64,000 bases of DNA, taken from positions 1 to 64,000 of the forward strand of contig JAPLRS010000011.1 of the NCBI GenBank assembly GCA_026399015.1. The letters run 5' to 3'. A program made the position numbers and the translations under genes. Position 1 is the stretch's first letter, and every line of letters starts with the position of its first letter. Shown in pieces: positions 1 through 64,000 of the stretch. A model generated the notes under the pieces. It was not told where the DNA came from and ran no database searches. It saw only the letters and a list, made by a program, of their open reading frames with translations. Source of the stretch: Methylococcales bacterium (GTDB lineage: Bacteria; Pseudomonadota; Gammaproteobacteria; Methylococcales; Methylomonadaceae).

Positions 1-1287
1 ATGATCGGGTGAAGATTCGCCGACGATACAATGGCCAGCCTCATGATAAGCGGTTAGCAATTTGTCATCTTCAGACATTACCATGGTGTGTTTTTCAGCT
101 CCCATTAAGATTTTGTCTTTCGCTTTTTCAAGATCACTCATGTTAACTTTGGTTTTGTTTGATCTAGCCGCAAACAAGGCTGCTTCATTCACTACATTCG
201 CTAACTCAGCACCTGAAAAACCCGGTGTACCTCTCGCAATATCTTTTAGATTAACGTCATTAGCCGCAGGTACCTTTTTAATGTGTACATTTAAGATTTG
301 CTCACGACCTTTAACATCAGGTAAACCCACGTTGACTTCACGATCAAATCGGCCTGGTCTTAATAGCGCTTTATCTAATACATCGGAGCGGTTAGTTGCT
401 GCGATAACAATCACACCTTCGTTTCCAGTAAAGCCATCCATTTCAACAAGTAGTTGGTTAAGAGTTTGTTCTCTTTCATCATTACCGCCACCCATGCCAG
501 CACCACCACGTTGACGACCTACTGCGTCAATTTCATCTATAAAGATGATACAAGGTGCATGTTCTTTAGCTTGGGCAAACATGTCTCTAACACGAGATGC
601 ACCAACACCCACGAACATTTCAACGAAATCTGAACCAGAGACTGTAAAGAATTTAACCCCCGCTTCACCCGCAATTGCTCTAGCTAATAAAGTTTTACCA
701 GTACCTGGAGGGCCTACCATTAAGATGCCGCGGGGAATTTTGCCACCCAATTTTTGGAATTTTTGTGGATCCGCTAAGAAGTCTACTAACTCGGTTACTT
801 CTTCTTTAGCTTCTTCACAGCCAGCGACATCAGCAAAGGTTGCGGTTAATTTATCTTCTTCAAGTAATTTAGCTTTACTCTTACCAAAGCCATTGTTACC
901 CATGCCGGCTTGGCTTCTGCGCATGTAAATGATCCAAACCGCTATTAACAATAGCATTGGGAACCATGAAATAAACATTTGCATAAATAGAGATTGCTGA
1001 GCGGGTGGCTTAGTTCTTACTTGCACACCAGCGCTTAATAGATCGTCTATTAAATGTGGGTCATTGGGATTGTAAGTTTCAAGATTTTGACCATCAGATG
1101 TTCTTAGTTTAATGGTCTGTCCTGTCATCTCTACACGATCAACCAACTTATTCTTAACCTTAACAATAAATTCGGAATAGGCTATAGAATCATCAACGGG
1201 AGGTGGCGTATTCAGGCGATTAAATATTAAAAAGCCACCGACTAATAGAACACCCCAAAGAAGTGCGTTGATTATATATTTTTTCAT
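1..1287 (-). CDS. ftsH: ATP-dependent zinc metalloprotease FtsH, 3' end cut by window edge
   Basis: This is the N-terminal 429 codons of the membrane-anchored AAA+ protease that degrades damaged membrane proteins and short-lived regulators such as LpxC. Two membrane segments (about residues 5-22 and 105-125) flank a short periplasmic domain. The AAA module has Walker A GPPGTGKT at 192-199, Walker B IIFIDEID, and the second region of homology [20 protein letters not shown]. The zinc motif HEAGH lies at 415-419, so only the first residues of the peptidase domain are inside the window; the family is usually about 640 residues. The ATG at 1287 has an AGGAG ribosome site seven bases upstream. In many gammaproteobacteria rlmE (rrmJ) sits just upstream of ftsH; here a sigma factor does instead. 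Confidence 0.97.
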
Positions 1288-1351
1288 TGTTTAATCTCCT
1301 GGCTCTAAAGTTAAGATCAATAGTAGCGTTGGGTTAACTTAAATTATTCTT

Positions 1352-1374
1352 TCCTACCTTTATAGTAGGTAGGA
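1352..1374. repeat. 8-bp inverted repeat between the sigma gene and ftsH
   Basis: TCCTACCT (1352-1359) pairs with AGGTAGGA (1367-1374) across a 7-nt loop. It lies just past the sigma gene stop and about 65 bp before the ftsH start. Neither side has a proper T-run, so it is a weak terminator candidate or a leader hairpin in the ftsH transcript. Confidence 0.35.
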
Positions 1375-1407
1375 TTTCATCTTATCTATGTTTGACTACT
1401 TTGTACA

Positions 1408-2784
1408 TTATAAAAATACTTGTAACTCTTCCCCCAAATTACGCCTAATTTTTTCCAAGGCGATAACTTGAATTTGTCTAACTCGCTCACGTGTTAAATT
1501 GAGCTCGCTACCGATTTCTTGTAGCGTCATTGAATTATCTTGATCAAATCCAAAGTGGCTACAAATAATTTTAACTTCTCTATCGTTTAACAAACCAATT
1601 GATTTTTTTAGCAATTTTTCTAGATCGGTTTGGGCAATTTGATTGTATGAAGAGGTAAATACGTATTGCTCTATAAAATCAATGGGAGCAAATACAGATT
1701 CACCATCATCTTCGTAACCTTCTATAGCCATAGCAGATTGAGAAATTGCCAATAAGTTATTGACCTCATCAACAGATAATTTGGTGATATCAGCTAATTC
1801 TTGCATAGTAGGCTCGCGACCTTCTTTATTTACAAACTGATCTTTAGTTCTAAATACTTTATTGATATTTGCAACTTGACCACAAGGGACTCTCACGACT
1901 CTTTCATTGCGAGACAAGGCTCTTGAGATTGCTTGTCTAATCCAATAACCGGCGTAAGTTGAAAATTGAAAGCCTAGTCTAAAATCAAACTTATCAACGG
2001 CTTTTAATAAACCGGTGTGACCTTCTTGCACAAGATCATCAAAATCTAAAAAGTTACCTCGGTACTGATTGGCAATAAATAACACCAATCTAGAATTTGC
2101 AGTGGCGATTTGTTGTCTTAAAGCTAACCAACGATTTTCAGCAAAAACCACATCAGCAAAATGCTTATGCATTTCAGCACTTGATAAGAATAAGAACTGC
2201 TCATCAAAATCTGACAATAAATCATTCAGCTTAGTTTGGTTAATAGTACTTCTTCTATTAATACCTTCTAAACGTCTTATGATTAAGTCCGATTTTTTTG
2301 GACCGTGGTGAGCATTGGGCTGATAACATAAGCCTCTATATTTGTAAGCGTAAACCACGAGATCAACCAGTTTAGTTAAATCACTAAACGAAAATGGAAA
2401 CTCTTGTAAAGCATTCATCAGGTTTTGTTTAACAACCCCACTGCTCACATCTTGGTTAGATTTTTCTAATAAAATTTGAAAGCACTGATTGATGTTATTT
2501 AAATCTGTCGTAATTTCCGCATCAGCAGTCATGTCATCATCTTGAGCTTGCGTGTTATCTGCTTGCTCATACTGACGTAACAACCAAACGGCAGTTACTG
2601 GAAACTGTGCTAATGCACTGATCAACTTTTGTTTTTCTTCATTTAACTGACTAGCGATATAGAAATTACTGTTTTCTGCAACTTCTACTGGTTCAGAACC
2701 CTTAACTTTAGCTTGTTGCGTAGCCATAGCATCGACAACAAAACCTAATTCTTGTTTTGACAACTGAGTATTTAAATAAGCCAT
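1408..2784 (-). CDS. RpoD/RpoS-group sigma-70 factor with a divergent N-terminal half
   Basis: An RNA polymerase sigma subunit of 458 residues. Region 2 spans about 225-297, with the core-binding DDLVQEG at about 245-251 and the -10 recognition stretch FSTYAGYWIRQAISRAL. Region 3 follows (about 300-375), and region 4 near 395-452 carries the helix-turn-helix ending in LTRERVRQIQ. The first 220 residues do not look like sigma region 1.1 or 1.2 of RpoD, and I see no RpoH box. It is therefore probably a group 2 or 3 alternative factor rather than the housekeeping one. Start at 2784 is supported by GAGGA nine bases upstream. A 520-bp gene-free stretch lies upstream, with a promoter candidate near 2870-2899. 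The promoters it reads cannot be told from sequence. Confidence 0.85.
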   Translation of the reverse strand: MAYLNTQLSKQELGFVVDAMATQQAKVKGSEPVEVAENSNFYIASQLNEEKQKLISALAQFPVTAVWLLRQYEQADNTQAQDDDMTADAEITTDLNNINQCFQILLEKSNQDVSSGVVKQNLMNALQEFPFSFSDLTKLVDLVVYAYKYRGLCYQPNAHHGPKKSDLIIRRLEGINRRSTINQTKLNDLLSDFDEQFLFLSSAEMHKHFADVVFAENRWLALRQQIATANSRLVLFIANQYRGNFLDFDDLVQEGHTGLLKAVDKFDFRLGFQFSTYAGYWIRQAISRALSRNERVVRVPCGQVANINKVFRTKDQFVNKEGREPTMQELADITKLSVDEVNNLLAISQSAMAIEGYEDDGESVFAPIDFIEQYVFTSSYNQIAQTDLEKLLKKSIGLLNDREVKIICSHFGFDQDNSMTLQEIGSELNLTRERVRQIQVIALEKIRRNLGEELQVFL

Positions 2785-2869
2785 AACACCAAATCCTCGC
2801 GTACAAATTTCTTATAATTATTTTAAGTAGATTCCAATCACCCTTCATAACGATTGCCAGCTACTCAAC

Positions 2870-2899
2870 TTTATATGATTAGTTGTTTGTATTTATCAA
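2870..2899 (-). promoter_or_regulatory. Candidate sigma-70 promoter for the sigma factor gene
   Basis: Read on the minus strand: TTGATA (2899-2894), 18-bp spacer, TATAAA (2875-2870). It would give a leader of about 75 nt before the start at 2784. Match to consensus only; an AT-rich background makes chance matches common. Confidence 0.4.
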
Positions 2900-3266
2900 A
2901 CTTAAATGGTCTATTTGTATGCCATTTGTTTACTAATCATTTCACAATAATGTACCAATAAGAAATAACATTGTCAAAGAATACTTTTACAAAACATGTA
3001 CAAATATTTTAAATTTATTAAAACTCCACATAAATATCTGGGTAAAACTAGATTTACAACAAAATAACACCAAATAAATCATTGTTTAATAGGTAAAAAA
3101 ATAAAATACACTACTTTTCAGACGCAAACATGAACAAATTGATGTTATGTCCAACTATTGTGTAACAAAGAAAATTTCTTGTTCAAGTTAAGAAAATCGA
3201 CGAGAGTTTTAAACTAAAACCGTAGGTTTTTTTGATGGACTGCCCAAAGAGCAGTTATTTTGAAAG

Positions 3267-3288
3267 TGCATTGTCGCTAAACAATGCA
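3267..3288. repeat. Perfect 8-bp hairpin downstream of the cupin gene
   Basis: TGCATTGT (3267-3274) and ACAATGCA (3281-3288) flank a 6-nt loop, about 20 bp past the cupin stop. The sequence after it on the minus strand is not a T-run, so it is only a possible transcript end. Confidence 0.35.
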
Positions 3289-3306
3289 CAATAAGAAGTA
3301 TTACAA

Positions 3307-3702
3307 CTACTTTTTTTCTGGCGCTATTTCAAAAATTATCAATTCAGCAGGTTCTTTACCGGTATTTTCAACTGACATTAACGCACCCGACTCCCAAAAA
3401 ACATCACCGGCTTTGTATATATTAGTTTTACCGTCTTCAACCACGGTCAAAATACCTTTTACTACATAACGTGGTCCCGGACCCTCATGAGTATGCCAAG
3501 GTGTTTTAAAGCCAGGGGTAAACTTAACTCGCATCACTTTCGCCGTGACTCTATCACTTGGCAATTCTACGTTCTTTTCAAGCAGGGTTGCTCTGTCTAT
3601 TGCAGTATCTGCAAAGCTAACGCCACTGTAACTAATAGAAAATACACAGACCGCAATCGCCAAATATTTTTCTAGGTATTTAATTTTTATCTTAGACATC
3701 AT
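3307..3702 (-). CDS. Secreted small cupin-domain protein
   Basis: A 131-residue protein with an N-terminal hydrophobic signal segment (about 12-30, ending near VSFA) and a single cupin barrel. The metal-binding first motif is visible as PWHTHEGPGPRYVVKG at about residues 68-83, and the second half has GDVFWESG. Single-domain cupins bind a metal or small ligand and act as isomerases, dioxygenases, or sensors; which applies cannot be told. Start at 3702 encodes MMSK; the second Met is an equally good start. It is separated from the SNF2 gene (starts 7863, ends 3736) by 33 bp and could share its transcript. Confidence 0.75.
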   Translation of the reverse strand: MMSKIKIKYLEKYLAIAVCVFSISYSGVSFADTAIDRATLLEKNVELPSDRVTAKVMRVKFTPGFKTPWHTHEGPGPRYVVKGILTVVEDGKTNIYKAGDVFWESGALMSVENTGKEPAELIIFEIAPEKK

Positions 3703-3735
3703 CCTCTCCCCATTATTTAAGTGCTGGTATTAAAA

Positions 3736-6700
3736 CTATACGATGTCTTTTATTAAAGCCATCATTTCTTCCACGGACATCTTTCCGCTTACTTCGCCAC
3801 CTTCTAGTAAACTACTTGCCAAATCACGCTTATGTTTATGTAACTCAACAATTTTGTCTTCAATGGTATCTTTAGCAACCAGCCTGTATACGGTCACTGG
3901 ACGCAATTGCCCCATTCTGTGCGCACGATCGGAAGCCTGATCTTCAACTGCTGGATTCCACCAAGGATCCATATGAATCACATAATCAGCCGCAGTAAGA
4001 TTTAAACCCGTGCCACCTGCTTTTAAACTAATTAAAAATAAATCCCCCTCACCTGCTTGAAAAGCATTAACCGCGGCCTTTCGTTTTGGAACGGACGTAG
4101 ATCCATCCAAATAATGATAGGAAATACCTTTTTTATCCAATAAACGTCGCAGAATACCTAAATGGCCGACAAATTGACTAAATACTAAGGCCTTATGACG
4201 ATTTGCGAGTAATTCATCAACCAATTCTTCAAACGCTTGTAGCTTGGAACTACTAATCAAACTATCGTCCATGACTAAACTAGGATGACAGCAGGCTCGC
4301 CTTAATTTCATAATTTCAGCAAGTATCTTAAGCTGTTTATGCTCAGCCTTATCATGACTTGTTAATAAAGCATTCATAGCATTTCTGCGTAATGCTTCAT
4401 AAAAAGCCCTTTCCTCGGCACTTAATTCTATATGTAAAGTCACCTCTGTTCTTGGCGGCAACTCTGTTAACACATCATTTTTAAGTCTTCTTAGAATAAA
4501 AGGTCTCAATAACTTTCTGAGGCGGTATTGCAACTCATGATCTTTGTTATTTTCAATCGCCTGTGCATAACGATGATTAAAGTTTTGCAAACTACCTAAC
4601 AAGCCTGGATTTATAAAATTAAACAAATTCCACAATTCACCCAAATGATTTTCGATCGGTGTTCCAGTGGTAATTAATTTAAAATCCGCTTGTAATGCCA
4701 TAGCGGCTTTGGAGCGTTTTGTTAATGCATTCTTAATCGCGTGAGCTTCATCAGCCACTAGGGTATGCCAATGTTTAACAACCAATCTATCGGCTTCAGT
4801 TTGTAACAGACCATAACTACATACTATTAAATCAAAGGGGCCTGCGTTATCCAACATTTCTTGCCTATCACCTACACCAAAATAATAGACATTTAAAGTG
4901 GGCGCAAAGCGTTGCACTTCTTCTACCCAGTTAATACAAACCGAAGTAGGTGCCAATATTAAAGTCGGCCCTTTAGGCGCCCTCGCTAAAATTAATGCGA
5001 TAGACTGAATTGTTTTACCCAAGCCCATATCATCGGCTAAGCAGGCACCCGCCCCCCAATGCGCTAAGCGCATCATCCATTGAAAACCTTCGTATTGATA
5101 ATCACGCAACTCACCTTGTAAAGTTGAGGGTGGCTTAGGATTTAAATCGCCCATTTCATTTAAGCGACTTAATTGATCAGACCAAGGCTGACTGGCTATA
5201 ACAGCCATACCGGAAGTAATTTCATCCAGTGCTAAAGCAGCTAAGGGATGAAAACGCACCTTGTCTTTATGCACTTCACCCATACCCGATAGATCATCCA
5301 GACGCTGACGTAATTCTCTGGTTAAGGCAATAATTTGGCCATCTTCTAACTTTAAAAAACGACTGGTTGTGCCATTTAATAAGGTCATTAAATGTTGCAT
5401 ATCCAAGACTTGGTCGTTATCAACCTCTAAATTACCTTCGACACTAAACCAATCTTTTTCTTTACGAACTGAGAACTGAACTTGCGATAAACCCGCCTCA
5501 CGACTCAACTTAATCTTTTTATCTTTTGGCCACTCTAATAAAGCAAATTCGCCTAATTCCTGTAATTGCAAGAGTGCCTCTAAAGCTGACTCCGCATCGT
5601 CCAACTTCCATCTAGGCTCTTTAACAGGATAAAGTTCTGGACATCTTTCTATTAATTGCTGGAGATATTGATTTTCTAAATCAAAATCCCTGGTGGTTTG
5701 AAACTGTTTACCCTCTATTTCTGCCATAACAGTAGAGCCACCACTACAAGGCATATACAGTGGCCCACCTTCGATAAAAGGTTGTACATAAATATCAATC
5801 TGCATACCCTGGCCCACAGGTTGCAAATGCACATGTAATCGACTATCTACATCTACAGTCGTTGCGTGACTCGATGTACCGCCAATATCAGACTGTACTG
5901 TTAACATAGAAGCAATTGAAGAGATAGAATCTATCACTTGTTGCCGAGCTGATATCGGTACCACTAGGCCATTTAAGCCCAATATTTCAGCCACTTGACG
6001 ATGAGAATCGTTAATAGCATAAACAATCAAACCATTACTAGCCGTTTTATGCGCTATTATTTTTTCTTGTTGAATAGGCGGCAATAATGAAATATGCAAC
6101 TTACCGTCTACTTCTTTTACTAACAATTGCGGATCCAGCACAGTAATATCAACCGGTGTATCAAAAGTCTCCTGATGCGACCAATACAAAGCAGGATGAC
6201 CGACAACTTCTAATATAGCGTGACTAGATAAAACATATTTTTCTGAACCGGTATAACCGTAATAATCTGATTCTTTAATAATCTGAATATGCGCACAAAT
6301 GCGTCGATCTTGCTCAGACAAATAATCAAATTCATCAAGGTTATTATGCAGTTTCTTTAGAGCAATAACGCGACCTTTAGTCCAACGATTAGCACTACCT
6401 AAGCGCTGTTCTTTAGGCTCTAAAATAATTTTGTCTTTCTGTAACTTTAATGACCAAATAATACGCAATTCTTTTTGAACAGCCACATCTGAATGCGTAC
6501 TTAACTGTGTAAGAGCGTCTAAAGCCCGCTGCCATGACGAAACCTGTGGCAATAAATAAATAATTTCACTAAAGGGTAATTCAGCATGCTTTTGAGCTAT
6601 ACCTTGGCAAACGTTATTTTTATAATCGATGTGCTCTAAGAGTGCCCCACTCACTGCAGCAAACCACAAATAAGCTGATTGCTGGGCTTTTTGACAATAA

Positions 6701-7863
6701 GTTGCTAAGTCTTGTAGGTATGCACTATCAGGATCACCCGACGTTAAAGTCTGAAATTCAGAGAGCCAATATAAAAATAGACCCTGAAATAAATGCTCAT
6801 AAGCTGTAACTTTAGGAAGTAACAAAAACTCACTTTGCTCAATGGTCGCTTTACCTTGATAAATATCAAGTAAATCCAACATCATGGCATCTAAACTACT
6901 TATAGCAATCAAACTCGATTGTTTAACTGATATTTTTAATTGCTGTCTAGCTAATTGTAAATTTGGTAATTGCCGACTTTTGAGTAAAGCTAAATTAAAG
7001 AAATAGCCTTCTAAACCATCAAGAATAACGTGACGTTTTCCGGTTTCTTTTTTAAGTACTTTAATAGCCGCTTGATAATAAACGAGAGCGTCATCATTTT
7101 TATTCTCTAAAAACCGCAAAGTACCTAACAGTTTTAAACCATCAACTGAATAATCACCCGCTAACCATGCTTCTGCATCCTTAAAGTTGCCTCTTAACAA
7201 ACGTGCCGAAATAACCACATGCACAATAGCTTGCAAAGCTGGTTTTTTCTTACCAAAAAGGACTTCTAAAAGTTTATATTGCAACGAAACATCAGCTAAA
7301 TTTATATGACTGTCTTGTAAATAATATTTTAAGACTGTAGCTTTAATGGCATCCGGCAAAGAGGTAAACCATTCGGCACGGTAATCATTAAAGAAAATAT
7401 CACTCATACACTCTGTAAAGTGTTGAGGATAGGTCACATGAAAGCGTTCAATATTTGCAGTGAAGGCAACAATATTTGCTTGATACAAAAATATGCGTAA
7501 CTGTTTAAGCGCATGAAAAATATCTACTCTAGCAGGATAATAGTAACTCGGCTGAGCGATTAAAAATTGCGTTAACTTATTAAACCAAACTTCATTAATA
7601 GCTTGGCGCATTAGATGCTCAGCTATCTTTTTATTACACTGCCAGCCATCGGCACTTACTGAAATTAATCCGAGCAGTTGTAGCCTTTCTCTTAAATACT
7701 TATCTATAAGCGCTAATTTTTTTGGCTCAAAACAACCAAGTGATCTTAATAAAGCTTGTAAATTTGACTGGGCGATCGGGGCATACACAACAGATAATAT
7801 AAGCATAATCTGTTGTTCATCTTTGCTTAGTTCGTTTAAAACACTGATATATTTATCTTTCAT
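3736..7863 (-). CDS. SNF2-family helicase-like ATPase with a 900-residue N-terminal region
   Basis: A 1375-residue double-stranded DNA translocase. The C-terminal third is a complete SNF2 motor: motif I MGLGKT near 946-951, the DEAH box (VADEAHAIKN) at 1037-1040, TGTPIENHLGELWNLFNFI, then helicase C with LDGSTSVPKRK near 1252, GGTGLNLTAADYVIHMDPWW, and DRAHRMGQ near 1310. The N-terminal 900 residues carry no motif I recognise beyond helical, TPR-like stretches in the first 500. Relatives are often annotated as DEAD/DEAH-box or SNF2 helicases of unknown role; some members of this superfamily remodel RNA polymerase (RapA), others sit in defence islands. No defence partner is adjacent here. The gene ends 33 bp before the cupin gene. 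Confidence 0.9.
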   Translation of the reverse strand: MKDKYISVLNELSKDEQQIMLILSVVYAPIAQSNLQALLRSLGCFEPKKLALIDKYLRERLQLLGLISVSADGWQCNKKIAEHLMRQAINEVWFNKLTQFLIAQPSYYYPARVDIFHALKQLRIFLYQANIVAFTANIERFHVTYPQHFTECMSDIFFNDYRAEWFTSLPDAIKATVLKYYLQDSHINLADVSLQYKLLEVLFGKKKPALQAIVHVVISARLLRGNFKDAEAWLAGDYSVDGLKLLGTLRFLENKNDDALVYYQAAIKVLKKETGKRHVILDGLEGYFFNLALLKSRQLPNLQLARQQLKISVKQSSLIAISSLDAMMLDLLDIYQGKATIEQSEFLLLPKVTAYEHLFQGLFLYWLSEFQTLTSGDPDSAYLQDLATYCQKAQQSAYLWFAAVSGALLEHIDYKNNVCQGIAQKHAELPFSEIIYLLPQVSSWQRALDALTQLSTHSDVAVQKELRIIWSLKLQKDKIILEPKEQRLGSANRWTKGRVIALKKLHNNLDEFDYLSEQDRRICAHIQIIKESDYYGYTGSEKYVLSSHAILEVVGHPALYWSHQETFDTPVDITVLDPQLLVKEVDGKLHISLLPPIQQEKIIAHKTASNGLIVYAINDSHRQVAEILGLNGLVVPISARQQVIDSISSIASMLTVQSDIGGTSSHATTVDVDSRLHVHLQPVGQGMQIDIYVQPFIEGGPLYMPCSGGSTVMAEIEGKQFQTTRDFDLENQYLQQLIERCPELYPVKEPRWKLDDAESALEALLQLQELGEFALLEWPKDKKIKLSREAGLSQVQFSVRKEKDWFSVEGNLEVDNDQVLDMQHLMTLLNGTTSRFLKLEDGQIIALTRELRQRLDDLSGMGEVHKDKVRFHPLAALALDEITSGMAVIASQPWSDQLSRLNEMGDLNPKPPSTLQGELRDYQYEGFQWMMRLAHWGAGACLADDMGLGKTIQSIALILARAPKGPTLILAPTSVCINWVEEVQRFAPTLNVYYFGVGDRQEMLDNAGPFDLIVCSYGLLQTEADRLVVKHWHTLVADEAHAIKNALTKRSKAAMALQADFKLITTGTPIENHLGELWNLFNFINPGLLGSLQNFNHRYAQAIENNKDHELQYRLRKLLRPFILRRLKNDVLTELPPRTEVTLHIELSAEERAFYEALRRNAMNALLTSHDKAEHKQLKILAEIMKLRRACCHPSLVMDDSLISSSKLQAFEELVDELLANRHKALVFSQFVGHLGILRRLLDKKGISYHYLDGSTSVPKRKAAVNAFQAGEGDLFLISLKAGGTGLNLTAADYVIHMDPWWNPAVEDQASDRAHRMGQLRPVTVYRLVAKDTIEDKIVELHKHKRDLASSLLEGGEVSGKMSVEEMMALIKDIV

Positions 7864-7882
7864 TTATACTTCAATTTATTAC

Positions 7883-7917
7883 AAAAATACCTAAGCTTTT
7901 TTAAAAAGCTTAGGTAT
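7883..7917 (-). terminator. Intrinsic terminator of the QEGLA gene
   Basis: Perfect 15-bp arms, ATACCTAAGCTTTTT (7887-7901) and its complement (7903-7917), followed on the minus strand by a short T-run. It separates the QEGLA gene from the SNF2 gene, which therefore probably has its own promoter in the remaining gap. Confidence 0.7.
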
Positions 7918-7993
7918 ATCTAAAAGCTCAACGCCTAAAACGCTTTAAAACCTTCAAAATTAAACGAGTCATCTCTATTAGAAACTAAACCAC

Positions 7994-9280
7994 TCATAAA
8001 ATATTGGCATAATCTTGTTCCAATTGCCTAAAATTCAATGATGTCATAAATCGACTAAAACTTAGCCACGAGGCCAGCCCCATTAAATCTTTAAATTGTG
8101 GCGGCAAAAAGTGCGGCGCGATAACAGTGCCCTCTTCCACTAAATCTACTAATACTTTCATGTCCTCGATCATTGTCTTACCACAAAATAACAAAGGAAT
8201 ACGATCGGGCATGCCTTTTATAACTGCTAAACGCATAAAATTATACGTTAGAACAAAGCCTTTCAGGTAAGTTAAATCTTTAGTAAAAGGCATACCATTA
8301 TAAGTACTACCTCTAAATACTCGACTGGTAAAAGTATAACTATCTTCGTCGTCTAAACCTTTTTCTTTAAAAAACTTAAAAATTTCCATAAAGTCAGCGC
8401 CCTCTTCGATTAAAGTAATCGCGCGCACTCGATTAACTAAACGCATTAAGCGATGAGGTGTAGAACTAAAAGTTAAAATTTCCATCAATACTGCTAAGCC
8501 TTCTTGGGTAACCGTTGCAGATGGGGGGCCTTTTCCTAAGAAGGTACAATAGGGTTGTGCTAAACCGTTGAGTGTAGTCCCTAAATGCACCCAGATTTCA
8601 TGTACTTCAAGCACCCGAATATCGCGCATATTAAACATGGCATCAGCGCGTAATTTAATATAATCAGTACCCGCAGCAGCATCAGCCATAATACCGTCAC
8701 TTAACATGGCGCGTAAGCCATCGCCAGGAAAAACACTTTCGATTTTTTCGTTAAGAATTTCTACGGCCTCTTTAGCATTGATGGTTTTTGGCTCTTCACA
8801 ATCCAACTTTATCAGTGGATTTAATGTTTGCTCCATCATCGTCCCAAAATCAGCAATAGTCGGATCACCTACATGAAAAACATCTTGTGAAGACCCATAC
8901 AACTCCTGAGAAATATTTGAAAATAACGGGGTGCCTCGCGCTTCAAGCATACTCACAACATCTTGATATTCTCGACAAATACGCCGCATGATGACACTCA
9001 AGGGATTTAATTGTCCCAACTTACGAACTAAGTCACGTTCTATCTGATAAAACTCTAATTTTTTATCCGCGGGATCAAAACCTAAGGACCTATTTTTATA
9101 ATAATCCGTGGTTACTTTTGGTGGATTTTTACACTTATCATTAAAAAAACTCTGCTTAACACCATCGTCCCATTTAATGGCATCTAAAATGCGTATCGGC
9201 TGTTGTGCCTTTACGATTCGATCTGACAATGCCTTAACTTCTATTAGATAAGTTGAAGGTTTAACGATTTTTTTACTCAT
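7994..9280 (-). CDS. QEGLA-motif (DUF1704) zinc metallopeptidase-like protein
   Basis: A 428-residue member of the family called 'flavohemoglobin expression-modulating QEGLA motif protein'. Two signatures are plain: HEIWVH (an HExxxH zinc motif) near residue 230 and TQEGLAVLME about 30 residues later. The eukaryotic branch of this family (MATCAP) removes the C-terminal tyrosine of tubulin, with HExxxH plus a downstream Glu as the catalytic set. The bacterial substrate is unknown. A longer reading from TTG at 9295 exists; I chose ATG 9280 because GGGTGA lies seven bases upstream and the protein then begins MSKKIV. It is transcribed alone and ends at the strong hairpin at 7883-7917. Confidence 0.85.
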   Translation of the reverse strand: MSKKIVKPSTYLIEVKALSDRIVKAQQPIRILDAIKWDDGVKQSFFNDKCKNPPKVTTDYYKNRSLGFDPADKKLEFYQIERDLVRKLGQLNPLSVIMRRICREYQDVVSMLEARGTPLFSNISQELYGSSQDVFHVGDPTIADFGTMMEQTLNPLIKLDCEEPKTINAKEAVEILNEKIESVFPGDGLRAMLSDGIMADAAAGTDYIKLRADAMFNMRDIRVLEVHEIWVHLGTTLNGLAQPYCTFLGKGPPSATVTQEGLAVLMEILTFSSTPHRLMRLVNRVRAITLIEEGADFMEIFKFFKEKGLDDEDSYTFTSRVFRGSTYNGMPFTKDLTYLKGFVLTYNFMRLAVIKGMPDRIPLLFCGKTMIEDMKVLVDLVEEGTVIAPHFLPPQFKDLMGLASWLSFSRFMTSLNFRQLEQDYANIL

Positions 9281-9507
9281 ATATAGATCACCCAATTAGT
9301 AATGTATCGTTAGTAGAAGACAATCATTTTCCAACAACTGCATATATAGCAGAATCCAGCCCCATATATCAATAGCTAAAATAATTAATTGTCAATTCAT
9401 CTAAAAATATTTATTAACAATTTTTTAACATTCTTTTAACAAAAATTTAAGATTATTTTAAGACTAAAGATGGACAATAAACTCAACGCGTCAAATGAGA
9501 GTTAGTT

Positions 9508-10212
9508 ATGAATACTAAAACGATACAGACTATTAACAATGATGAAATAGAGATCTCTACAAGACGTGATTTTTTAAAAAAATTGGCTTATGGTTCTCTA
9601 CTTACACTAGGTGGAACTGATGTTGCCTCTGCAGCCATCAGAACTATTATTCAACCCCATGAATATGGCCGTGGTCGCGCTTATCATCATCACCCCCAGC
9701 CTATTCATTCTAGATTGCAACACAGTCTTTCAAACAGAAAACCTCAACGCGCAACAAATACTCTTATATCGCATAAGACACTGCATTTTGAGCACACTCA
9801 AACGGGTGATAAATTAAAGTTAACGTACTTTGAAAATGGTCACTACCTTAAAGACGCACTAAAAGAAATAAATCATTTACTTCGCGACTACCATACCAAC
9901 GAAGTACACGCTATTGACACTGCCTTATTAGATCAACTCTTTGATCTTAAACAAACGCTAGGAACCAATAAGCCACTGCATATAGTTTCAGCGTATCGGG
10001 CCCCCATTACCAATGCGATATTACGCAGAAACACTTCAGGGGTAGCAGAACATAGCTTACACATGCAAGGTAAAGCGATTGATATCAGAATTGAGGGCTT
10101 ACAGGCTCATACTATTAAAAACGCGGCGCTAAGTTTAGCGAAAGGGGGCGTAGGCTATTACCCAGAAAGCAACTTTGTACACCTAGATTCTGGTGATGTT
10201 AGAACTTGGTAG
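9508..10212 (+). CDS. MepK-type (YcbK, DUF882) murein DD-endopeptidase
   Basis: A 234-residue peptidase M15-fold protein. The N-terminus has a twin-arginine export signal (STRRDFLKKL followed by a short hydrophobic core). The zinc ligands of the family are visible: H185 and D192 in SLHMQGKAID, and H225 in NFVHLDSG. E. coli MepK cuts peptidoglycan cross-links, including the 3-3 links made by L,D-transpeptidases. The convergent neighbour, 16 bp away, is exactly such a YcbB-type transpeptidase, and ycbB-ycbK are also adjacent in E. coli, so a functional link is likely. The linker after the signal is His/Arg-rich. Confidence 0.88.
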   Translation: MNTKTIQTINNDEIEISTRRDFLKKLAYGSLLTLGGTDVASAAIRTIIQPHEYGRGRAYHHHPQPIHSRLQHSLSNRKPQRATNTLISHKTLHFEHTQTGDKLKLTYFENGHYLKDALKEINHLLRDYHTNEVHAIDTALLDQLFDLKQTLGTNKPLHIVSAYRAPITNAILRRNTSGVAEHSLHMQGKAIDIRIEGLQAHTIKNAALSLAKGGVGYYPESNFVHLDSGDVRTW

Positions 10213-10228
10213 TTTTTTTTAAAATGAC

Positions 10229-12187
10229 TTAAGGCTGTTTATCGGCGTCAAAAAAGTTAACCGTTTTATTTGCAACCACATCCGTAGCCGCCACTGGTGT
10301 GACTTCTGGAGGCGGCGCTAAAATCGCTTGATAGGACACATCTTGTACTTTTTTTAGTTCTGCTTTTAACACATCATCATAAGCATAAATATCTTCATAA
10401 AAAGACAAGTGATCGTTATGATCGACAAATGCCGTAGTATAAAAAAACAATACTGGAATTGATTTTTTTAGCGTTATACGACGATTCTTTTGTGTTTGCA
10501 TCGCTTCATCAATTGCTTCTTTGCTTAGTTGGTTCTTTAAAACAAACTCAGCTAATTGATCCGGATTTTCTACACGCACGCAACCATGGCTAAAATCCCG
10601 ACGCGAGCGACTAAATAAATTACGTGAAGGCGTATCATGTAAATAAACATCATTTTTATTAGGAAACATAAACTTTACTTTTCCTAAAGCATTTTTATTT
10701 CCGGGACGTTGCCTAATTCTCACATTACCCTGATTAAGACCTGCTAAAGCAGCAGATGAATAAGGCACAACCTTAGTCTCACCCCCATCAGTTGCAATCA
10801 TCTCCATATTTTGGCTATCCAAATAGCCAGGATTACCAAGCAACTTAGGTACTATTTCTTTTTTAACGATGTTGTAAGGCACATTCCAATAAGGCATAAA
10901 ATCAATAAAACGCATTTCAGCCATTAATACTGGGGTTTCATTTTTTAGCGCCTTACCAACCACCACGCGCATATTTGGCATATTCGAGTTAATGTCATTA
11001 ACATCGTCAAACGCCCATAATTGAAATGCGGGGATATTAACTATAATTGACGCGCCGTTAACTACTTCCGGTAACCAACGCAAACGTTCCATGGCTAATT
11101 CAATTTGCTCTATACGGTCTTTAATAGGGAAATTAAGTGCAGCAACCGTTCTTTGCCCTAAAATACCATCGGCCTCTATACCATGCCTAGCTTGAAACTT
11201 TTTAATACCAGCGACTAACTTATCGTTATAGTGATCCACTTTTTTAAACTGAGCTTCTGATTCTTTAGGCAAGTCACCTAGTACAACCAAAAGATGAGCC
11301 AAAGCAGGCACCACAGACAAACTATCCCCAGGACGAATTTTATCTATAAAGTTTAAATGGAAATTTGACGCTGCCGTTGGGATATTCTGATAATTAGCCA
11401 ATTCTAATTTTAGCTTTTGATACTGCTTTAATTTGGGCTGAGCTGATTCGGTTAAAGCGTCAATAGTGGCAGATTTATTGTGTTCGTTAATCAACTGAGG
11501 CAAATCAAGCGTTTTTTTAACTCTTAATTTTAGATTGAAATTAATATCTTTTGGATTAACACGGCCGTAATGTAAATCATGTAAAAACCTTATTAACGAT
11601 AAACTAAACGCCATATCGTAACGCACTAACTCTTTATAATTATCAGACGCTATTGCCGTTGCTTTTGTATGCAGTTGTTTTAAGACGTCAAGATCATAAT
11701 CTTCTGCATTAAGGCCGTTTTCAGGGGCTTTAGTAATTAAACTTATTAATTCAAGTGCGTTTTTTTCTGCTTCCGGACTTGAAAACCACAAAAGTTTTAA
11801 ACCAGATAATTTATATAATTCGGCTAGATCATCAGCACGATTTTCAAAATTAGCTCTTTTAAGATAAGGATGCTGTTTTACTGAAATAAGGCTAGCAATC
11901 TCTTTGGCAGTGACCTGGTCGCTATCTAAGGAAGCAACTGTTTCTAGGAGCTGATCAACTAAAGATGTGTCTTTTTCAGCAGTTACATCGGCATAAGAAA
12001 CCGCTTGAATACCATTACCCAACACCAGACCTGTAAAAACAGATAACTTTAGACAATACTTTAGATGCTTAACAAATATCACTCGCACTCTTAACCTATG
12101 ATTTTTTAGATATTTTCGGGTAAATCCGATACGGTATTTTATATTGTGTGTAAACCGCTTAACAAGCAATAATCTGACTAATCGCAT
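10229..12187 (-). CDS. YcbB/LdtD-type L,D-transpeptidase
   Basis: A 652-residue periplasmic enzyme making 3-3 peptidoglycan cross-links. A long basic N-region precedes a hydrophobic export segment at about residues 45-62. A peptidoglycan-binding domain lies near 315-352 (IKKFQARHGIEADGILGQRT). The YkuD catalytic domain has HDTPSRNLFSRSRRDFSHGC, with the nucleophile C536 followed by VRV. The 45-residue positive extension before the hydrophobic core is longer than usual; no internal Met offers a shorter start before the signal segment. It converges on the MepK-type endopeptidase gene, which removes the kind of bond this enzyme makes. Confidence 0.92.
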   Translation of the reverse strand: MRLVRLLLVKRFTHNIKYRIGFTRKYLKNHRLRVRVIFVKHLKYCLKLSVFTGLVLGNGIQAVSYADVTAEKDTSLVDQLLETVASLDSDQVTAKEIASLISVKQHPYLKRANFENRADDLAELYKLSGLKLLWFSSPEAEKNALELISLITKAPENGLNAEDYDLDVLKQLHTKATAIASDNYKELVRYDMAFSLSLIRFLHDLHYGRVNPKDINFNLKLRVKKTLDLPQLINEHNKSATIDALTESAQPKLKQYQKLKLELANYQNIPTAASNFHLNFIDKIRPGDSLSVVPALAHLLVVLGDLPKESEAQFKKVDHYNDKLVAGIKKFQARHGIEADGILGQRTVAALNFPIKDRIEQIELAMERLRWLPEVVNGASIIVNIPAFQLWAFDDVNDINSNMPNMRVVVGKALKNETPVLMAEMRFIDFMPYWNVPYNIVKKEIVPKLLGNPGYLDSQNMEMIATDGGETKVVPYSSAALAGLNQGNVRIRQRPGNKNALGKVKFMFPNKNDVYLHDTPSRNLFSRSRRDFSHGCVRVENPDQLAEFVLKNQLSKEAIDEAMQTQKNRRITLKKSIPVLFFYTTAFVDHNDHLSFYEDIYAYDDVLKAELKKVQDVSYQAILAPPPEVTPVAATDVVANKTVNFFDADKQP

Positions 12188-12269
12188 CTAATATAATTAA
12201 AATGATTTTACTGCATTTTGGCCAAGCTTTTTAATATTAAAGCTAAAATCAGACATTTAAAAATATACC

Positions 12270-13307
12270 TTAACAAATCCTAGGCAAGGAATCCGCCTCT
12301 AGCTCCTGCAAAATGCGTTCACCACCCAATTCGGTCTCCAAAAAGGCTTGGGCTCGGCCCTCTTCTATTCGCCCAACAATAGCCGATTCAAAATAGCCTA
12401 GTTGCTGTAACTTATTAACTGCCTGTGCTGCAAACTCTGGAGCAATAACCGCTAAAACGCGCCCTTCACATGCCATGTATAATGGATCGTAACCTAATAA
12501 ATCGCAGACTACCTTTACTTGCTCATTCACTGGAATAGTTTGTTCATACAAACGCACTGAGCACTTGATAACTTGCGCTATCTCATGGACTATTGTGGCA
12601 ACGCCGCCTCGAGTTGGATCTCTCATAAAACGCAATCCATCAAGGTCTTGCAATGCTTGAGTAATAGGCAATACAGAAGCTGCATCTGATTTTAATGTAC
12701 CACTCAGACCAAATTGTTCTCTAGCCAACATAACAGCAGTGCCGTGGTCACCTACGGATCCACTTAAGATAATCAAATCCCCGATTTGTATTTGTTTTAA
12801 ACCTAATCTTTTTTTAGATATTCGCTGACCAATACCAGTGGTGGCAAAATAAATCCCACCCCCTTGACCACGGCGCAATACTTTAGTATCTCCGGCTACA
12901 ATCTTGACATTACAGGCCTTGCAAGCTAGTGCCATACTTTGCACAACCCTTTCCAATACCTTTAATTCTAAACCCTCTTCAATAAAAGTATTTAGGGTTA
13001 AATATAAGGGCGTTGCGCCCGATACTGCAAGATCGTTTACTGTGCCATGCACGGCTAAACTTCCAATATCTCCACCCGGAAACTCTAAGGGTTCAACCGT
13101 AAACCCATCGGTAGTAACAACGAGTTCGGTCAAATTGTCGGCTAAAGGTATAAATGCGGCGTCAGCATTCGTATCCAACAAGTCATTTTGTAAATGCCGA
13201 ACGAAAATTTGCTCAATCAACTCCCTCATAAAACGCCCACCATTTCCATGGGCTAGTGATACAGTCTGATCGGCAAAATTATTTGGCTTGGAGAATCTTT
13301 GCGTCAT
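12270..13307 (-). CDS. hypE: Hydrogenase maturation factor HypE
   Basis: A 345-residue protein of the PurM/ThiL fold. HypE dehydrates a carbamoyl group on its own C-terminal cysteine to a thiocyanate, which becomes a cyanide ligand of the [NiFe]-hydrogenase iron. The C-terminus is PRIC with the terminal Cys, and HGNGGRFM, RDPTRGGVAT and GDTKV are typical of the family. No other hyp or hydrogenase structural gene lies within the window, which is unusual since hypE is normally grouped with hypF, C and D. It is divergent from the aldolase gene at 13403. Confidence 0.93.
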   Translation of the reverse strand: MTQRFSKPNNFADQTVSLAHGNGGRFMRELIEQIFVRHLQNDLLDTNADAAFIPLADNLTELVVTTDGFTVEPLEFPGGDIGSLAVHGTVNDLAVSGATPLYLTLNTFIEEGLELKVLERVVQSMALACKACNVKIVAGDTKVLRRGQGGGIYFATTGIGQRISKKRLGLKQIQIGDLIILSGSVGDHGTAVMLAREQFGLSGTLKSDAASVLPITQALQDLDGLRFMRDPTRGGVATIVHEIAQVIKCSVRLYEQTIPVNEQVKVVCDLLGYDPLYMACEGRVLAVIAPEFAAQAVNKLQQLGYFESAIVGRIEEGRAQAFLETELGGERILQELEADSLPRIC

Positions 13308-13402
13308 TTACAAATTAAATTAAGTGCGTCTATTAAAATATTATTTAGTGGTTTCAGTGGGCAATTGTTAAAATTGCCTAATACTGATTTAGGATGATTA
13401 CT

Positions 13403-14077
13403 ATGTTCGAGCTTTATCTTGATACAACTGACCTTCAACAAATTTCCCGTTTTAATAAAAGCCTACCCTTAAAAGGCATCACTACTAATCCTAGTATCCT
13501 TGCTAAATCAGGCATTGGACTTAATGATACCTTAAGTGAATGCACAAAAATCTTAGGTCCAGAAACTCGCTTTCATGTGCAAACTGTCAGCAAAACTACT
13601 CAAGAAATCATTAAAGAAGCAGAAGTATTGCATCAACTACCTTATGACATCGTTGTAAAAATTCCAGCAACTGAAATAGGCCTGGCAGCCATCAAGCACA
13701 TAAAAACTAACAACAAACCCGTACTTGCAACTGCTATTTACTCTGTACAACAAGGTTTTTTAGCCGCGCTATGCGGAGCAGACTACCTAGCACCCTATGT
13801 TAACCGAATTGATGCAATGGGCGCGAATGGTATTGACGTAGTAGCAGATATTCAACGTTTACTTGAACGACACAATTTAAGTTCTAAGTTGTTACCCGCC
13901 AGCTTTAAAAACACTCGACAAGTCATGGAAATACTTAAACTAGGTGTTGAATCTATTACCTTACCCGTAGATGTTGCAGCTCAACTCTTTGCCCATCCAT
14001 CTGTACAGCCGGCAGTTGATCAATTTGATCAGGACTGGCAAGCGGTTTTTGGCGACAAATTAAGTTTCGAAAGCTAA
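13403..14077 (+). CDS. Fructose-6-phosphate aldolase (transaldolase-like FSA)
   Basis: A 224-residue class I aldolase closely resembling E. coli FsaA (220 residues): ELYLDT at the start, GITTNPS, DIVVKIPAT with the Schiff-base lysine K86, YVNRID, and ASFKNTRQ. FSA splits fructose-6-phosphate into dihydroxyacetone and glyceraldehyde-3-phosphate; some family members act as small transaldolases instead. The ATG at 13394 has no room for a ribosome site, while ATG 13403 has AGGATGA upstream and gives a start like the E. coli protein, so I use 13403. It is transcribed away from hypE. Confidence 0.9.
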   Translation: MFELYLDTTDLQQISRFNKSLPLKGITTNPSILAKSGIGLNDTLSECTKILGPETRFHVQTVSKTTQEIIKEAEVLHQLPYDIVVKIPATEIGLAAIKHIKTNNKPVLATAIYSVQQGFLAALCGADYLAPYVNRIDAMGANGIDVVADIQRLLERHNLSSKLLPASFKNTRQVMEILKLGVESITLPVDVAAQLFAHPSVQPAVDQFDQDWQAVFGDKLSFES

Positions 14078-14100
14078 TAGATCTTGTCAAATATTAGTAC

Positions 14101-14604
14101 TTACTTTGCTTTAGCTAGAACTTCTAATTGCGTTAAATACAGCCGCATATCAAACTCAAGCTGATGATACCGCGGCTCCATGTATTCACATAGCTTATAA
14201 AATGCTTTGTTATGTTGCTTTTCTCTTAAATGAGCCAACTCATGCACAACAATCATTCTTAAAAAATCTACCGAGCTACTTTTAAATACAGAGCCAACTC
14301 GTATTTCATTTTTTGCTTTTAATTGACTGCCTTGCACTCTTGATACAAAGGTATGCAACCCTAATGCTTGATGTACAACATCTATCTTATCGTCATAGAC
14401 CACTTTACTTAAAGGACTTGATTGACGAAGATACTGATTCTTTATAGACATAACATAAGTATATAAAGCTTTATCTGTTTTAATATCATGACTCAACGTA
14501 TATTTTTTAAGCAGATAATCATTCAACTTATCAGAATCAATCAGTTGCTGGACTTGCTCTTGTACTTTAGTAGAATAGCCGGCTAGGTATTTCAAATTCG
14601 ACAT
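14101..14604 (-). CDS. YgjP-like (DUF45) metallopeptidase
   Basis: A 167-residue soluble protein with the zinc motif VVHELAHLREKQHNKAFY; the HExxH box is at 121-125 and the third ligand His lies in EKQHN. This is the M48-related YgjP/WLM-type fold. Substrates are unknown. The gene follows the DUF5710 gene on the same strand after 25 bp and may be cotranscribed with it. It converges on the aldolase gene with a 23-bp gap. Confidence 0.8.
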   Translation of the reverse strand: MSNLKYLAGYSTKVQEQVQQLIDSDKLNDYLLKKYTLSHDIKTDKALYTYVMSIKNQYLRQSSPLSKVVYDDKIDVVHQALGLHTFVSRVQGSQLKAKNEIRVGSVFKSSSVDFLRMIVVHELAHLREKQHNKAFYKLCEYMEPRYHQLEFDMRLYLTQLEVLAKAK

Positions 14605-14629
14605 ATTAAAACTCTACACTTCTGCTTTA

Positions 14630-14932
14630 TTATTCCCATGGTGGCAAATCTCCATCATAAGCAACAAAGTTTTTATCTGTAGGAAAAGTCACCGCCCCAG
14701 ACTGCGATTTTTTACCCGCACTAACAAGTAAAGTATCCTGAAGAATCGTCGTTAAATTTTGGGTATCGACTTGATCACTTGCAGACTCTATTCGCCAAGC
14801 ATCAAATAAAAAAACATCTACGTTCGCAGGGACATACCATTTTTTTTGAGTTGGATCCCATCTTGCACCAAGCGCCTTAGCCGCATCTTTTTGAGCATAG
14901 GGTACATTAAGATATGTTTTTGAATTAAGCAT
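14630..14932 (-). CDS. Small DUF5710-domain protein
   Basis: 100 residues. The first 45 match the DUF5710 module (YLNVPYAQKDAAKALGARWD, then KKWYVPA), which elsewhere is attached to primases, Toprim proteins and plasmid transfer proteins. Here it stands alone with a 50-residue tail of no known type. It may be a DNA- or nucleotide-associated accessory protein; the function is unknown. It sits immediately upstream of the YgjP-like gene. Confidence 0.75.
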   Translation of the reverse strand: MLNSKTYLNVPYAQKDAAKALGARWDPTQKKWYVPANVDVFLFDAWRIESASDQVDTQNLTTILQDTLLVSAGKKSQSGAVTFPTDKNFVAYDGDLPPWE

Positions 14933-15030
14933 TATTGAACAAAAATCACTTTATAAAATAAGCGTTATTGTAAAACATTCAGTATCACTTCTAAGTATAA
15001 TTTTAGGGACAATCTCCGGACCCACTCATA

Positions 15031-15065
15031 TTGTCACAATAAAGTAACAAGTGGTTTGTTATAAT
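15031..15065 (+). promoter_or_regulatory. Candidate PHO-box promoter of phoBR
   Basis: TTGTCAC AATA AAGTAAC (15031-15048) resembles the two 7-bp PhoB half-sites spaced by 4 bp; the first half fits well, the second only partly. An exact TATAAT follows at 15060-15065, 11 bp downstream, which is the usual geometry where PhoB replaces a -35 element. This suggests autoregulation. Confidence 0.5.
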
Positions 15066-15099
15066 GCGCTTTGTTTTTATTTAATTATTATTAATAATA

Positions 15100-15792
15100 A
15101 TGTCTAATTTTAATATTCTCGTTGTTGAAGATGAAGACGCTATCAGAGGCATGTTGATGATGGTGTTAGAACAAGCTGGATTTGCACCCTTTGCTGCTGC
15201 AGATGCTGAAGAAGCACAAAAACAACTCGATGAAAGATCACACGATCTCATACTTTTAGACTGGATGCTGCCTGGCATTAGTGGTGCCGAATGGGCAAGA
15301 CGCTTAAAGAAAGAAGCGGTGTATAAAGATATCCCCATCATTCTATTAACTGCACGCGGTGAAGAAGAAGATAAAGTGAAAGGTTTAGAAATTGGTGCAG
15401 ATGACTACATGACCAAACCTTTTTCACCCAAAGAACTTATCGCCCGTATTCGAGCTGTATTACGCCGTAGCGGAAAAATACAAGGTCAAGTACAAATTAG
15501 CTTAGGTGACTTAACCCTTGATACCGAACAACATAGACTCACCATTGGCGACAAGCAATTAGAAGTGAGCCCTACTGAATTTCGGTTGATGCATTTTTTT
15601 ATGACACACCCAGATAAAGTGTACACTCGTACCCAATTGCTTGATCAAGTCTGGGGACGCAGTGTCTACATTGAGGAACGCACTATTGATGTTCATATTC
15701 GTCGTTTAAGAAAAATATTAGAAGAATACGGCAGAGAAGATCTAGTTCAAACGGTAAGAGGTTTTGGTTATCGATTTTCTTTAGTAGATTAA
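15100..15792 (+). CDS. phoB: Phosphate regulon response regulator PhoB
   Basis: A 230-residue OmpR-type response regulator. The receiver domain has VVEDEDAIR, the phosphoacceptor D54 ([10 protein letters not shown]) and MTKPFSPKE. The winged-helix DNA-binding domain follows from about residue 130, with [19 protein letters not shown], which is close to PhoB proteins. It activates phosphate-starvation genes after phosphorylation by PhoR, encoded 4 bp downstream. Confidence 0.93.
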
Positions 15793-15796
15793 ATAT

Positions 15797-17074
15797 ATGC
15801 GCGTTTGGGGGACTGAAATCACCAACATTACCATTCTATTATTATTAGCTTTGATAATAGGCGGAGTTACAGGTCATGTAGTTGGTTTATTATTCTTACT
15901 AATGCTCAGTATTATTGTTCATCAATTTATTCAAATTAATCGTTTTGAAAAATGGATTAGACAAGGTGGTAGCATCAAATACCCAAAGGCAAAAGGGGTT
16001 TGGGAAGAGATTTACTACCATATTTATCGACTTAAAAAAAACGAAAAGCGTCGCAAGAAAAAACTCCGAGTAATTATTGACCAATTTAGACAATCAACTG
16101 AGGCGCTACCTGATGCCGTTATCATTCTAGGTGAACATGACGAAATTGACTGGTCTAATAAAGCAGCAAGACAGGTCTTTGGCCTAAAGACTTCAGATAA
16201 AGGCCAGCGCATCCCAAACTTGATCCGCTTTCCTGAGTTTATTCGCTATTTAAAATCAGCGAATTATAAACAATCCGTTATTTTACCCTCACCTCTAGAC
16301 AGTAAAATATCTCTAGAAGTGCGCGTTATTCCTTATGGTGCGGGTCTGCGCTTACTCTTAGCTCAAGATGTGACCCAACTAAAACAAATGGAGAGAATGC
16401 GTAAAGACTTCGTAGCTAATGTATCTCATGAGCTAAGAACGCCACTCACTGTACTAAAAGGTTATATTGAAACCTTACAAGACATGGATGATGAAAACTC
16501 GCCCTTGTTGACTAGCTCATTTATCCAAATGCACAATCAAACTGAGCGTATGCAGCATTTAGTGGATGACTTGCTATTATTAGCGCGTTTAGAAACGCAA
16601 CAAAAGAAAACCAAATGCGTTCATGTTCCCGAACTATTAACGCAAATTTGTAAAGAAGGGGACTCGTTAGGTCTTTCTAATAATCGCATTCAACTCACCT
16701 TGGATACAACTGCCAACATAGTAGGCGAAGAGCAAGAACTGCGTAGTGCTTTTACAAATTTAGTGAGTAATGCCCTGAAATATTCAACTGACGAAACTAC
16801 TGTAAAAGTTCGCTGGTATCAAGACACACACTTCGTGATTTTAACAGTAGAAGATCAGGGTGAAGGTATCGCGTCACATGATATTCCTAAAATTACCGAA
16901 CGCTTCTACCGTGTTGAAACCAAACACCTTAAAAAAGTAAGTGGCACTGGCTTAGGTTTAGCCATTGTAAAACACGTACTCATGCGCCATGATGCCCACC
17001 TAAGAATAACCAGCGAACTGTCTGTTGGCAGTTGCTTTACTTGCTATTTCCCAATTAAAAGAATTTGTAACTAA
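15797..17074 (+). CDS. phoR: Phosphate regulon sensor histidine kinase PhoR
   Basis: 425 residues, near the E. coli PhoR length of 431. Two N-terminal membrane helices (about 10-45) precede a PAS-like region, a HisKA dimer domain with the phosphorylated H211 in DFVANVSHELRTPL, and an HATPase domain with NLVSNALKYS, EDQGEGI and GTGLGLAIVKH. It forms one transcript with phoB. Its last four bases overlap the end of the convergent flavoprotein gene. Confidence 0.93.
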   Translation: MRVWGTEITNITILLLLALIIGGVTGHVVGLLFLLMLSIIVHQFIQINRFEKWIRQGGSIKYPKAKGVWEEIYYHIYRLKKNEKRRKKKLRVIIDQFRQSTEALPDAVIILGEHDEIDWSNKAARQVFGLKTSDKGQRIPNLIRFPEFIRYLKSANYKQSVILPSPLDSKISLEVRVIPYGAGLRLLLAQDVTQLKQMERMRKDFVANVSHELRTPLTVLKGYIETLQDMDDENSPLLTSSFIQMHNQTERMQHLVDDLLLLARLETQQKKTKCVHVPELLTQICKEGDSLGLSNNRIQLTLDTTANIVGEEQELRSAFTNLVSNALKYSTDETTVKVRWYQDTHFVILTVEDQGEGIASHDIPKITERFYRVETKHLKKVSGTGLGLAIVKHVLMRHDAHLRITSELSVGSCFTCYFPIKRICN

Positions 17075-18678
17075 TTTATATCTGCCAATATTGCCAAAGC
17101 CACAGCCTCGGCAACCTTAATACCATCGACACCTGCTGATAGAATTCCACCTGCATACCCCGCACCCTCTCCTGCAGGATACAAGCCTTTCGTATTAATA
17201 CTTTGAAACTGCTCATTACGCTTAATACGGATAGGCGATGAGGTTCGCGTCTCAACCCCAGTTAAAACCGCATCCGCCATCGCAAAACCTTTAATTTTTT
17301 TATCAAAGGCCGGTAATGCTTCTCTTATTGCTACAATCGCATAATCAGGCAAAGCTGTACTTAAATCACCTAATTTAACCCCGGGAGTATAAGAAGGTTG
17401 CACAGAACCCAAAGCAGTAGAGGGTTTGTTAGCAATAAAATCTCCAACTAATTGCCCAGGCGCTTGATAAGTTTCACCGCCCAATACATAAGCCCTAGCC
17501 TCTAATTGGCGCTGAAAATCAATACCTGCTAAAGGATGTCCCGGGTAGTCTTCTGGTGTTATGCCCACCACAATACCGCTATTCGCATTACGTTCATTTC
17601 GCGAATACTGACTCATACCGTTAGTCACTACATGACCAACTTCAGAAGTGGCTGCCACAACAGTGCCTCCCGGACACATACAAAAACTATAAACCGCCCG
17701 CCCATTTTTACAATGATGCACCAATTTATAATCTGCGGCTCCCAATAAAGGATGTCCCGCATTTTTACCAAACCGACATTTATCAATTAAGGATTGGGGA
17801 TGCTCTATTCTAAAACCTACCGAAAAAGGTTTCGCCTCGATATAAACTCCTTTTTCATACAGCATTTTGAATGTATCTCGCGCACTATGTCCAACGGCTA
17901 GTACGACGTGTTGACTACTTAAAGTTTCACCATTAGCCAAAGTAACACCAACCACATGACCTTGCTCAATGTTAAGCGTATCTACCCGACTCTGAAAGCG
18001 TATCTCTCCACCCAATGATTCGATAGTTGCACGCATTTGTTCAACCATGGATACCAATTTAAAAGTACCAATATGGGGCTTACTGACATGCAAAATCTCA
18101 GTTGGGGCCCCAGCTTTAACAAATTCCGTGAGCACTTTTCGACCATAATGATTAGGGTCTTTAATTTGTGTATAAAGTTTACCGTCAGAAAATGTACCCG
18201 CCCCACCCTCTCCGAATTGCACATTAGACTCAGGGTTAAAGATACTTTTTCGCCATAAACCAAAGGTATCTTTAGTACGCTCTCTCACTTCTTTACCGCG
18301 TTCTAAAATGATTGGGTTAAAGCCCATTTGCGCCAATATTAACCCCACAAACAATCCGCATGGCCCCATACCTATTACTAGGGGTCTGTCTTTTAAATTC
18401 TCAGGGGCTTGCGCTACAAATTTATAAGTAGTATCTGGTGTTATAGAAATACCTGAATCAATCTCTAAATGGGCCAAATAGGCCTCTTGATTGGCAATTT
18501 CAACATCCAAGGTATAAACCAAATAAATCTCAGCTTTCTTTCTAGCATCATGGCCTTGGCGAAATACTGTGTATGAAACTAACTGCTCAGCCTTAATTCC
18601 CAACCGTTTAAGAATAGCGTTTTTAAGATCAACATCTGAATGGTCTAAGGGAAGTTTAAGTTCGGTAATTCTTAACAT
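17071..18678 (-). CDS. COG2509 FAD-dependent dehydrogenase-like protein
   Basis: A 535-residue flavoprotein of the uncharacterised COG2509 family. A ferredoxin-like N-terminal domain of about 95 residues precedes a Rossmann motif (PLVIGMGPCGLFVGLILA, about 100-117). Other family landmarks are FGEGGAGTFSDGKLYT, the conserved FCMCPGG, and the C-terminal GEGAGYAGGI, which helps bind FAD. Substrate is unknown. Its stop overlaps the phoR stop by four bases, a tail-to-tail arrangement. Confidence 0.88.
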   Translation of the reverse strand: MLRITELKLPLDHSDVDLKNAILKRLGIKAEQLVSYTVFRQGHDARKKAEIYLVYTLDVEIANQEAYLAHLEIDSGISITPDTTYKFVAQAPENLKDRPLVIGMGPCGLFVGLILAQMGFNPIILERGKEVRERTKDTFGLWRKSIFNPESNVQFGEGGAGTFSDGKLYTQIKDPNHYGRKVLTEFVKAGAPTEILHVSKPHIGTFKLVSMVEQMRATIESLGGEIRFQSRVDTLNIEQGHVVGVTLANGETLSSQHVVLAVGHSARDTFKMLYEKGVYIEAKPFSVGFRIEHPQSLIDKCRFGKNAGHPLLGAADYKLVHHCKNGRAVYSFCMCPGGTVVAATSEVGHVVTNGMSQYSRNERNANSGIVVGITPEDYPGHPLAGIDFQRQLEARAYVLGGETYQAPGQLVGDFIANKPSTALGSVQPSYTPGVKLGDLSTALPDYAIVAIREALPAFDKKIKGFAMADAVLTGVETRTSSPIRIKRNEQFQSINTKGLYPAGEGAGYAGGILSAGVDGIKVAEAVALAILADIN

Positions 18679-19090
18679 GGTGGTGAGGTAATTTAAAAAT
18701 CAAGTGACTATCTATTCAATAGCGGGCATTTTACAGCAAGACAACATTTCTTGCCCAAGTGCAAAGTCTTAATCCTATATCGTCTAAAAGCGAATCTATC
18801 TGCTCTCAATAACATAATATAAAAGGAGGCAATTACAGCTTATTTTCAAGCGCTGTTTGGATTCAATTTATTTTCCGTAGATTTGTATAATGCAACAAGC
18901 TAAGACAATTTAATGCTATTGCAATAAAAATCACAGATAATCCAGAAAAAATCGGCGATAATTCAGAGAAATTTCCTGAAAGATGACTTTTTCTCGACTT
19001 AGTTAAACTGGCTTTGATAATATAGGCACAACACGGACTTAAGCGAAATTTTTGATTTTATTTCACTTAAATTTCTAGCAAAAGCACCCA
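18679..19090. other. 410-bp gene-free, AT-rich gap
   Basis: No gene is supported. It holds an exact TATAAT at 18886-18891 on the plus strand without a good -35, an orphan AGGAGG near 18823 with no start codon behind it, and an imperfect direct repeat of GATAAT..CAGA (18936 and 18957, 21 bp apart). It probably contains the promoters of the two divergent flanking genes. Confidence 0.5.
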
Positions 19091-19534
19091 ATGTTAATCA
19101 ATAATAAAAATACATCCATGCAAAAAATAACATTACTCGCCCTATCTTTGCTCTTATCCTTACCCTTAACAACCCATGCAACTGAACATCATAGTGGCCA
19201 TGGTGGTGGCCCTAAAGGTGGTGGTGGCGGTGCTTCTGGTTGTGTTAAAGCACAATTAACAAAGTTTGCTCCAGCCCATTTAACAGAAGTTGTTCCAGGT
19301 GCAGAATTCTCATTTTTTGCGTTTAATATTGCAAAAGCTGACCAAATCTCCATTACCGTAAAAAACATCCCTGTTGATTTTGAAGCCGAATTTAAAGACC
19401 CGTATTTTTTGATCAAAAGTAAATTACCGGTAGAATTAGTTAAAACCTTCGCTCGTATCAATATTAAAGTAAAAGCTAAATCGCCAGACTGCGAAGCAGA
19501 AAATGGCTGGCTATTAAATATAGCAGAAAAATGA
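19091..19534 (+). CDS. Small secreted Gly/His-rich protein of unknown function
   Basis: 147 residues. The signal peptide probably spans residues 10-31, with cleavage after THA. The mature protein begins with a His/Gly-rich stretch (HHSGHGGGPKGGGGG), which could bind metal, followed by a compact domain of about 90 residues with two cysteines. I do not recognise the family. The Met at codon 10 (19118) would give a conventional signal peptide and is an alternative start; neither has a strong ribosome site. It stands alone. Confidence 0.6.
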   Translation: MLINNKNTSMQKITLLALSLLLSLPLTTHATEHHSGHGGGPKGGGGGASGCVKAQLTKFAPAHLTEVVPGAEFSFFAFNIAKADQISITVKNIPVDFEAEFKDPYFLIKSKLPVELVKTFARINIKVKAKSPDCEAENGWLLNIAEK

Positions 19535-19595
19535 CAAGCTTTTAATTTAAGCGATCAATTAATTCAATAAACTAAAGGTGAAAGAAACTTAAGTA

Positions 19596-20390
19596 ATGTC
19601 AGCAAACGACCCTAGTAAAAAATGTGCCGCATTTTGTCTTGCCTTAAGGTTTGATATAAATGCCTTGGCAGCCTTATTATCAAAATCAACCTTAATTCGT
19701 ATTATTAAAGGTGCTTTATTAATTGAGGATGATAATTCTTGGTCTGTTGTTTTTTCTTATGGGGCGGTTGTACATTGGAATGTTAGCCCTGAAAAACAAA
19801 CTAAATTACATCAATTATTACTAGACCATGCAGAGTTTCCACTTGCGGTAATAGAAGAAGATTTTTTTACTTTTGCTCTTGATTGCCCAAATACTCGTAT
19901 TATTGAAGATCATATAGAAATAGAATCTTCTGACCCAATTTTAATATTTGCGCTATCGCAAGGCATGGCTCAATCCATTAAGTTAGCATCGTTTGAAACT
20001 AATGCCATCACCACTATTAACAGCACCAGTTATATACCTAAATCATTGGCAGAAAATGGTCGTATTAAACTCAGTCGTTATAAAATTGCCACCATCCGTG
20101 GTCAGTTATTCTTAACAAAAAGCGATATTATTTTAAATTATGATTTACTAGATACCCCAGACTTCTTTTGGGAATATCCCGAATATGAACAATTTTACAG
20201 CATCACTGCTAAATACTTAGAGATTGCACCACGCACGCAAGTTTTATCTAAGAAACTAGAAACCATCCATGAACTGTTCGAGATGTTGGCAGATGAACAA
20301 AAACATCGACACTCCACTATTTTGGAATGGATTATTATTGGGCTTATTACTTTCGAAATAGGCATGACTATTGTAAGTAAACTATCTTAA
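19596..20390 (+). CDS. RMD1/YagE-family (DUF155) membrane-anchored protein
   Basis: 264 residues. The bulk is the DUF155 domain, shared with yeast Rmd1/Rmd8; the conserved core here is LSRYKIATIRGQLF through DFFWEYPEYEQFY. A single C-terminal membrane helix (about 245-262, WIIIGLITFEIGMTIVS) anchors it, as in other family members. Function in bacteria is unknown. The stop overlaps the rlmJ start in TAATG, so the two are translationally coupled. Confidence 0.82.
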   Translation: MSANDPSKKCAAFCLALRFDINALAALLSKSTLIRIIKGALLIEDDNSWSVVFSYGAVVHWNVSPEKQTKLHQLLLDHAEFPLAVIEEDFFTFALDCPNTRIIEDHIEIESSDPILIFALSQGMAQSIKLASFETNAITTINSTSYIPKSLAENGRIKLSRYKIATIRGQLFLTKSDIILNYDLLDTPDFFWEYPEYEQFYSITAKYLEIAPRTQVLSKKLETIHELFEMLADEQKHRHSTILEWIIIGLITFEIGMTIVSKLS

Positions 20391-21232
20391 TGCTCAGTTA
20401 TAGACACTCTTTTCACGCCGGCAATTTTGCCGATGTCTTAAAACATTTAGTTTTAATTAAAATTCTTGAGCATCTAAATACTAAAGAAAAACCCTTCTGT
20501 TGTATTGATACGCATGCTGGTGCTGGAGGTTATCTATTAGATAGTGATTACGCACAAAAAAATAAAGAATTTAACAACGGTATAGGCACTCTATGGTCAT
20601 TAGCCAATTTACCCGAAGCCGTTGCACAGTATGTAAAAGTTATTAAAAGTTTTAATGCTGACAATACCCTTACAACTTATCCAGGGTCACCCTTGTTGAT
20701 TCAAAACTTCTTACGCCAGCAAGATCATTTATTTGCTCATGAACTGCATCCTAGTGATATAGAACTATTAAAACAATCGATAAGAAATGACCGTCGCGTT
20801 ACTGTGCATCATACTGACGGTTTAAAAAACACGCTTGGACTATTGCCTCCTAAAGCTAATCGAGGTCTAGTATTAATTGACCCATCTTATGAAATAAAAA
20901 GTGATTACGAAACCGTATTACAAGCGGTTTTTAAATTTTATAAGCGCTTTGCACACGGCACTTTTGCCCTTTGGTATCCGGTGGTTGATCGTGCTAGAAA
21001 TATTGCTTTAGAAAAATCTATTAAAGACAGTACGCTTAAAAATGTCCACCTATACGAATTAGGCATTAAAGCAGATACTTTAGAACATGGTATGACTGCC
21101 AACGGTATGATTGTTATTAATCCACCCTGGAAACTGACAGAAGAATTACAAACCTGTTTGCCCTATTTAGCTAATACATTAGGTGTTGATGGTCAAGGTT
21201 ATTATCGTATTGAAACCTTAGTTGCAGAATAG
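20390..21232 (+). CDS. rlmJ: 23S rRNA (adenine(2030)-N6)-methyltransferase RlmJ
   Basis: 280 residues, the usual RlmJ length. The diagnostic N-terminus LSYRHSFHAGNFADVLKH, an AdoMet motif DTHAGAGGY, and the catalytic DPSYE are present. The enzyme methylates A2030 of 23S rRNA. It is coupled to the upstream DUF155 gene by a one-base overlap. Confidence 0.95.
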   Translation: MLSYRHSFHAGNFADVLKHLVLIKILEHLNTKEKPFCCIDTHAGAGGYLLDSDYAQKNKEFNNGIGTLWSLANLPEAVAQYVKVIKSFNADNTLTTYPGSPLLIQNFLRQQDHLFAHELHPSDIELLKQSIRNDRRVTVHHTDGLKNTLGLLPPKANRGLVLIDPSYEIKSDYETVLQAVFKFYKRFAHGTFALWYPVVDRARNIALEKSIKDSTLKNVHLYELGIKADTLEHGMTANGMIVINPPWKLTEELQTCLPYLANTLGVDGQGYYRIETLVAE

Positions 21233-21305
21233 CCGTACTGCCCTATCCTGCACATTAATGCTAAAATCCCCTATTATTTTACTTGGATAAAAAAGCTCAC
21301 TGATT

Positions 21306-22196
21306 ATGAAGAATATTATTGTAATGTCTGGCGATATCGGCAGTGGCAAATCATCCGTAGCCAAAGCGCTAAAAGAACTAACGCAGTTTGATATTATTGG
21401 TACCGGTACCATTCAACGAGAAATTGCTACTCGCCGTGGTGTAACGACTTTAGAGTTGAATAAAATATCACAAACTGATCGCAGTATTGATGATGAAATT
21501 GACGCTTACGTGGTTGAATTAGGTAAAACCCAAGATCAATTAATTTTAGATTCACGCTTAGCTTGGCACTTTATTCCTGATGCTTTTAAAGTGTTTTTAG
21601 CTGTTGATACTGTTGTTGGTGCTGAAAGAGTTTTTAATGCCGCCCGTGGTGATGAACATAATCCATCGTTGGCGATTACTTTAGAAAACAATCTAAAACG
21701 CCAAAGCATTGAAGATCAACGCTTTAACCATCTATACAATGTGCAATTTAGAAAATACAGCAACTATGATTTAATCATTGATACCTCTTTTACGACGCCA
21801 GAGGTCATTGCTCAAAAAATTAAAGATTGCTTTGACTTATGGTTGCAACAACAAGCCTTTGCGCAACTTTGGGTTACACCTAAAAAATTACTACCCACAC
21901 AATCTATAAAAGACTTAAACGCGGACCTAGTTTTAGCGGAAGACGAAGCCGTCAATGTTTTTGTGTGTAATGGTTTTATTTATATCAAAAACGGTCATCA
22001 AAAAATTATCGATGCCCATAAACAAGGCGTAAAACTAATCGCCACCCATATCTTATCTGAAGATCCAAATGCAGAATTAAATCCAGGACTCACTGCTCAG
22101 CAATTAGCTCATTCAGTGACCATTGCGATACTGTATAAATGGGAAGAAACCTTAGGATTTGAATACAGTGTTTATCCTGAAAAAGCATCCTCTTGA
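21306..22196 (+). CDS. Cytidylate-kinase-like P-loop protein with a possible ParB-like C-terminal domain
   Basis: 296 residues. Residues 1-185 form a P-loop kinase fold: Walker A GDIGSGKSS at 9-17, GTGTIQREIA, and LILDSRLAW, as in cytidylate-kinase-like proteins. The remaining 110 residues include VFVCNGFIYIKNGHQKI near 218-234, which recalls the (D)GHHR motif region of ParB/SerK-like folds; that is my inference from a short match. The phosphate acceptor is unknown, so 'kinase' is a fold-based name. It follows rlmJ after 73 bp and precedes the oxidase-like gene by 30 bp on the same strand. Confidence 0.65.
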   Translation: MKNIIVMSGDIGSGKSSVAKALKELTQFDIIGTGTIQREIATRRGVTTLELNKISQTDRSIDDEIDAYVVELGKTQDQLILDSRLAWHFIPDAFKVFLAVDTVVGAERVFNAARGDEHNPSLAITLENNLKRQSIEDQRFNHLYNVQFRKYSNYDLIIDTSFTTPEVIAQKIKDCFDLWLQQQAFAQLWVTPKKLLPTQSIKDLNADLVLAEDEAVNVFVCNGFIYIKNGHQKIIDAHKQGVKLIATHILSEDPNAELNPGLTAQQLAHSVTIAILYKWEETLGFEYSVYPEKASS

Positions 22197-22226
22197 CCTA
22201 CCTAATTAAATTAATAAAGGCTGACC

Positions 22227-22883
22227 ATGAACTCTTTTTTTGGTAAAGAACAACGACAACTTCAAGCAGAACATGATTGCCAGGCAATGGCTGACCGTTT
22301 GGAACAAATTATAGTTGAAAATCAAATTAGTGAGCAACACCAACCTTTTATAGAAAGTAGAGATTTCTTCTTTTTAACGACGGTTGATCATAGAGGCTAT
22401 CCTACTTGCTCTTATAAAGGCGGAAACCCAGGGTTTGTAAAAGTAGTTGATGCACAAACCCTAGCTTTTCCTAGTTTTAATGGCAACGGCATGTTCTTAT
22501 CCATGGGTAATATTAAAGGTAACGCAAAAGTAGGTTTGTTATTTATTGATTTTGAAACACCCCACCGCATCCGCGTACATGGTGATGCCACAATAACTGC
22601 TAACGATAGCTTGTTAAGTGAATTTTCTGGTGCAGAATTAATTGTTAGAGTAAAAATTAATGAGATTTTTATTAATTGCCCGCGTTATATCCATCGCATG
22701 CAAAAATTAGAATCTTCTAAATATGTACCACAAATAGACACAGAAACACCAGGCACACAATGGAAGCGTATTGATGCATTACAAGATGTATTACCCGCTT
22801 GTGATAAGGATATAGCAAAAAAACTTGGTGGGATTATTACGCCAGAAGAGTATGGCGCTATGGTCTTGAGCGGTAAAGGCTAA
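22227..22883 (+). CDS. Pyridoxamine 5'-phosphate oxidase-like flavin-binding protein
   Basis: 218 residues with the split-barrel FMN fold: FFLTTVDHRGYPTCSYKGG, LAFPSFNGNGMF, GNIKGNAKVGLLFID and RIRVHGDA are typical of this group. Members bind FMN, F420 or heme and reduce varied substrates; the exact one is unknown. The gene directly follows the P-loop kinase gene, and its stop abuts the radA stop with no gap. Confidence 0.82.
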   Translation: MNSFFGKEQRQLQAEHDCQAMADRLEQIIVENQISEQHQPFIESRDFFFLTTVDHRGYPTCSYKGGNPGFVKVVDAQTLAFPSFNGNGMFLSMGNIKGNAKVGLLFIDFETPHRIRVHGDATITANDSLLSEFSGAELIVRVKINEIFINCPRYIHRMQKLESSKYVPQIDTETPGTQWKRIDALQDVLPACDKDIAKKLGGIITPEEYGAMVLSGKG

Positions 22884-24257
22884 TTATAATTCAGTGACAA
22901 TATCTAAGGCTTCAGATAAAGTAGATACACCATAAATTTGCAAGCCTTTAATGGCCGTCTTAGGTACATTAGCTTTAGGGATAATCGCTTTCTTAAAACC
23001 ATGTTTTGCCGCGTCATTTAAACGCGCATGACCGTTAGCTACCGGTCTAATTTCACCACTCAGACCTATCTCACCAAAAAAGAAGGCATCATGTGGAATA
23101 ATTCTATCTTTTAAACTAGAAACCACACCAATCACTATCGCTAGATCAGAACTGGTTTCGGTTACTTTTATGCCCCCAACTACATTGGCATATATTTCAT
23201 CTTGCGCCGTAAATACACCTCCATGCCGATGTAAAACTGCCAACAACATTGCCAAGCGATTTTGATCAAAACCCACCGCTAAGCGCCTCGGATTTCCATA
23301 TTGACACTCTGTGACTAAGGCTTGAATCTCAACTAATAAAGGCCGAGTGCCTTCCCATAAGACCGTTACCACACTACCCGATGATGGTTTTTCTGCTCTA
23401 TTTAAAAACATGGCAGATGGATTTTTAACTTCTTTTAACCCAGTGCTATCCATCGCAAAAAAACCTAACTCGCCTACACTACCAAAACGATTTTTATCGG
23501 CCCTTAAAACTCTAAATCGTGCGTCATCAGTAGAGCCCAACATCACTTGGGTATCAACAATATGACTTAGCGTCATAGGCCCAGCTAATGATTGATCTTT
23601 GGTGACATGGCCCACCATAAAAATAGAAACTTGATGTTTTTTAGCGTACTGAGTCAGATAACTAGCAGACTCTCGCACTTGAGACACTGATCCAGGCGCA
23701 GAATCTGCTTCTTGGGTGTGCATCACTTGTATAGAATCGATAATTAAGATTTGTGGCTTAATCTCATCTAAAACATCACAGATACGTTGAACTGATGTTT
23801 CCATCAGCATCATGATTTTTTCAGCGGGTAATTTTAACCGTAAGGCCCGCTCGGCTATTTGTTGTAAAGATTCTTCACCGGAGACATATAAAACATTAAT
23901 ACCTCGATCGGCAATATTAGCAATAGCTTGTAATAATAAGGTACTTTTACCTGCGCCCGGCGCACCGCCAATTAACACGACGCTACCACAAACAATTCCA
24001 CCGCCTAGCACTCTATCAAACTCAGAGATACCGGTAGAAATACGCTCTGCCTGCGTTAAATTAACATCAGCTAATAGCTTAACTTCTGAGCGACTCCCAG
24101 CATAACCAGTGCGACTAGTGCGTTCGGCACTTGTAGAACCTAAGCGAACTTCTTTAATCGTATTCCATTCACCACAACTGGTGCATTGCCCACCCCAACG
24201 CGGATAATCAGCTCCGCATTGATCGCATACATAGGCAATTTTTACTTTCTTACTCAT
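22884..24257 (-). CDS. radA: DNA repair ATPase RadA (Sms)
   Basis: 457 residues. A zinc ribbon with C11, C14, C25 and C28, a RecA-like core with Walker A GGAPGAGKST at 97-106, the RadA signature KNRFGS, and a Lon-like C-terminal domain are all seen. RadA helps process recombination intermediates by driving branch migration. It is the last gene of a minus-strand run and lies 48 bp after the L,D-transpeptidase gene. Confidence 0.96.
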   Translation of the reverse strand: MSKKVKIAYVCDQCGADYPRWGGQCTSCGEWNTIKEVRLGSTSAERTSRTGYAGSRSEVKLLADVNLTQAERISTGISEFDRVLGGGIVCGSVVLIGGAPGAGKSTLLLQAIANIADRGINVLYVSGEESLQQIAERALRLKLPAEKIMMLMETSVQRICDVLDEIKPQILIIDSIQVMHTQEADSAPGSVSQVRESASYLTQYAKKHQVSIFMVGHVTKDQSLAGPMTLSHIVDTQVMLGSTDDARFRVLRADKNRFGSVGELGFFAMDSTGLKEVKNPSAMFLNRAEKPSSGSVVTVLWEGTRPLLVEIQALVTECQYGNPRRLAVGFDQNRLAMLLAVLHRHGGVFTAQDEIYANVVGGIKVTETSSDLAIVIGVVSSLKDRIIPHDAFFFGEIGLSGEIRPVANGHARLNDAAKHGFKKAIIPKANVPKTAIKGLQIYGVSTLSEALDIVTEL

Positions 24258-24305
24258 TATTTTTAGACAAAATCAGAGTAAGTAAATCGGCCAAAAAACT
24301 TAGCT

Positions 24306-25517
24306 TTAGCCGCCGTGATAATAACCACCTTTAGATCCTGTTTGTGCTTTAACAACGGCTTTTTCTTTAGTCACTTTAGTTTCTTTAGCTGGTTTTTCAG
24401 TTACTTTTTTATCAGCAACATGAGTAGCTTTAGTTGATTTTACAGAGGCTTTGACAGGTTCGGCTTCTGATTTTTTTGCCTTACCGGTTTTTTTATCAGC
24501 TTTAGTACCGGCTTTTTTGTTACTTGCCAAAGAGCCTTTCATAAGATCTTGTACAGGTGCAGGTGGTTCTGCAACTGCAGGAGCAACGCCCTCATAAAGA
24601 GCGACTGGAACGCCATCTATATCCGTTAGCGCTTTATTTAAAGCTACTTGATCAAAATCAGGCACTTCTCCGCCATTAGCTTTTTGAATTAAGGCTAAAG
24701 CAATTGCAAAGCGTTGATCTTGAGTTTTTTCTTCACCCTCTAAATCGGGATGTGCTTCTACATAAAGCACATTATTTAACCACCCCACTTTAATAGGTTG
24801 TTTAACGATATAAACCGGAGTCCCAATTTCTGCTGAATGATATAAGGCTTCGATATCTTCTGGATACATACGCACGCAACCGTGGGTAATTTGCATACCA
24901 ATACCAAATATCTTATCGATATCAGTGCCGTGTATACGATAATCACCTGGTAAATTTAAATAAAGTGCATAGGCACCTAAAGGATTATGTATGCCTGGAG
25001 GTACTATCTCAGGTAAATAATCTCCATTTGCAGCGTGCTCTCTTCTGATTGATTCAGGTGGATGCCATGCGGGATCTTTTACTTTTTTAGCAACTGTTGT
25101 TCTGCCCAATGGGGTTTGCCAGTCTTGACGTCCTACACCATGCGCATAAGACCTAACCGTACCTGGAGCACTGGCTGGATAATAATACATACGATATTCA
25201 GTGATATTCAGTGTAATACCATCATGAGGACTATCAGGCAAAATTCGTCTATTAGGTAAGCGAACAACATCACCCTTTTTAATCAACCAGCGATCTAACT
25301 TAGGATTAAGTGTAACAATTTCTGTTTGCCCTAAATTAAATCGTCTCGCGATATCCAGCAATGTTTGATCATGATCAGACGTAATAGTCAGTGTTTCTTC
25401 AGTAGAAACAGCAACAACTCTATCACCTTTTCTTGCAGGTAAATTATAGTTCATAGCATTAACCTGACCGATAGACAGCAAGATTAATGAACACAATAAA
25501 GGGGTACGAAATTTCAT
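24306..25517 (-). CDS. ErfK/YbiS-type L,D-transpeptidase with LysM and basic tail
   Basis: 403 residues. A signal peptide (1-21, ending VNA) is followed by a LysM-like wall-binding region (about 45-90) and a YkuD domain with HGTDI and ITHGCVRM, nucleophile C214. E. coli relatives attach Braun lipoprotein or cross-link murein. The C-terminal 80 residues are a low-complexity Lys/Ala/Thr tail (many KK and KxxK) ending in GGYYHGG, not part of the usual enzyme. It follows thrC by 32 bp, perhaps by readthrough. Confidence 0.9.
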   Translation of the reverse strand: MKFRTPLLCSLILLSIGQVNAMNYNLPARKGDRVVAVSTEETLTITSDHDQTLLDIARRFNLGQTEIVTLNPKLDRWLIKKGDVVRLPNRRILPDSPHDGITLNITEYRMYYYPASAPGTVRSYAHGVGRQDWQTPLGRTTVAKKVKDPAWHPPESIRREHAANGDYLPEIVPPGIHNPLGAYALYLNLPGDYRIHGTDIDKIFGIGMQITHGCVRMYPEDIEALYHSAEIGTPVYIVKQPIKVGWLNNVLYVEAHPDLEGEEKTQDQRFAIALALIQKANGGEVPDFDQVALNKALTDIDGVPVALYEGVAPAVAEPPAPVQDLMKGSLASNKKAGTKADKKTGKAKKSEAEPVKASVKSTKATHVADKKVTEKPAKETKVTKEKAVVKAQTGSKGGYYHGG

Positions 25518-25549
25518 TACGATTAGTTTCTCGATTACAAAATAAAAAT

Positions 25550-26623
25550 TTATAGATTATCTAAGATAGCGCGTTTAACTGCGTCAAGATCTGCATCAAT
25601 AGTCACTGGTTTAGAATCAACACATTGTTGCATTGCGATGTCTGGGTCTTTAATACCATTACCCGTTAAGGTACACACGATTTTACTGCCTTCAGGAATC
25701 TTACCGGATTTAATGTCTTGCATAGCACCTGCTAATGAAGTTGCAGAAGCCGGCTCACAAAAGATTCCTTCATATTGAGATAACATCTTTTGCGCCACTA
25801 ATATGTCTGCGTCAGAAAATTTATCAAACCAACCACCAGACTCTTGTTGAGCTGCCCAAGCAAAATCCCAAGACTGTGGATTGCCTATACGAATCGCTGT
25901 AGCAATAGTTTCTGGATTTTCGATAGGATGTCCAGCAATAAAAGGTGCTGCCCCCGCGGCTTGATAACCACACATCACAGGACGATTTCCACAAACGCGA
26001 TCTGTAGCGTACTCTTTATAGCCTTTCCAATAAGCTGAAATGTTACCCGCGTTACCCACTGGTAAACAGTGATAATCAGGTGCAAAGCCTAAATCATCCA
26101 CAATCTCAAAAGCGGCGGTTTTTTGACCTTCCAATCTAAAAGGATTAATTGAGTTAACGATAGTCACAGGCGCGTGGTTTGCAACTTCTTTAACCAATTC
26201 CATTCCTTGATCAAAGTTACCATTAATTTGAATAATAGAAGCGTTATACATTAGCGTTTGCGCTAATTTACCTAAAGCAATCTTGCCATCTGGTATTAAC
26301 ACAAATGCCTTAATACCTGCGCGAGCAGCATAAGCAGCAGCGGCGGCAGAAGTGTTACCCGTAGAAGCACAGATAATCGCTTGACTACCCTCTTCAACTG
26401 CTTTGGTAACCGCCATTGTCATACCACGGTCTTTAAAAGAACCGGTTGGATTTAAACCTTCAAATTTCACATAGATATCAACGTCTTTACCTAACATTCT
26501 AGGAATGTTTTGTAATTGAATCATCGGCGTATTGCCTTCGTTCAAACTAATAATTCGGGTATTTGCGCTAACCGGTAAACGATTTCTATAACGCTCAATT
26601 AGGCCAGTGTAGTGTTTATGCAT
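25550..26623 (-). CDS. thrC: Threonine synthase
   Basis: 357 residues, the shorter class of threonine synthase. The PLP lysine is K64 in NPTGSFKDRGM, and the phosphate-binding loop PVGNAGNISAYWKGYKE and CTLTGNGIKDPD match the family. It converts O-phosphohomoserine to threonine. It starts nine bases after hom, so hom and thrC form one operon. Confidence 0.96.
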   Translation of the reverse strand: MHKHYTGLIERYRNRLPVSANTRIISLNEGNTPMIQLQNIPRMLGKDVDIYVKFEGLNPTGSFKDRGMTMAVTKAVEEGSQAIICASTGNTSAAAAAYAARAGIKAFVLIPDGKIALGKLAQTLMYNASIIQINGNFDQGMELVKEVANHAPVTIVNSINPFRLEGQKTAAFEIVDDLGFAPDYHCLPVGNAGNISAYWKGYKEYATDRVCGNRPVMCGYQAAGAAPFIAGHPIENPETIATAIRIGNPQSWDFAWAAQQESGGWFDKFSDADILVAQKMLSQYEGIFCEPASATSLAGAMQDIKSGKIPEGSKIVCTLTGNGIKDPDIAMQQCVDSKPVTIDADLDAVKRAILDNL

Positions 26624-26632
26624 GGTATGTAA

Positions 26633-27970
26633 TTATCCTAAGGTTTCTAGGCGAATGCGATTGACTTTGCCAGTCACTGTTTTTAATGCTTCGATTTCTG
26701 CAATCGCCGCGTTCATTTCTTTTTCTAAGGTGATTTGAGTCAACAAGATAATAGGAATAGCTGTTTCATCACGCAGAGGTTCTTTTTGGATGATTGCTTC
26801 AATACTAATATCATGATCAGCCAAAATACGCGTAACATCGGCTAATACACCTGGTTTATCTTCGGCGTTTAAGCGTAAGTAGTAAGATGTTTTAAAGCTT
26901 TCAGATCCCACAACTGGGATATCGGCAATGGCATCCGCTTGAAATGCTAAATGGGGTACTCTATTTTCTGGATCAGATGTTAAAGCTCTTACCACATCAA
27001 TCACATCAGCAACAACCGCTGAAGCCGTTGGCTCTGCACCCGCACCTGCTCCGTAATAAAGGGTAGCACCTACCGCATCACCTTTAACTAACACAGCATT
27101 CATTACACCATTTACATTAGCGATTAAACGGCGTTCTGGAATTAAAGTAGGATGAACTCTCAGTTCAATACCTGCAGTTGTTTTTCTAGCAATCCCTAAA
27201 TGTTTAATGCGATAACCTAATTGCTCTGCATATTCAACATCAAGACGCGTTATTTGCGTAATACCCTCGGTATAAATCTTATCGAACTGTAATGGAATAC
27301 CAAAAGCAATAGAAGCCAAAATAGTTAATTTATGACCCGCATCAATCCCTTCAACATCAAAAGTAGGATCAGCTTCAGCATAACCTAAGGCTTGTGCCTC
27401 AGCTAACACATCAGAAAAGTCACGCCCTTTATCGCGCATTTCTGTGAGAATAAAATTACCAGTACCATTAATAATACCGGCTAACCATTCTATTTCATTA
27501 CCACTTAAACCTTCACGAATGGCTTTAATGATAGGAATACCACCGGCAACGGCTGCCTCAAAAGCCACGATAACGCCTTTCTCGCTGGCTTTAGCAAAAA
27601 TTTCATTACCATGTAAAGCAATTAAAGATTTATTAGCGGTAACAACATGTTTGCCGTTTTCTAAGGCTTTTAGCACCCATTCTTTAACGGGGCCAGCACC
27701 ACCAATTAATTCTAGAACTATCTCAATTTCTGGATCATTAATAATGTCCATAGGATCATTAGTTAACAAAATGCCTTGAGTGTCACATATTCGCGCTTTA
27801 TTTAAATCTTTTGCAGAAGCTCGTTTGATAACTATTTCTCTACCCGCACGACGAGCAATCTCTGCAACATTTCGCTTTAAGACATTAACCGTACCACCAC
27901 CGACAGTACCCAGTCCTAATACACCTACTTTTACCGGTTTCACATAAGCTCCAGTTAAAAAATCGTTCAC
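26633..27970 (-). CDS. hom: Homoserine dehydrogenase
   Basis: 445 residues. The NAD(P) motif GVLGLGTVGGGTV is at 17-29, followed by the catalytic domain with GIINGTGNFILTEM and ADPTFDVEGIDAGHK, and a C-terminal ACT domain (about 355-440) for threonine feedback. It is the monofunctional form, not fused to aspartokinase. It feeds thrC and is preceded by alaC after 39 bp. Confidence 0.97.
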   Translation of the reverse strand: MNDFLTGAYVKPVKVGVLGLGTVGGGTVNVLKRNVAEIARRAGREIVIKRASAKDLNKARICDTQGILLTNDPMDIINDPEIEIVLELIGGAGPVKEWVLKALENGKHVVTANKSLIALHGNEIFAKASEKGVIVAFEAAVAGGIPIIKAIREGLSGNEIEWLAGIINGTGNFILTEMRDKGRDFSDVLAEAQALGYAEADPTFDVEGIDAGHKLTILASIAFGIPLQFDKIYTEGITQITRLDVEYAEQLGYRIKHLGIARKTTAGIELRVHPTLIPERRLIANVNGVMNAVLVKGDAVGATLYYGAGAGAEPTASAVVADVIDVVRALTSDPENRVPHLAFQADAIADIPVVGSESFKTSYYLRLNAEDKPGVLADVTRILADHDISIEAIIQKEPLRDETAIPIILLTQITLEKEMNAAIAEIEALKTVTGKVNRIRLETLG

Positions 27971-28009
27971 ATTCCAAAATAATTGAGACAGTTGCTATAA
28001 GCAGTCGTC

Positions 28010-29194
28010 TTAAATAACACCGTCTTTTTTCATCATGTTGCGTATGCCTCTAACCGCTTGGCGAGTACGATGTTCATTTTCAATTAAACCAAAGCGCACA
28101 TGGTCATCGCCATAGTTACCGAATCCAACACCCGGTGCTACAGCTACTTTTGCTTCTAATAATAACTTTTTAGAGAACTCTAATGATCCCATTGCTAAAT
28201 ATGCATCAGGAATTTTTGCCCATACAAACATGGTTGCCTTTGGTTTTTCTACAGGCCAACCCGCCGCATTTAAGCCTTCACATAATACATCGCGACGTTT
28301 TTTATACATCTCAGCTATTTCAGCAACACAGTCTTGTGGTCCTTCTAAAGCAGCGATAGCTGCGATTTGAATCGGTGCAAAAGTCCCATAATCTAAATAA
28401 GATTTTATACGGGCTAAAGCAGACACTAATTCTTTGTTGCCACACATAAAGCCAACACGCCAACCCGGCATGTTATAACTTTTTGACATGGAGAAAAATT
28501 CCACCGCGATATCTTTAGCGCCTTCTACTTGCAATATTGAAGGTGATTTATAGCCGTCAAAAACGATATCGGCATAAGCAATGTCTTGTACCACCCAAAT
28601 ATTATGTTCTTTTGCCACGGCCACAATTTTTTCAAAGAAATCTAACTCAACACATTGAGTTGTGGGATTACCAGGAAAATTAAGAATCAACATTTTAGGT
28701 TTGGGCCATGAATCTACGATGGCTTTTTGCAACTCTTCAAAAAAGTCACCACCGGGAACCATTGGCACGTGCCGTAAATCAGCTCCAGCAATCACAACAC
28801 CATAAGGATGAATGGGGTAGGCAGGATTTGGTACCAATACCACATCGCCAGGACCTAAAGTCGCTAACGCTAAATGGGCTAGACCTTCCTTAGAACCAAT
28901 GGTCACAATTGCTTCTGTTTCTGGATCTAAATCCACATCAAAACGCGTTTTATACCAATTACAAATGGCTTTTCTTAAACGGGGAATACCTTTTGAAACA
29001 GAATAACGATGTGTATCGGGACGTTGTACAGCTTCTATTAACTTATCAACAATGTGTTGAGGAGTCGCTTGATCAGGATTGCCCATACCAAAATCAATAA
29101 TATCCTCGCCGGCCGCTCGGGCTTTGGCTTTTAATTCATTAACAATATTAAAAACGTAGGGAGGTAAACGACTTATTCTATGAAATTCTTGCAT
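28010..29194 (-). CDS. alaC: AlaC-type alanine-synthesising aminotransferase
   Basis: 394 residues, class I PLP aminotransferase. The PLP lysine is K238 in [24 protein letters not shown] and the N-terminal [10 protein letters not shown] fit AlaC (YfdZ). AlaC makes alanine from pyruvate. In many gammaproteobacteria this gene precedes hom and thrC, as here, and the three likely share one transcript. Confidence 0.93.
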
Positions 29195-29234
29195 TAGCAG
29201 TTCTTGAGTAACCCAAGTATGAGTAAGATTAAAA

Positions 29235-29247
29235 AAACGTAACGTTT
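29235..29247. promoter_or_regulatory. 13-bp palindrome upstream of alaC
   Basis: AAACGT A ACGTTT is a perfect palindrome 41 bp before the alaC start, at a place where an operator could act. A further 8-bp inverted repeat TTTCTATA/TATAGAAA lies at 29245-29268. No regulator is known to me for it. Confidence 0.25.
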
Positions 29248-29353
29248 CTATAAGAAAAAATATAGAAAGTCACAAAAAAACAGCTTAAATTACTGATGTT
29301 AATCACTAATGTCAAATATTAGCGTTTATTAAGTAGATTAAAGCGGTAAAAAA

Positions 29354-30121
29354 TTAATTTATTGTTAAAATTTGCGTAACCCTAGCTAAATCTTCTGGGG
29401 TATCTACGCCAGCCTGTGGCGTTGTATCAACGACACTAACTGCAATGGCTTCACCCTGCCAAAGTATTCTAAGTTGTTCTAAGGCTTCAATTGTTTCTAG
29501 TATTGAAGGTTCCCATGCACAATAACGCTCTAAAAAACCTACCGTGTAAGCATACATACCGATATGGCGTAAATAATCTATTTTGCCAGAGGGTTGAGCA
29601 TCCAACTGTCCAAAACTATCTCGTTCCCAAGGAATCGGCGCACGACTAAAATATAAGGCATAGCCCATTCTATTGAGCACTACCTTGACCGCATTTGGAT
29701 TAAATATTTCTGCAACATTAGAAATCTTTGCTGCTAAAGTCGCAATACCCGCCAACTTTTGATTTGCTAAAGTCTGTGCTACCTCACTAATTAAAGCTGG
29801 AGGTATTAAAGGTTCATCACCTTGTAAATTGACTATAATTTGATCTCTATCCCAACCACACAATCTAGCCACTTCAGCAATTCTTTCAGTGCCACTTTGA
29901 TGATTAGGATCAGTCATCACGACACGGATACCTAAAGCAGTAACGACTTGTTGAATTTCTGCATTATCTGTTGCCACCACCACTTCCTCAGCCCCCGCTT
30001 CTTGCGCACGCGCGCACACATGAGCGATCATTGGTTTACCGGCAATATCTAATAAAGGTTTGCCCGGTAAACGCGTAGATGCGAATCGAGCAGGGATAAC
30101 AACTTTAAATGCTAAACTCAT
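29354..30121 (-). CDS. kdsB: 3-deoxy-manno-octulosonate cytidylyltransferase
   Basis: 255 residues; activates Kdo as CMP-Kdo for lipopolysaccharide inner core. The N-terminal signature [15 protein letters not shown] and [10 protein letters not shown] are clear. Its ATG overlaps the stop of the small zinc-ribbon-like gene by four bases, so lpxK, ycaR and kdsB form one tight operon. Confidence 0.97.
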
Positions 30122-30312
30122 TTATACAAAGCGTCTGTTTCTTCAGCACTTAAAGTACGAGCCTCGTCTTCAAGCATCACAGGGATATCATCACGAACAG
30201 GGAAGGCTAAACGATCAGCACGACAAATTAATTCTTCTTTGATTTTGTCATAATGCAACGGACTCTTACATAGTGGACAAGCCAAAATATCGAGTAATTT
30301 AGTATCTAACAT
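30118..30312 (-). CDS. Trm112/YcaR-family small protein
   Basis: 64 residues matching the UPF0434 (YcaR) family: [34 protein letters not shown]. The Trm112 fold stabilises partner methyltransferases in other systems. Only the first Cys pair of a zinc ribbon is kept, with one more Cys. It overlaps lpxK by 7 bases and kdsB by 4, the same order found in E. coli. Confidence 0.9.
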
Positions 30313-31301
30313 GCTTTTCTCTTTAATAAATTTAATAAATGTTCAGAAAACAAAGGTTCCGGTTGCGCTTTTACAGGCAAATACCAATGTTGATGATTTA
30401 CATAACCGGTACATTTTACGGCATCTTTTTCAGTCATTAAAACGGGTTTATCATCACCGAATAAAATATCACTCGCTACATAATGATAATGATCTGGAAA
30501 ACTATGCACATTACAAGTGAGCCCAGCTAACTCTAAGTGTTTAAAAAAGCGCTGCGGATTACCAATACCCGCCAAAGCATGACAACTCACGCCTTTTAAT
30601 TCCGCTAATGTTTTGGTTTCACCCGTCAAACAATTAACCAAAACATCGCCTGTCAATGTCATACTGAGTTCATATTCTTCAACAGCCTTACCATTTACGA
30701 TAACTAGATCAGCTGTGTGAACACGCTCAATGGGTTCTCTTAATGGACCTGCGGGTAAAAGATAACCATTACCAAACCGTCTTTCACCATCAATGACCAC
30801 AATTTCTATATCTCTCATTAAGGCGTAATGTTGCAAACCATCATCCGATAAAATAATATCGCACGTTGTTTGCTCTAATAAAAACTGCGCGGTTGCTACC
30901 CGCATTGGCCCTACCGCAACCGGACAATTAGTTTGTTTCGCCATCAACAATGCTTCATCACCTACAATACTCGCGTCACTATTAACAGTGACGCGTTGCG
31001 GCCAAATTTCTGCTTTACCCGCATAGCCTCTACTTATAATTCCAGGATTATAGCCAATTTGTAATAAATACTCAGCTAACCAGAGTGTCAACGGTGTTTT
31101 ACCCGTGCCCCCTACTGTAATATTACCTACCACAATAACGGGAACCGAAAACTTGGATTGTTTAAGCAATCCAACACGATATAAAAACTTTCTAAATCTA
31201 ATAATATCGTGAAATATAGCACCCAGGGGCATTAACCAAGCGCCTAAAAAATAATCTTTATACCAAGTATCGGTGATCCAGCAAGTAAGTTTATTTTTCA
31301 T
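30306..31301 (-). CDS. lpxK: Tetraacyldisaccharide 4'-kinase
   Basis: 331 residues. LpxK phosphorylates lipid A precursor at the inner membrane. The Walker A motif is [15 protein letters not shown] (about 57-71), with LSDDGLQHY and MTEKDAVKC as further family marks. A hydrophobic patch near the N-terminus ([11 protein letters not shown]) fits its membrane association. The MFS gene upstream ends 33 bp away, so it may be read from there. Confidence 0.96.
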
Positions 31302-31334
31302 ATAAATTATTAGATGACTTTAATGCTAGGTATT

Positions 31335-32498
31335 TTATCCTAAGACTAGCTCGTGTTGCTTAGATTTCCTTCCAATCCAGAAATAAGCCAACATAAAAGC
31401 TAAAGCACAACAACTTGATGCGATTGAAAAAACCACATGCCCTCCAAAACCATTCCAATAATAACCACTACCTAAACTGCCTATTACCCCACCTATTCCG
31501 AAACTTAAACTATTGTATAAAGCCTGACCTTTACCCTGATGCCGATTACCAAAATATTGATGCACAAAATGTATAGCAACGACATGGGTGCCACCAAAAG
31601 TAGCCGCATGCAATAATTGCGCAAGGACTAATACCCATAACTCCTCTGCAAACCAACCGATCATCAACCAACGGCCAGTGGCTAATATTAAGCTACACAA
31701 TAAAATAACCCTTAAAGAAAAACGCTTTAACATCGACTTCATGTAAATAAATAACACGATTTCAGCGATAACACCCAAGGCCCAAAGCCCGCCAATCAGG
31801 GTTGAAGCATACTGATGATGTTCAAGATAAATTGAATAAAAAACATAATAAGGCGCATGAGAAATTTGCACCAAGACATTAACCGTTATAAATACCCAAA
31901 CTTCTGGTTTTTTTAAAAGTGGTAACACACTTATGCTACTATTTTGGACTTTATCAGTACTCGTTTCTGGCGTAATAAATGTTGTCAAGGCACTTAAAAT
32001 CAACAACCATAATAGGCAATATTCCAAGCCTTGTATGGGCTGTTTCTCAAACAACCAGCCTAATGACAATACTGTTAAAATAAAACCAACTGAACCCCAC
32101 AGCCTAATACGACTGTATCTATAAGACTCTGACTTTAAATGCGCAAGGGTAACCGCCTCAAACTGTGGTAATACAGCATTCCAAAAAAAACTGAACCCTA
32201 GAGTAACCACCGCAAACCATAAATACTGTTCTACAAATAAAAAACCAACAAAAATTATCGCAGCTAATAAAGAAGCTAAGCGAATAAGACGCATACTTTT
32301 ACCTGTATGATCCGCCAACCACCCCATAAAGTTGGGCGCAATAATTTTTGTACTTAACATCAATGCCGAAAGTTGACCAATTTCAGCATGATCAAAACCA
32401 CTGTCTTTTAAGTACAAACTCCAATAAGGCACATAAGCACCCACACTAGCAAAGTAAAAAAAATATAAACCAGATAAACGCCAGTAAGGAATACTCAT
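31335..32498 (-). CDS. MFS transporter of the HcaT-like family
   Basis: 387 residues with about 12 membrane helices, of the MFS_1-like group often annotated as 3-phenylpropionate transporters. The start WRLSGLYFFYFASVGAYVPY matches this group. The true substrate is unknown; annotation transfer from E. coli HcaT would be unsafe. It sits between aroC and lpxK in a minus-strand run. Confidence 0.85.
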   Translation of the reverse strand: MSIPYWRLSGLYFFYFASVGAYVPYWSLYLKDSGFDHAEIGQLSALMLSTKIIAPNFMGWLADHTGKSMRLIRLASLLAAIIFVGFLFVEQYLWFAVVTLGFSFFWNAVLPQFEAVTLAHLKSESYRYSRIRLWGSVGFILTVLSLGWLFEKQPIQGLEYCLLWLLILSALTTFITPETSTDKVQNSSISVLPLLKKPEVWVFITVNVLVQISHAPYYVFYSIYLEHHQYASTLIGGLWALGVIAEIVLFIYMKSMLKRFSLRVILLCSLILATGRWLMIGWFAEELWVLVLAQLLHAATFGGTHVVAIHFVHQYFGNRHQGKGQALYNSLSFGIGGVIGSLGSGYYWNGFGGHVVFSIASSCCALAFMLAYFWIGRKSKQHELVLG

Positions 32499-32533
32499 CG
32501 TGTCTTGGGTGTGAATAAGAAACCCTATAAGAA

Positions 32534-32554
32534 GGGCAAATTACTAAGTTGCCC
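32534..32554 (-). terminator. Possible weak terminator after aroC
   Basis: GGGCAA (32534-32539) pairs with TTGCCC (32549-32554) across 9 nt, just past the aroC stop. The following minus-strand sequence is T-rich but has no continuous run. Confidence 0.3.
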
Positions 32555-32564
32555 CTAAGAATAC

Positions 32565-33653
32565 TTAACGAAGAATCGCTAAACCTGATGCCACATTCGC
32601 ATTTTGTGCGCGATGTCGTAATAAATGATCCATTAAAACTACAGCCATCATCGCTTCTGCAATAGGAGTTGCTCGAATCCCCACACAAGGATCATGACGA
32701 CCTTCTGTCACAACATCAATGGCTTCGCCATGCACATTAATACTTTTACCAGATAGCCTTAAACTCGCGGTAGGTTTCAGTGCAATACTAGCCGTCACAT
32801 TTTGACCGCTAGAAATTCCGCCTAAGATTCCGCCGGCATGATTACTTAAAAAACCATCTGGCGTAATTTCATCTCTAAACTGAGTGCCTTTAGTATCGAT
32901 ACAGGCAAAACCATCACCAATCTCCACACCTTTAACGGCATTAATACTCATCAAAGCATGCGCTAAGTCTGCGTCTAAACGATCAAATATAGGTTCACCT
33001 AAACCCGGTGGGACATTAGTTGCAACCACTTCAATTCTTGCGCCTATAGATTCACCTTCCTTACGCAAGGCATCCATATAAGCTTCCATCTCTGGAACTT
33101 TGTCGGCATCTGGACAGAAAAACGGATTACTATCAATAATAGACCAATCTAATTTCTCAATTTTGATGGGACCGAGTTGTGACAAATATCCACGAATCTC
33201 AATATCAAATTGCTCTTTTAAATATTTCTTTGCAATACCCCCCGCCGCAACACGCATGGCCGTTTCTCTTGCCGATGAACGCCCACCACCACGGTAATCT
33301 CTAAAACCATATTTTTGCTGATAGGTATAGTCCGCATGGCCGGGTCTAAAAGTTTCTGCAATCTTTGAATAATCTTTAGAGCGCTGATCCGTATTTTCTA
33401 TGATTAAACTAATCGGTGTACCCGTCGTTTTACCCTCAAAAACGCCTGATAAAATTTTAACCTCATCTGCCTCACGACGTTGTGTAGTGTGTCTTGAAGT
33501 ACCGGGTTTTCTGCGATCTAAATCCGCTTGTAAATCAGCTTCAGTTAATGCAAGTCCTGGAGGACAACCATCAACGATACAGCCAATTGCCGGCCCATGA
33601 CTTTCACCAAAAGAGGTGACGGTAAAAAGTTTTCCTAATGTATTTCCAGACAT
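32565..33653 (-). CDS. aroC: Chorismate synthase
   Basis: 362 residues; makes chorismate from EPSP with reduced FMN, the last step of the shikimate pathway. The signatures [27 protein letters not shown] and the C-terminal [16 protein letters not shown] are present. It starts 1 base after prmB, as in many gammaproteobacteria. Confidence 0.98.
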
Positions 33654-33654
33654 A

Positions 33655-34587
33655 TTAATTTAAAGCCGCTAAAAATAATTCGTGATAATGATCAACTTGT
33701 TCTGCTGTTAATAAGAACACGCCATCCCCGCCTCTTTCAAAGTTTAACCAATAAAAAGGTACGTCAGGGAAGGTATCTTGTAATGTTTGCGCGCTGCTCC
33801 CTACCTCAACTACTAAAATACCTTGCTCAGCCAAATACTCATTCGCATCCACCAAAATACGAATAACCAAATCTAAACCATCCTCCCCACCCTTAAAAGC
33901 CATATCAGGTTCTACATGATATTCTTGAGGTAATTGTTCCCATTCTTGTTGCGCAACATAAGGTGGGTTGCTCACAATAATATCGTAGGGATGTGGAATA
34001 AGATCCTTAAATAAATCTGATTGATATAACGTAACTGACTCAGCTAATTGATGCTTTTCTATATTAATCTCTGCTACAGCTAAGGCATCAGATGATAAAT
34101 CAACCGCATCAACCCAGGCGTGTTGAAATGCATAAGCACAAGCAATGGCGATACAGCCACTACCAGTACATAAATCTAATATCCTTGTTACACCCTCTTC
34201 TTCTACCCATGGGGCAAAGCGTTGTTCAATCAGTTCAGCTATAGGCGATCTAGGCACTAAAACCCTTGAATCCACATAAAAAGGCAAACCAGCAAAAATA
34301 GATTCGTTAGTTAAATAAGCAGCAGGTAATCTTTCATTAATGCGTCTATCAACAATATCAATGACGGCTTGGCGCTCTTGTAGGGTTAACACACAATTAA
34401 GATACTCTTCAGATAAGTTATAAGGCTGGTACAGCGTAAATAACACTAAAGCTGCAGCTTCATCCAGTGCAGCAACAGTGCCCTGACCAAAGCTTATTTG
34501 CGCTTCTGTAAAACGACTTGATGCCCAACGAATATAATCTCGAACGGTTGATAAGGTGGATATGATTTCACTTGCAGAGGTTTGCAT
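33655..34587 (-). CDS. prmB: Ribosomal protein uL3 glutamine methyltransferase PrmB
   Basis: 310 residues. The AdoMet motif is [14 protein letters not shown] and the catalytic NPPY is at 207-210. PrmB methylates a glutamine of ribosomal protein L3; the length and aroC neighbourhood favour it over PrmC. It is the first gene of the prmB-aroC unit. Confidence 0.93.
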
Positions 34588-34684
34588 TCTATTATTTATC
34601 TTAAAAAATCGGTGCCAAATAAGTCCGACGATTTTAAACTAAATCACCCAAATATTTCTGTCCTTTTTACAGATTTTTAAAAAT

Positions 34685-34718
34685 AAAAAAGCCTTACACT
34701 TCCGTATAAGGCTTTTTT
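34685..34718 (-). terminator. Strong intrinsic terminator of mucD, symmetric
   Basis: Arms AAAAAAGCCTTA (34685-34696) and TAAGGCTTTTTT (34707-34718) with a 10-nt loop; both strands end in T-runs. It closes the sigma-E operon on the minus strand. No plus-strand gene lies upstream of it. Confidence 0.85.
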
Positions 34719-34749
34719 AGAAAGCAGTTCGATAAAGACTGTTTAAAAA

Positions 34750-36171
34750 CTACTTATCGATTTTAAGCGCAATAAAATGTGGGCTACCACGACGCTGAAT
34801 TAACACGGCCACCGACTTACCAACAGGTAGACTTTTAACCGATTTTTCAAAACCCGTTACATCTTCAATAACCTCATTAGCAATGCGTAAGATAACATCA
34901 CCTTGTTGGATGCCGGCATTTTTAGCGACACCATTAGCAACGTTTTGCACCAACACACCACCTTTAGGTAATTGTATTGACTCTCTTTCTTCTGCCGTTA
35001 AATCACTCACTGTCAAGCCCAAACGATTTGCGAGTTTTGATTTTTCAGTTTTATTTGGCTCAGTCTTATCAGCTTGCTCAGGTAGTAAACCTATATCAAA
35101 ATTAACTGTTTTCTCTGCACCTTGACGAAGAATTTTTAAAGTAGCTTTGTCGTGAATAGGAGTCATGCCCACCATAGGCGGTAAATCACCTGATTTTTCG
35201 ATTGCTTGACCATTAAACTCAATGATAATGTCACCTATTTGTAAAGCAGCCTTCTCTGCCGGACTGCCCGGTATCACTTTAGCAACCAAGGCACCTTGCG
35301 GTTTTTTCATACCAAATGTTTCTGCTAACTCACGCGTCACATCTTGGATTTGCACACCCAACCAACCATGTGAAGCTTTACCGCTACTTTTAATTTGGTT
35401 GACAACATTCATTACCACATCCATAGGAATAGAGAATGAAAGCCCCATAAAACCACCAGTACGGCTATATATTTGCGAGTTAATACCCACAACTTGGCCC
35501 TCCATATTAAATAATGGACCACCCGAGTTACCAGGGTTAATCGCTACATCAGTTTGAATAAAAGGCACATAGTTTCCACCCGGTAAACTACGTCCTTTAG
35601 CACTCACGATACCGGCCGTCACAGATTGTTCAAATCCAAACGGTGAACCGATTGCCAACACCCACTCACCGACTTGAAGTTTATTAGGGTCACCAATACT
35701 GACTACAGGCAAATCTGTGGCATCAACTTTCAATACCGCCACATCAGTACGCTCATCAGATCCAATTAATTTGGCAACCAACTCGCGTCTATCGGTAAAT
35801 TTAACCACAATTTCATCAGCACCTTTAACAACATGATGATTGGTTAATACATATCCATCTTTGGATATCACAAAACCTGAACCCAATGATTGCGCTTCTC
35901 CACCATTACCGTTACCACCACCATTTCCACCACCGTCAGGATTATTGTAAAAATGCTTAAACAACTCTTCCATTTCTGGAGGCATACCTTCTGGTAAAGG
36001 AGGGAGTTTTTGACCATCTGGAGCTTCAGGTTTAGGTTTTTGACTAGTACTAATATTAACAACTGCCACACCATTAGTTTTTACCATCTCAGTGAAATCA
36101 GGTAATTGTGCAGACACATTTTGATTAAACAAGAAAATTAGAAATACACTCCAACCCAATTTCTTTAACAT
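34750..36171 (-). CDS. mucD: Periplasmic serine protease MucD (DegP/HtrA family)
   Basis: 473 residues. A signal peptide (1-21) precedes a trypsin-like domain with the triad H113 (TNHHVV), D143 (RTDVAVLKV) and S216 (NPGNSGGPLF), and two PDZ domains (about 260-350 and 385-465). A Gly/Asn-rich loop lies at about 76-90 before the protease core. It degrades or refolds misfolded envelope proteins. Placement after rpoE and rseA matches the Pseudomonas algU-mucA..mucD type of cluster, with mucB and mucC absent. Confidence 0.93.
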   Translation of the reverse strand: MLKKLGWSVFLIFLFNQNVSAQLPDFTEMVKTNGVAVVNISTSQKPKPEAPDGQKLPPLPEGMPPEMEELFKHFYNNPDGGGNGGGNGNGGEAQSLGSGFVISKDGYVLTNHHVVKGADEIVVKFTDRRELVAKLIGSDERTDVAVLKVDATDLPVVSIGDPNKLQVGEWVLAIGSPFGFEQSVTAGIVSAKGRSLPGGNYVPFIQTDVAINPGNSGGPLFNMEGQVVGINSQIYSRTGGFMGLSFSIPMDVVMNVVNQIKSSGKASHGWLGVQIQDVTRELAETFGMKKPQGALVAKVIPGSPAEKAALQIGDIIIEFNGQAIEKSGDLPPMVGMTPIHDKATLKILRQGAEKTVNFDIGLLPEQADKTEPNKTEKSKLANRLGLTVSDLTAEERESIQLPKGGVLVQNVANGVAKNAGIQQGDVILRIANEVIEDVTGFEKSVKSLPVGKSVAVLIQRRGSPHFIALKIDK

Positions 36172-36260
36172 AACAACTCCATACTTAAAGGTAACTAAAG
36201 ATCAAATATAAAAACACTACTACTCAATGTATCGGTAAAACTATCTTAGACAACTAACTA

Positions 36261-36797
36261 TTATTTTTGGCCGTATGAACTCACTCTTGCATAAGGCTGA
36301 TAAGGTGGATTTACATTACCCACTAACTCTTCATTATGGGCTTGCAAATAATCACTAATCTGTTTATTAATTGGGTACTCTATGGCTTTTGCCGAAACCG
36401 TCGCCACATTGTTATTGACCGCATTTTGGGCAACTTGCGTACCCGCAACTTCTTGTAATTGTAGCTGAATAGTCTTAACAGAATAGCCTGTTAATACAGC
36501 CACTAAGAGTAAAGAAACTGCTATCGCCATCGGTTTAAAATTATCAAATACGCGTTTACGCTTAGGTAAAAAATAAATGGGCTCATGTTCTAATTGCTGT
36601 TTTATAGCATTTAAGAAATCATTTACTGGCTCAGTAACAGGGCTCAACTTGATAGCTTGACGCATTAGTTGATAGCGCTCTAATCGTGCCTGTAACTCTG
36701 AATTTTTGTTTAAAAGCGCTTCAAAGACAACTCTTTCTTTGGGCTCTAATTCGTTGTCTATATATTGAGATAGTTTTAGATTTAATTCTTCATTCAT
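36261..36797 (-). CDS. rseA: Anti-sigma-E factor RseA/MucA
   Basis: 178 residues. The N-terminal cytoplasmic part (LSQYIDNELEPKERV) binds sigma-E, one membrane helix lies near 88-108 (MAIAVSLLLVAVLTGYSV), and the rest is periplasmic. Regulated proteolysis releases the sigma factor under envelope stress. A GTG at 36806 would add three residues; I chose ATG 36797, which has GGTGA five bases upstream and gives MNEELN. No rseB is found between it and mucD. Confidence 0.88.
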   Translation of the reverse strand: MNEELNLKLSQYIDNELEPKERVVFEALLNKNSELQARLERYQLMRQAIKLSPVTEPVNDFLNAIKQQLEHEPIYFLPKRKRVFDNFKPMAIAVSLLLVAVLTGYSVKTIQLQLQEVAGTQVAQNAVNNNVATVSAKAIEYPINKQISDYLQAHNEELVGNVNPPYQPYARVSSYGQK

Positions 36798-36810
36798 TAA
36801 GATCACCCTG

Positions 36811-37398
36811 CTATAACAAAGGATTTATCAAAGTATCAATCGCTGCACGCGCTCTAAAAATGCGTGAACGAACAGTACCGACTGGGCAATCCATAGCCAG
36901 AGCAATTTCCTCATAACTCATTCCATCAAACTCTCTTAACTCAATAGCTACCCGCATTTCCTCTGGTAGGTCAGCTAAAGCCGTTTTTATAGTATCCATA
37001 ATTTCTTGCGTTAATAACAAACGCTCTGGGCTATCTAAGCCTTGTAATTGCGGTGCATTTTCTATTGCCTCCGCTTCTTGTACATCCACTTCAGAACTAC
37101 CACTTCGCCTAGCGCGGGCTAAGTTGTAATTTTTTGCCGTATTAATAGCAATTCTATAAAGCCAAGTATAAAAAGCCGCATCCCCCCTAAAACCACCTAA
37201 GGCCCGATAGGCTTTAATAAATGCCTCTTGTGCAACATCTTGTGCTTCAACAGGATCTTTAATATAACTATTAACCAGTTGAATGATTCTTTGTTGATAT
37301 TTAAGCACCAAAAAATCAAAGGCTGATTTATTACCCTGTTGAACAAGCGTTACCAAATCTTCGTCTAATTGTTCACTATAATTAATATGTTGGGCCAC
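36811..37398 (-). CDS. rpoE: RNA polymerase sigma-E factor (AlgU type)
   Basis: 195 residues, ECF sigma factor. Region 2 has FDFLVLKYQQRIIQLV and DVAQEAFIKAYRAL, and region 4 has GMSYEEIALAMDCPVGTVRS. It controls the outer-membrane stress response and is held by RseA, encoded next. Divergence from nadB is the classic gammaproteobacterial arrangement. Confidence 0.96.
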   Translation of the reverse strand: MAQHINYSEQLDEDLVTLVQQGNKSAFDFLVLKYQQRIIQLVNSYIKDPVEAQDVAQEAFIKAYRALGGFRGDAAFYTWLYRIAINTAKNYNLARARRSGSSEVDVQEAEAIENAPQLQGLDSPERLLLTQEIMDTIKTALADLPEEMRVAIELREFDGMSYEEIALAMDCPVGTVRSRIFRARAAIDTLINPLL

Positions 37399-37416
37399 TG
37401 CAGCTCTTTATCGTCT

Positions 37417-37444
37417 AATGGACAAATACAATTTCATAAAGTTC
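37417..37444 (-). promoter_or_regulatory. Candidate sigma-E autoregulatory promoter
   Basis: On the minus strand, GAACTT (37444-37439) is followed after 15 bp by GTCCATT (37423-37417). This resembles the sigma-E consensus GGAACTT-N15/16-GTCTAA, with the -35 box exact over six bases and the -10 partial. It lies about 20 bp before the rpoE start, which would make a very short leader. Confidence 0.4.
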
Positions 37445-37571
37445 GATGCAATACAAAAATTGTGTTATCTCTCAAAAAAGCGTTATTATCCCTAAACCCG
37501 TACGACTAAGCTACAACCTTAGGGCGATTTGTATGTGTCGCAACTAGCGTTGTTTATAAAAAAATAAATCT

Positions 37572-39173
37572 ATGCCTAACTCAATAAATTATGACGTTCT
37601 AATCATTGGCAGTGGTGGAGCAGGTCTTAGTTTAGCTCTTAGACTTGCTGAGCAAACCAACAACATTGCCGTTTTATCAAAATTCGCGCTTACTTCAAGC
37701 AGCACCTATTATGCACAAGGTGGTATATCTGCCGTTTTTGACGAAGGCGATTCTTTAGAATCACATATTGCCGATACTTTAGATGCCGGGGCTGACTTAT
37801 GTGACCCCGAGATTGTTAGATTGACCGTCTCTCACGGAAAAAGTTCCATTGAATGGTTATTAAAACAAGGTGTGGTGTTTACCGAAGAACAAAATCAAGC
37901 GGGCGAAGTACAATTACACCTTAATCGTGAAGGAGGACACTCACATCGCCGTATCGTGCACTCTGCAGACGCCACGGGTAAAGCCGTGTCTTTATCGTTA
38001 ATTGATAGAGCAAAAGAGCACGAAAACATAAGCTTATTAGAAGACCACAGTGTTGTTGAATTAATCACCCACATTTCAGATCATGACGCTAAAAAACAAG
38101 TTATTGGGGCTTATGTTTTAGATACAGAATCAAACCAAGTTAAAACTATTAAAGCCAAAATTGTCGTATTAGCAACAGGCGGCGCTAACATGGCTTACAT
38201 CTATAGCACTAACCCACACAGTTCTACAGGTGATGGAATTGCCTTAGCATGGCGGGCGGGTTGTCGGGTGAGCAATATGGAATTTATGCAATTCCACCCC
38301 ACTTGTCTCTATCATCCAGAAGCCAGAAACTTTCTTATTAGTGAAGCCTTAAGAGGTGAAGGCGGTAAATTAGTGCTAGCAGATGGTTCGCAATTTATGC
38401 ATAAATTTGATCCGCGCGGAGAACTGGCACCTAGAGATATCGTTGCCAGAGCTATTGATCATGAAATGAAAAAACGCGGTATAGAATGTGTTTATCTCGA
38501 TATCAGCCACAAACCCGCCGAGTTTATTATTGAACACTTCCCCACTATTTATAAACAGTGTCTTGAGTTTGATATAGATATCACTAAACAACCTATCCCT
38601 GTGGTACCTGCAGCCCATTACACCTGTGGTGGCGTATTGACTGATAACTATGCGCGAACAGATATTGAAAATTTATATGCAGTCGGCGAAGTTGCTTGTA
38701 CCGGTTTACACGGCGCTAACCGTATGGCGAGCAACTCTTTACTTGAATGTTTAGTTTTTGCTGAACGCGCCGGTGAAGATATCTTAACCAAATTACCCAA
38801 TATCCAAATTAACGCCACTATAGCCGACTGGGATGAATCGCAAGTTATAGATTCAGATGAAGAAGTTGTGGTTTCTCATAATTGGAATGAACTGAGACAT
38901 TTTATGTGGGACTATGTTGGCATCGTTAGAACCGACAAACGCCTCACAAGAGCGTTGAACCGAGTGGAATTACTCAAAAAAGAAATCAATGACTATTACG
39001 GTAACTTTAGAGTGACCAGTGATTTGTTAGAATTACGTAATTTAGTGATTGTTGCGGAGTTAATCATCCGCTGTGCATTACAACGCAAAGAAAGTCGTGG
39101 TCTACATTACACATTAGATTATCCTAAAACCGATAATACTAAACCACCCGCCAATACCATTCTTAAACCGTAG
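37572..39173 (+). CDS. nadB: L-aspartate oxidase
   Basis: 533 residues. FAD-dependent first enzyme of NAD synthesis, turning aspartate into iminoaspartate. [16 protein letters not shown] is the FAD-binding start, with [13 protein letters not shown], the catalytic [11 protein letters not shown] and [10 protein letters not shown]. No nadA or nadC is nearby. It is divergent from rpoE, and the 21-bp periodic array begins just after its stop codon. Confidence 0.97.
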
Positions 39174-39580
39174 GCTTTTAATACCAAAACCATCAGTTTA
39201 TTAATCAAATTACATCGTATTGATATTAAAGCTCCAGCTTATGATATCAATACAACGGGGATTAATATCTTTAGTCGTATTTATGATATCAATTCGACCA
39301 GATGTAGTATATAAACTTGTTTTTTTTATGTGAAATTATCCAATTTTAATATCAAAAGCCACATTCTTGATACTGTTAACAACTTTTTTGATATCTAATC
39401 TGTTATTTTATATATCACATCGCTTTGATTTAATATCTCATCAGGTCAATCAGATACTACAACTGACTATATTTATACCTTGTCAGTTTAAGATCACATC
39501 ATAAGTATTGATAATATAGGTTTAATATTTGATTTCATAACATATAGGGTTACTTTAAAAGCCCCCTTAATAACAGACAT
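39174..39580. repeat. Array of about sixteen 21-bp units with an NATATC core
   Basis: A degenerate hexamer starts at 39180, 39201, 39222, 39243, 39264, 39285, 39306, 39327, 39348, 39369, 39390, 39411, 39432, 39453, 39474 and 39495, each exactly 21 bp on. The hexamers are AATACC, TTAATC, GATATT, GATATC, AATATC, GATATC, AGTATA, TATGTG, AATATC, GATACT, GATATC, TATATC, AATATC, GATACT, TATACC and CACATC. A second fixed point is a C or G ten bases into the unit in nearly every case, although the region is very AT-rich. The 15 bp between hexamers otherwise differ. Two more units (GATAAT 39510, GATTTC 39531) follow in a phase shifted by 6 bp. The 13-mer at 39239-39251 recurs exactly at 39281-39293. 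In the frame that reads the hexamers as two codons, stops occur at 39312, 39396, 39426 and 39486, so no intact protein is encoded. Nature unknown. Confidence 0.75.
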
Positions 39581-39614
39581 AAAAAAAGCCTTACATCTTC
39601 ATGTAAAGCTTTTT
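39581..39614 (-). terminator. Intrinsic terminator of the dedA gene
   Basis: Arms 39583-39596 and 39601-39614 pair (AAAAAGC-TTACAT with ATGTAA-GCTTTTT, one mismatch) around a CTTC loop. On the minus strand a T-run of seven follows. It lies 34 bp past the dedA stop and marks the right limit of the periodic array. Confidence 0.8.
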
Positions 39615-39648
39615 GGTCTAGAGATGTTTTCTTATTACTGAAAACAAC

Positions 39649-40239
39649 TTATTGAAAGCGTGCTTTTCTCTTCTCTAAAAAATACATCTCAAGTTTACTA
39701 AAGTAGTAATACAAGCCATAAAGGAATCCACCGGCAATGGGCAATGCAAAATACCAATGGGCTTTTGCAAAAGCTAATAATTCTAAAATTTGTGCACCAT
39801 ATATATAAGCTGGCGTAACAGTAATTGCCGCCCATACCCAAGCACTTAATAGATTAATAAAAGCGAATTTTTTAGCAGAATATTTAGTGATGCCAATCGA
39901 CATAGGTATAACGGTTCGTAAACCGTACATATAACGCTGTAAGAAAATAATTGGCCAGCCGTATTTTCTTAATAACAAATGCGCGATAGCAAATTTAATT
40001 CTTTGATTATGAAGTTTACGCTGAATATAGCCTTTATTAAATCGACCAATATAAAAATAAATTTGATCACCCGTAAAACCACCTAATCCAGCGACAAATA
40101 TCGTCATAAAATATTGCATGTCTCCAGTATGAGACATGATCCCCCCCATGATGAGGCCCATTTCACCTTCAAGAATACTCCAAAGAAATAAAATGATATA
40201 ACCATATTCTTTTAGCAACTCTATAAAAAACTCTTCCAT
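39649..40239 (-). CDS. DedA-family membrane protein
   Basis: 196 residues with several membrane segments. The family pattern is seen in GGFTGDQIYFYIGR and in QRYMYGLRTVIPMSIGITK. DedA proteins act as lipid carrier (undecaprenyl phosphate or phospholipid) flippases and affect proton-motive force. It is transcribed alone and ends at the hairpin above. Confidence 0.88.
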   Translation of the reverse strand: MEEFFIELLKEYGYIILFLWSILEGEMGLIMGGIMSHTGDMQYFMTIFVAGLGGFTGDQIYFYIGRFNKGYIQRKLHNQRIKFAIAHLLLRKYGWPIIFLQRYMYGLRTVIPMSIGITKYSAKKFAFINLLSAWVWAAITVTPAYIYGAQILELLAFAKAHWYFALPIAGGFLYGLYYYFSKLEMYFLEKRKARFQ

Positions 40240-40486
40240 ATTAACCTTTATTTTTGTTGATCAATCGCAACACTCCTAGGTAATTAAATGTTAACCCATG
40301 CGATCATTTTATGAGGTTCGCTATATTAGCATAGCCATTTATTAATTGACTGAATTCAGGTTTTTATTAGGGGGATTTATTTAATCAACTTATGAGATTA
40401 CTACACATTTATATTTAGATTCTAAATATTTGTATTAGATAAATATGAAAAATCAAAACTTAAAACAATGCTTTTCTTGTCATATA

Positions 40487-40678
40487 TTAAATGGAATTAA
40501 TAAAATCCATTAGAACCAGCATTAACTCATCATCCTCTAAAGCTAACAACTCCACAAACTGCGTTTTCTTTAGCTCAGAGGATGTTGAATAACGGGTTTC
40601 CAAATAATCCATTAAAAGTAAATCTAACTCTTTAGTGCCTCGCCTACATCGCCACCTAAGCTTAGATAACTCTACCAT
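40487..40678 (-). CDS. sdhE: Succinate dehydrogenase flavinylation factor SdhE
   Basis: 63 residues, somewhat short for the family (about 85). The RGxxE motif needed for flavin attachment to SdhA is visible as RRGTKELD near 13-20, and FVELLALEDDEL is typical. It overlaps sdhB by one base and ends the sdhCDAB operon. It promotes covalent FAD loading onto SdhA. Confidence 0.9.
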   Translation of the reverse strand: MVELSKLRWRCRRGTKELDLLLMDYLETRYSTSSELKKTQFVELLALEDDELMLVLMDFINSI

Positions 40679-41463
40679 TAGCCCAGTTTTCTTTGCACTA
40701 ATAATTTTTTAGTTTCTGCAATTGCTTTGGCAGGATTCAAGCCCTTAGGACAGGTATCTGTACAATTCATAATTGTATGACAACGATACAATTTAAACGG
40801 ATCTTCAAGTTCGTCAAGGCGCTCTCCGGTATTTTCATCACGACTATCCACTAACCATCGATACGCTTGCAATAAGACAGCAGGCCCTAAATAACGCTCG
40901 CCATTCCACCAATAACTTGGACAACTTGTTGAGCAACATGCGCATAAAACACATTCATATAAGCCATCTAATACCTCACGATCTTCTTTACTTTGTAAGC
41001 GTTCAGTATCTGACGGTGCTGGCGTTTGTGTTTCTATCCAGGGTTTAATTGAAGCATATTGCGCATAAAAATGCGTCATATCTGGCACTAAATCCTTTAC
41101 CACTTCCATATGAGGTAAAGGAAATATCTTTATGGTATCCGAATATTCATCAATGGCTTTTGTACAAACCAGCGTATTTTTACCATTAACATTCATAGCA
41201 CAAGATCCGCATACACCTTCTCGACAAGAGCGTCTGAAGGTTAAGCTACTATCAACTTCATTTTTAATCTTTAAGATAGCATCTAATACCATAGGTCCAC
41301 AGTTATCCATATCTAACTCATAAATATCGATACGAGGATTTTCTGCAGTTTCAGGATCCCAGCGATACACCTCAAATCGCCGAACATTTTTAGCGGCTTC
41401 TGGTGCTTTATAGGTGGTCCCTTTAATTAAGGTTGAATTCTTCGGTAAGGTGAACTCTGCCAT
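40678..41463 (-). CDS. sdhB: Succinate dehydrogenase iron-sulfur subunit
   Basis: 261 residues. Three cluster motifs are complete: [2Fe-2S] [15 protein letters not shown] with a later Cys, [4Fe-4S] [12 protein letters not shown], and [3Fe-4S] [14 protein letters not shown]. It carries electrons from SdhA to the membrane quinone site. Its start overlaps the sdhA stop by one base. Confidence 0.97.
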
Positions 41464-43247
41464 TAGTAAACCCTCTCTTTTGGTGGGATAGCATCAACTT
41501 CATCCGTTAAGGTATATAAATGCACAGGACGATAATCAATTTTTACCGCCTCCTCTTGCATCCAAGTCAGAGTATGTTTTAACCACTCATCATCATCTCG
41601 GTGCGGATAATCTTCTCGGGCATGACCGCCACGACTTTCATGTCGATTACCCGCCGCATTAATAGTGACATTAGCTTGGCATAATAAATTATCCAATTCT
41701 AAAGCTTCAACTAAATCAGTATTCCAAATTAAGGATTTATCTTTAACACCGACTTCAGAAAATGACTGTTTAATATCTGCCATAGCAGCAATACCCTCGT
41801 CTAAAGTAGCTTGAGTTCTGAATACCGCCGCTTTAGTTTGCATAGTTTTTTGCATTGCCAATCGAATATCTGACACACTCCGAGGTCCATTCGCATTTCT
41901 TATATTTTCAAACCTAGCCAAAGCAGCATCACAAGCATCTTTCGCTAACGGTTTCTGAGCAGTACCCGGCTTAATCAACTCAGCACATCGAATGGCCGCT
42001 GATCGACCAAATACCACTAAATCTAATAATGAGTTAGAGCCTAAACGATTCGCACCATGCACTGACACGCATGCGGCCTCCCCAATCGCCATTAACCCCG
42101 GCACGACTTTATCGGGATTGCCATCTTCTAAAGTCACCACTTCTGCTTTGTAGTTAGTAGGTATACCACCCATGTTGTAATGCACGGTAGGTAAAACGGG
42201 GATAGGTTCTTTAGTAACATCTACACCCGCAAAAATTTTAGAGGTTTCTGCAATGCCGGGTAAACGTTCGTTGATTAAGGCAGGGTCCAAATGTTCGATA
42301 TGTAAATAAATATGATCTTTGTCCTTACCTACGCCTCGCCCTTCCTGTATTTCAATGGTCATCGCACGACTCACCACATCGCGTGAGGCTAAGTCTTTTG
42401 CATGCGGGGCGTATCTTTCCATAAATCGCTCACCTTCTGAGTTGGTTAAATAACCACCCTCACCTCTTACCCCTTCGGTAATTAAACACCCCGAACCATA
42501 AATACCAGTGGGATGAAATTGGATAAACTCCATATCTTGTAAAGGTAAGCCAGCACGTAATACCATCGCATTACCATCACCAGTCACTGTATGTGCAGAC
42601 GTACAAGAAAAATAGCTTCGACCATAACCGCCAGTTGCTAAAACAGTCACGTGCGCTTTAAATAAATGCATAGAACCATCGTCTAAACACCACGCCAAGA
42701 CCCCGCGACATTCACCATTCTCCATGATTAAATCAAGTACGATGTATTCAACAAAAAACTCAGCATTATGTTTTAAAGCTTGCTGATATAAAGTGTGTAA
42801 TATCGCATGACCGGTTTTATCAGCAGCAGCACAAGTTCTTTGGGCTTGACCTTTGCCATAATGGGTAGTCATCCCGCCAAAGGCTCTTTGATAAATTTTT
42901 CCATCTTCTGTTCTAGAAAATGGCACACCATAATGTTCAAGCTCTATAACTGCTGGGATAGCTTCACGACACATATACTCAATAGCGTCTTGGTCACCTA
43001 ACCAATCAGAACCTTTGATGGTGTCGTACATATGAAAACGCCAATCATCTTCACCCATGTTACCTAAAGCGGCACTAATTCCCCCTTGCGCAGCGACGGT
43101 ATGACTACGGGTAGGAAATACCTTGGTCAAACAAGCGGTTTTTAGACCTTTTTCTGCCATTCCAAAAGTAGCTCTAAGACCTGCACCTCCGGCACCTACA
43201 ACGACCACATCGTAAGTATGTTCAATAATTTTATAATCTGCTGGCAT
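41463..43247 (-). CDS. sdhA: Succinate dehydrogenase flavoprotein subunit
   Basis: 594 residues. The covalent FAD histidine is in [15 protein letters not shown]; the Rossmann motif [14 protein letters not shown] and active-site [23 protein letters not shown], follow. It oxidises succinate to fumarate. It begins three bases after sdhD and is followed by sdhB and sdhE. Confidence 0.98.
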
Positions 43248-43250
43248 GAA

Positions 43251-43631
43251 TTATCCTATTGATATTAGACGAAACACGACAACGATTGCTGCCAGTGCCA
43301 AAAATATAAAAACTAAATTGACTAACCAAATGCTAATAATTTTTGCTGACTCAACGGCAACATAATCTTCAATCACCACTTGCAAACCTAAAGCTGAATG
43401 ATAAAAAACCGCAACAATCCACGCTAAAATACACACCGTATTAAAGGGGCTTGCCAGCCAAGTTACGGTTTCTTGAAAAGTAGCAGTTAAACTTAAATCA
43501 AGAAAAATAATTAAACTAAAGGATAAGGGAATTAAAGCTACAGCTGTTACCCGTTGCATCCACCAATGAAAGGTTCCCGTTTTAGCAGAACCCAAACCAC
43601 GCACATTTGCTAAAGGCGATCTATATTGCAT
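43251..43631 (-). CDS. sdhD: Succinate dehydrogenase membrane anchor SdhD
   Basis: 126 residues with three membrane helices. The helix with AVFYHSALGLQVVIEDYV contains the conserved heme/quinone-side His and Tyr/Asp pattern. It pairs with SdhC to hold heme b and the ubiquinone site. It starts 14 bp after sdhC. Confidence 0.92.
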   Translation of the reverse strand: MQYRSPLANVRGLGSAKTGTFHWWMQRVTAVALIPLSFSLIIFLDLSLTATFQETVTWLASPFNTVCILAWIVAVFYHSALGLQVVIEDYVAVESAKIISIWLVNLVFIFLALAAIVVVFRLISIG

Positions 43632-43645
43632 ATTGAGTCCTTAAC

Positions 43646-44023
43646 TTATATGAAGAGAAAAATTATTAAGGTGAGCAACAAAGAAATCGTAAGTTCAACA
43701 AGGGCGTAACGATTTAATGTTTCACGATCAAAACTTTTACCTGCATCCCATACTAAATGTCGGACACCGTGACATAAATGAAAAAATAGCGCGTAAATAA
43801 ATCCCCAATACACAAGTTTTGCCAACCACTGTTGCATAAAACTTTGTAATTCAAGATACGAAACGGGGCCAGCCAAAATCACATGTAACAAATAAACAAA
43901 AAAGATTAGTCCGACAGATAAGATAACACCCGTCATGCGGTGTGTTATAGAGATAATGCCTGTTAGAGGCAATCGATAGACTTGCAGATGCGGAGAAATA
44001 GGTCTGCTATTTTTTCTTACCAT
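43646..44023 (-). CDS. sdhC: Succinate dehydrogenase cytochrome b556 subunit SdhC
   Basis: 125 residues, three membrane helices. RPISPHLQVYRLP and SITHRMTGVIL are the family start, and HLCHGVRHLVWD holds the heme-b histidine. A GTG at 44062 would add 13 residues; ATG 44023 gives the conserved start MVRKNSRPISPH and is preferred. It is the first gene of sdhCDAB-sdhE. Confidence 0.92.
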   Translation of the reverse strand: MVRKNSRPISPHLQVYRLPLTGIISITHRMTGVILSVGLIFFVYLLHVILAGPVSYLELQSFMQQWLAKLVYWGFIYALFFHLCHGVRHLVWDAGKSFDRETLNRYALVELTISLLLTLIIFLFI

Positions 44024-44206
44024 TTTATTACCCAGTTGTTGTTTATAAAAATATGCACACACTTCTATAATAAAGATATAGAAGTACTAACCTTAAAGCT
44101 CAAATGACAGCCACTCAATGAGCCTATCTATTTAGTTTATTTCTTGCTCAAATTTGATGTCTATAAATTGACACAATTGATGTGCAAGTAGCGCAAAACA
44201 ACAACT

Positions 44207-44240
44207 AAGAAGGTATAGAACCTCTGCTCTATACCTTCTT
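44207..44240 (-). terminator. 13-bp hairpin between the PepSY-like gene and sdhC
   Basis: AAGAAGGTATAGA (44207-44219) pairs perfectly with TCTATACCTTCTT (44228-44240). It lies just past the stop of the PepSY-like gene. The tract behind it is T/G-mixed, so termination may be partial. Confidence 0.65.
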
Positions 44241-44252
44241 ACATGCTTCACA

Positions 44253-44726
44253 TTAAATACGATCTTTTTGAAGAATATCGCCTTTATGACTTACCACTAT
44301 GCCCCAAGACTCACCTGAAGCATTAACAATTAGATCATAGTCTTCACCTACACCATTTGGATTAACGACTAAAATCGCTTCTTTAATAGTGTAATTATTA
44401 AAAAGTGCTTTAAGGTGGTCATAAGCAATTGCCGGCATCATGTTAGCAGTGGTTACATTATTAGCACCTACAAAAAAATTTCCATTAGTTCTATATAACT
44501 CAATTAAAACTTCTTTGTCTTTCTCTTCTTTAAAACTAATTTCTATTAATGCTTGCTTAAAATGAGTTTTTTTCTCAGCTGAAATATCAAGTGCATTAGG
44601 ATGTTTTTTATAGAATTTCTCTAAGACGGGGGCTGGAATAGCATCTTTTGTTATAACTTCTGCAGAAACAGAAGCTGATGACATTGATAGAACTATTAAA
44701 CCTAGACTTAAAAATTTATTACGCAT
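44253..44726 (-). CDS. Secreted PepSY-like small protein
   Basis: 157 residues. A signal peptide (1-22, ending VSA) is followed by a domain with two alpha/beta repeats reminiscent of PepSY-like (DUF2874) periplasmic proteins: VLEKFYKKHPNALDISAEKK and VLIELYRTNGNF. Function is unknown. It stands alone between the sdh operon and the COG3146 gene. Confidence 0.6.
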   Translation of the reverse strand: MRNKFLSLGLIVLSMSSASVSAEVITKDAIPAPVLEKFYKKHPNALDISAEKKTHFKQALIEISFKEEKDKEVLIELYRTNGNFFVGANNVTTANMMPAIAYDHLKALFNNYTIKEAILVVNPNGVGEDYDLIVNASGESWGIVVSHKGDILQKDRI

Positions 44727-44926
44727 TAGCTTAGTTACCTGGTTATGATTATTATTAATTAATTTTTATTATTTTGAACATCTATCTTTCAGCAGTTTCT
44801 TTTGCCTGATGTCGTTATAGCATTTTTTCAAAAAAATTCTATTATTTTTTACTAAAAACTAATAAATTAATTGTCAGAACGATGAGTAATGTTATCCTAC
44901 TAATTTAAGCTTTTAAATTCATTTCA

Positions 44927-46054
44927 ATGAAAATAAGACAATTATCAAGTATTTCAGATATAAATGTCTTAGACTGGAATAAACTAGCAGGTAAATCTTA
45001 CCCCTTTTTAAAGCATGAGTTTTTACACGCACTTGAAAAAAGTGGAGCTGTATCAAAAAAAACAGGCTGGTTGCCTGCACACCTGATCATCTTAAAAGCA
45101 AATAAAATGATTGCATTTATGCCTCTATACATTAAGAATCATTCTTGGGGAGAATATGTTTTTGATCACCAATGGGCTTCTGCATATTATCAAAATGGCT
45201 TTGAATATTACCCTAAGTACTTAACTGCGATTCCATTTACCCCCTGTCAAGGCCCCCGCATTGTTGTCAATGATTCATATAACGCAGAGGAAATCTATAA
45301 CCTTTTTTTAAAAACCATTCAACAATTAGCCTTAGAACAAAATATATCCTCTTGGCACTGTCTATTTCCAAACCAAGACCAAATTTCTAGATTGAATAAA
45401 CTAGAGGTTAATATTCGTGAAGGTACTCAATTTCAATGGTTTAATCAAAACTATCAGGACTTTGATGACTTCTTATCAGTATTAACTTCTAGTAAACGCA
45501 AGATGATTAAGCGTGAACGTAAACGCATTGCTGAACAAGGCATGACGTTAATTCAGTTAAATGGTGCTGAAGTTACTGAGGCTCAATGGGAAACGTTCTT
45601 TAATTTTTATACGATGACCTATTTAAAAAAAGGTTCAGAGCCGTATTTAACACTGGAGTTTTTTTTAGATATAGCCCGAACGATGGGGGAGCAATTATTG
45701 TTGGTCTTCGCCCTAAATAATCAACGACCTGTTGCGGCTGCCTTAAGTTTTATCGGCTCAGATACTTTATATGGCCGCTACTGGGGCTGTTATGAAGAAT
45801 ATCACAGTCTACATTTTGAAACTTGCTATTACCAAGGTATTGATTATTGTATTCAGCAGCAACTAAAGCGCTTTGACTCTGGCGCGCAAGGCGAACATAA
45901 AATAGCCCGTGGATTTGAGCCAGTGACCACCTATTCAGCACATTGGATAAAGGATAGTGGCTTTGCCGATGCAATTGGAAGATTTTTAGAACGCGAAAAA
46001 ATCGCTACCCAACAATACAAAGCCAATGCGTCAGCTTATTTACCCTTTAAATAA
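44927..46054 (+). CDS. COG3146 FemAB/GNAT-like acyltransferase
   Basis: 375 residues of the COG3146 (DUF482) family, annotated as peptidoglycan biosynthesis or N-acetyltransferase-like. Family landmarks are FLKHEFLHALEKSG, FTPCQGPRI, FLSVLTSSKRKMIKRERK, FYQGIDYCI-like YYQGIDYCIQ and GAQGEHKIARGFEP. The fold is that of FemABX aminoacyl transferases; the substrate is not established. It converges on rsmD three bases away. Confidence 0.85.
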   Translation: MKIRQLSSISDINVLDWNKLAGKSYPFLKHEFLHALEKSGAVSKKTGWLPAHLIILKANKMIAFMPLYIKNHSWGEYVFDHQWASAYYQNGFEYYPKYLTAIPFTPCQGPRIVVNDSYNAEEIYNLFLKTIQQLALEQNISSWHCLFPNQDQISRLNKLEVNIREGTQFQWFNQNYQDFDDFLSVLTSSKRKMIKRERKRIAEQGMTLIQLNGAEVTEAQWETFFNFYTMTYLKKGSEPYLTLEFFLDIARTMGEQLLLVFALNNQRPVAAALSFIGSDTLYGRYWGCYEEYHSLHFETCYYQGIDYCIQQQLKRFDSGAQGEHKIARGFEPVTTYSAHWIKDSGFADAIGRFLEREKIATQQYKANASAYLPFK

Positions 46055-46057
46055 AAA

Positions 46058-46612
46058 TCAGCCTTGCCGCTCAAATAAATGATACCCCACCTCACCAGCA
46101 ACTTTACTTTTTAATAATTGCCAATTATCGGGCATACCCTCTAGTTTTAAACTACTTTCAACTTCAACATAAATCTTGGCCTGCGAACTGAGCCAACCTT
46201 TATCTTCAAGCCACTGGCATGTTTGCAAAGCTAACCCTTGTTGAAACGGCGGATCAATGAATACCACATCAAAAATCTCTGAATTACCAGCAAGATAACG
46301 AAAAACGTCTGATTGTACAATTTTTATCTGTTTAGCCTCTAAAGCAACGGCATTTTCTTTTAATACTCGACAAGCTAAGGGATTATTCTCAACTTGCACC
46401 ACTGCTTTAGCACCTCTAGAAGCTGCTTCAAAACTTAAAGCCCCGCTACCTGAATATAAATCTAGACAGCGACTACTTAAAATATCATTACGTAGCCAAT
46501 TAAATAAAGTTTCTCTTACCCTAGCGGGGGTTGGTCTTAACCCTGGCGCGTCGTCAAAATGAATTGATCGACTACGCCAGTCTCCACCAATAATTTTTAA
46601 TTTATTTGCCAC
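46058..46612 (-). CDS. rsmD: 16S rRNA (guanine(966)-N2)-methyltransferase RsmD
   Basis: 184 residues. IIGGDWRSRSI, RPTPARVRETLFNWL, the AdoMet motif LDLYSGSGALSFEA and the catalytic DPPF are diagnostic. It methylates G966 of 16S rRNA. Its start overlaps the end of the upstream M16 gene by 11 bp, so the three minus-strand genes form an operon. Confidence 0.96.
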   Translation of the reverse strand: MANKLKIIGGDWRSRSIHFDDAPGLRPTPARVRETLFNWLRNDILSSRCLDLYSGSGALSFEAASRGAKAVVQVENNPLACRVLKENAVALEAKQIKIVQSDVFRYLAGNSEIFDVVFIDPPFQQGLALQTCQWLEDKGWLSSQAKIYVEVESSLKLEGMPDNWQLLKSKVAGEVGYHLFERQG

Positions 46613-48026
46613 TATTATCCGACACCTTACCTACAGTGACTGTTTGCAATATCTGCAAATTAACACGACGTTTAAAAGCTTCTGAGATAGACGCCTTTGT
46701 TACTTTTTCAACATTTTGCTGAAAAGTATCTAAATAGTCTAAAGGCAACTCATAAAAACCAATCATACTCACATAGCTAGCCAATTTCTTGTTTGTATCT
46801 GAGCGTAAAGCAAAACCACCAGTAATATTCTTTTTTGCTGCATTTAACTCTTCAACACTAGGACCTTTATTTATAAACTCAGCTAAGGTTTGATTTACAA
46901 CATCTAAGGCCTCATTAGTTTGATCATTACGAGTTTGCAAACTAATCATAAATGGACCCGGTTTAGCTAAAGGTACAAAATTACTTGAAGCGGTATACGC
47001 TAAACCACGCTTTTCCCGTACCTCATCAAATAACTTAGACACCAATCCGCTACCACCTAAAATATGGTTACCAACATACAGATTAAAATAATCAGGATCT
47101 TTACGGTAACTTCCAGGTAAACCAACTAACACATGAGTTTGTGTTGATGGAAAATCAATCTGAAACTTAGCTAAATGATCCGGAAGTTTTACATCAGGAA
47201 GAGCCGCTGGTTTTTTACCAACAGGTAAGCCAGTTAATAACTTTTCAGCAGTTTGCTCCGCTTGAACCTTAGTTAAATCGCCGACAATAACCACAATCGC
47301 ATTTGCTGCAACATAATATTTCTTGTAGAAATCTCGCACATCAGATATCTTAAAACTTGACACAGTTTTAAGATCGCCAGTACCAGGATGACCATAAGGA
47401 TGATCACCGTATAGAGCTTTATTAAAAGCAATACTCGCTTGCGCAGCTGGGGACTCTTCTTGTTGTTTTAAACCCGCTAGAGTTCGACTTTTTTCTCTTT
47501 TAAAATCGGCCTCTTTAAACAAAGGCTGAGTTAAAATAGTATGAGCAGTTTCTAAAGCAGTAGCAAATAAAGCCGGCTCAGTTAATGTTCTTAAGGACAA
47601 AGTTGCCATATCCATAGAACTAGCAACCCCAAATTGAGCACCCACACTTTCAAAACGCTGAGCGATTTCATCCGCATTCCATTTCCCTGCTCCAGTATCT
47701 AACATGCCAGCTGTTAACTCAGCTATACCAAATTGCTGACCATCATTAGCACTACCTGCGTTAAATACCACTTGTATGTCTGCCATAGGCAGGCCTTCAG
47801 CGCGGACAAAATACACCCGCGCACCTTGAGATGTTTGCCAATGCTCAATCTTGCTAGTGACATGTACAGCACTTTGTGCAACTTCAGGCGCTTTTGGAGT
47901 GACTGAGACAGGTGTCGCATCTGACTTAATTTCTTGAGCAGTATTACAGGCAGTCAGTAAAACACTCGTCGCTAACAAGCAACCAATTGCCATAAATTTT
48001 CCGTTATTTAACAGTCTAATACGCAT
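46602..48026 (-). CDS. M16 peptidase-like lipoprotein without the zinc motif
   Basis: 474 residues. A lipobox (LLTACN) places the lipidated Cys near residue 27. The M16 fold is clear (VVFNAGSANDGQQFGIAELT, KSRTLAGLKQQEESPAAQA, YYVAANAIVVIVGD) but where active members have HxxEH this one has GIAELTAGMLD, so it is not a zinc peptidase. It starts at the stop of the active partner gene (one-base overlap) and probably forms a heterodimer with it. Confidence 0.88.
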   Translation of the reverse strand: MRIRLLNNGKFMAIGCLLATSVLLTACNTAQEIKSDATPVSVTPKAPEVAQSAVHVTSKIEHWQTSQGARVYFVRAEGLPMADIQVVFNAGSANDGQQFGIAELTAGMLDTGAGKWNADEIAQRFESVGAQFGVASSMDMATLSLRTLTEPALFATALETAHTILTQPLFKEADFKREKSRTLAGLKQQEESPAAQASIAFNKALYGDHPYGHPGTGDLKTVSSFKISDVRDFYKKYYVAANAIVVIVGDLTKVQAEQTAEKLLTGLPVGKKPAALPDVKLPDHLAKFQIDFPSTQTHVLVGLPGSYRKDPDYFNLYVGNHILGGSGLVSKLFDEVREKRGLAYTASSNFVPLAKPGPFMISLQTRNDQTNEALDVVNQTLAEFINKGPSVEELNAAKKNITGGFALRSDTNKKLASYVSMIGFYELPLDYLDTFQQNVEKVTKASISEAFKRRVNLQILQTVTVGKVSDNSGK

Positions 48027-49378
48027 TAATGAGCTCCCTTATTTTGTGTGCTAGTCTTAATCATTTGTGGTTCTAAATAGGCAATATTTAGATGATCTTC
48101 AACTAAATACTTTTGTGCCACAGCACGCACTTGTTCTGGCGTTACTTGATTAATTTTAGAAACATATTCACCTGCTTTCTGCCAGCCTAAGCCAGCGGTT
48201 TCAAAAGTACCTAACTCCATTGCTTGGTAAAAAGCCGAATCCTTTTGATAAATATCCGTTGCTAACACCTGGGCTTTAATACGTTGCAATTCATCCGCTG
48301 TAATTAAATCTTTTTGCAACTTTGCCACTTCGGCTTTTAAAGCAAGTTCAAGATCATTTACTGATTTATGCTCTGTAGGCGTGGCTTCTAATTCAAATAA
48401 AGCCGACAATCTAGCGTTTAAGTTGTAACCCGCCCCTGTTGATACAGCTATTTGTTGACCACGAATTAAAGTTGAAGATAAACGCGCACTATTACCACCA
48501 TCTAAAATACCAGCTAAGACCTCTAAAGCATAAGCCTCATTTTCATCAGTCGCTGTTTTAAGTGACGGTACCTTATAACCTAAAACCACAGCAGGTAATT
48601 TAGCCGGCACCTTAACTGTCATTTTACGCACACCTAACTGCTCAATTTCAATTTGAGGTTTTAACGGTATAATCTCGCTAGCCTTTAATTCTCCGAAGTA
48701 CTTCTCTGCCAAATCAAAAACCGCATTCGGTTGTACATCACCCACCACAACTAGTGTTGCATTATTAGGTGCATACCAACGTTGATACCAAACTTGTAAA
48801 TCCTCTACTTTGTAATTAGCAATATCAGATGGCCAGCCAATCACTGGATGTTTATAAGGACTATTAGCATAAGCCATTACCATAAAGTGTTCATTCATTT
48901 TTGCTTGAGGATTATCATCGGTTCGCATACGACGCTCCTCTGTCACCACTTGTAATTCTTTCTTTAATTCTTCAGGCAATAAATGCAAACCTCGCATTCT
49001 ATCGGCTTCTAACTCAAAACTAACCGGTAAGCGCGACGCTTCCATAGTTTGAAAATAGGCGGTGTAATCTTGACCAGTAAAAGCATTTTCTTCACCGCCA
49101 TTTTCAGCAATAATTCTGGAGAACTCGCCAGCCGCATGTTTATCAGTGCCTTTAAACATCATGTGTTCCAACATGTGTGACACGCCGGTAATACCGCCTG
49201 GCTCATAACTAGACCCGACTTTATACCAGACTTGTGATACCGCAATGGGTGAGCGGTGATCTTCTTTTACCAACACTTTTAAACCATTCTTTAACGTTTT
49301 TTCAAAAACTTTAGTTTCTGCCTGTAAATTCAGTGCAGGTAAACACAGTAACACTGTGCAGAGTAATCGATTATTCAT
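48026..49378 (-). CDS. Zinc-dependent M16 peptidase, periplasmic
   Basis: 450 residues. A signal peptide ends near LQA (1-20). The inverted zinc motif is H68-x-x-E71-H72 in SHMLEHMMFKGT, and GGEENAFTGQDYTAYF and FELEADRM supply the rest of the site. It degrades small peptides or unfolded segments. It is cotranscribed with an inactive M16 partner and rsmD. Confidence 0.92.
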   Translation of the reverse strand: MNNRLLCTVLLCLPALNLQAETKVFEKTLKNGLKVLVKEDHRSPIAVSQVWYKVGSSYEPGGITGVSHMLEHMMFKGTDKHAAGEFSRIIAENGGEENAFTGQDYTAYFQTMEASRLPVSFELEADRMRGLHLLPEELKKELQVVTEERRMRTDDNPQAKMNEHFMVMAYANSPYKHPVIGWPSDIANYKVEDLQVWYQRWYAPNNATLVVVGDVQPNAVFDLAEKYFGELKASEIIPLKPQIEIEQLGVRKMTVKVPAKLPAVVLGYKVPSLKTATDENEAYALEVLAGILDGGNSARLSSTLIRGQQIAVSTGAGYNLNARLSALFELEATPTEHKSVNDLELALKAEVAKLQKDLITADELQRIKAQVLATDIYQKDSAFYQAMELGTFETAGLGWQKAGEYVSKINQVTPEQVRAVAQKYLVEDHLNIAYLEPQMIKTSTQNKGAH

Positions 49379-49479
49379 AACTCCCTCTTTTAATGGTGAT
49401 AAGCGCGTCTGACTATTTCAATAATCAAAAGTTCACTGTATTCTATACAATATTATAAAAGTTGGAATCTTATTAAATA

Positions 49480-50367
49480 ATGCCTAGCCAAACCACCCCG
49501 CTTTCTTGGAAAAACTACCTCACACTCTGTAAACCCAATGTAGTTGCCGAAATGATGTTTACAGCGATAGTGGGTATGCTATTAGCCGTACCAGGAATGC
49601 CCGCTTTAGAACCATTCATTTACGGTTCTATTGGCATCGCCTTAGCAGCCTCTTCTGCAGCAGCTATTAATCACTTTATTGATCGTAAAGCTGATGCACA
49701 AATGTCTCGAACCGAAAACCGCCCCTTACCCATGGGCAATCTTAGCACCGTTAACGTATTAAGTTTTGCTGCCGTACTCGGCATCAGCGCAATGCTCATC
49801 TTAGTTTTTTTAGTCAATACTTTAACAGCGGTGTTAACCTTTTTATCCTTATTCGGTTATGCCATTATCTATACTTTATATCTTAAAAGAGCCACTCCGC
49901 AAAATATTGTGATAGGCGGTCTATTTGGCGCCACTCCACCCTTATTAGGTTGGTGTGCAATGACTGGTGAAGTGCATCCGCACGCATTACTCTTAGCTTT
50001 AATTATTTATGTTTGGACGCCACCGCACTTTTGGGCCTTAGCTATTGCTAGACGCGAAGAATACGCCAAGGTCAACATCCCCATGTTACCCGTTACCCAT
50101 GGCCCCGCTTTTACCCGCTTACAAATATTGTTATATACGATTTTATTATTAATCGTAACTTTATTACCTTATTTAACACGCATGAGCGATTTACTGTATT
50201 TAGTTTCAGCAGTTTTATTAGATACAATATTCATCTATTACGCTGTGCAAATGATGCGTAAAAAAGACAACAAAACAGCCATGAAAACCTTCGTCTATTC
50301 GATCGTTTACATCACCCTACTCTTCGCAGCACTGTTAATAGATCACTATCTAAAATATTCGGCATGA
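49480..50367 (+). CDS. ctaB: Protoheme IX farnesyltransferase (heme O synthase)
   Basis: 295 residues, a polytopic UbiA-type prenyltransferase. The first acidic motif is INHFIDRKADAQMSRTENRP, and the second loop KRATPQNIVIGGLFGATPPL follows. It makes heme O for terminal oxidases; no oxidase gene is in the window. Its stop overlaps the ybiB start in ATGA. Confidence 0.95.
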   Translation: MPSQTTPLSWKNYLTLCKPNVVAEMMFTAIVGMLLAVPGMPALEPFIYGSIGIALAASSAAAINHFIDRKADAQMSRTENRPLPMGNLSTVNVLSFAAVLGISAMLILVFLVNTLTAVLTFLSLFGYAIIYTLYLKRATPQNIVIGGLFGATPPLLGWCAMTGEVHPHALLLALIIYVWTPPHFWALAIARREEYAKVNIPMLPVTHGPAFTRLQILLYTILLLIVTLLPYLTRMSDLLYLVSAVLLDTIFIYYAVQMMRKKDNKTAMKTFVYSIVYITLLFAALLIDHYLKYSA

Positions 50368-51389
50368 CATTTACTCATCACGAACAAACACCGGCACCTG
50401 AACATCCTTTTGCTGAATTTATACGCATAATTGGTAAAGGCAAGAAAGGCTCACGCCCACTGACGCAAACAGAAGCTTATGCTGCGATGCGCTTAATTTT
50501 AGCGGATGAAGTAGAGCCTGTTCAGTTAGGTGCTTTTTTAATGTTAATGCGCGTTAAAGAAGAATCTCCAGAAGAACTAGCTGGCTTTGTATTAGCCGCC
50601 AGAGAATCAGCAAACTTAAGCACAGATACAGCGCTAGTGGATTTAGACTGGTCTTCTTATGCTGGAAAACGCCGACATTTACCGTGGTTTTTATTATCTG
50701 CACTATTATTAGCCGATAAAGGTATCAATGTATTTATGCATGGCGCCGGTGGCCATACCGCTGGGCGTTTATACACCCAAGATATGCTTAAATATTTGGG
50801 TATTAATGCAGCTAAATCTGTAACAGAAACTAAAAAACAACTTAAAGACCAACACTTTAGTTATCTATCGTTGGAACACTTTTGCCCAAAACTTCATGAA
50901 ATTATTGAGCTCAGACCTTTATTAGGTTTACGCTCCCCTGTGCATACACTAGTGCGTTTAATTAATCCATTTAATGCCGCACATACTATCCAAGGCATTT
51001 TTCATCCTGGCTATCGACCTGTACATCAACAAGCCGCGGCTTTATTGCAACAACCGCATGCTGCAGTGTTAAAAGGTGAAGGTGGAGAAACTGAACGCAA
51101 CCCTGATATGGATTGCTTAGTGCAAAGTGTACACAACGGAGAGCTATCTGATGAAAACTGGCCGGCAATTTTTACCCGTCGTCATGTTAAAGATGAAGAG
51201 CTAGACCCAAGACAACTGGCCCTAATGTGGCAAGGCGAGTATGAAAATGAATTTGCTGAACAATCTATTTTAGGTACAGCCGCTGTCGCCCTTAAATTAC
51301 TCGGCAAAGCCAACACTCAAGCAGAGGCTTATCAACTCGCTGTCGATTATTGGACCTCGAGAGATAAGCAAAAATTTATTAAGGCGTAA
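50364..51389 (+). CDS. ybiB: YbiB/TrpD2-like phosphoribosyltransferase-fold protein
   Basis: 341 residues of the nucleoside phosphorylase/TrpD fold. LTQTEAYAAMRLILADEVEP, VFMHGAGGHTAG, LGLRSPVHTLVRLINP and KGEGGETERNPD match YbiB (TrpD2), which binds nucleic acids and lacks anthranilate phosphoribosyltransferase activity in E. coli. It is translationally coupled to ctaB and overlaps the convergent endonuclease-like gene by 11 bp. Confidence 0.88.
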   Translation: MTFTHHEQTPAPEHPFAEFIRIIGKGKKGSRPLTQTEAYAAMRLILADEVEPVQLGAFLMLMRVKEESPEELAGFVLAARESANLSTDTALVDLDWSSYAGKRRHLPWFLLSALLLADKGINVFMHGAGGHTAGRLYTQDMLKYLGINAAKSVTETKKQLKDQHFSYLSLEHFCPKLHEIIELRPLLGLRSPVHTLVRLINPFNAAHTIQGIFHPGYRPVHQQAAALLQQPHAAVLKGEGGETERNPDMDCLVQSVHNGELSDENWPAIFTRRHVKDEELDPRQLALMWQGEYENEFAEQSILGTAAVALKLLGKANTQAEAYQLAVDYWTSRDKQKFIKA

Positions 51390-52392
51390 AACGTACACGC
51401 GCTAAAATAGGCAAATGATCTGACATACGCTCACCATTATTAAGTGGATGTGGATCAATAAACCAATGATCAACTTTAGCATGGCAAGGACCGCCCGCAA
51501 GTATGTGATCAATACGTTTATCAGGATGTAAAAGAGATGGGACAGTAGGTTGACCCGCTAAGACGTAGGCATTCTGCAGTAACTGCTCTGGTTTATCAGC
51601 GCCAATAATACGTCGATAACGCTCAGTATCACCGGTTGTATTAAAATCGCCTGTCACTATCATCGGCAAGCCCTTAGCCAATTGCGTTATACGCTCATAA
51701 AATAAAGTCGCACTGGGCTCTTTATTACCACCCGCATTATCAAAATGGGTATTCACAAACATAAAAGTAAAGCCTGTTGCCCTTTCTTTTAAAACCGCCC
51801 AATTCACATAACGCAGCATCGCTAAGGGTTTAAAACCATAACTCATCGGTAAGTCAGGATGTGGGCCTAACCACAACTGGCCTTTATCTAAAATCTCAAA
51901 CCTTGAGTCCCTATAAGCCAACGCCGCATCACCATACTGAAAACTACCCATGTGATAACTCAACAAGCTATAGTCCGACAAAGATAATATTGTCGCTATA
52001 TCTTTATCGGTGTGGGTTTCCTGAAAACCAATTAAATCTGGTGCATAACCATTAATCCGGGTCCTAATTTCTGGTGCCCTAACCGACCAAGGTAAGGCGC
52101 CACCTGTACTGCCATTATTAAATCGGGCAGCCATGGTTTCTATCAATTCAGAACCGTATTCGATGTTAAAGGTAAGTACTTTAAAATAACCACTGCTACA
52201 GGCCGTAGTTCGATTATCATCCGTGATAGGATAATCTGTGGCTAAAGGCAGTTCATGCGCAAAACCTTCGCCAGTAAAAGCCTCCCAGTATTGAAAGCCT
52301 TGATAACGAATAAATAAGGCCACCAAAACAATGACACCTAATAGCGCTAAGCCAATTCTAAACAGTGATTTAAAAATACCTTTATCTAACAA
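51379..52392 (-). CDS. Endonuclease/exonuclease/phosphatase-family protein, membrane-anchored
   Basis: 337 residues. An N-terminal membrane helix (about 10-29) precedes an EEP domain: LTFNIEYGS, DLIGFQETH, FVNTHFDN, VTGDFNTTGD and SDHLPILARV supply the metal and catalytic residues. Members cleave nucleic acid or inositol/sphingo-phosphates; the location outside the cytoplasm makes phosphodiester lipid or extracellular DNA substrates possible, but this is inference. It overlaps ybiB tail to tail. Confidence 0.88.
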   Translation of the reverse strand: MLDKGIFKSLFRIGLALLGVIVLVALFIRYQGFQYWEAFTGEGFAHELPLATDYPITDDNRTTACSSGYFKVLTFNIEYGSELIETMAARFNNGSTGGALPWSVRAPEIRTRINGYAPDLIGFQETHTDKDIATILSLSDYSLLSYHMGSFQYGDAALAYRDSRFEILDKGQLWLGPHPDLPMSYGFKPLAMLRYVNWAVLKERATGFTFMFVNTHFDNAGGNKEPSATLFYERITQLAKGLPMIVTGDFNTTGDTERYRRIIGADKPEQLLQNAYVLAGQPTVPSLLHPDKRIDHILAGGPCHAKVDHWFIDPHPLNNGERMSDHLPILARVRFTP

Positions 52393-52488
52393 ACTAAAAC
52401 TCCGGGCCTTTACTTAAGGCTATGGTGATTTTATACAGCTATAAAGCTAAGCATTATACCCATTAAGATTAAAATTTACTTTAAGACA

Positions 52489-53223
52489 CTAAGCAGATTG
52501 CTGATTTGCTATAACCGCCAAACCCTTAAAGACCAAATCAGGATCAACAATGATTGGAACATCTAACTGCTGCGCGATTAATTCTGCATCCCCTCCCGTC
52601 AGAATAAGCTTTGCTATATCCTTGTGTTGTTTTAAAACCTGTGTAATTAAACCAAGGATTGCATACAAAGTGCCATTATAAATACCCGCTCCTGTCCCTG
52701 TTGCCAGGCCAACCGGATAACTTGATTTCTCGTAAGGTAAACTGGCCGTATCGCGCGCTAAGGCTTTTTTCATTAAGACTAAACCTGGACTAATTAAGCC
52801 ACCTTGATGAACACCCTCACCATTAAGCACATCAAGAGTAACAGCTGTACCGCAATCCACAATACAACTAAAGCCTGGATAATAATGATGAGTCGCAATA
52901 AGCGCTAACCAACGATCTACACCCAATTTATCCGCTTGCTCATAGGCATTACTCACCCCATAAGCCTGAGTTTGAGTTTTAATAAATTGGATTTGTGTAG
53001 GTGGCCATAATTCTGTGACTACCTCAGTTACAATTAAAACTAAAGCACTGCTAGCCACACTAGCGACTAAGATCTGTTCTGGCTGTTTAAAAACAGACCA
53101 AACATTTAACAACTGAACCCGATTGACATGATCATTAGCAATCGCAAAAGTATTTAACTGACCTTGCTTGTCTAACCATGCCCATTTAAATCGGCTATTA
53201 CCACTATCAATCAGTAATTTCAT
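52489..53223 (-). CDS. coaX: Type III pantothenate kinase
   Basis: 244 residues. The ASKHA-fold motifs LLIDSGNSRFKWAW, LGVDRWLAL, IVDCGTAVTLDVL and ILTGGDAELI are diagnostic. It catalyses the first step of coenzyme A synthesis. Its start overlaps the birA stop in ATGA, the common birA-coaX pair. Confidence 0.95.
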   Translation of the reverse strand: MKLLIDSGNSRFKWAWLDKQGQLNTFAIANDHVNRVQLLNVWSVFKQPEQILVASVASSALVLIVTEVVTELWPPTQIQFIKTQTQAYGVSNAYEQADKLGVDRWLALIATHHYYPGFSCIVDCGTAVTLDVLNGEGVHQGGLISPGLVLMKKALARDTASLPYEKSSYPVGLATGTGAGIYNGTLYAILGLITQVLKQHKDIAKLILTGGDAELIAQQLDVPIIVDPDLVFKGLAVIANQQSA

Positions 53224-54218
53224 AAACCAGATGCACTAAAACTGACTTCACCTGAGGCATAGGCCTGCACACTTTCATCGTGTTTTTTTAGTAGCAATAA
53301 TCCTTGCTCATTAATACCATCCACCACTCCTTCTATAATTTGCTGACCGATATATAACACTGCTGGCTGGCCTTTTAAACAATCATAACTACGCCATTCT
53401 GCTATATAAGGCGCAATACCGCCTTGCTCATAACCATTAACGATACTGATGAGCTCATTTAAAATAGCGCCTGCTAAAGCGTTTCTAGATACGATATCTC
53501 CAGCATTTATCTGCTTTAAATCCGTCCAATCTTGCGTTATTTCTTGGCCTTGCGATTCACTTAAAGCTAGATTTAAACCTAAACCTATCACTACAGAACA
53601 AGGGCCATCTGATTCGCCCGACACCTCAATCAGAATACCACCTAATTTTTTACCATGACAGTAAATATCATTCGGCCACTTTAAGCCAACCTCAGCAAAG
53701 CCTTGTGACTTTAATACGCGGATAACCGCAACGCCAATGGCCAAACTTAAGCCCGAAGTACTGGCAATTCCACCTTGCTGAAACCGCCACAACACCGATA
53801 AATATAAATTACAACCATAAGGTGAAACCCATTGTCGACCGCGTCTTCCCTTACCTGCTGTTTGATGCTCAGCGAAACAAGCGTAACCAGAAGGCGCATT
53901 CTTTTGCGCTAAATCAGCTAAATAACTATTGGTGGACGGCAAAGTGTCATGTACTTCTAAAACAGAAAGTACAGCTTGATTAGCTTCAGAAATTAAAGAG
54001 TTTATTTTAAATGGCTCCAACAACTCTAAGGGTTGCTCTAGACGATAACCCTTACCGCTTACTGCGGCGTGTTGTAAACCTAAAGCAGATAAGCCATTTA
54101 ATTGCTTACAAATAGCTGACCGGCTTACACCTAATACCTCGGCTAGTTCTGTTCCAGAATGAAACTCGCCATCGGCTAATAAAGTGAGTATTTGTTTTTG
54201 TTTGTCAGAAATTAACAC
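53220..54218 (-). CDS. birA: Biotin-protein ligase and biotin operon repressor BirA
   Basis: 332 residues, bifunctional type. A winged-helix domain (5-62, SGTELAEVLGVSRSAICKQL) precedes the ligase with AGKGRRGRQWVSP, LKWPNDIYCHGKKLGGILIE and a C-terminal SH3-like domain. It biotinylates acetyl-CoA carboxylase and can repress bio genes. It is followed by coaX. Confidence 0.96.
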   Translation of the reverse strand: MLISDKQKQILTLLADGEFHSGTELAEVLGVSRSAICKQLNGLSALGLQHAAVSGKGYRLEQPLELLEPFKINSLISEANQAVLSVLEVHDTLPSTNSYLADLAQKNAPSGYACFAEHQTAGKGRRGRQWVSPYGCNLYLSVLWRFQQGGIASTSGLSLAIGVAVIRVLKSQGFAEVGLKWPNDIYCHGKKLGGILIEVSGESDGPCSVVIGLGLNLALSESQGQEITQDWTDLKQINAGDIVSRNALAGAILNELISIVNGYEQGGIAPYIAEWRSYDCLKGQPAVLYIGQQIIEGVVDGINEQGLLLLKKHDESVQAYASGEVSFSASGL

Positions 54219-54319
54219 GGCTGGCGATCTTTTGATTGTAAAAGCCAGAATTATACGTCAAGCCCAAGGCTTATGTATAAACTGCCTAACGTATCTTCAC
54301 TATCAAGCAGATGTTTTAC

Positions 54320-57004
54320 TCAACTACTTAACCAACGCATTACCCATAGATTTTCGCGTCTTAACAATGCGCGTCTCAATTCATCCGCACTTAACAATAA
54401 CAAAGCAAAAGGCAAGCCCAATAAACTTTGCAATACAGTTAAAGGTGCTGTACCAAAAATCACTTGTAAAGCAGGCATATAAGACAGTGACGCCACTAAG
54501 GCCAACTCAAAAGTGATACCTAACCAAATCATTTTGTTGGCAAACAAGCTATTTGTAAAAACACTTCGCGTATGCACACTACAAATTAAAACATTAACCA
54601 CCTGGCATAGGATCACTGCGGCAAAAAAGCCAGTGACGGCGGTTTTATATAACAAATTTGATTCAGCCAATACCGCCCCCCAAGTCCAACCACCTTGGTA
54701 CAAGATTACAAAAAATGCAAAAAAACCGGCCGCTGCTTCTAATAAACCGACCACACCGTAACTTCTGATTAAAATGTGTTTAGTTAGTAATCTTTCAGAA
54801 CGCTTACGAGGAGGTAAACTCATCACATCAGTATCAGGTGGCTCTTTACCTAATCCTAAAGCAGGCAACATATCTGTAGCCAAATCAATCAATAAGATTA
54901 ATAACACAGTTAAAGCCAAAGGGGCGCCTAAAGCGATAAATGCAATAAAAGGCAACATTTCTGGTACTGTATGACTCAAAATATAGGCTATAAATTTCTT
55001 AATATTGGCGTATATAGTACGGCCTTCTTCAATGGCTTTAACAATAGTGGCGAAGTTATCATCCATTAGCACAATATTAGCGGCCTCTTTAGCAACCTCT
55101 GTACCTGACAAGCCCATAGCTACACCCATGTCCGCATTTTTTAAGGCAGGTGCGTCATTAACGCCATCACCAGTTACCGTTACCACCTCACCTTTTTTTT
55201 GCAAGGCTTTTACAATCTGTAATTTTTGTAAGGCAGATGTTCTGGCAAATACTAATTCTTGCTCATCTAAAACAGCAGAAAATTCAGCATCTGACATCTG
55301 CTCTAACTCTGAACCTAAGATGACTTGACCCTTACCAGTAAATAAACCCACTTGCCGTGCAATAGACTCTGCAGTGACATGATAATCACCTGTAATCATA
55401 AAAATACGAATGCCTGCAGATTGACACTTATCAATGGCGGCTGATATTTCTGGTCGTGGGGGATCTAGCATTCCGACTAAACCTATATAGATAAACCCCT
55501 CTTCTTTTAAAACTGCATCAGTATCCGTTTTATACGCTAAAGCCAATACTCGCTCACCTCGAGCCGCTAAACGTTCATAAATATCGGTGATATGCGTATT
55601 AAAAGCCTCATCAACCGCAACTAGATTGCCTTGCTGCAGATAATGACTACATTTAGTCATCACAACCTCGGGCGCACCTTTCATATAATGTAGTGCTATA
55701 CCGTCATGATTAGAGTGACTGGTAATCATGCGTTTAGCGGTCGAATCAAAAGGGCTTTCGTGCAAACGCGGCCATTGGGTTAACAACTCACTCACTAATT
55801 GATGTTGTTTTGCAAATATTAATAAGGCGCCTTCGGTAGGATCCCCCAAATAATGCTTCTCCGTTAAACGAGCATTATTACAAAGCACCATGCACGCTAA
55901 AGCTTGCTCTATTCCGGATGCCTCACTCAAGCCTTTTTGAAACGCCGACCACTCTTTGTAAGCCAGCACAATACTAGTGACCTTCATACTATTTTGCGTA
56001 ATAGTACCTGTTTTATCCGTACAAATTACTGTAGTAGCACCCAAAGTTTCTACGGCTTCTAAATTACGAATGAGGGCTTTATTTTTCGCCATACGCTGAG
56101 ACGCCATAGATAAAGCCAAGGTCACCGTCGGCAATAAGCCCTCTGGAACATTAGCCACAATAATACCAATAGCAAATATCAAACTTGATATTAAAGGCTT
56201 ACCCAGCAACATACTAACGGCAAAAAAAAGTCCACCTAAGCTTACAGCGATAATAGAAATAATCTGCGTAAAGTGCTTTAACTCTTTACGAATAGCAGAC
56301 TCGGTATGCTCAATTTCTTTAGTCAGTTGCACAATACGCCCAATCTGCGTGTGCATACCTGTAGCATAGACCAAGGCTTTACCATTCCCACTTTGTACTA
56401 AAGTACCGGAAAATACCATATTTCGACTTTCAAGCAAGGCACTGTGCGTACAATCTAGTTTACGAAGTTGTGGCTCGCTTTCCCCCGTTAAAGGCGAATG
56501 ATCTACTTTTAACTGATTGACTTCTATCAAGCGCCCATCGGCCGGAATACGATCGCCTTCTTCTAGCATCATCACATCACCAGGTACTAAAAACTTTGCT
56601 TCTATTTGGCTGATAACACCTGACCTTAATACCGTGATTTTGGTGGGTAACATATTCCGAAAGCTTTCCATAATGCGTTCGCTTTCGTATTCTTGCGTGT
56701 AGGTAAACACCGCATTTAAAAACACCACGCCTAATAAAGCGATGGCAATGTAAAGATTGCCTTGGTCCGGTTGTAGATGTTCTGCAAGGAAAGCTAATCC
56801 AGACCCCGCCATTAATAAAACAGCGAATAGATTAGTAAATTGGTGGAGGAATTTTATTATTTCCGGTGTATCTTTACGGACTTGCAAACTATTGAGACCG
56901 TATTGAATTTGTCGCGCTATGGCATCAGACTTTGTTAACCCTAAGCTAGAGCAATTTAAGCGTTGTTCTAATTCTGCTAAGGGTATTCGGTGTTCATCAC
57001 TCAT
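54320..57004 (-). CDS. P-type cation ATPase resembling the Na,K-ATPase class
   Basis: 894 residues. The phosphorylated Asp is D330 in TDKTGTITQNS. TGESEP, KGAPEV, and TGDGVNDAPALK mark the actuator, nucleotide and hinge regions, with about ten membrane helices. The fourth helix reads VANVPEGLLPTVTLAL and is followed by NLEAVETLGATT. NVPEGLL is the form found in Na,K/H,K-ATPases (type IIC), whereas SERCA-type pumps have IPEGLP. The ion is therefore uncertain (Na+, K+, or Ca2+). It is monocistronic, ending 100 bp before birA. Confidence 0.9.
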   Translation of the reverse strand: MSDEHRIPLAELEQRLNCSSLGLTKSDAIARQIQYGLNSLQVRKDTPEIIKFLHQFTNLFAVLLMAGSGLAFLAEHLQPDQGNLYIAIALLGVVFLNAVFTYTQEYESERIMESFRNMLPTKITVLRSGVISQIEAKFLVPGDVMMLEEGDRIPADGRLIEVNQLKVDHSPLTGESEPQLRKLDCTHSALLESRNMVFSGTLVQSGNGKALVYATGMHTQIGRIVQLTKEIEHTESAIRKELKHFTQIISIIAVSLGGLFFAVSMLLGKPLISSLIFAIGIIVANVPEGLLPTVTLALSMASQRMAKNKALIRNLEAVETLGATTVICTDKTGTITQNSMKVTSIVLAYKEWSAFQKGLSEASGIEQALACMVLCNNARLTEKHYLGDPTEGALLIFAKQHQLVSELLTQWPRLHESPFDSTAKRMITSHSNHDGIALHYMKGAPEVVMTKCSHYLQQGNLVAVDEAFNTHITDIYERLAARGERVLALAYKTDTDAVLKEEGFIYIGLVGMLDPPRPEISAAIDKCQSAGIRIFMITGDYHVTAESIARQVGLFTGKGQVILGSELEQMSDAEFSAVLDEQELVFARTSALQKLQIVKALQKKGEVVTVTGDGVNDAPALKNADMGVAMGLSGTEVAKEAANIVLMDDNFATIVKAIEEGRTIYANIKKFIAYILSHTVPEMLPFIAFIALGAPLALTVLLILLIDLATDMLPALGLGKEPPDTDVMSLPPRKRSERLLTKHILIRSYGVVGLLEAAAGFFAFFVILYQGGWTWGAVLAESNLLYKTAVTGFFAAVILCQVVNVLICSVHTRSVFTNSLFANKMIWLGITFELALVASLSYMPALQVIFGTAPLTVLQSLLGLPFALLLLSADELRRALLRRENLWVMRWLSS

Positions 57005-57140
57005 TAGTACACCTACAAAATTCGTTTAAGTTAGAGGACTGAAGTGACTTCTAAGAGCAATAGTAAAAATATTTTGCAACTAAAGCAGAATTTACAAACT
57101 AAACCTATTCAGCATTACTGAATATTTTAAGACAATAATT

Positions 57141-57170
57141 CCAAGCACTATAAATACTTATAGGGCTTGG
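57141..57170 (-). terminator. Hairpin downstream of the MOSC gene
   Basis: CCAAGC-A-CTATAA (57141-57153) pairs with TTATAG-G-GCTTGG (57158-57170), one mismatch, loop ATAC. It lies 33 bp after the MOSC gene stop. The tract behind it on the minus strand is AT-rich rather than pure T. Confidence 0.55.
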
Positions 57171-57202
57171 AGTATTTATAACAATAAAACTAAAACAGAA
57201 AC

Positions 57203-58048
57203 TTATTCTACAATCACAACATCGTTGCGCTTAATAACGCCGGATTGGATAACCTTTGCATAAATACCTGCAGAAGGTAATGCTTTATCAGCAAACGGCA
57301 CATGCACCGTATTTTGAGCGATAGTTTTTAAGATTTTAGCGTCTTTTGCTAAATCACCTTGCGCCAATGATGGCATCACACAACGCGGACAAGGATCGGT
57401 AACTAACAATTTAACGCTACCAATTGTTAATGTTTTACCCACCCAGTCATTTTCCACAAAACCTGTTTGCTCTGGGCCTGTTGCTATAATTAAATTAGGA
57501 CGGAAACGGCGTGGCTCAATTCTGCCTTCTGGATACAGTTTTTGTAATTCTAAAACTGTCGCAGTCGTTAAAATGTGTAAAGTTGCGTAATCAAAAAAGC
57601 TGCCTTCATGGGCATCACCCGAGATAGCTTCTTCACTGATTTCAGTATTTTCACCTTCATACTCAGGCCAATATTGCTCTAAAGTGGCTTTTGCAGGTGC
57701 TTGAGTGGTTAATTTAACCGGTCTTGAAAACGCTGATGATAAAACTTGATCTGCATCCGCTTGATCACTGTTTAAAGTATCACCGTTAGGTAAAGTAATC
57801 GCAACGCTGGGTAACGCTTGATTTGAAGCTGGGGTTTGATTATATCTGGCGTAGAAATAAAACATTTCTGGCCATTTTTTAGGATTCTTAGCACTCACTA
57901 CCTTGTTGCTTTCGATATCCACTAAAGCATAGGCCCTATCCCCGACAATACCTTTGTCAGAAACCTCTGTTGCATTTAACTCTTCACCCATCATTGATTT
58001 AACGGGATAACGCCACACAGAGGCGAGCGTAAATTTGTTGTCTGACAT
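57203..58048 (-). CDS. MOSC-domain protein (YcbX-like)
   Basis: 281 residues. An N-terminal beta-barrel (about 8-110, WRYPVKSMMGEELNATEV) is followed by a MOSC domain with the conserved molybdopterin-binding RFRPNLII and the cysteine in DPCPRCVMPS. Relatives with molybdenum cofactor reduce N-hydroxylated compounds. It is transcribed alone. Confidence 0.9.
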   Translation of the reverse strand: MSDNKFTLASVWRYPVKSMMGEELNATEVSDKGIVGDRAYALVDIESNKVVSAKNPKKWPEMFYFYARYNQTPASNQALPSVAITLPNGDTLNSDQADADQVLSSAFSRPVKLTTQAPAKATLEQYWPEYEGENTEISEEAISGDAHEGSFFDYATLHILTTATVLELQKLYPEGRIEPRRFRPNLIIATGPEQTGFVENDWVGKTLTIGSVKLLVTDPCPRCVMPSLAQGDLAKDAKILKTIAQNTVHVPFADKALPSAGIYAKVIQSGVIKRNDVVIVE

Positions 58049-58207
58049 ATCTAACTCCTGTTACTTATAATTTTTTTGATGATTTATTATTATATTTAAT
58101 CGACACTTATTTTTACACACCCGCTAGGTTTTGTAAAAAGTTTGATGTCGATTGCCCGCAATATCCAGTATGATTGCGCAACTTAGCCATTTTAAAGAAT
58201 CAACTTA

Positions 58208-58849
58208 ATGCTTAATTGGAACGATTATTTACAACTATTAGCTGGTTTAATTTCAGTGGTTAATCCCATCGGGGCTATTCCCACATTTATGGCTTTAACA
58301 GACTCTAGATCGGATAAAGACAAAACCAGAATTGCAATCATTTGTGCCATTTCAGTCTGTATGGTTTTGCATATTGCTTTATTTGGCGGCGAACCCATTT
58401 TAACATTTTTTAGTATTAGCCTTGCGGCTTTCCGTGTCGCTGGTGGCATCCTATTATTATTAATGGGCATTTCTATGCTACATGTATTACCGGATCGATC
58501 CAGACACACACCAGAAGAAGCAGAAGAATCTTACACAAAAGAATCCATCGGCGTAGTGCCCTTAGCCATCCCTTTACTAAGCGGACCAGGTGCCATTAGC
58601 ACAACTATTGTCTTTGGCCATCTGCAAAACACTTGGTCGCACTTTATGACCGTTAGTGCGGTAATTTTTACAGTATCCGTCATTGTATTAGTAGCCATGT
58701 TAATTGCTCCTAAAATTGCCCGAGTCATGGGTAGCACAGGCATGAATGTAATGACGCGAGTGATGGGCTTATTACTGACCGCTATTGCAGTGGAATTTAT
58801 GACTAAAGGCTTGACAGTTTTATTTCCTGTGCTTAATAGTAGTTTATAG
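58208..58849 (+). CDS. MarC-family integral membrane protein
   Basis: 213 residues with about six membrane helices. SVVNPIGAIPTFMALT, RVAGGILLLLMGISML, PLAIPLLSGPGAISTTIV are the family marks. The function is unknown; the old link to multiple antibiotic resistance is not supported in E. coli. The DUF393 gene follows after 16 bp. Confidence 0.9.
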   Translation: MLNWNDYLQLLAGLISVVNPIGAIPTFMALTDSRSDKDKTRIAIICAISVCMVLHIALFGGEPILTFFSISLAAFRVAGGILLLLMGISMLHVLPDRSRHTPEEAEESYTKESIGVVPLAIPLLSGPGAISTTIVFGHLQNTWSHFMTVSAVIFTVSVIVLVAMLIAPKIARVMGSTGMNVMTRVMGLLLTAIAVEFMTKGLTVLFPVLNSSL

Positions 58850-58865
58850 CTAAAAGGATAATGAT

Positions 58866-59267
58866 ATGAATCGATATACAGACATACCACCCGCATCACT
58901 CCCCAAAGTCACTTGTTTTCATGATGGCGAATGTCCCATCTGCAATATTGAAATCAACGCCATGAAAAAGCTAGATAGAGCCGGTAACATACAGTGGGTG
59001 GATATTAGCCAAGACAAAGCCGCACTAGCCGCAGCAGGGCTCACTTACAAGCAAACCATGGATCGCATGCATGTGATAGATGAGAACAAACAGGTTAAAT
59101 CTGGGGTTGTAGGTTTTCTAAAAGTCTGGAAGCACTTGCCTTACTACAGACGCCTAGCACCTGTTATTGAACAAGTACCCTTACTGCTACCTATCATGGA
59201 GTTTTTTTATACTATCTTTGCTCGCTATCGTTTACCCCTGACGGGTAAGAAGCAAATAGTGGAATGA
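58866..59267 (+). CDS. DUF393 (DCC) thiol-disulfide oxidoreductase-like protein
   Basis: 133 residues. The CxxC-type DGECPICNIEI near 20-30 and VDISQDKAALAAAGLTYKQ fit the DCC family. The role is presumed redox. It is the last core chromosomal gene before the integrase remnant and attachment-site copy. Confidence 0.85.
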   Translation: MNRYTDIPPASLPKVTCFHDGECPICNIEINAMKKLDRAGNIQWVDISQDKAALAAAGLTYKQTMDRMHVIDENKQVKSGVVGFLKVWKHLPYYRRLAPVIEQVPLLLPIMEFFYTIFARYRLPLTGKKQIVE

Positions 59268-59332
59268 GTATTTAAACTATCAATGCATTTAAACTTCCAG
59301 CATCAATTGGTAATATGAATAAGCGTATTGCT

Positions 59333-59572
59333 ATGGCAACAATAAAAAAGAGAACGGCGAGACTATAACGAGAAATTCCGTTTAGTTTGACACGTCCTAT
59401 TGTTGATAGGAGTTGGCATGTACAAAACGGCACACCTTTGCATGTATTGAAAGAATTATGGGGTTGGGCGGATTTAAAGATGGTTTTACGGTACGCTCAT
59501 TTGAGCAGTAATCACCTACAGGAATACACGGAGAACGCTAGTATAAAATATACCGGTCTTCTACACTTATGA
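59333..59572 (+). pseudogene. Remnant of a tyrosine integrase gene
   Basis: The C-terminal end of a phage-type integrase is preserved: SWHVQNGTPLHVLKELWGWA followed by LKMVLRYAHLSSNHL, where RYAHL matches the region just before the catalytic Tyr, here YTEN-type. The preceding LRH box is degraded. Fifty-four bases upstream in the same frame is MATIKKRT, which resembles integrase N-termini, followed by a stop at 59366. This fits a gene that lost most of its middle. It lies outside the tRNA-His copy, so it may come from an older element. Confidence 0.65.
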
Positions 59573-59634
59573 GACAACAAACTACACGGGGTATTTTTAC
59601 TACACAAGAAAATGACGTAAGTCATTGAAATCAC

Positions 59635-59682
59635 TGGGGTGAACGACGGGGCTCGAACCCGCGACAACCGGAATCACAATTC
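59635..59682 (-). other. Copy of the 3' half of tRNA-His: likely prophage attachment site
   Basis: On the minus strand the sequence runs from ATTGTGATTCC (anticodon loop with GTG, the His anticodon) through GCGGGTTCGAGCCCCGT (T arm) to GTTCACCCCA (acceptor strand plus CCA). It matches bacterial tRNA-His over about 46 bases. The 5' half of the tRNA is absent: the sequence just before is AT-rich and cannot pair. A truncated 3' tRNA copy beside a prophage is the usual product of integration into a tRNA gene. Confidence 0.85.
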
Positions 59683-59820
59683 AAAACACTTTTTATATAT
59701 ATCAATATCTTAACTATATTTAATTGTAACTTTTATAGTTTTTTGACGCTATATAAATCAATGAGTTAAAAATATATTGTAACTAGGTTTTTTAATGCCA
59801 AATCAGTTGTCAAGTAATAC

Positions 59821-60240
59821 TTAACAACTGATATTTTTGCCAGACTGTAAATCTTTGATAGTTAGCCCATCAGTAAATTGGCAATGGGCTAATTCTTTAA
59901 AAGTTTTCCATCTACCCGCCCACTTAAGCCCCATATTTTCGGCTATCTCACCACACGTATTAAATACCTCTAAGTTATTCCATTGCGGTTTACCATTAAT
60001 AATAGGGCAAAAATCAAATGCAATGCGGTAATTATGAAAAGATTGTCCAGCTTTTGCATTAGTTACTTTTTTGCCGGTTGCCGTTCTACCCTGAGCATAA
60101 AGCGCAGCTTGTGCTTCATTGTCGCGATAAGTTGATGTAATAATAATATCAATGCCAGATTTAGCGCAGTTATCAATAAATTTTTGGCAAAGATTAGCAA
60201 CTTTTGGGTGTAAATCTGAAATTTTACGACTATTAATCAT
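59821..60240 (-). CDS. Phage endolysin, peptidase M15 type
   Basis: 139 residues with the VanY/M15 fold: TSTYRDNEAQAALYAQGR, the zinc site SFHNYRIAFDF, and the late His in LAHCQF. The usual small residue after xxG in SxHxxGxAxD is Arg here (FHNYRIAFD). It would cut the peptide side chains of murein. It overlaps the holin gene by 8 bases. Confidence 0.85.
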   Translation of the reverse strand: MINSRKISDLHPKVANLCQKFIDNCAKSGIDIIITSTYRDNEAQAALYAQGRTATGKKVTNAKAGQSFHNYRIAFDFCPIINGKPQWNNLEVFNTCGEIAENMGLKWAGRWKTFKELAHCQFTDGLTIKDLQSGKNISC

Positions 60241-60433
60241 CTAAATCATCCGCCTTAATACGTGTTAACCGAATAATTTGAAACATAAAATTTAAAACAA
60301 ATGTAGCGCCGGCAATTAATACCCCGTAAGCGCCAGCATGGGCATCTAAAATAGATAACCAATCACCAATCATTAAACTACCGCCCACAATGTAGGTGGC
60401 GCTTGATACTGCATCATTTAATTTATCCATCAT
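60233..60433 (-). CDS. Phage holin, HP1-like
   Basis: 66 residues with two membrane segments (about 12-27 and 35-53), of the class II HP1/P2-like holin type: AYGVLIAGATFVLNFMFQII is close to that family. It makes membrane lesions to release the endolysin. A charged C-terminus (IKADDLDD) is typical. Confidence 0.75.
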   Translation of the reverse strand: MMDKLNDAVSSATYIVGGSLMIGDWLSILDAHAGAYGVLIAGATFVLNFMFQIIRLTRIKADDLDD

Positions 60434-60445
60434 GTGTTAGTATCG

Positions 60446-60643
60446 TCAGTTAATACAGCCATTATTAATATCACGATCATATTGCAATCTTAATATTGTC
60501 GCAGATTGTAAATCAGCCAAGGTCAAAGAGGGGTTTGATAAGTCAATTTTAGCGGGCCTAGGTGGGCATTTAATTTGCTGCGCGGAGCAGCTTAATAAGA
60601 TCATCGCCAGACATAGCAGATACAGCAGATTTGATTTCATCAT
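60446..60643 (-). CDS. Small lipoprotein, possible outer-membrane spanin
   Basis: 65 residues. A signal segment with a lipobox (ILLSCSA) gives a mature lipoprotein of about 47 residues starting CSAQQIKCPPRPAK, rich in early Pro as in Rz1-type o-spanins. It overlaps the upstream hydrophobic protein gene by 74 bases in a different frame, an arrangement typical of Rz/Rz1. However the upstream protein is not Rz-like. Confidence 0.55.
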   Translation of the reverse strand: MMKSNLLYLLCLAMILLSCSAQQIKCPPRPAKIDLSNPSLTLADLQSATILRLQYDRDINNGCIN

Positions 60644-60932
60644 CAGTTAGACCTTTATTTTCTGGAGTTATAATTGCTTTAACAGCGGCGGCTACACCTA
60701 GTAAAATTGGTATTGCGTTGGTCGCGCAACCTATATAATCACCCGCTATACCAAGAGCAATTGCAGTCATAATTTGCTGAATAATTTGCGGTGATCCAAT
60801 TGCTAAAACAGCTCCGCCAAGATGTGTTGAGGTCTCACTCATTCGGGGTGAGATAATGCCGGTAATTTGAGATATTAACGGTAACGATGCTTTTACGTTT
60901 TCAATAGTTTTATTAACTTGATCCGCTTTCAT
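60570..60932 (-). CDS. Hydrophobic phage protein of unknown function
   Basis: 120 residues with two or more hydrophobic stretches: GGAVLAIGSPQIIQQIMTAI and AIPILLGVAAAVKAII. The remaining part is polar with a C-terminal helix ending LLRAAN. It might be an inner-membrane protein of the lysis cassette, but I recognise no family. The lipoprotein gene starts inside its 3' end. Confidence 0.55.
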   Translation of the reverse strand: MKADQVNKTIENVKASLPLISQITGIISPRMSETSTHLGGAVLAIGSPQIIQQIMTAIALGIAGDYIGCATNAIPILLGVAAAVKAIITPENKGLTDDEIKSAVSAMSGDDLIKLLRAAN

Positions 60933-60957
60933 AATGATCCTATCTTAATTTTGGCAT

Positions 60958-60979
60958 AAAAAAACCGCTGTTAAGCGGC
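60958..60979 (-). terminator. Intrinsic terminator between tail and lysis genes
   Basis: On the minus strand GCCGCT-TAAC-AGCGG is followed by seven T. It lies between the fiber assembly gene and the hydrophobic protein gene, so the lysis cassette may need its own promoter or readthrough. Confidence 0.75.
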
Positions 60980-61004
60980 CAATAAAAACTTTTCCAAAGA
61001 TAAA

Positions 61005-61397
61005 TTAAATTAAATTAATCGGAATATTATTAGCTATCGCAGCGTTTTTAATCCCATCATATTGTACGGGGTTAATTATTTTAGTTATTTTTGCATCTAG
61101 CGTTAATTTTTCAACATCACTCCATTGCTCAGTCTGTATAGCTGAAAAATATAATGGATAAGACCTAGCTAAATTATTAGCTTCTACAATACCGCCGATA
61201 TTGAATTTTATATCCTGAATAAATTTGCTAGCATTAGGCTGTTTATCTAATATATCTTGTTTTTTTGTTTTATTATCAATCAATATTTTATCTGCATCGA
61301 TACTAGAGATATTGACACAACCTTTTGGTAATAGATCAACAAAATCAGATGATTCAAGAAAGTGAATTTCATTATTTATGTCTTTGTAATATGGCAT
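61005..61397 (-). CDS. Probable tail fiber assembly protein
   Basis: 130 residues. The beginning PYYKDINNEIHFLESSDFVD resembles the opening (YY.D..n.vH.L....f) of phage tail fiber assembly chaperones, and it directly follows the fiber gene after 7 bp. The rest is of no distinct family. Confidence 0.6.
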   Translation of the reverse strand: MPYYKDINNEIHFLESSDFVDLLPKGCVNISSIDADKILIDNKTKKQDILDKQPNASKFIQDIKFNIGGIVEANNLARSYPLYFSAIQTEQWSDVEKLTLDAKITKIINPVQYDGIKNAAIANNIPINLI

Positions 61398-61404
61398 ATT
61401 TGTC

Positions 61405-62250
61405 CTATCTTAATTCGGCCCATAAACTTAATGAGCCGGGCGTTACGCTTACGCTATAATAACTTCCTGGAGGCACTATGCCAAAAACAGACGATTTTAT
61501 TACTGACCCACGCGACGTAGCAGTTGAGTTTTGTATATTAATACCATTAATTGATAATGATGTAGTGCTATAAGTATCCGGCGTAGACGATGATTGCCCA
61601 GTAATAGCTACTGCAATAGGCTTTCCTGTTGTATTGTAATAATTTGTAGCTTCAATTCTTTGATTTCCAGTGCCAGTAGTAAATGTCTGCCATGTTTGAC
61701 CAAATCCGATTCCTAATCCTAAAACTCCATTAGCTGGGTTTTCTAGTACCCATTTGTCTAGTGTTTGATCATATTGCAAAGTTACCCAGTGCGATGCGCC
61801 CGAAATATCACCAACATCAAGCGGTAAATTGTTTCCTTTTACGATAGTTTTTGCAGGTATTACAGCGCTATTTGGTGTAAATGTTACAGAGGCTGCTGTA
61901 TTTGCTAATCCAGCTCTTATTATTAATGTCATCCCGTTTTTTAGTAATGTAATTACCGGGCTAAAGCTTGCGATAATTGCATTAGCTGTACCTGACGATA
62001 TTGCAGTATTTAAGCCTGTGTTTTGTATTGATTTTGCAATTTGACTTAAATCTGAATCAGATGGCGTAATACCTGAATTTGTGATTATTGCCCTTAATTC
62101 TTCGCCGATCTTATGAAACCAATAAGCTCCTGGCTGCGTTGCAGGTATGCCTGATCCAGCGCTGCCGTTGGTTGGGTACCCAGCACTAGGAGAGCTTGGT
62201 GCCGAGGGTGGGGTCGCGCTAGCAGCGCTTTGAAAATTTCTGTTTTCCAT
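61405..62250 (-). CDS. Phage tail fiber protein
   Basis: 281 residues. The N-terminal part is Ser/Pro/Gly-rich (SAASATPPSAPSSPSAGYPT) followed by a conserved module with QPGAYWFHKIGEELRAIITN and LSQIAKSIQN, found near the start of Mu/P2-type fibers. The C-terminal half is a beta-rich, Ser/Thr/Gly-rich host-binding region. Short for a fiber; it may be a full small fiber. Confidence 0.75.
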   Translation of the reverse strand: MENRNFQSAASATPPSAPSSPSAGYPTNGSAGSGIPATQPGAYWFHKIGEELRAIITNSGITPSDSDLSQIAKSIQNTGLNTAISSGTANAIIASFSPVITLLKNGMTLIIRAGLANTAASVTFTPNSAVIPAKTIVKGNNLPLDVGDISGASHWVTLQYDQTLDKWVLENPANGVLGLGIGFGQTWQTFTTGTGNQRIEATNYYNTTGKPIAVAITGQSSSTPDTYSTTSLSINGINIQNSTATSRGSVIKSSVFGIVPPGSYYSVSVTPGSLSLWAELR

Positions 62251-62258
62251 GATATCTC

Positions 62259-62795
62259 TTAAGTATAAGAAAATAGTGCTTGTGTATGAGCGGGTTTATA
62301 ACGATTTATCAAACATTCTAAGCTATTATTTTGCCAAATTGCTAAGGACTCATCTACGCCAGAAGTTACTAAAAAATTAGTCACTGTATTTAAGCTGGTA
62401 TTAACTTGCCAGACATAGGGCGAAATAAATTCAGTAATAGTTATTGTGTAGCCTGCGGTTGCTGCTAGCGCAATGTAATAAGCTGGGGTCTGTCCACCTG
62501 TGCTGGTCATTTGACTTATTAAATTGGCATGGCGCTGCTGTAAATTTAATGTAACACCTGATAAACAATCGGTTGGTAAGCCAAAAACACGTTCATAATC
62601 AGTTAATAGCTCATTTGTATAAAACGGATCAGATTCACTTATTAATAAATCAGCTCGAGCACTAAGTCTTGCAAGCTCTTGTGACCATGCGTCTAAAAAA
62701 GCCGTCAATGTTGATGCTACATTAGTATCCCATGCCGGGCCGGCGGGTAAAAGCTGGGTTAGTTCATTGTAATAATCACTTGCAGCTAAGCCCAT
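62259..62795 (-). CDS. YmfQ-family (DUF2313) tail protein, Mu gp48-like
   Basis: 178 residues with the family pattern YYNELTQLLPAGPAWD, ERVFGLPTDCLS and the QRHANLISQMTSTGGQT stretch. This protein sits between baseplate protein J and the fiber in contractile tail operons. It overlaps the baseplate J stop by ten bases. Confidence 0.88.
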   Translation of the reverse strand: MGLAASDYYNELTQLLPAGPAWDTNVASTLTAFLDAWSQELARLSARADLLISESDPFYTNELLTDYERVFGLPTDCLSGVTLNLQQRHANLISQMTSTGGQTPAYYIALAATAGYTITITEFISPYVWQVNTSLNTVTNFLVTSGVDESLAIWQNNSLECLINRYKPAHTQALFSYT

Positions 62796-63835
62796 GTAAT
62801 CGTACCCATGGTTGAAATATTTCCAGTTGTATTTACCACGTTAGTGCTGGGCGATATTAAAACATGATCAACTTCACCATAAGCGATTGATATTGCTTCT
62901 CTAATGTGTGATAAATAAATTGTCCCGCCTGGTGATGCTTCTTGAGTTATTAGTGCGGACAACGATTGCGTAATAGCCAATTTAACATCAGCTGTTGATG
63001 GATTTAAGCCTGATATTGTAAAGTTTAATGGTACAGCGATTGGTGCGGCGACTGTTAAATTTGCAGTAACCGGCTTTAGTATAGCTAACGCATTTGAAAC
63101 ATTGGTTATATCTCCAGATAAAGGGATACCATTTGAATAAGTATTATCCATCATAAATCTGACGGTTACGGTACCAGCGCCACCCTCTAATGGATAGCAC
63201 CAAGCTCTAGTTACTCCAGTTATTCCTAGTGCCCAATTAACATAATCTGCTTTTGAGCCACCCTGTGGCGACTGCTTTACTCGTGTCAAAAATCGCGTTC
63301 GCAAAGCATCATCGCTTTCTATATCTGAGCCGCCAGTTAAAGCAGTAGCAATGGCGGTATTTTGGACGCCTGCGATAGGTGATAATAAAGTTAAAGTCTG
63401 GCCTGCAGTTCTAGTGCCAGATAACCCAGTTCCAACAGCAACAATTGGTGCGGCAATAGTTGTGCCTGTAAAAATAACTTCAGATGTTGTTTCATACCAG
63501 ACGTTATCAAAAGCCGTTAAAATCGTTCCAAGTGGAATAACTGCGCCGGCGGATCCTGTAAAAGTAACTGTTCCTATTGCTTGCGTAGCAGGATTCCTAG
63601 TTATTCCCCAGATGCTCGCCCAGCGTTCTAACATAGCCGTTTCGGCAGTATCATAAATTAGTTGCGTCGATAACCAGTCTAAATAACCATATAAAGCGTG
63701 GGCAACACCAGCTAAAGCTTGTGTATAAACTTCTGCGTCTGATCTCCGTAAAATATCAGGATTTGATAATCGCGATATAACATCATTTCTAGTTCTATTA
63801 ATTAAATCAGGTAATAGTGGTCGGCTAAATGGCAT
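62786..63835 (-). CDS. Baseplate J-like protein (Mu gp47 type)
   Basis: 349 residues. The start FSRPLLPDLINRTRNDVISR and middle ESDDALRTRFLTRVKQSPQG are characteristic of baseplate J/gp47. The GSKADYVNWALGITGVTRAW region and the later part are the wedge and trimer domains. It is a structural piece of the baseplate wedge in contractile tails. Confidence 0.9.
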   Translation of the reverse strand: MPFSRPLLPDLINRTRNDVISRLSNPDILRRSDAEVYTQALAGVAHALYGYLDWLSTQLIYDTAETAMLERWASIWGITRNPATQAIGTVTFTGSAGAVIPLGTILTAFDNVWYETTSEVIFTGTTIAAPIVAVGTGLSGTRTAGQTLTLLSPIAGVQNTAIATALTGGSDIESDDALRTRFLTRVKQSPQGGSKADYVNWALGITGVTRAWCYPLEGGAGTVTVRFMMDNTYSNGIPLSGDITNVSNALAILKPVTANLTVAAPIAVPLNFTISGLNPSTADVKLAITQSLSALITQEASPGGTIYLSHIREAISIAYGEVDHVLISPSTNVVNTTGNISTMGTITWA

Positions 63836-64000
63836 TTAAATAATCCCAGACATTAATAAATCTAATATTCAAAAGTGCGGAATCACCGCGTGTTATAGTT
63901 ATCTGTAAAGCCAATATATCTAAAGCTAAGCGCTCCGCTTTAACTTGAACGCTATCTGCAACTTTATCTTCTATTAACCAATTTAAAGCTTCGCTAGCAT
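63825..64000 (-). CDS. GP46-family phage protein, 5' end outside the window
   Basis: The last 57 codons are read to the TAG at 63827-63825. EALNWLIEDKVADSVQVKAE and the following LALQITITRGDS match GP46 (Mu gp46-like) proteins. Its end overlaps the baseplate J start by 11 bases. The upstream end lies beyond 64000. Confidence 0.75.
   Translation of the reverse strand, partial: ASEALNWLIEDKVADSVQVKAERLALDILALQITITRGDSALLNIRFINVWDYLNAI

Follow-up and report, generated by a model that had tools for sequence, protein, structure and literature searches.

Phased 20/21-bp arrays with dyad-symmetric units are dispersed in one methanotroph genus, many of them beside a multicopy FN3-like gene

The DNA analysed here (the window) is a stretch of 64,000 nucleotides from a Methylococcales bacterium (positions 1 to 64,000 of contig JAPLRS010000011.1, assembly GCA_026399015.1). 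Between two convergent genes it holds an intergenic array of short units that recur every 21 bp; genomes, contigs and loci of the comparison carry G, C and L numbers.

37572 to 39173, plus strand: nadB (L-aspartate oxidase), the upstream neighbour, pointing towards the array (open reading frame list; relatives)
39178 to 39513, no strand: 16 in-register 21-bp units (row layout, column counts)
39213 to 39574, ends good to a few bases, no strand: the array proper as a presence/absence unit, absent from the relative G022, whose spacer is collinear apart from this (alignment of nadB-dedA spacers)
39510 to 39557, no strand: a weak tail with the lattice shifted by 6 bp, the aligned stretch also occurring in G006 (sequence, alignment)
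39581 to 39614, no strand: a hairpin bearing A and T tracts, which G022 and G006 have retained (read by eye)
39649 to 40239, minus strand: a DedA/VTT-domain membrane protein, the downstream neighbour, pointing towards the array (PF09335, E 3e-13)

The upstream gene is presumably nadB, a name taken from the original prediction rather than from a family search, and the hairpin looks like an ordinary bidirectional terminator. From the letters of the DNA, the original prediction had described a degenerate NATATC hexamer recurring in strict 21-bp steps after nadB, and this description was borne out. Laid out from 39178, the interval falls into 16 rows in register with the consensus TTRATATCWAWWCNNNYNNTT and the palindromic core TTGATATCAA; its conserved columns are T (13/16), A (14/16), T (14/16), A (15/16), T or C (16/16) and C (11/16). 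A second fixed position, also foreseen, lies in column 12 (C or G in 13/16 rows). Good matches proved slightly fewer than the dozen or so first counted, ATATC being exact in 7/16 rows and within one mismatch in 11/16, and the shifted pair of units at 39510 and 39531 exists but is weak. The rows at 39180 and 39201 may be flank rather than array, because they are largely kept in the otherwise empty site of G022.

The period-21 self-match of 39174-39580 was 0.435, compared to a mean of 0.304 (sd 0.022; maximum 0.381) in 2000 dinucleotide shuffles, none of which reached the observed value (5.9 sd above the mean); the best shuffle value at any period from 5 to 60 was 0.414. Period 42 scored slightly above period 21 (0.471), and the array is the strongest periodic stretch of the whole window (350-base frames, periods 5-60). 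Pairs of ATATC at 21 bp occur six times in the window against 0.15 expected, five of them inside the array and one in nadB, and all seven inverted 12-mer pairs of the array share one dyad phase (overlapping pairs, not independent). Tandem Repeats Finder with a minimum score of 30 did not report the array, because its units are too divergent. The same program listed short 21-bp tandem repeats at 40391-40440 and 18926-18971 (2.4 and 2.2 copies).

We then asked whether such arrays occur elsewhere. BLAST (E <= 0.001) found no second copy in the organism's own genome, a 2.70-Mb draft that is 86% complete in 47 contigs. A ten-unit phased weight matrix built from the window units nevertheless picked out a second array on contig C38 (score 20.3), everything outside these two arrays scoring -19.0 or lower, and of the loci retrieved with a loose pattern, none but the window and C38 scored as arrays. 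The C38 array consists of 42-bp repeats made of two 21-bp halves, and it adjoins a nucleotidyltransferase-like gene with a short partner; a third, smaller array lies on the other side. This segment (L112:8277-9996; C38:42490-44209) thus has an NTP_transf_2 gene and a short ORF without Pfam match with a 21-bp array on either side, one of the two being a clean 42-bp repeat, and we take the gene pair to resemble a HEPN/MNT-like arrangement.

In the own genome 484 kb were scanned, including 84 kb selected for known arrays in or near it, and 15 periodic stretches lay outside ORFs of 200 aa. Six had period 21 and one period 40; the others had periods of 15, 24, 27, 37 and 39 bp, and these we count against the explanation preferred below. 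In 400 kb of G006 there were twelve stretches, eight with period 21 (about six arrays, some linked to the gene family described below), one clear 22, and others with periods 15, 16 and 18, while 400 kb of G031, which lacks that family, had four (two of period 23, one of period 36, and a period-21 stretch that looks coding). Several further repeats were seen along the way. A nearly perfect 21-bp array, AACCAACTGAGCATTCAGCTA, lies on C42 (L304:14040-14496) between genes that by eye are isocitrate dehydrogenase-like and MsbA-like (ABC transporter), and the 139-aa ORF spanning it is probably spurious. Many stretches of 27-bp period at C39:42333-45337, C39:96277-99260 and C25:19208-23857 sit nearly all inside long open frames with nine-residue repeats, which we presume to be RTX-like. 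Stretches of 39-bp period outside ORFs of at least 200 aa occur at L304:1-306 (C42) and L313:189-418 (C25), and L340:230-616 (G006:C9) is a period-22 array with palindromic units.

The genome falls in the Methylobacter clade: its nearest NadB relatives come from Methylobacter and from other Methylococcales, with Methylobacter psychrophilus Z-0021 (85%) the closest of them. Five ATAT at 21-bp steps (up to two mismatches) matched 14 of 61 genomes, all within the genus (14/35; 0/26 outside). A reversed-pattern control also matched array-bearing genomes (44 versus 14 per strand in G033, 26 versus 27 in G012) as well as genomes without pattern matches, such as G002, G016, G018, G023 and G024, so the ATAT count alone proves little, and we give weight instead to the scans of gene, random and null loci below; the reversed matches probably come from phased arrays of other sequence. 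All 17 fetched ATAT-pattern regions scored as 21/42-bp periodic. Eleven of these overlap no ORF of at least 80 aa and six overlap one (L130, L132, L133, L136, L140 and L145); in five the ORF may be a chance product of the repeats, and L133 may be truly coding. Periodicity of 21 bp, which the original prediction had proposed to look for, is thus present both in relatives and in the rest of the genome. Many dispersed non-coding arrays exist in one methanotroph genus, and the window array is one member. NATATC is only one among many array sequences, a point that the original prediction missed along with the link to a multicopy gene family.

Array length is similar throughout (median 386 bp, IQR 297-490; 65 of 71 tested loci with an array over 0.45), and periods are mostly 20 or 21. 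The rival first proposed, a decayed gene for a seven-residue peptide repeat, draws on 21 bp being seven codons. It is contradicted by the period of 20 in 13 of the 65 arrays and by open frames that cover 0.63 of array length against 0.64 in column-permuted controls (fully open, 7 observed and 8.5 expected), and the window array itself has no ORF of 60 aa. We therefore rejected a coding reading for the whole set and regard its probability as close to nil. A CRISPR array was also rejected, the 20/21-bp units being contiguous and without spacers.

Four of the pattern-found arrays come after an ORF of about 218 aa, which belongs to a family of proteins of about 205 aa. With one query this family turned up in 25 of 61 genomes, every one of them from the genus, and with another in 26 of the 35 genus members; a single genome gave as many as 21 and 25 matches to the two queries (12 and 13 in the own genome). 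Among the 31 genomes reached via NadB loci, 7 had the family, including M. psychrophilus, and 24 gave no match, including M. marinus and M. luteus. The C-terminal half of the protein is FN3-like: a 12-member profile matched numerous FN3 proteins, among them titin (E 6.9e-15, positions 141-194), while Pfam fn3 matched 4 of 12 members only below cut-off (best E 0.008). For three members, NCBIfam gave no match and Pfam one at chance level; defence families were rejected, PADLOC giving no match for 3 members. A tblastn search with one member found nothing in 50,697 phage and 72,556 plasmid records, and viral_contigs yielded no confirmed relative of two members and no exact match of one array pattern; as far as these collections go, a phage, plasmid or viral origin of the gene was rejected. 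In 398 genomes of the phylum, the own included, a single-protein search found nothing, and a profile search gave one weak FN3-like match outside the own genome; in the own genome it listed 7 matches against 12 in the direct search, marking its sensitivity as limited.

The association was measured in 51 gene copies (11 own, 40 from relatives) that were not chosen by period, with up to 1 kb on each side and periods 12-33. The relatives' copies were taken in listing order, skipping those that start less than 2 kb from a contig start and L135, L137, L139 and L142; L199, a fragment match and the twelfth in the own genome, was excluded. In 400 random segments of NadB loci the 95th and 99th percentiles at any period were 0.448 and 0.500. 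A 20/21-bp array lay within 1 kb of the gene in 40 of the 51 copies at a threshold of 0.47 (42 at 0.44; 36 at 0.50), compared to 29/1000 random sites in G000, 30/1000 in G006 and 2/1000 in G031. With periods left free, 43 loci scored at least 0.47, their best period being 20 (14 loci), 21 (26), 31 (2) or 14 (1), so that the best unit was 20 or 21 bp in 40 of 43, and 8 fell below threshold. In 80 null loci, none of the seven stretches scoring at least 0.48 had period 20 or 21. Several of the 11 copies without a 20/21-bp array had one flank cut by a contig end, and two had period 31. Downstream of the linked gene, L211 (G014:C82) and L213 (G006:C40) have arrays whose 31/62-bp period approximates three and six helical turns.

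The link is not universal, and its exceptions weigh against our preferred explanation. In the scanned 484 kb, at least five arrays stand apart from any gene copy (the window's, two on C38, C42:14040-14496 and C25:774-971); no relics of the family were detectable in the window or beside the C38 arrays. G003, in which the gene was not found, carries a 42-bp array of the same phase. Arrays were related in 15 of 57 gene pairs with at least 55% protein identity and in 2 of 933 below; related arrays thus go with related genes, and array sequence turns over fast. The 42 close gene pairs whose arrays show no recognisable relation count against the preferred explanation. The next most frequent neighbour families after the FN3-like one were seen at just 5 and 4 of the 51 loci.

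Gene-linked arrays look mutually unrelated, as a comparison of AGCTTTAGCAAGGTGAGTTAA with CGAGCAGAAGTACGTCAAAC illustrates. Clustering 55 of the 21-bp arrays gave 30 families without BLAST relation; the largest (18 arrays) is the window's, and 25 contain a single array. What the arrays have in common is symmetry. Palindromicity exceeded that of column-permuted controls with a mean z of 2.46±0.21 (65 arrays; 42 above 2, 6 below 0), and of 1.95±0.32 when each family except the largest was represented by a single array (16/29 above 2). Inverted 12-mer pairs occurred in 9 of 11 examined arrays, all pairs falling into a single dyad phase in 8 of those 9 (L131 84/84, L189 50/50, L198 24/24; overlapping pairs, not independent). 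L188 and L192 had no inverted pairs and L196 had two main dyad phases, which again speaks against the preferred explanation. MAFFT alignment of overlapping array rows collapsed into register. When families were superposed on their dyads a weak common pattern appeared, with T/A enriched 5.5-7.5 bp from the dyad and C at distances of 3.5 and 9.5 bp (44 values, the highest z being 4.5), and distant common descent could be its source.

Symmetry of this kind might act in RNA, the array being transcribed from either strand and its repeated hairpins working in the leader of the linked gene. Folding energy was indeed below column-permuted controls, and the arrays mostly precede the gene (32 upstream, 7 downstream, 1 both). 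The folding excess was about equal on the two strands (mean z -1.54±0.33 and -1.68±0.33; 39 arrays), as palindromic DNA predicts, the window array lies between convergent genes, and Rfam at its gathering threshold gave no match in window positions 37000-41000, the region scanned. Hairpins also give no reason for a 20/21-bp unit, and we consider this reading improbable.

A second possibility is a sequence-neutral DNA shape, in which repetition of any motif every two turns would produce a curved or writhed segment that serves as a topological sink, loop apex or domain border, with no dedicated reader. Consistent with this, the families share their period and weak dyad features, and predicted curvature, computed from wedge values, was slightly above column-permuted controls (mean z 0.58±0.18 in 39 arrays; 2.8 in the window). 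Phasing alone accounts for most of the predicted curvature, however, many arrays have z about 0 or below, and curvature needs no dyad symmetry. We regard shape by itself as unlikely, if less so than a role in RNA.

Comparison of related sites shows how the arrays change. In 20 nadB loci fetched from the genus, a 20/21-bp array over 0.47 follows nadB only in G006. G022 has an empty site with intact flanks, and in G012 and G032 dedA lies 96 and 72 bp after nadB with no array; the other loci mostly have different neighbours, and the contigs of G008, G014 and G027 end within 320 bp, too early to tell. In L282 (G009:C234) the place that the array alone fills in the window is taken by a copy of the FN3-like gene, which ends 53 bp beyond nadB and is followed by a 41/42-bp periodic stretch. 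The window and G006 arrays are 93% identical and differ by indels of 126, 21 and 1 bp, and L137 and L139 by indels of 42, 21 and 1. L220 and L223 (G034 and the single-contig G019) align over 304 bp at 89% with no indel, which argues against a draft-assembly artefact. These three of the eight top-scoring related pairs thus have whole-unit indels, 1-bp indels or none. The other five carry other lengths (13, 9, 9, 5 and 3 in L141/L142; 39, 1 and 1 in L235/L243; also L192/L229, L131/L138 and L229/L242), and they count against the preferred explanation, as does the small difference between core and linker substitutions in the window/G006 pair (7/126 and 16/169 columns); the ends compared for indels include some flank.

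Slippage during replication yields whole-unit indels, and the arrays might be minisatellites kept by chance, with the 20/21-bp unit as a mechanistic bias. L229, L130 and L242 are nearly perfect, recent repeats, and other non-coding periods do exist. Such a process sits poorly with the narrow choice of unit at gene loci (40/43), with degenerate arrays such as the window's that hold phase despite little homology between units, with the mostly fixed dyad phase and with the strong gene association, and we hold it to be distinctly unlikely.

Presence and absence at the nadB-dedA site among close relatives could instead reflect a non-autonomous, REP/BIME-kind mobile repeat spreading among intergenic sites. 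Arrays of one family at several loci of a genome, palindromic units in both orientations, and related arrays accompanying related genes would all fit. Y1 transposases (PF01797), by contrast, were detected in 26 of the 35 genomes of the genus, but none was found in G000, G006, G008, G009, G011, G022 and G028, which all bear arrays. Most families consist of one array, neighbours other than the FN3-like gene seldom recur, and no target-site duplication was evident by eye in the alignment of nadB-dedA spacers. Mobility of this sort seems quite improbable to us.

Units of nearly whole turns, dyads and similar size across unrelated sequences suggest that duplex DNA is read by its geometry, most simply by dimers packed at two turns. 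Our tentatively preferred explanation, which we put forward as possible rather than probable, is that the array is a platform bound by a two-fold-symmetric DNA-binding protein that reads spacing. Dyad sites on one helix face would be occupied side by side by a putative nucleoid-type protein, which would read spacing and local shape more than exact sequence; the resulting local nucleoprotein filament or loop may insulate or silence its surroundings or control the linked FN3-like gene, and selection on spacing would keep the phase while the sequence turns over. A single sequence-specific protein is unlikely because the consensus differs so much between families. The original prediction had placed every core on one DNA face in a cooperative binding array: the geometric part stands, unrelated arrays sharing a period of about two turns and dyads, and the binder remains putative. 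The linked protein is an awkward candidate, FN3-like proteins not being known DNA binders and the pI being 5.4-7.0 in 11 of 12 members, mostly mildly acidic or neutral, which we count against the explanation.

Several known systems resemble parts of this arrangement. Fis, a dyad-binding nucleoid protein, has degenerate palindromic sites, and its dimers may pack at about one per 21 bp; degenerate palindromic sites at two turns are likewise what we find, as putative binding sites. In plasmid iterons and partition centromeres, units of about 20 bp recur directly at helical spacing, and each array has its own consensus and adjoins one gene. The arrays described here differ in being many, dispersed and chromosomal, in having more units and a dyad lattice, and in their partner, which is neither a replication nor a partition protein. 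In life style the nearest known system is REP/BIME with RAYT, in which intergenic palindromic units in both orientations have species-specific sequence and a co-evolving linked gene (PMC2817692). Our arrays likewise have palindromic units in both orientations, are intergenic and co-vary with a linked gene. They differ in that units run head to tail on a two-turn lattice without spacers and the linked gene is FN3-like, not a Y1 transposase; membership of REP/RAYT was rejected, PF01797 being undetected in the seven array-bearing genomes named above. Helically phased A-tract DNA also locks sequence periodicity to the helix, with possible curvature (PMC3940949). The period here is two turns rather than one, the motifs are mostly not A-tracts, and the arrays are discrete (about 390 bp), many of them beside one gene family. 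A literature search, with most subscription papers and all bioRxiv preprints outside its reach, found no description of such arrays.

It is possible, though short of probable, that these arrays form a new class of chromosomal element in which geometry is kept (dyads at two turns, about 390 bp) and sequence is private to each locus, each gene-linked array being paired with its own FN3-like paralogue and the two possibly recognising each other. Most regulatory DNA is believed to be read by its sequence. In these genomes, dozens of arrays of unrelated sequence have helical period, dyads and size in common. If geometry is what is selected, the arrays would offer a natural setting in which to study how chromatin proteins of bacteria recognise spacing. 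Many of them are tied to one unstudied multicopy gene family, which supplies a concrete partner gene, and Methylobacter psychrophilus Z-0021 is a named isolate in which these ideas could be tested.
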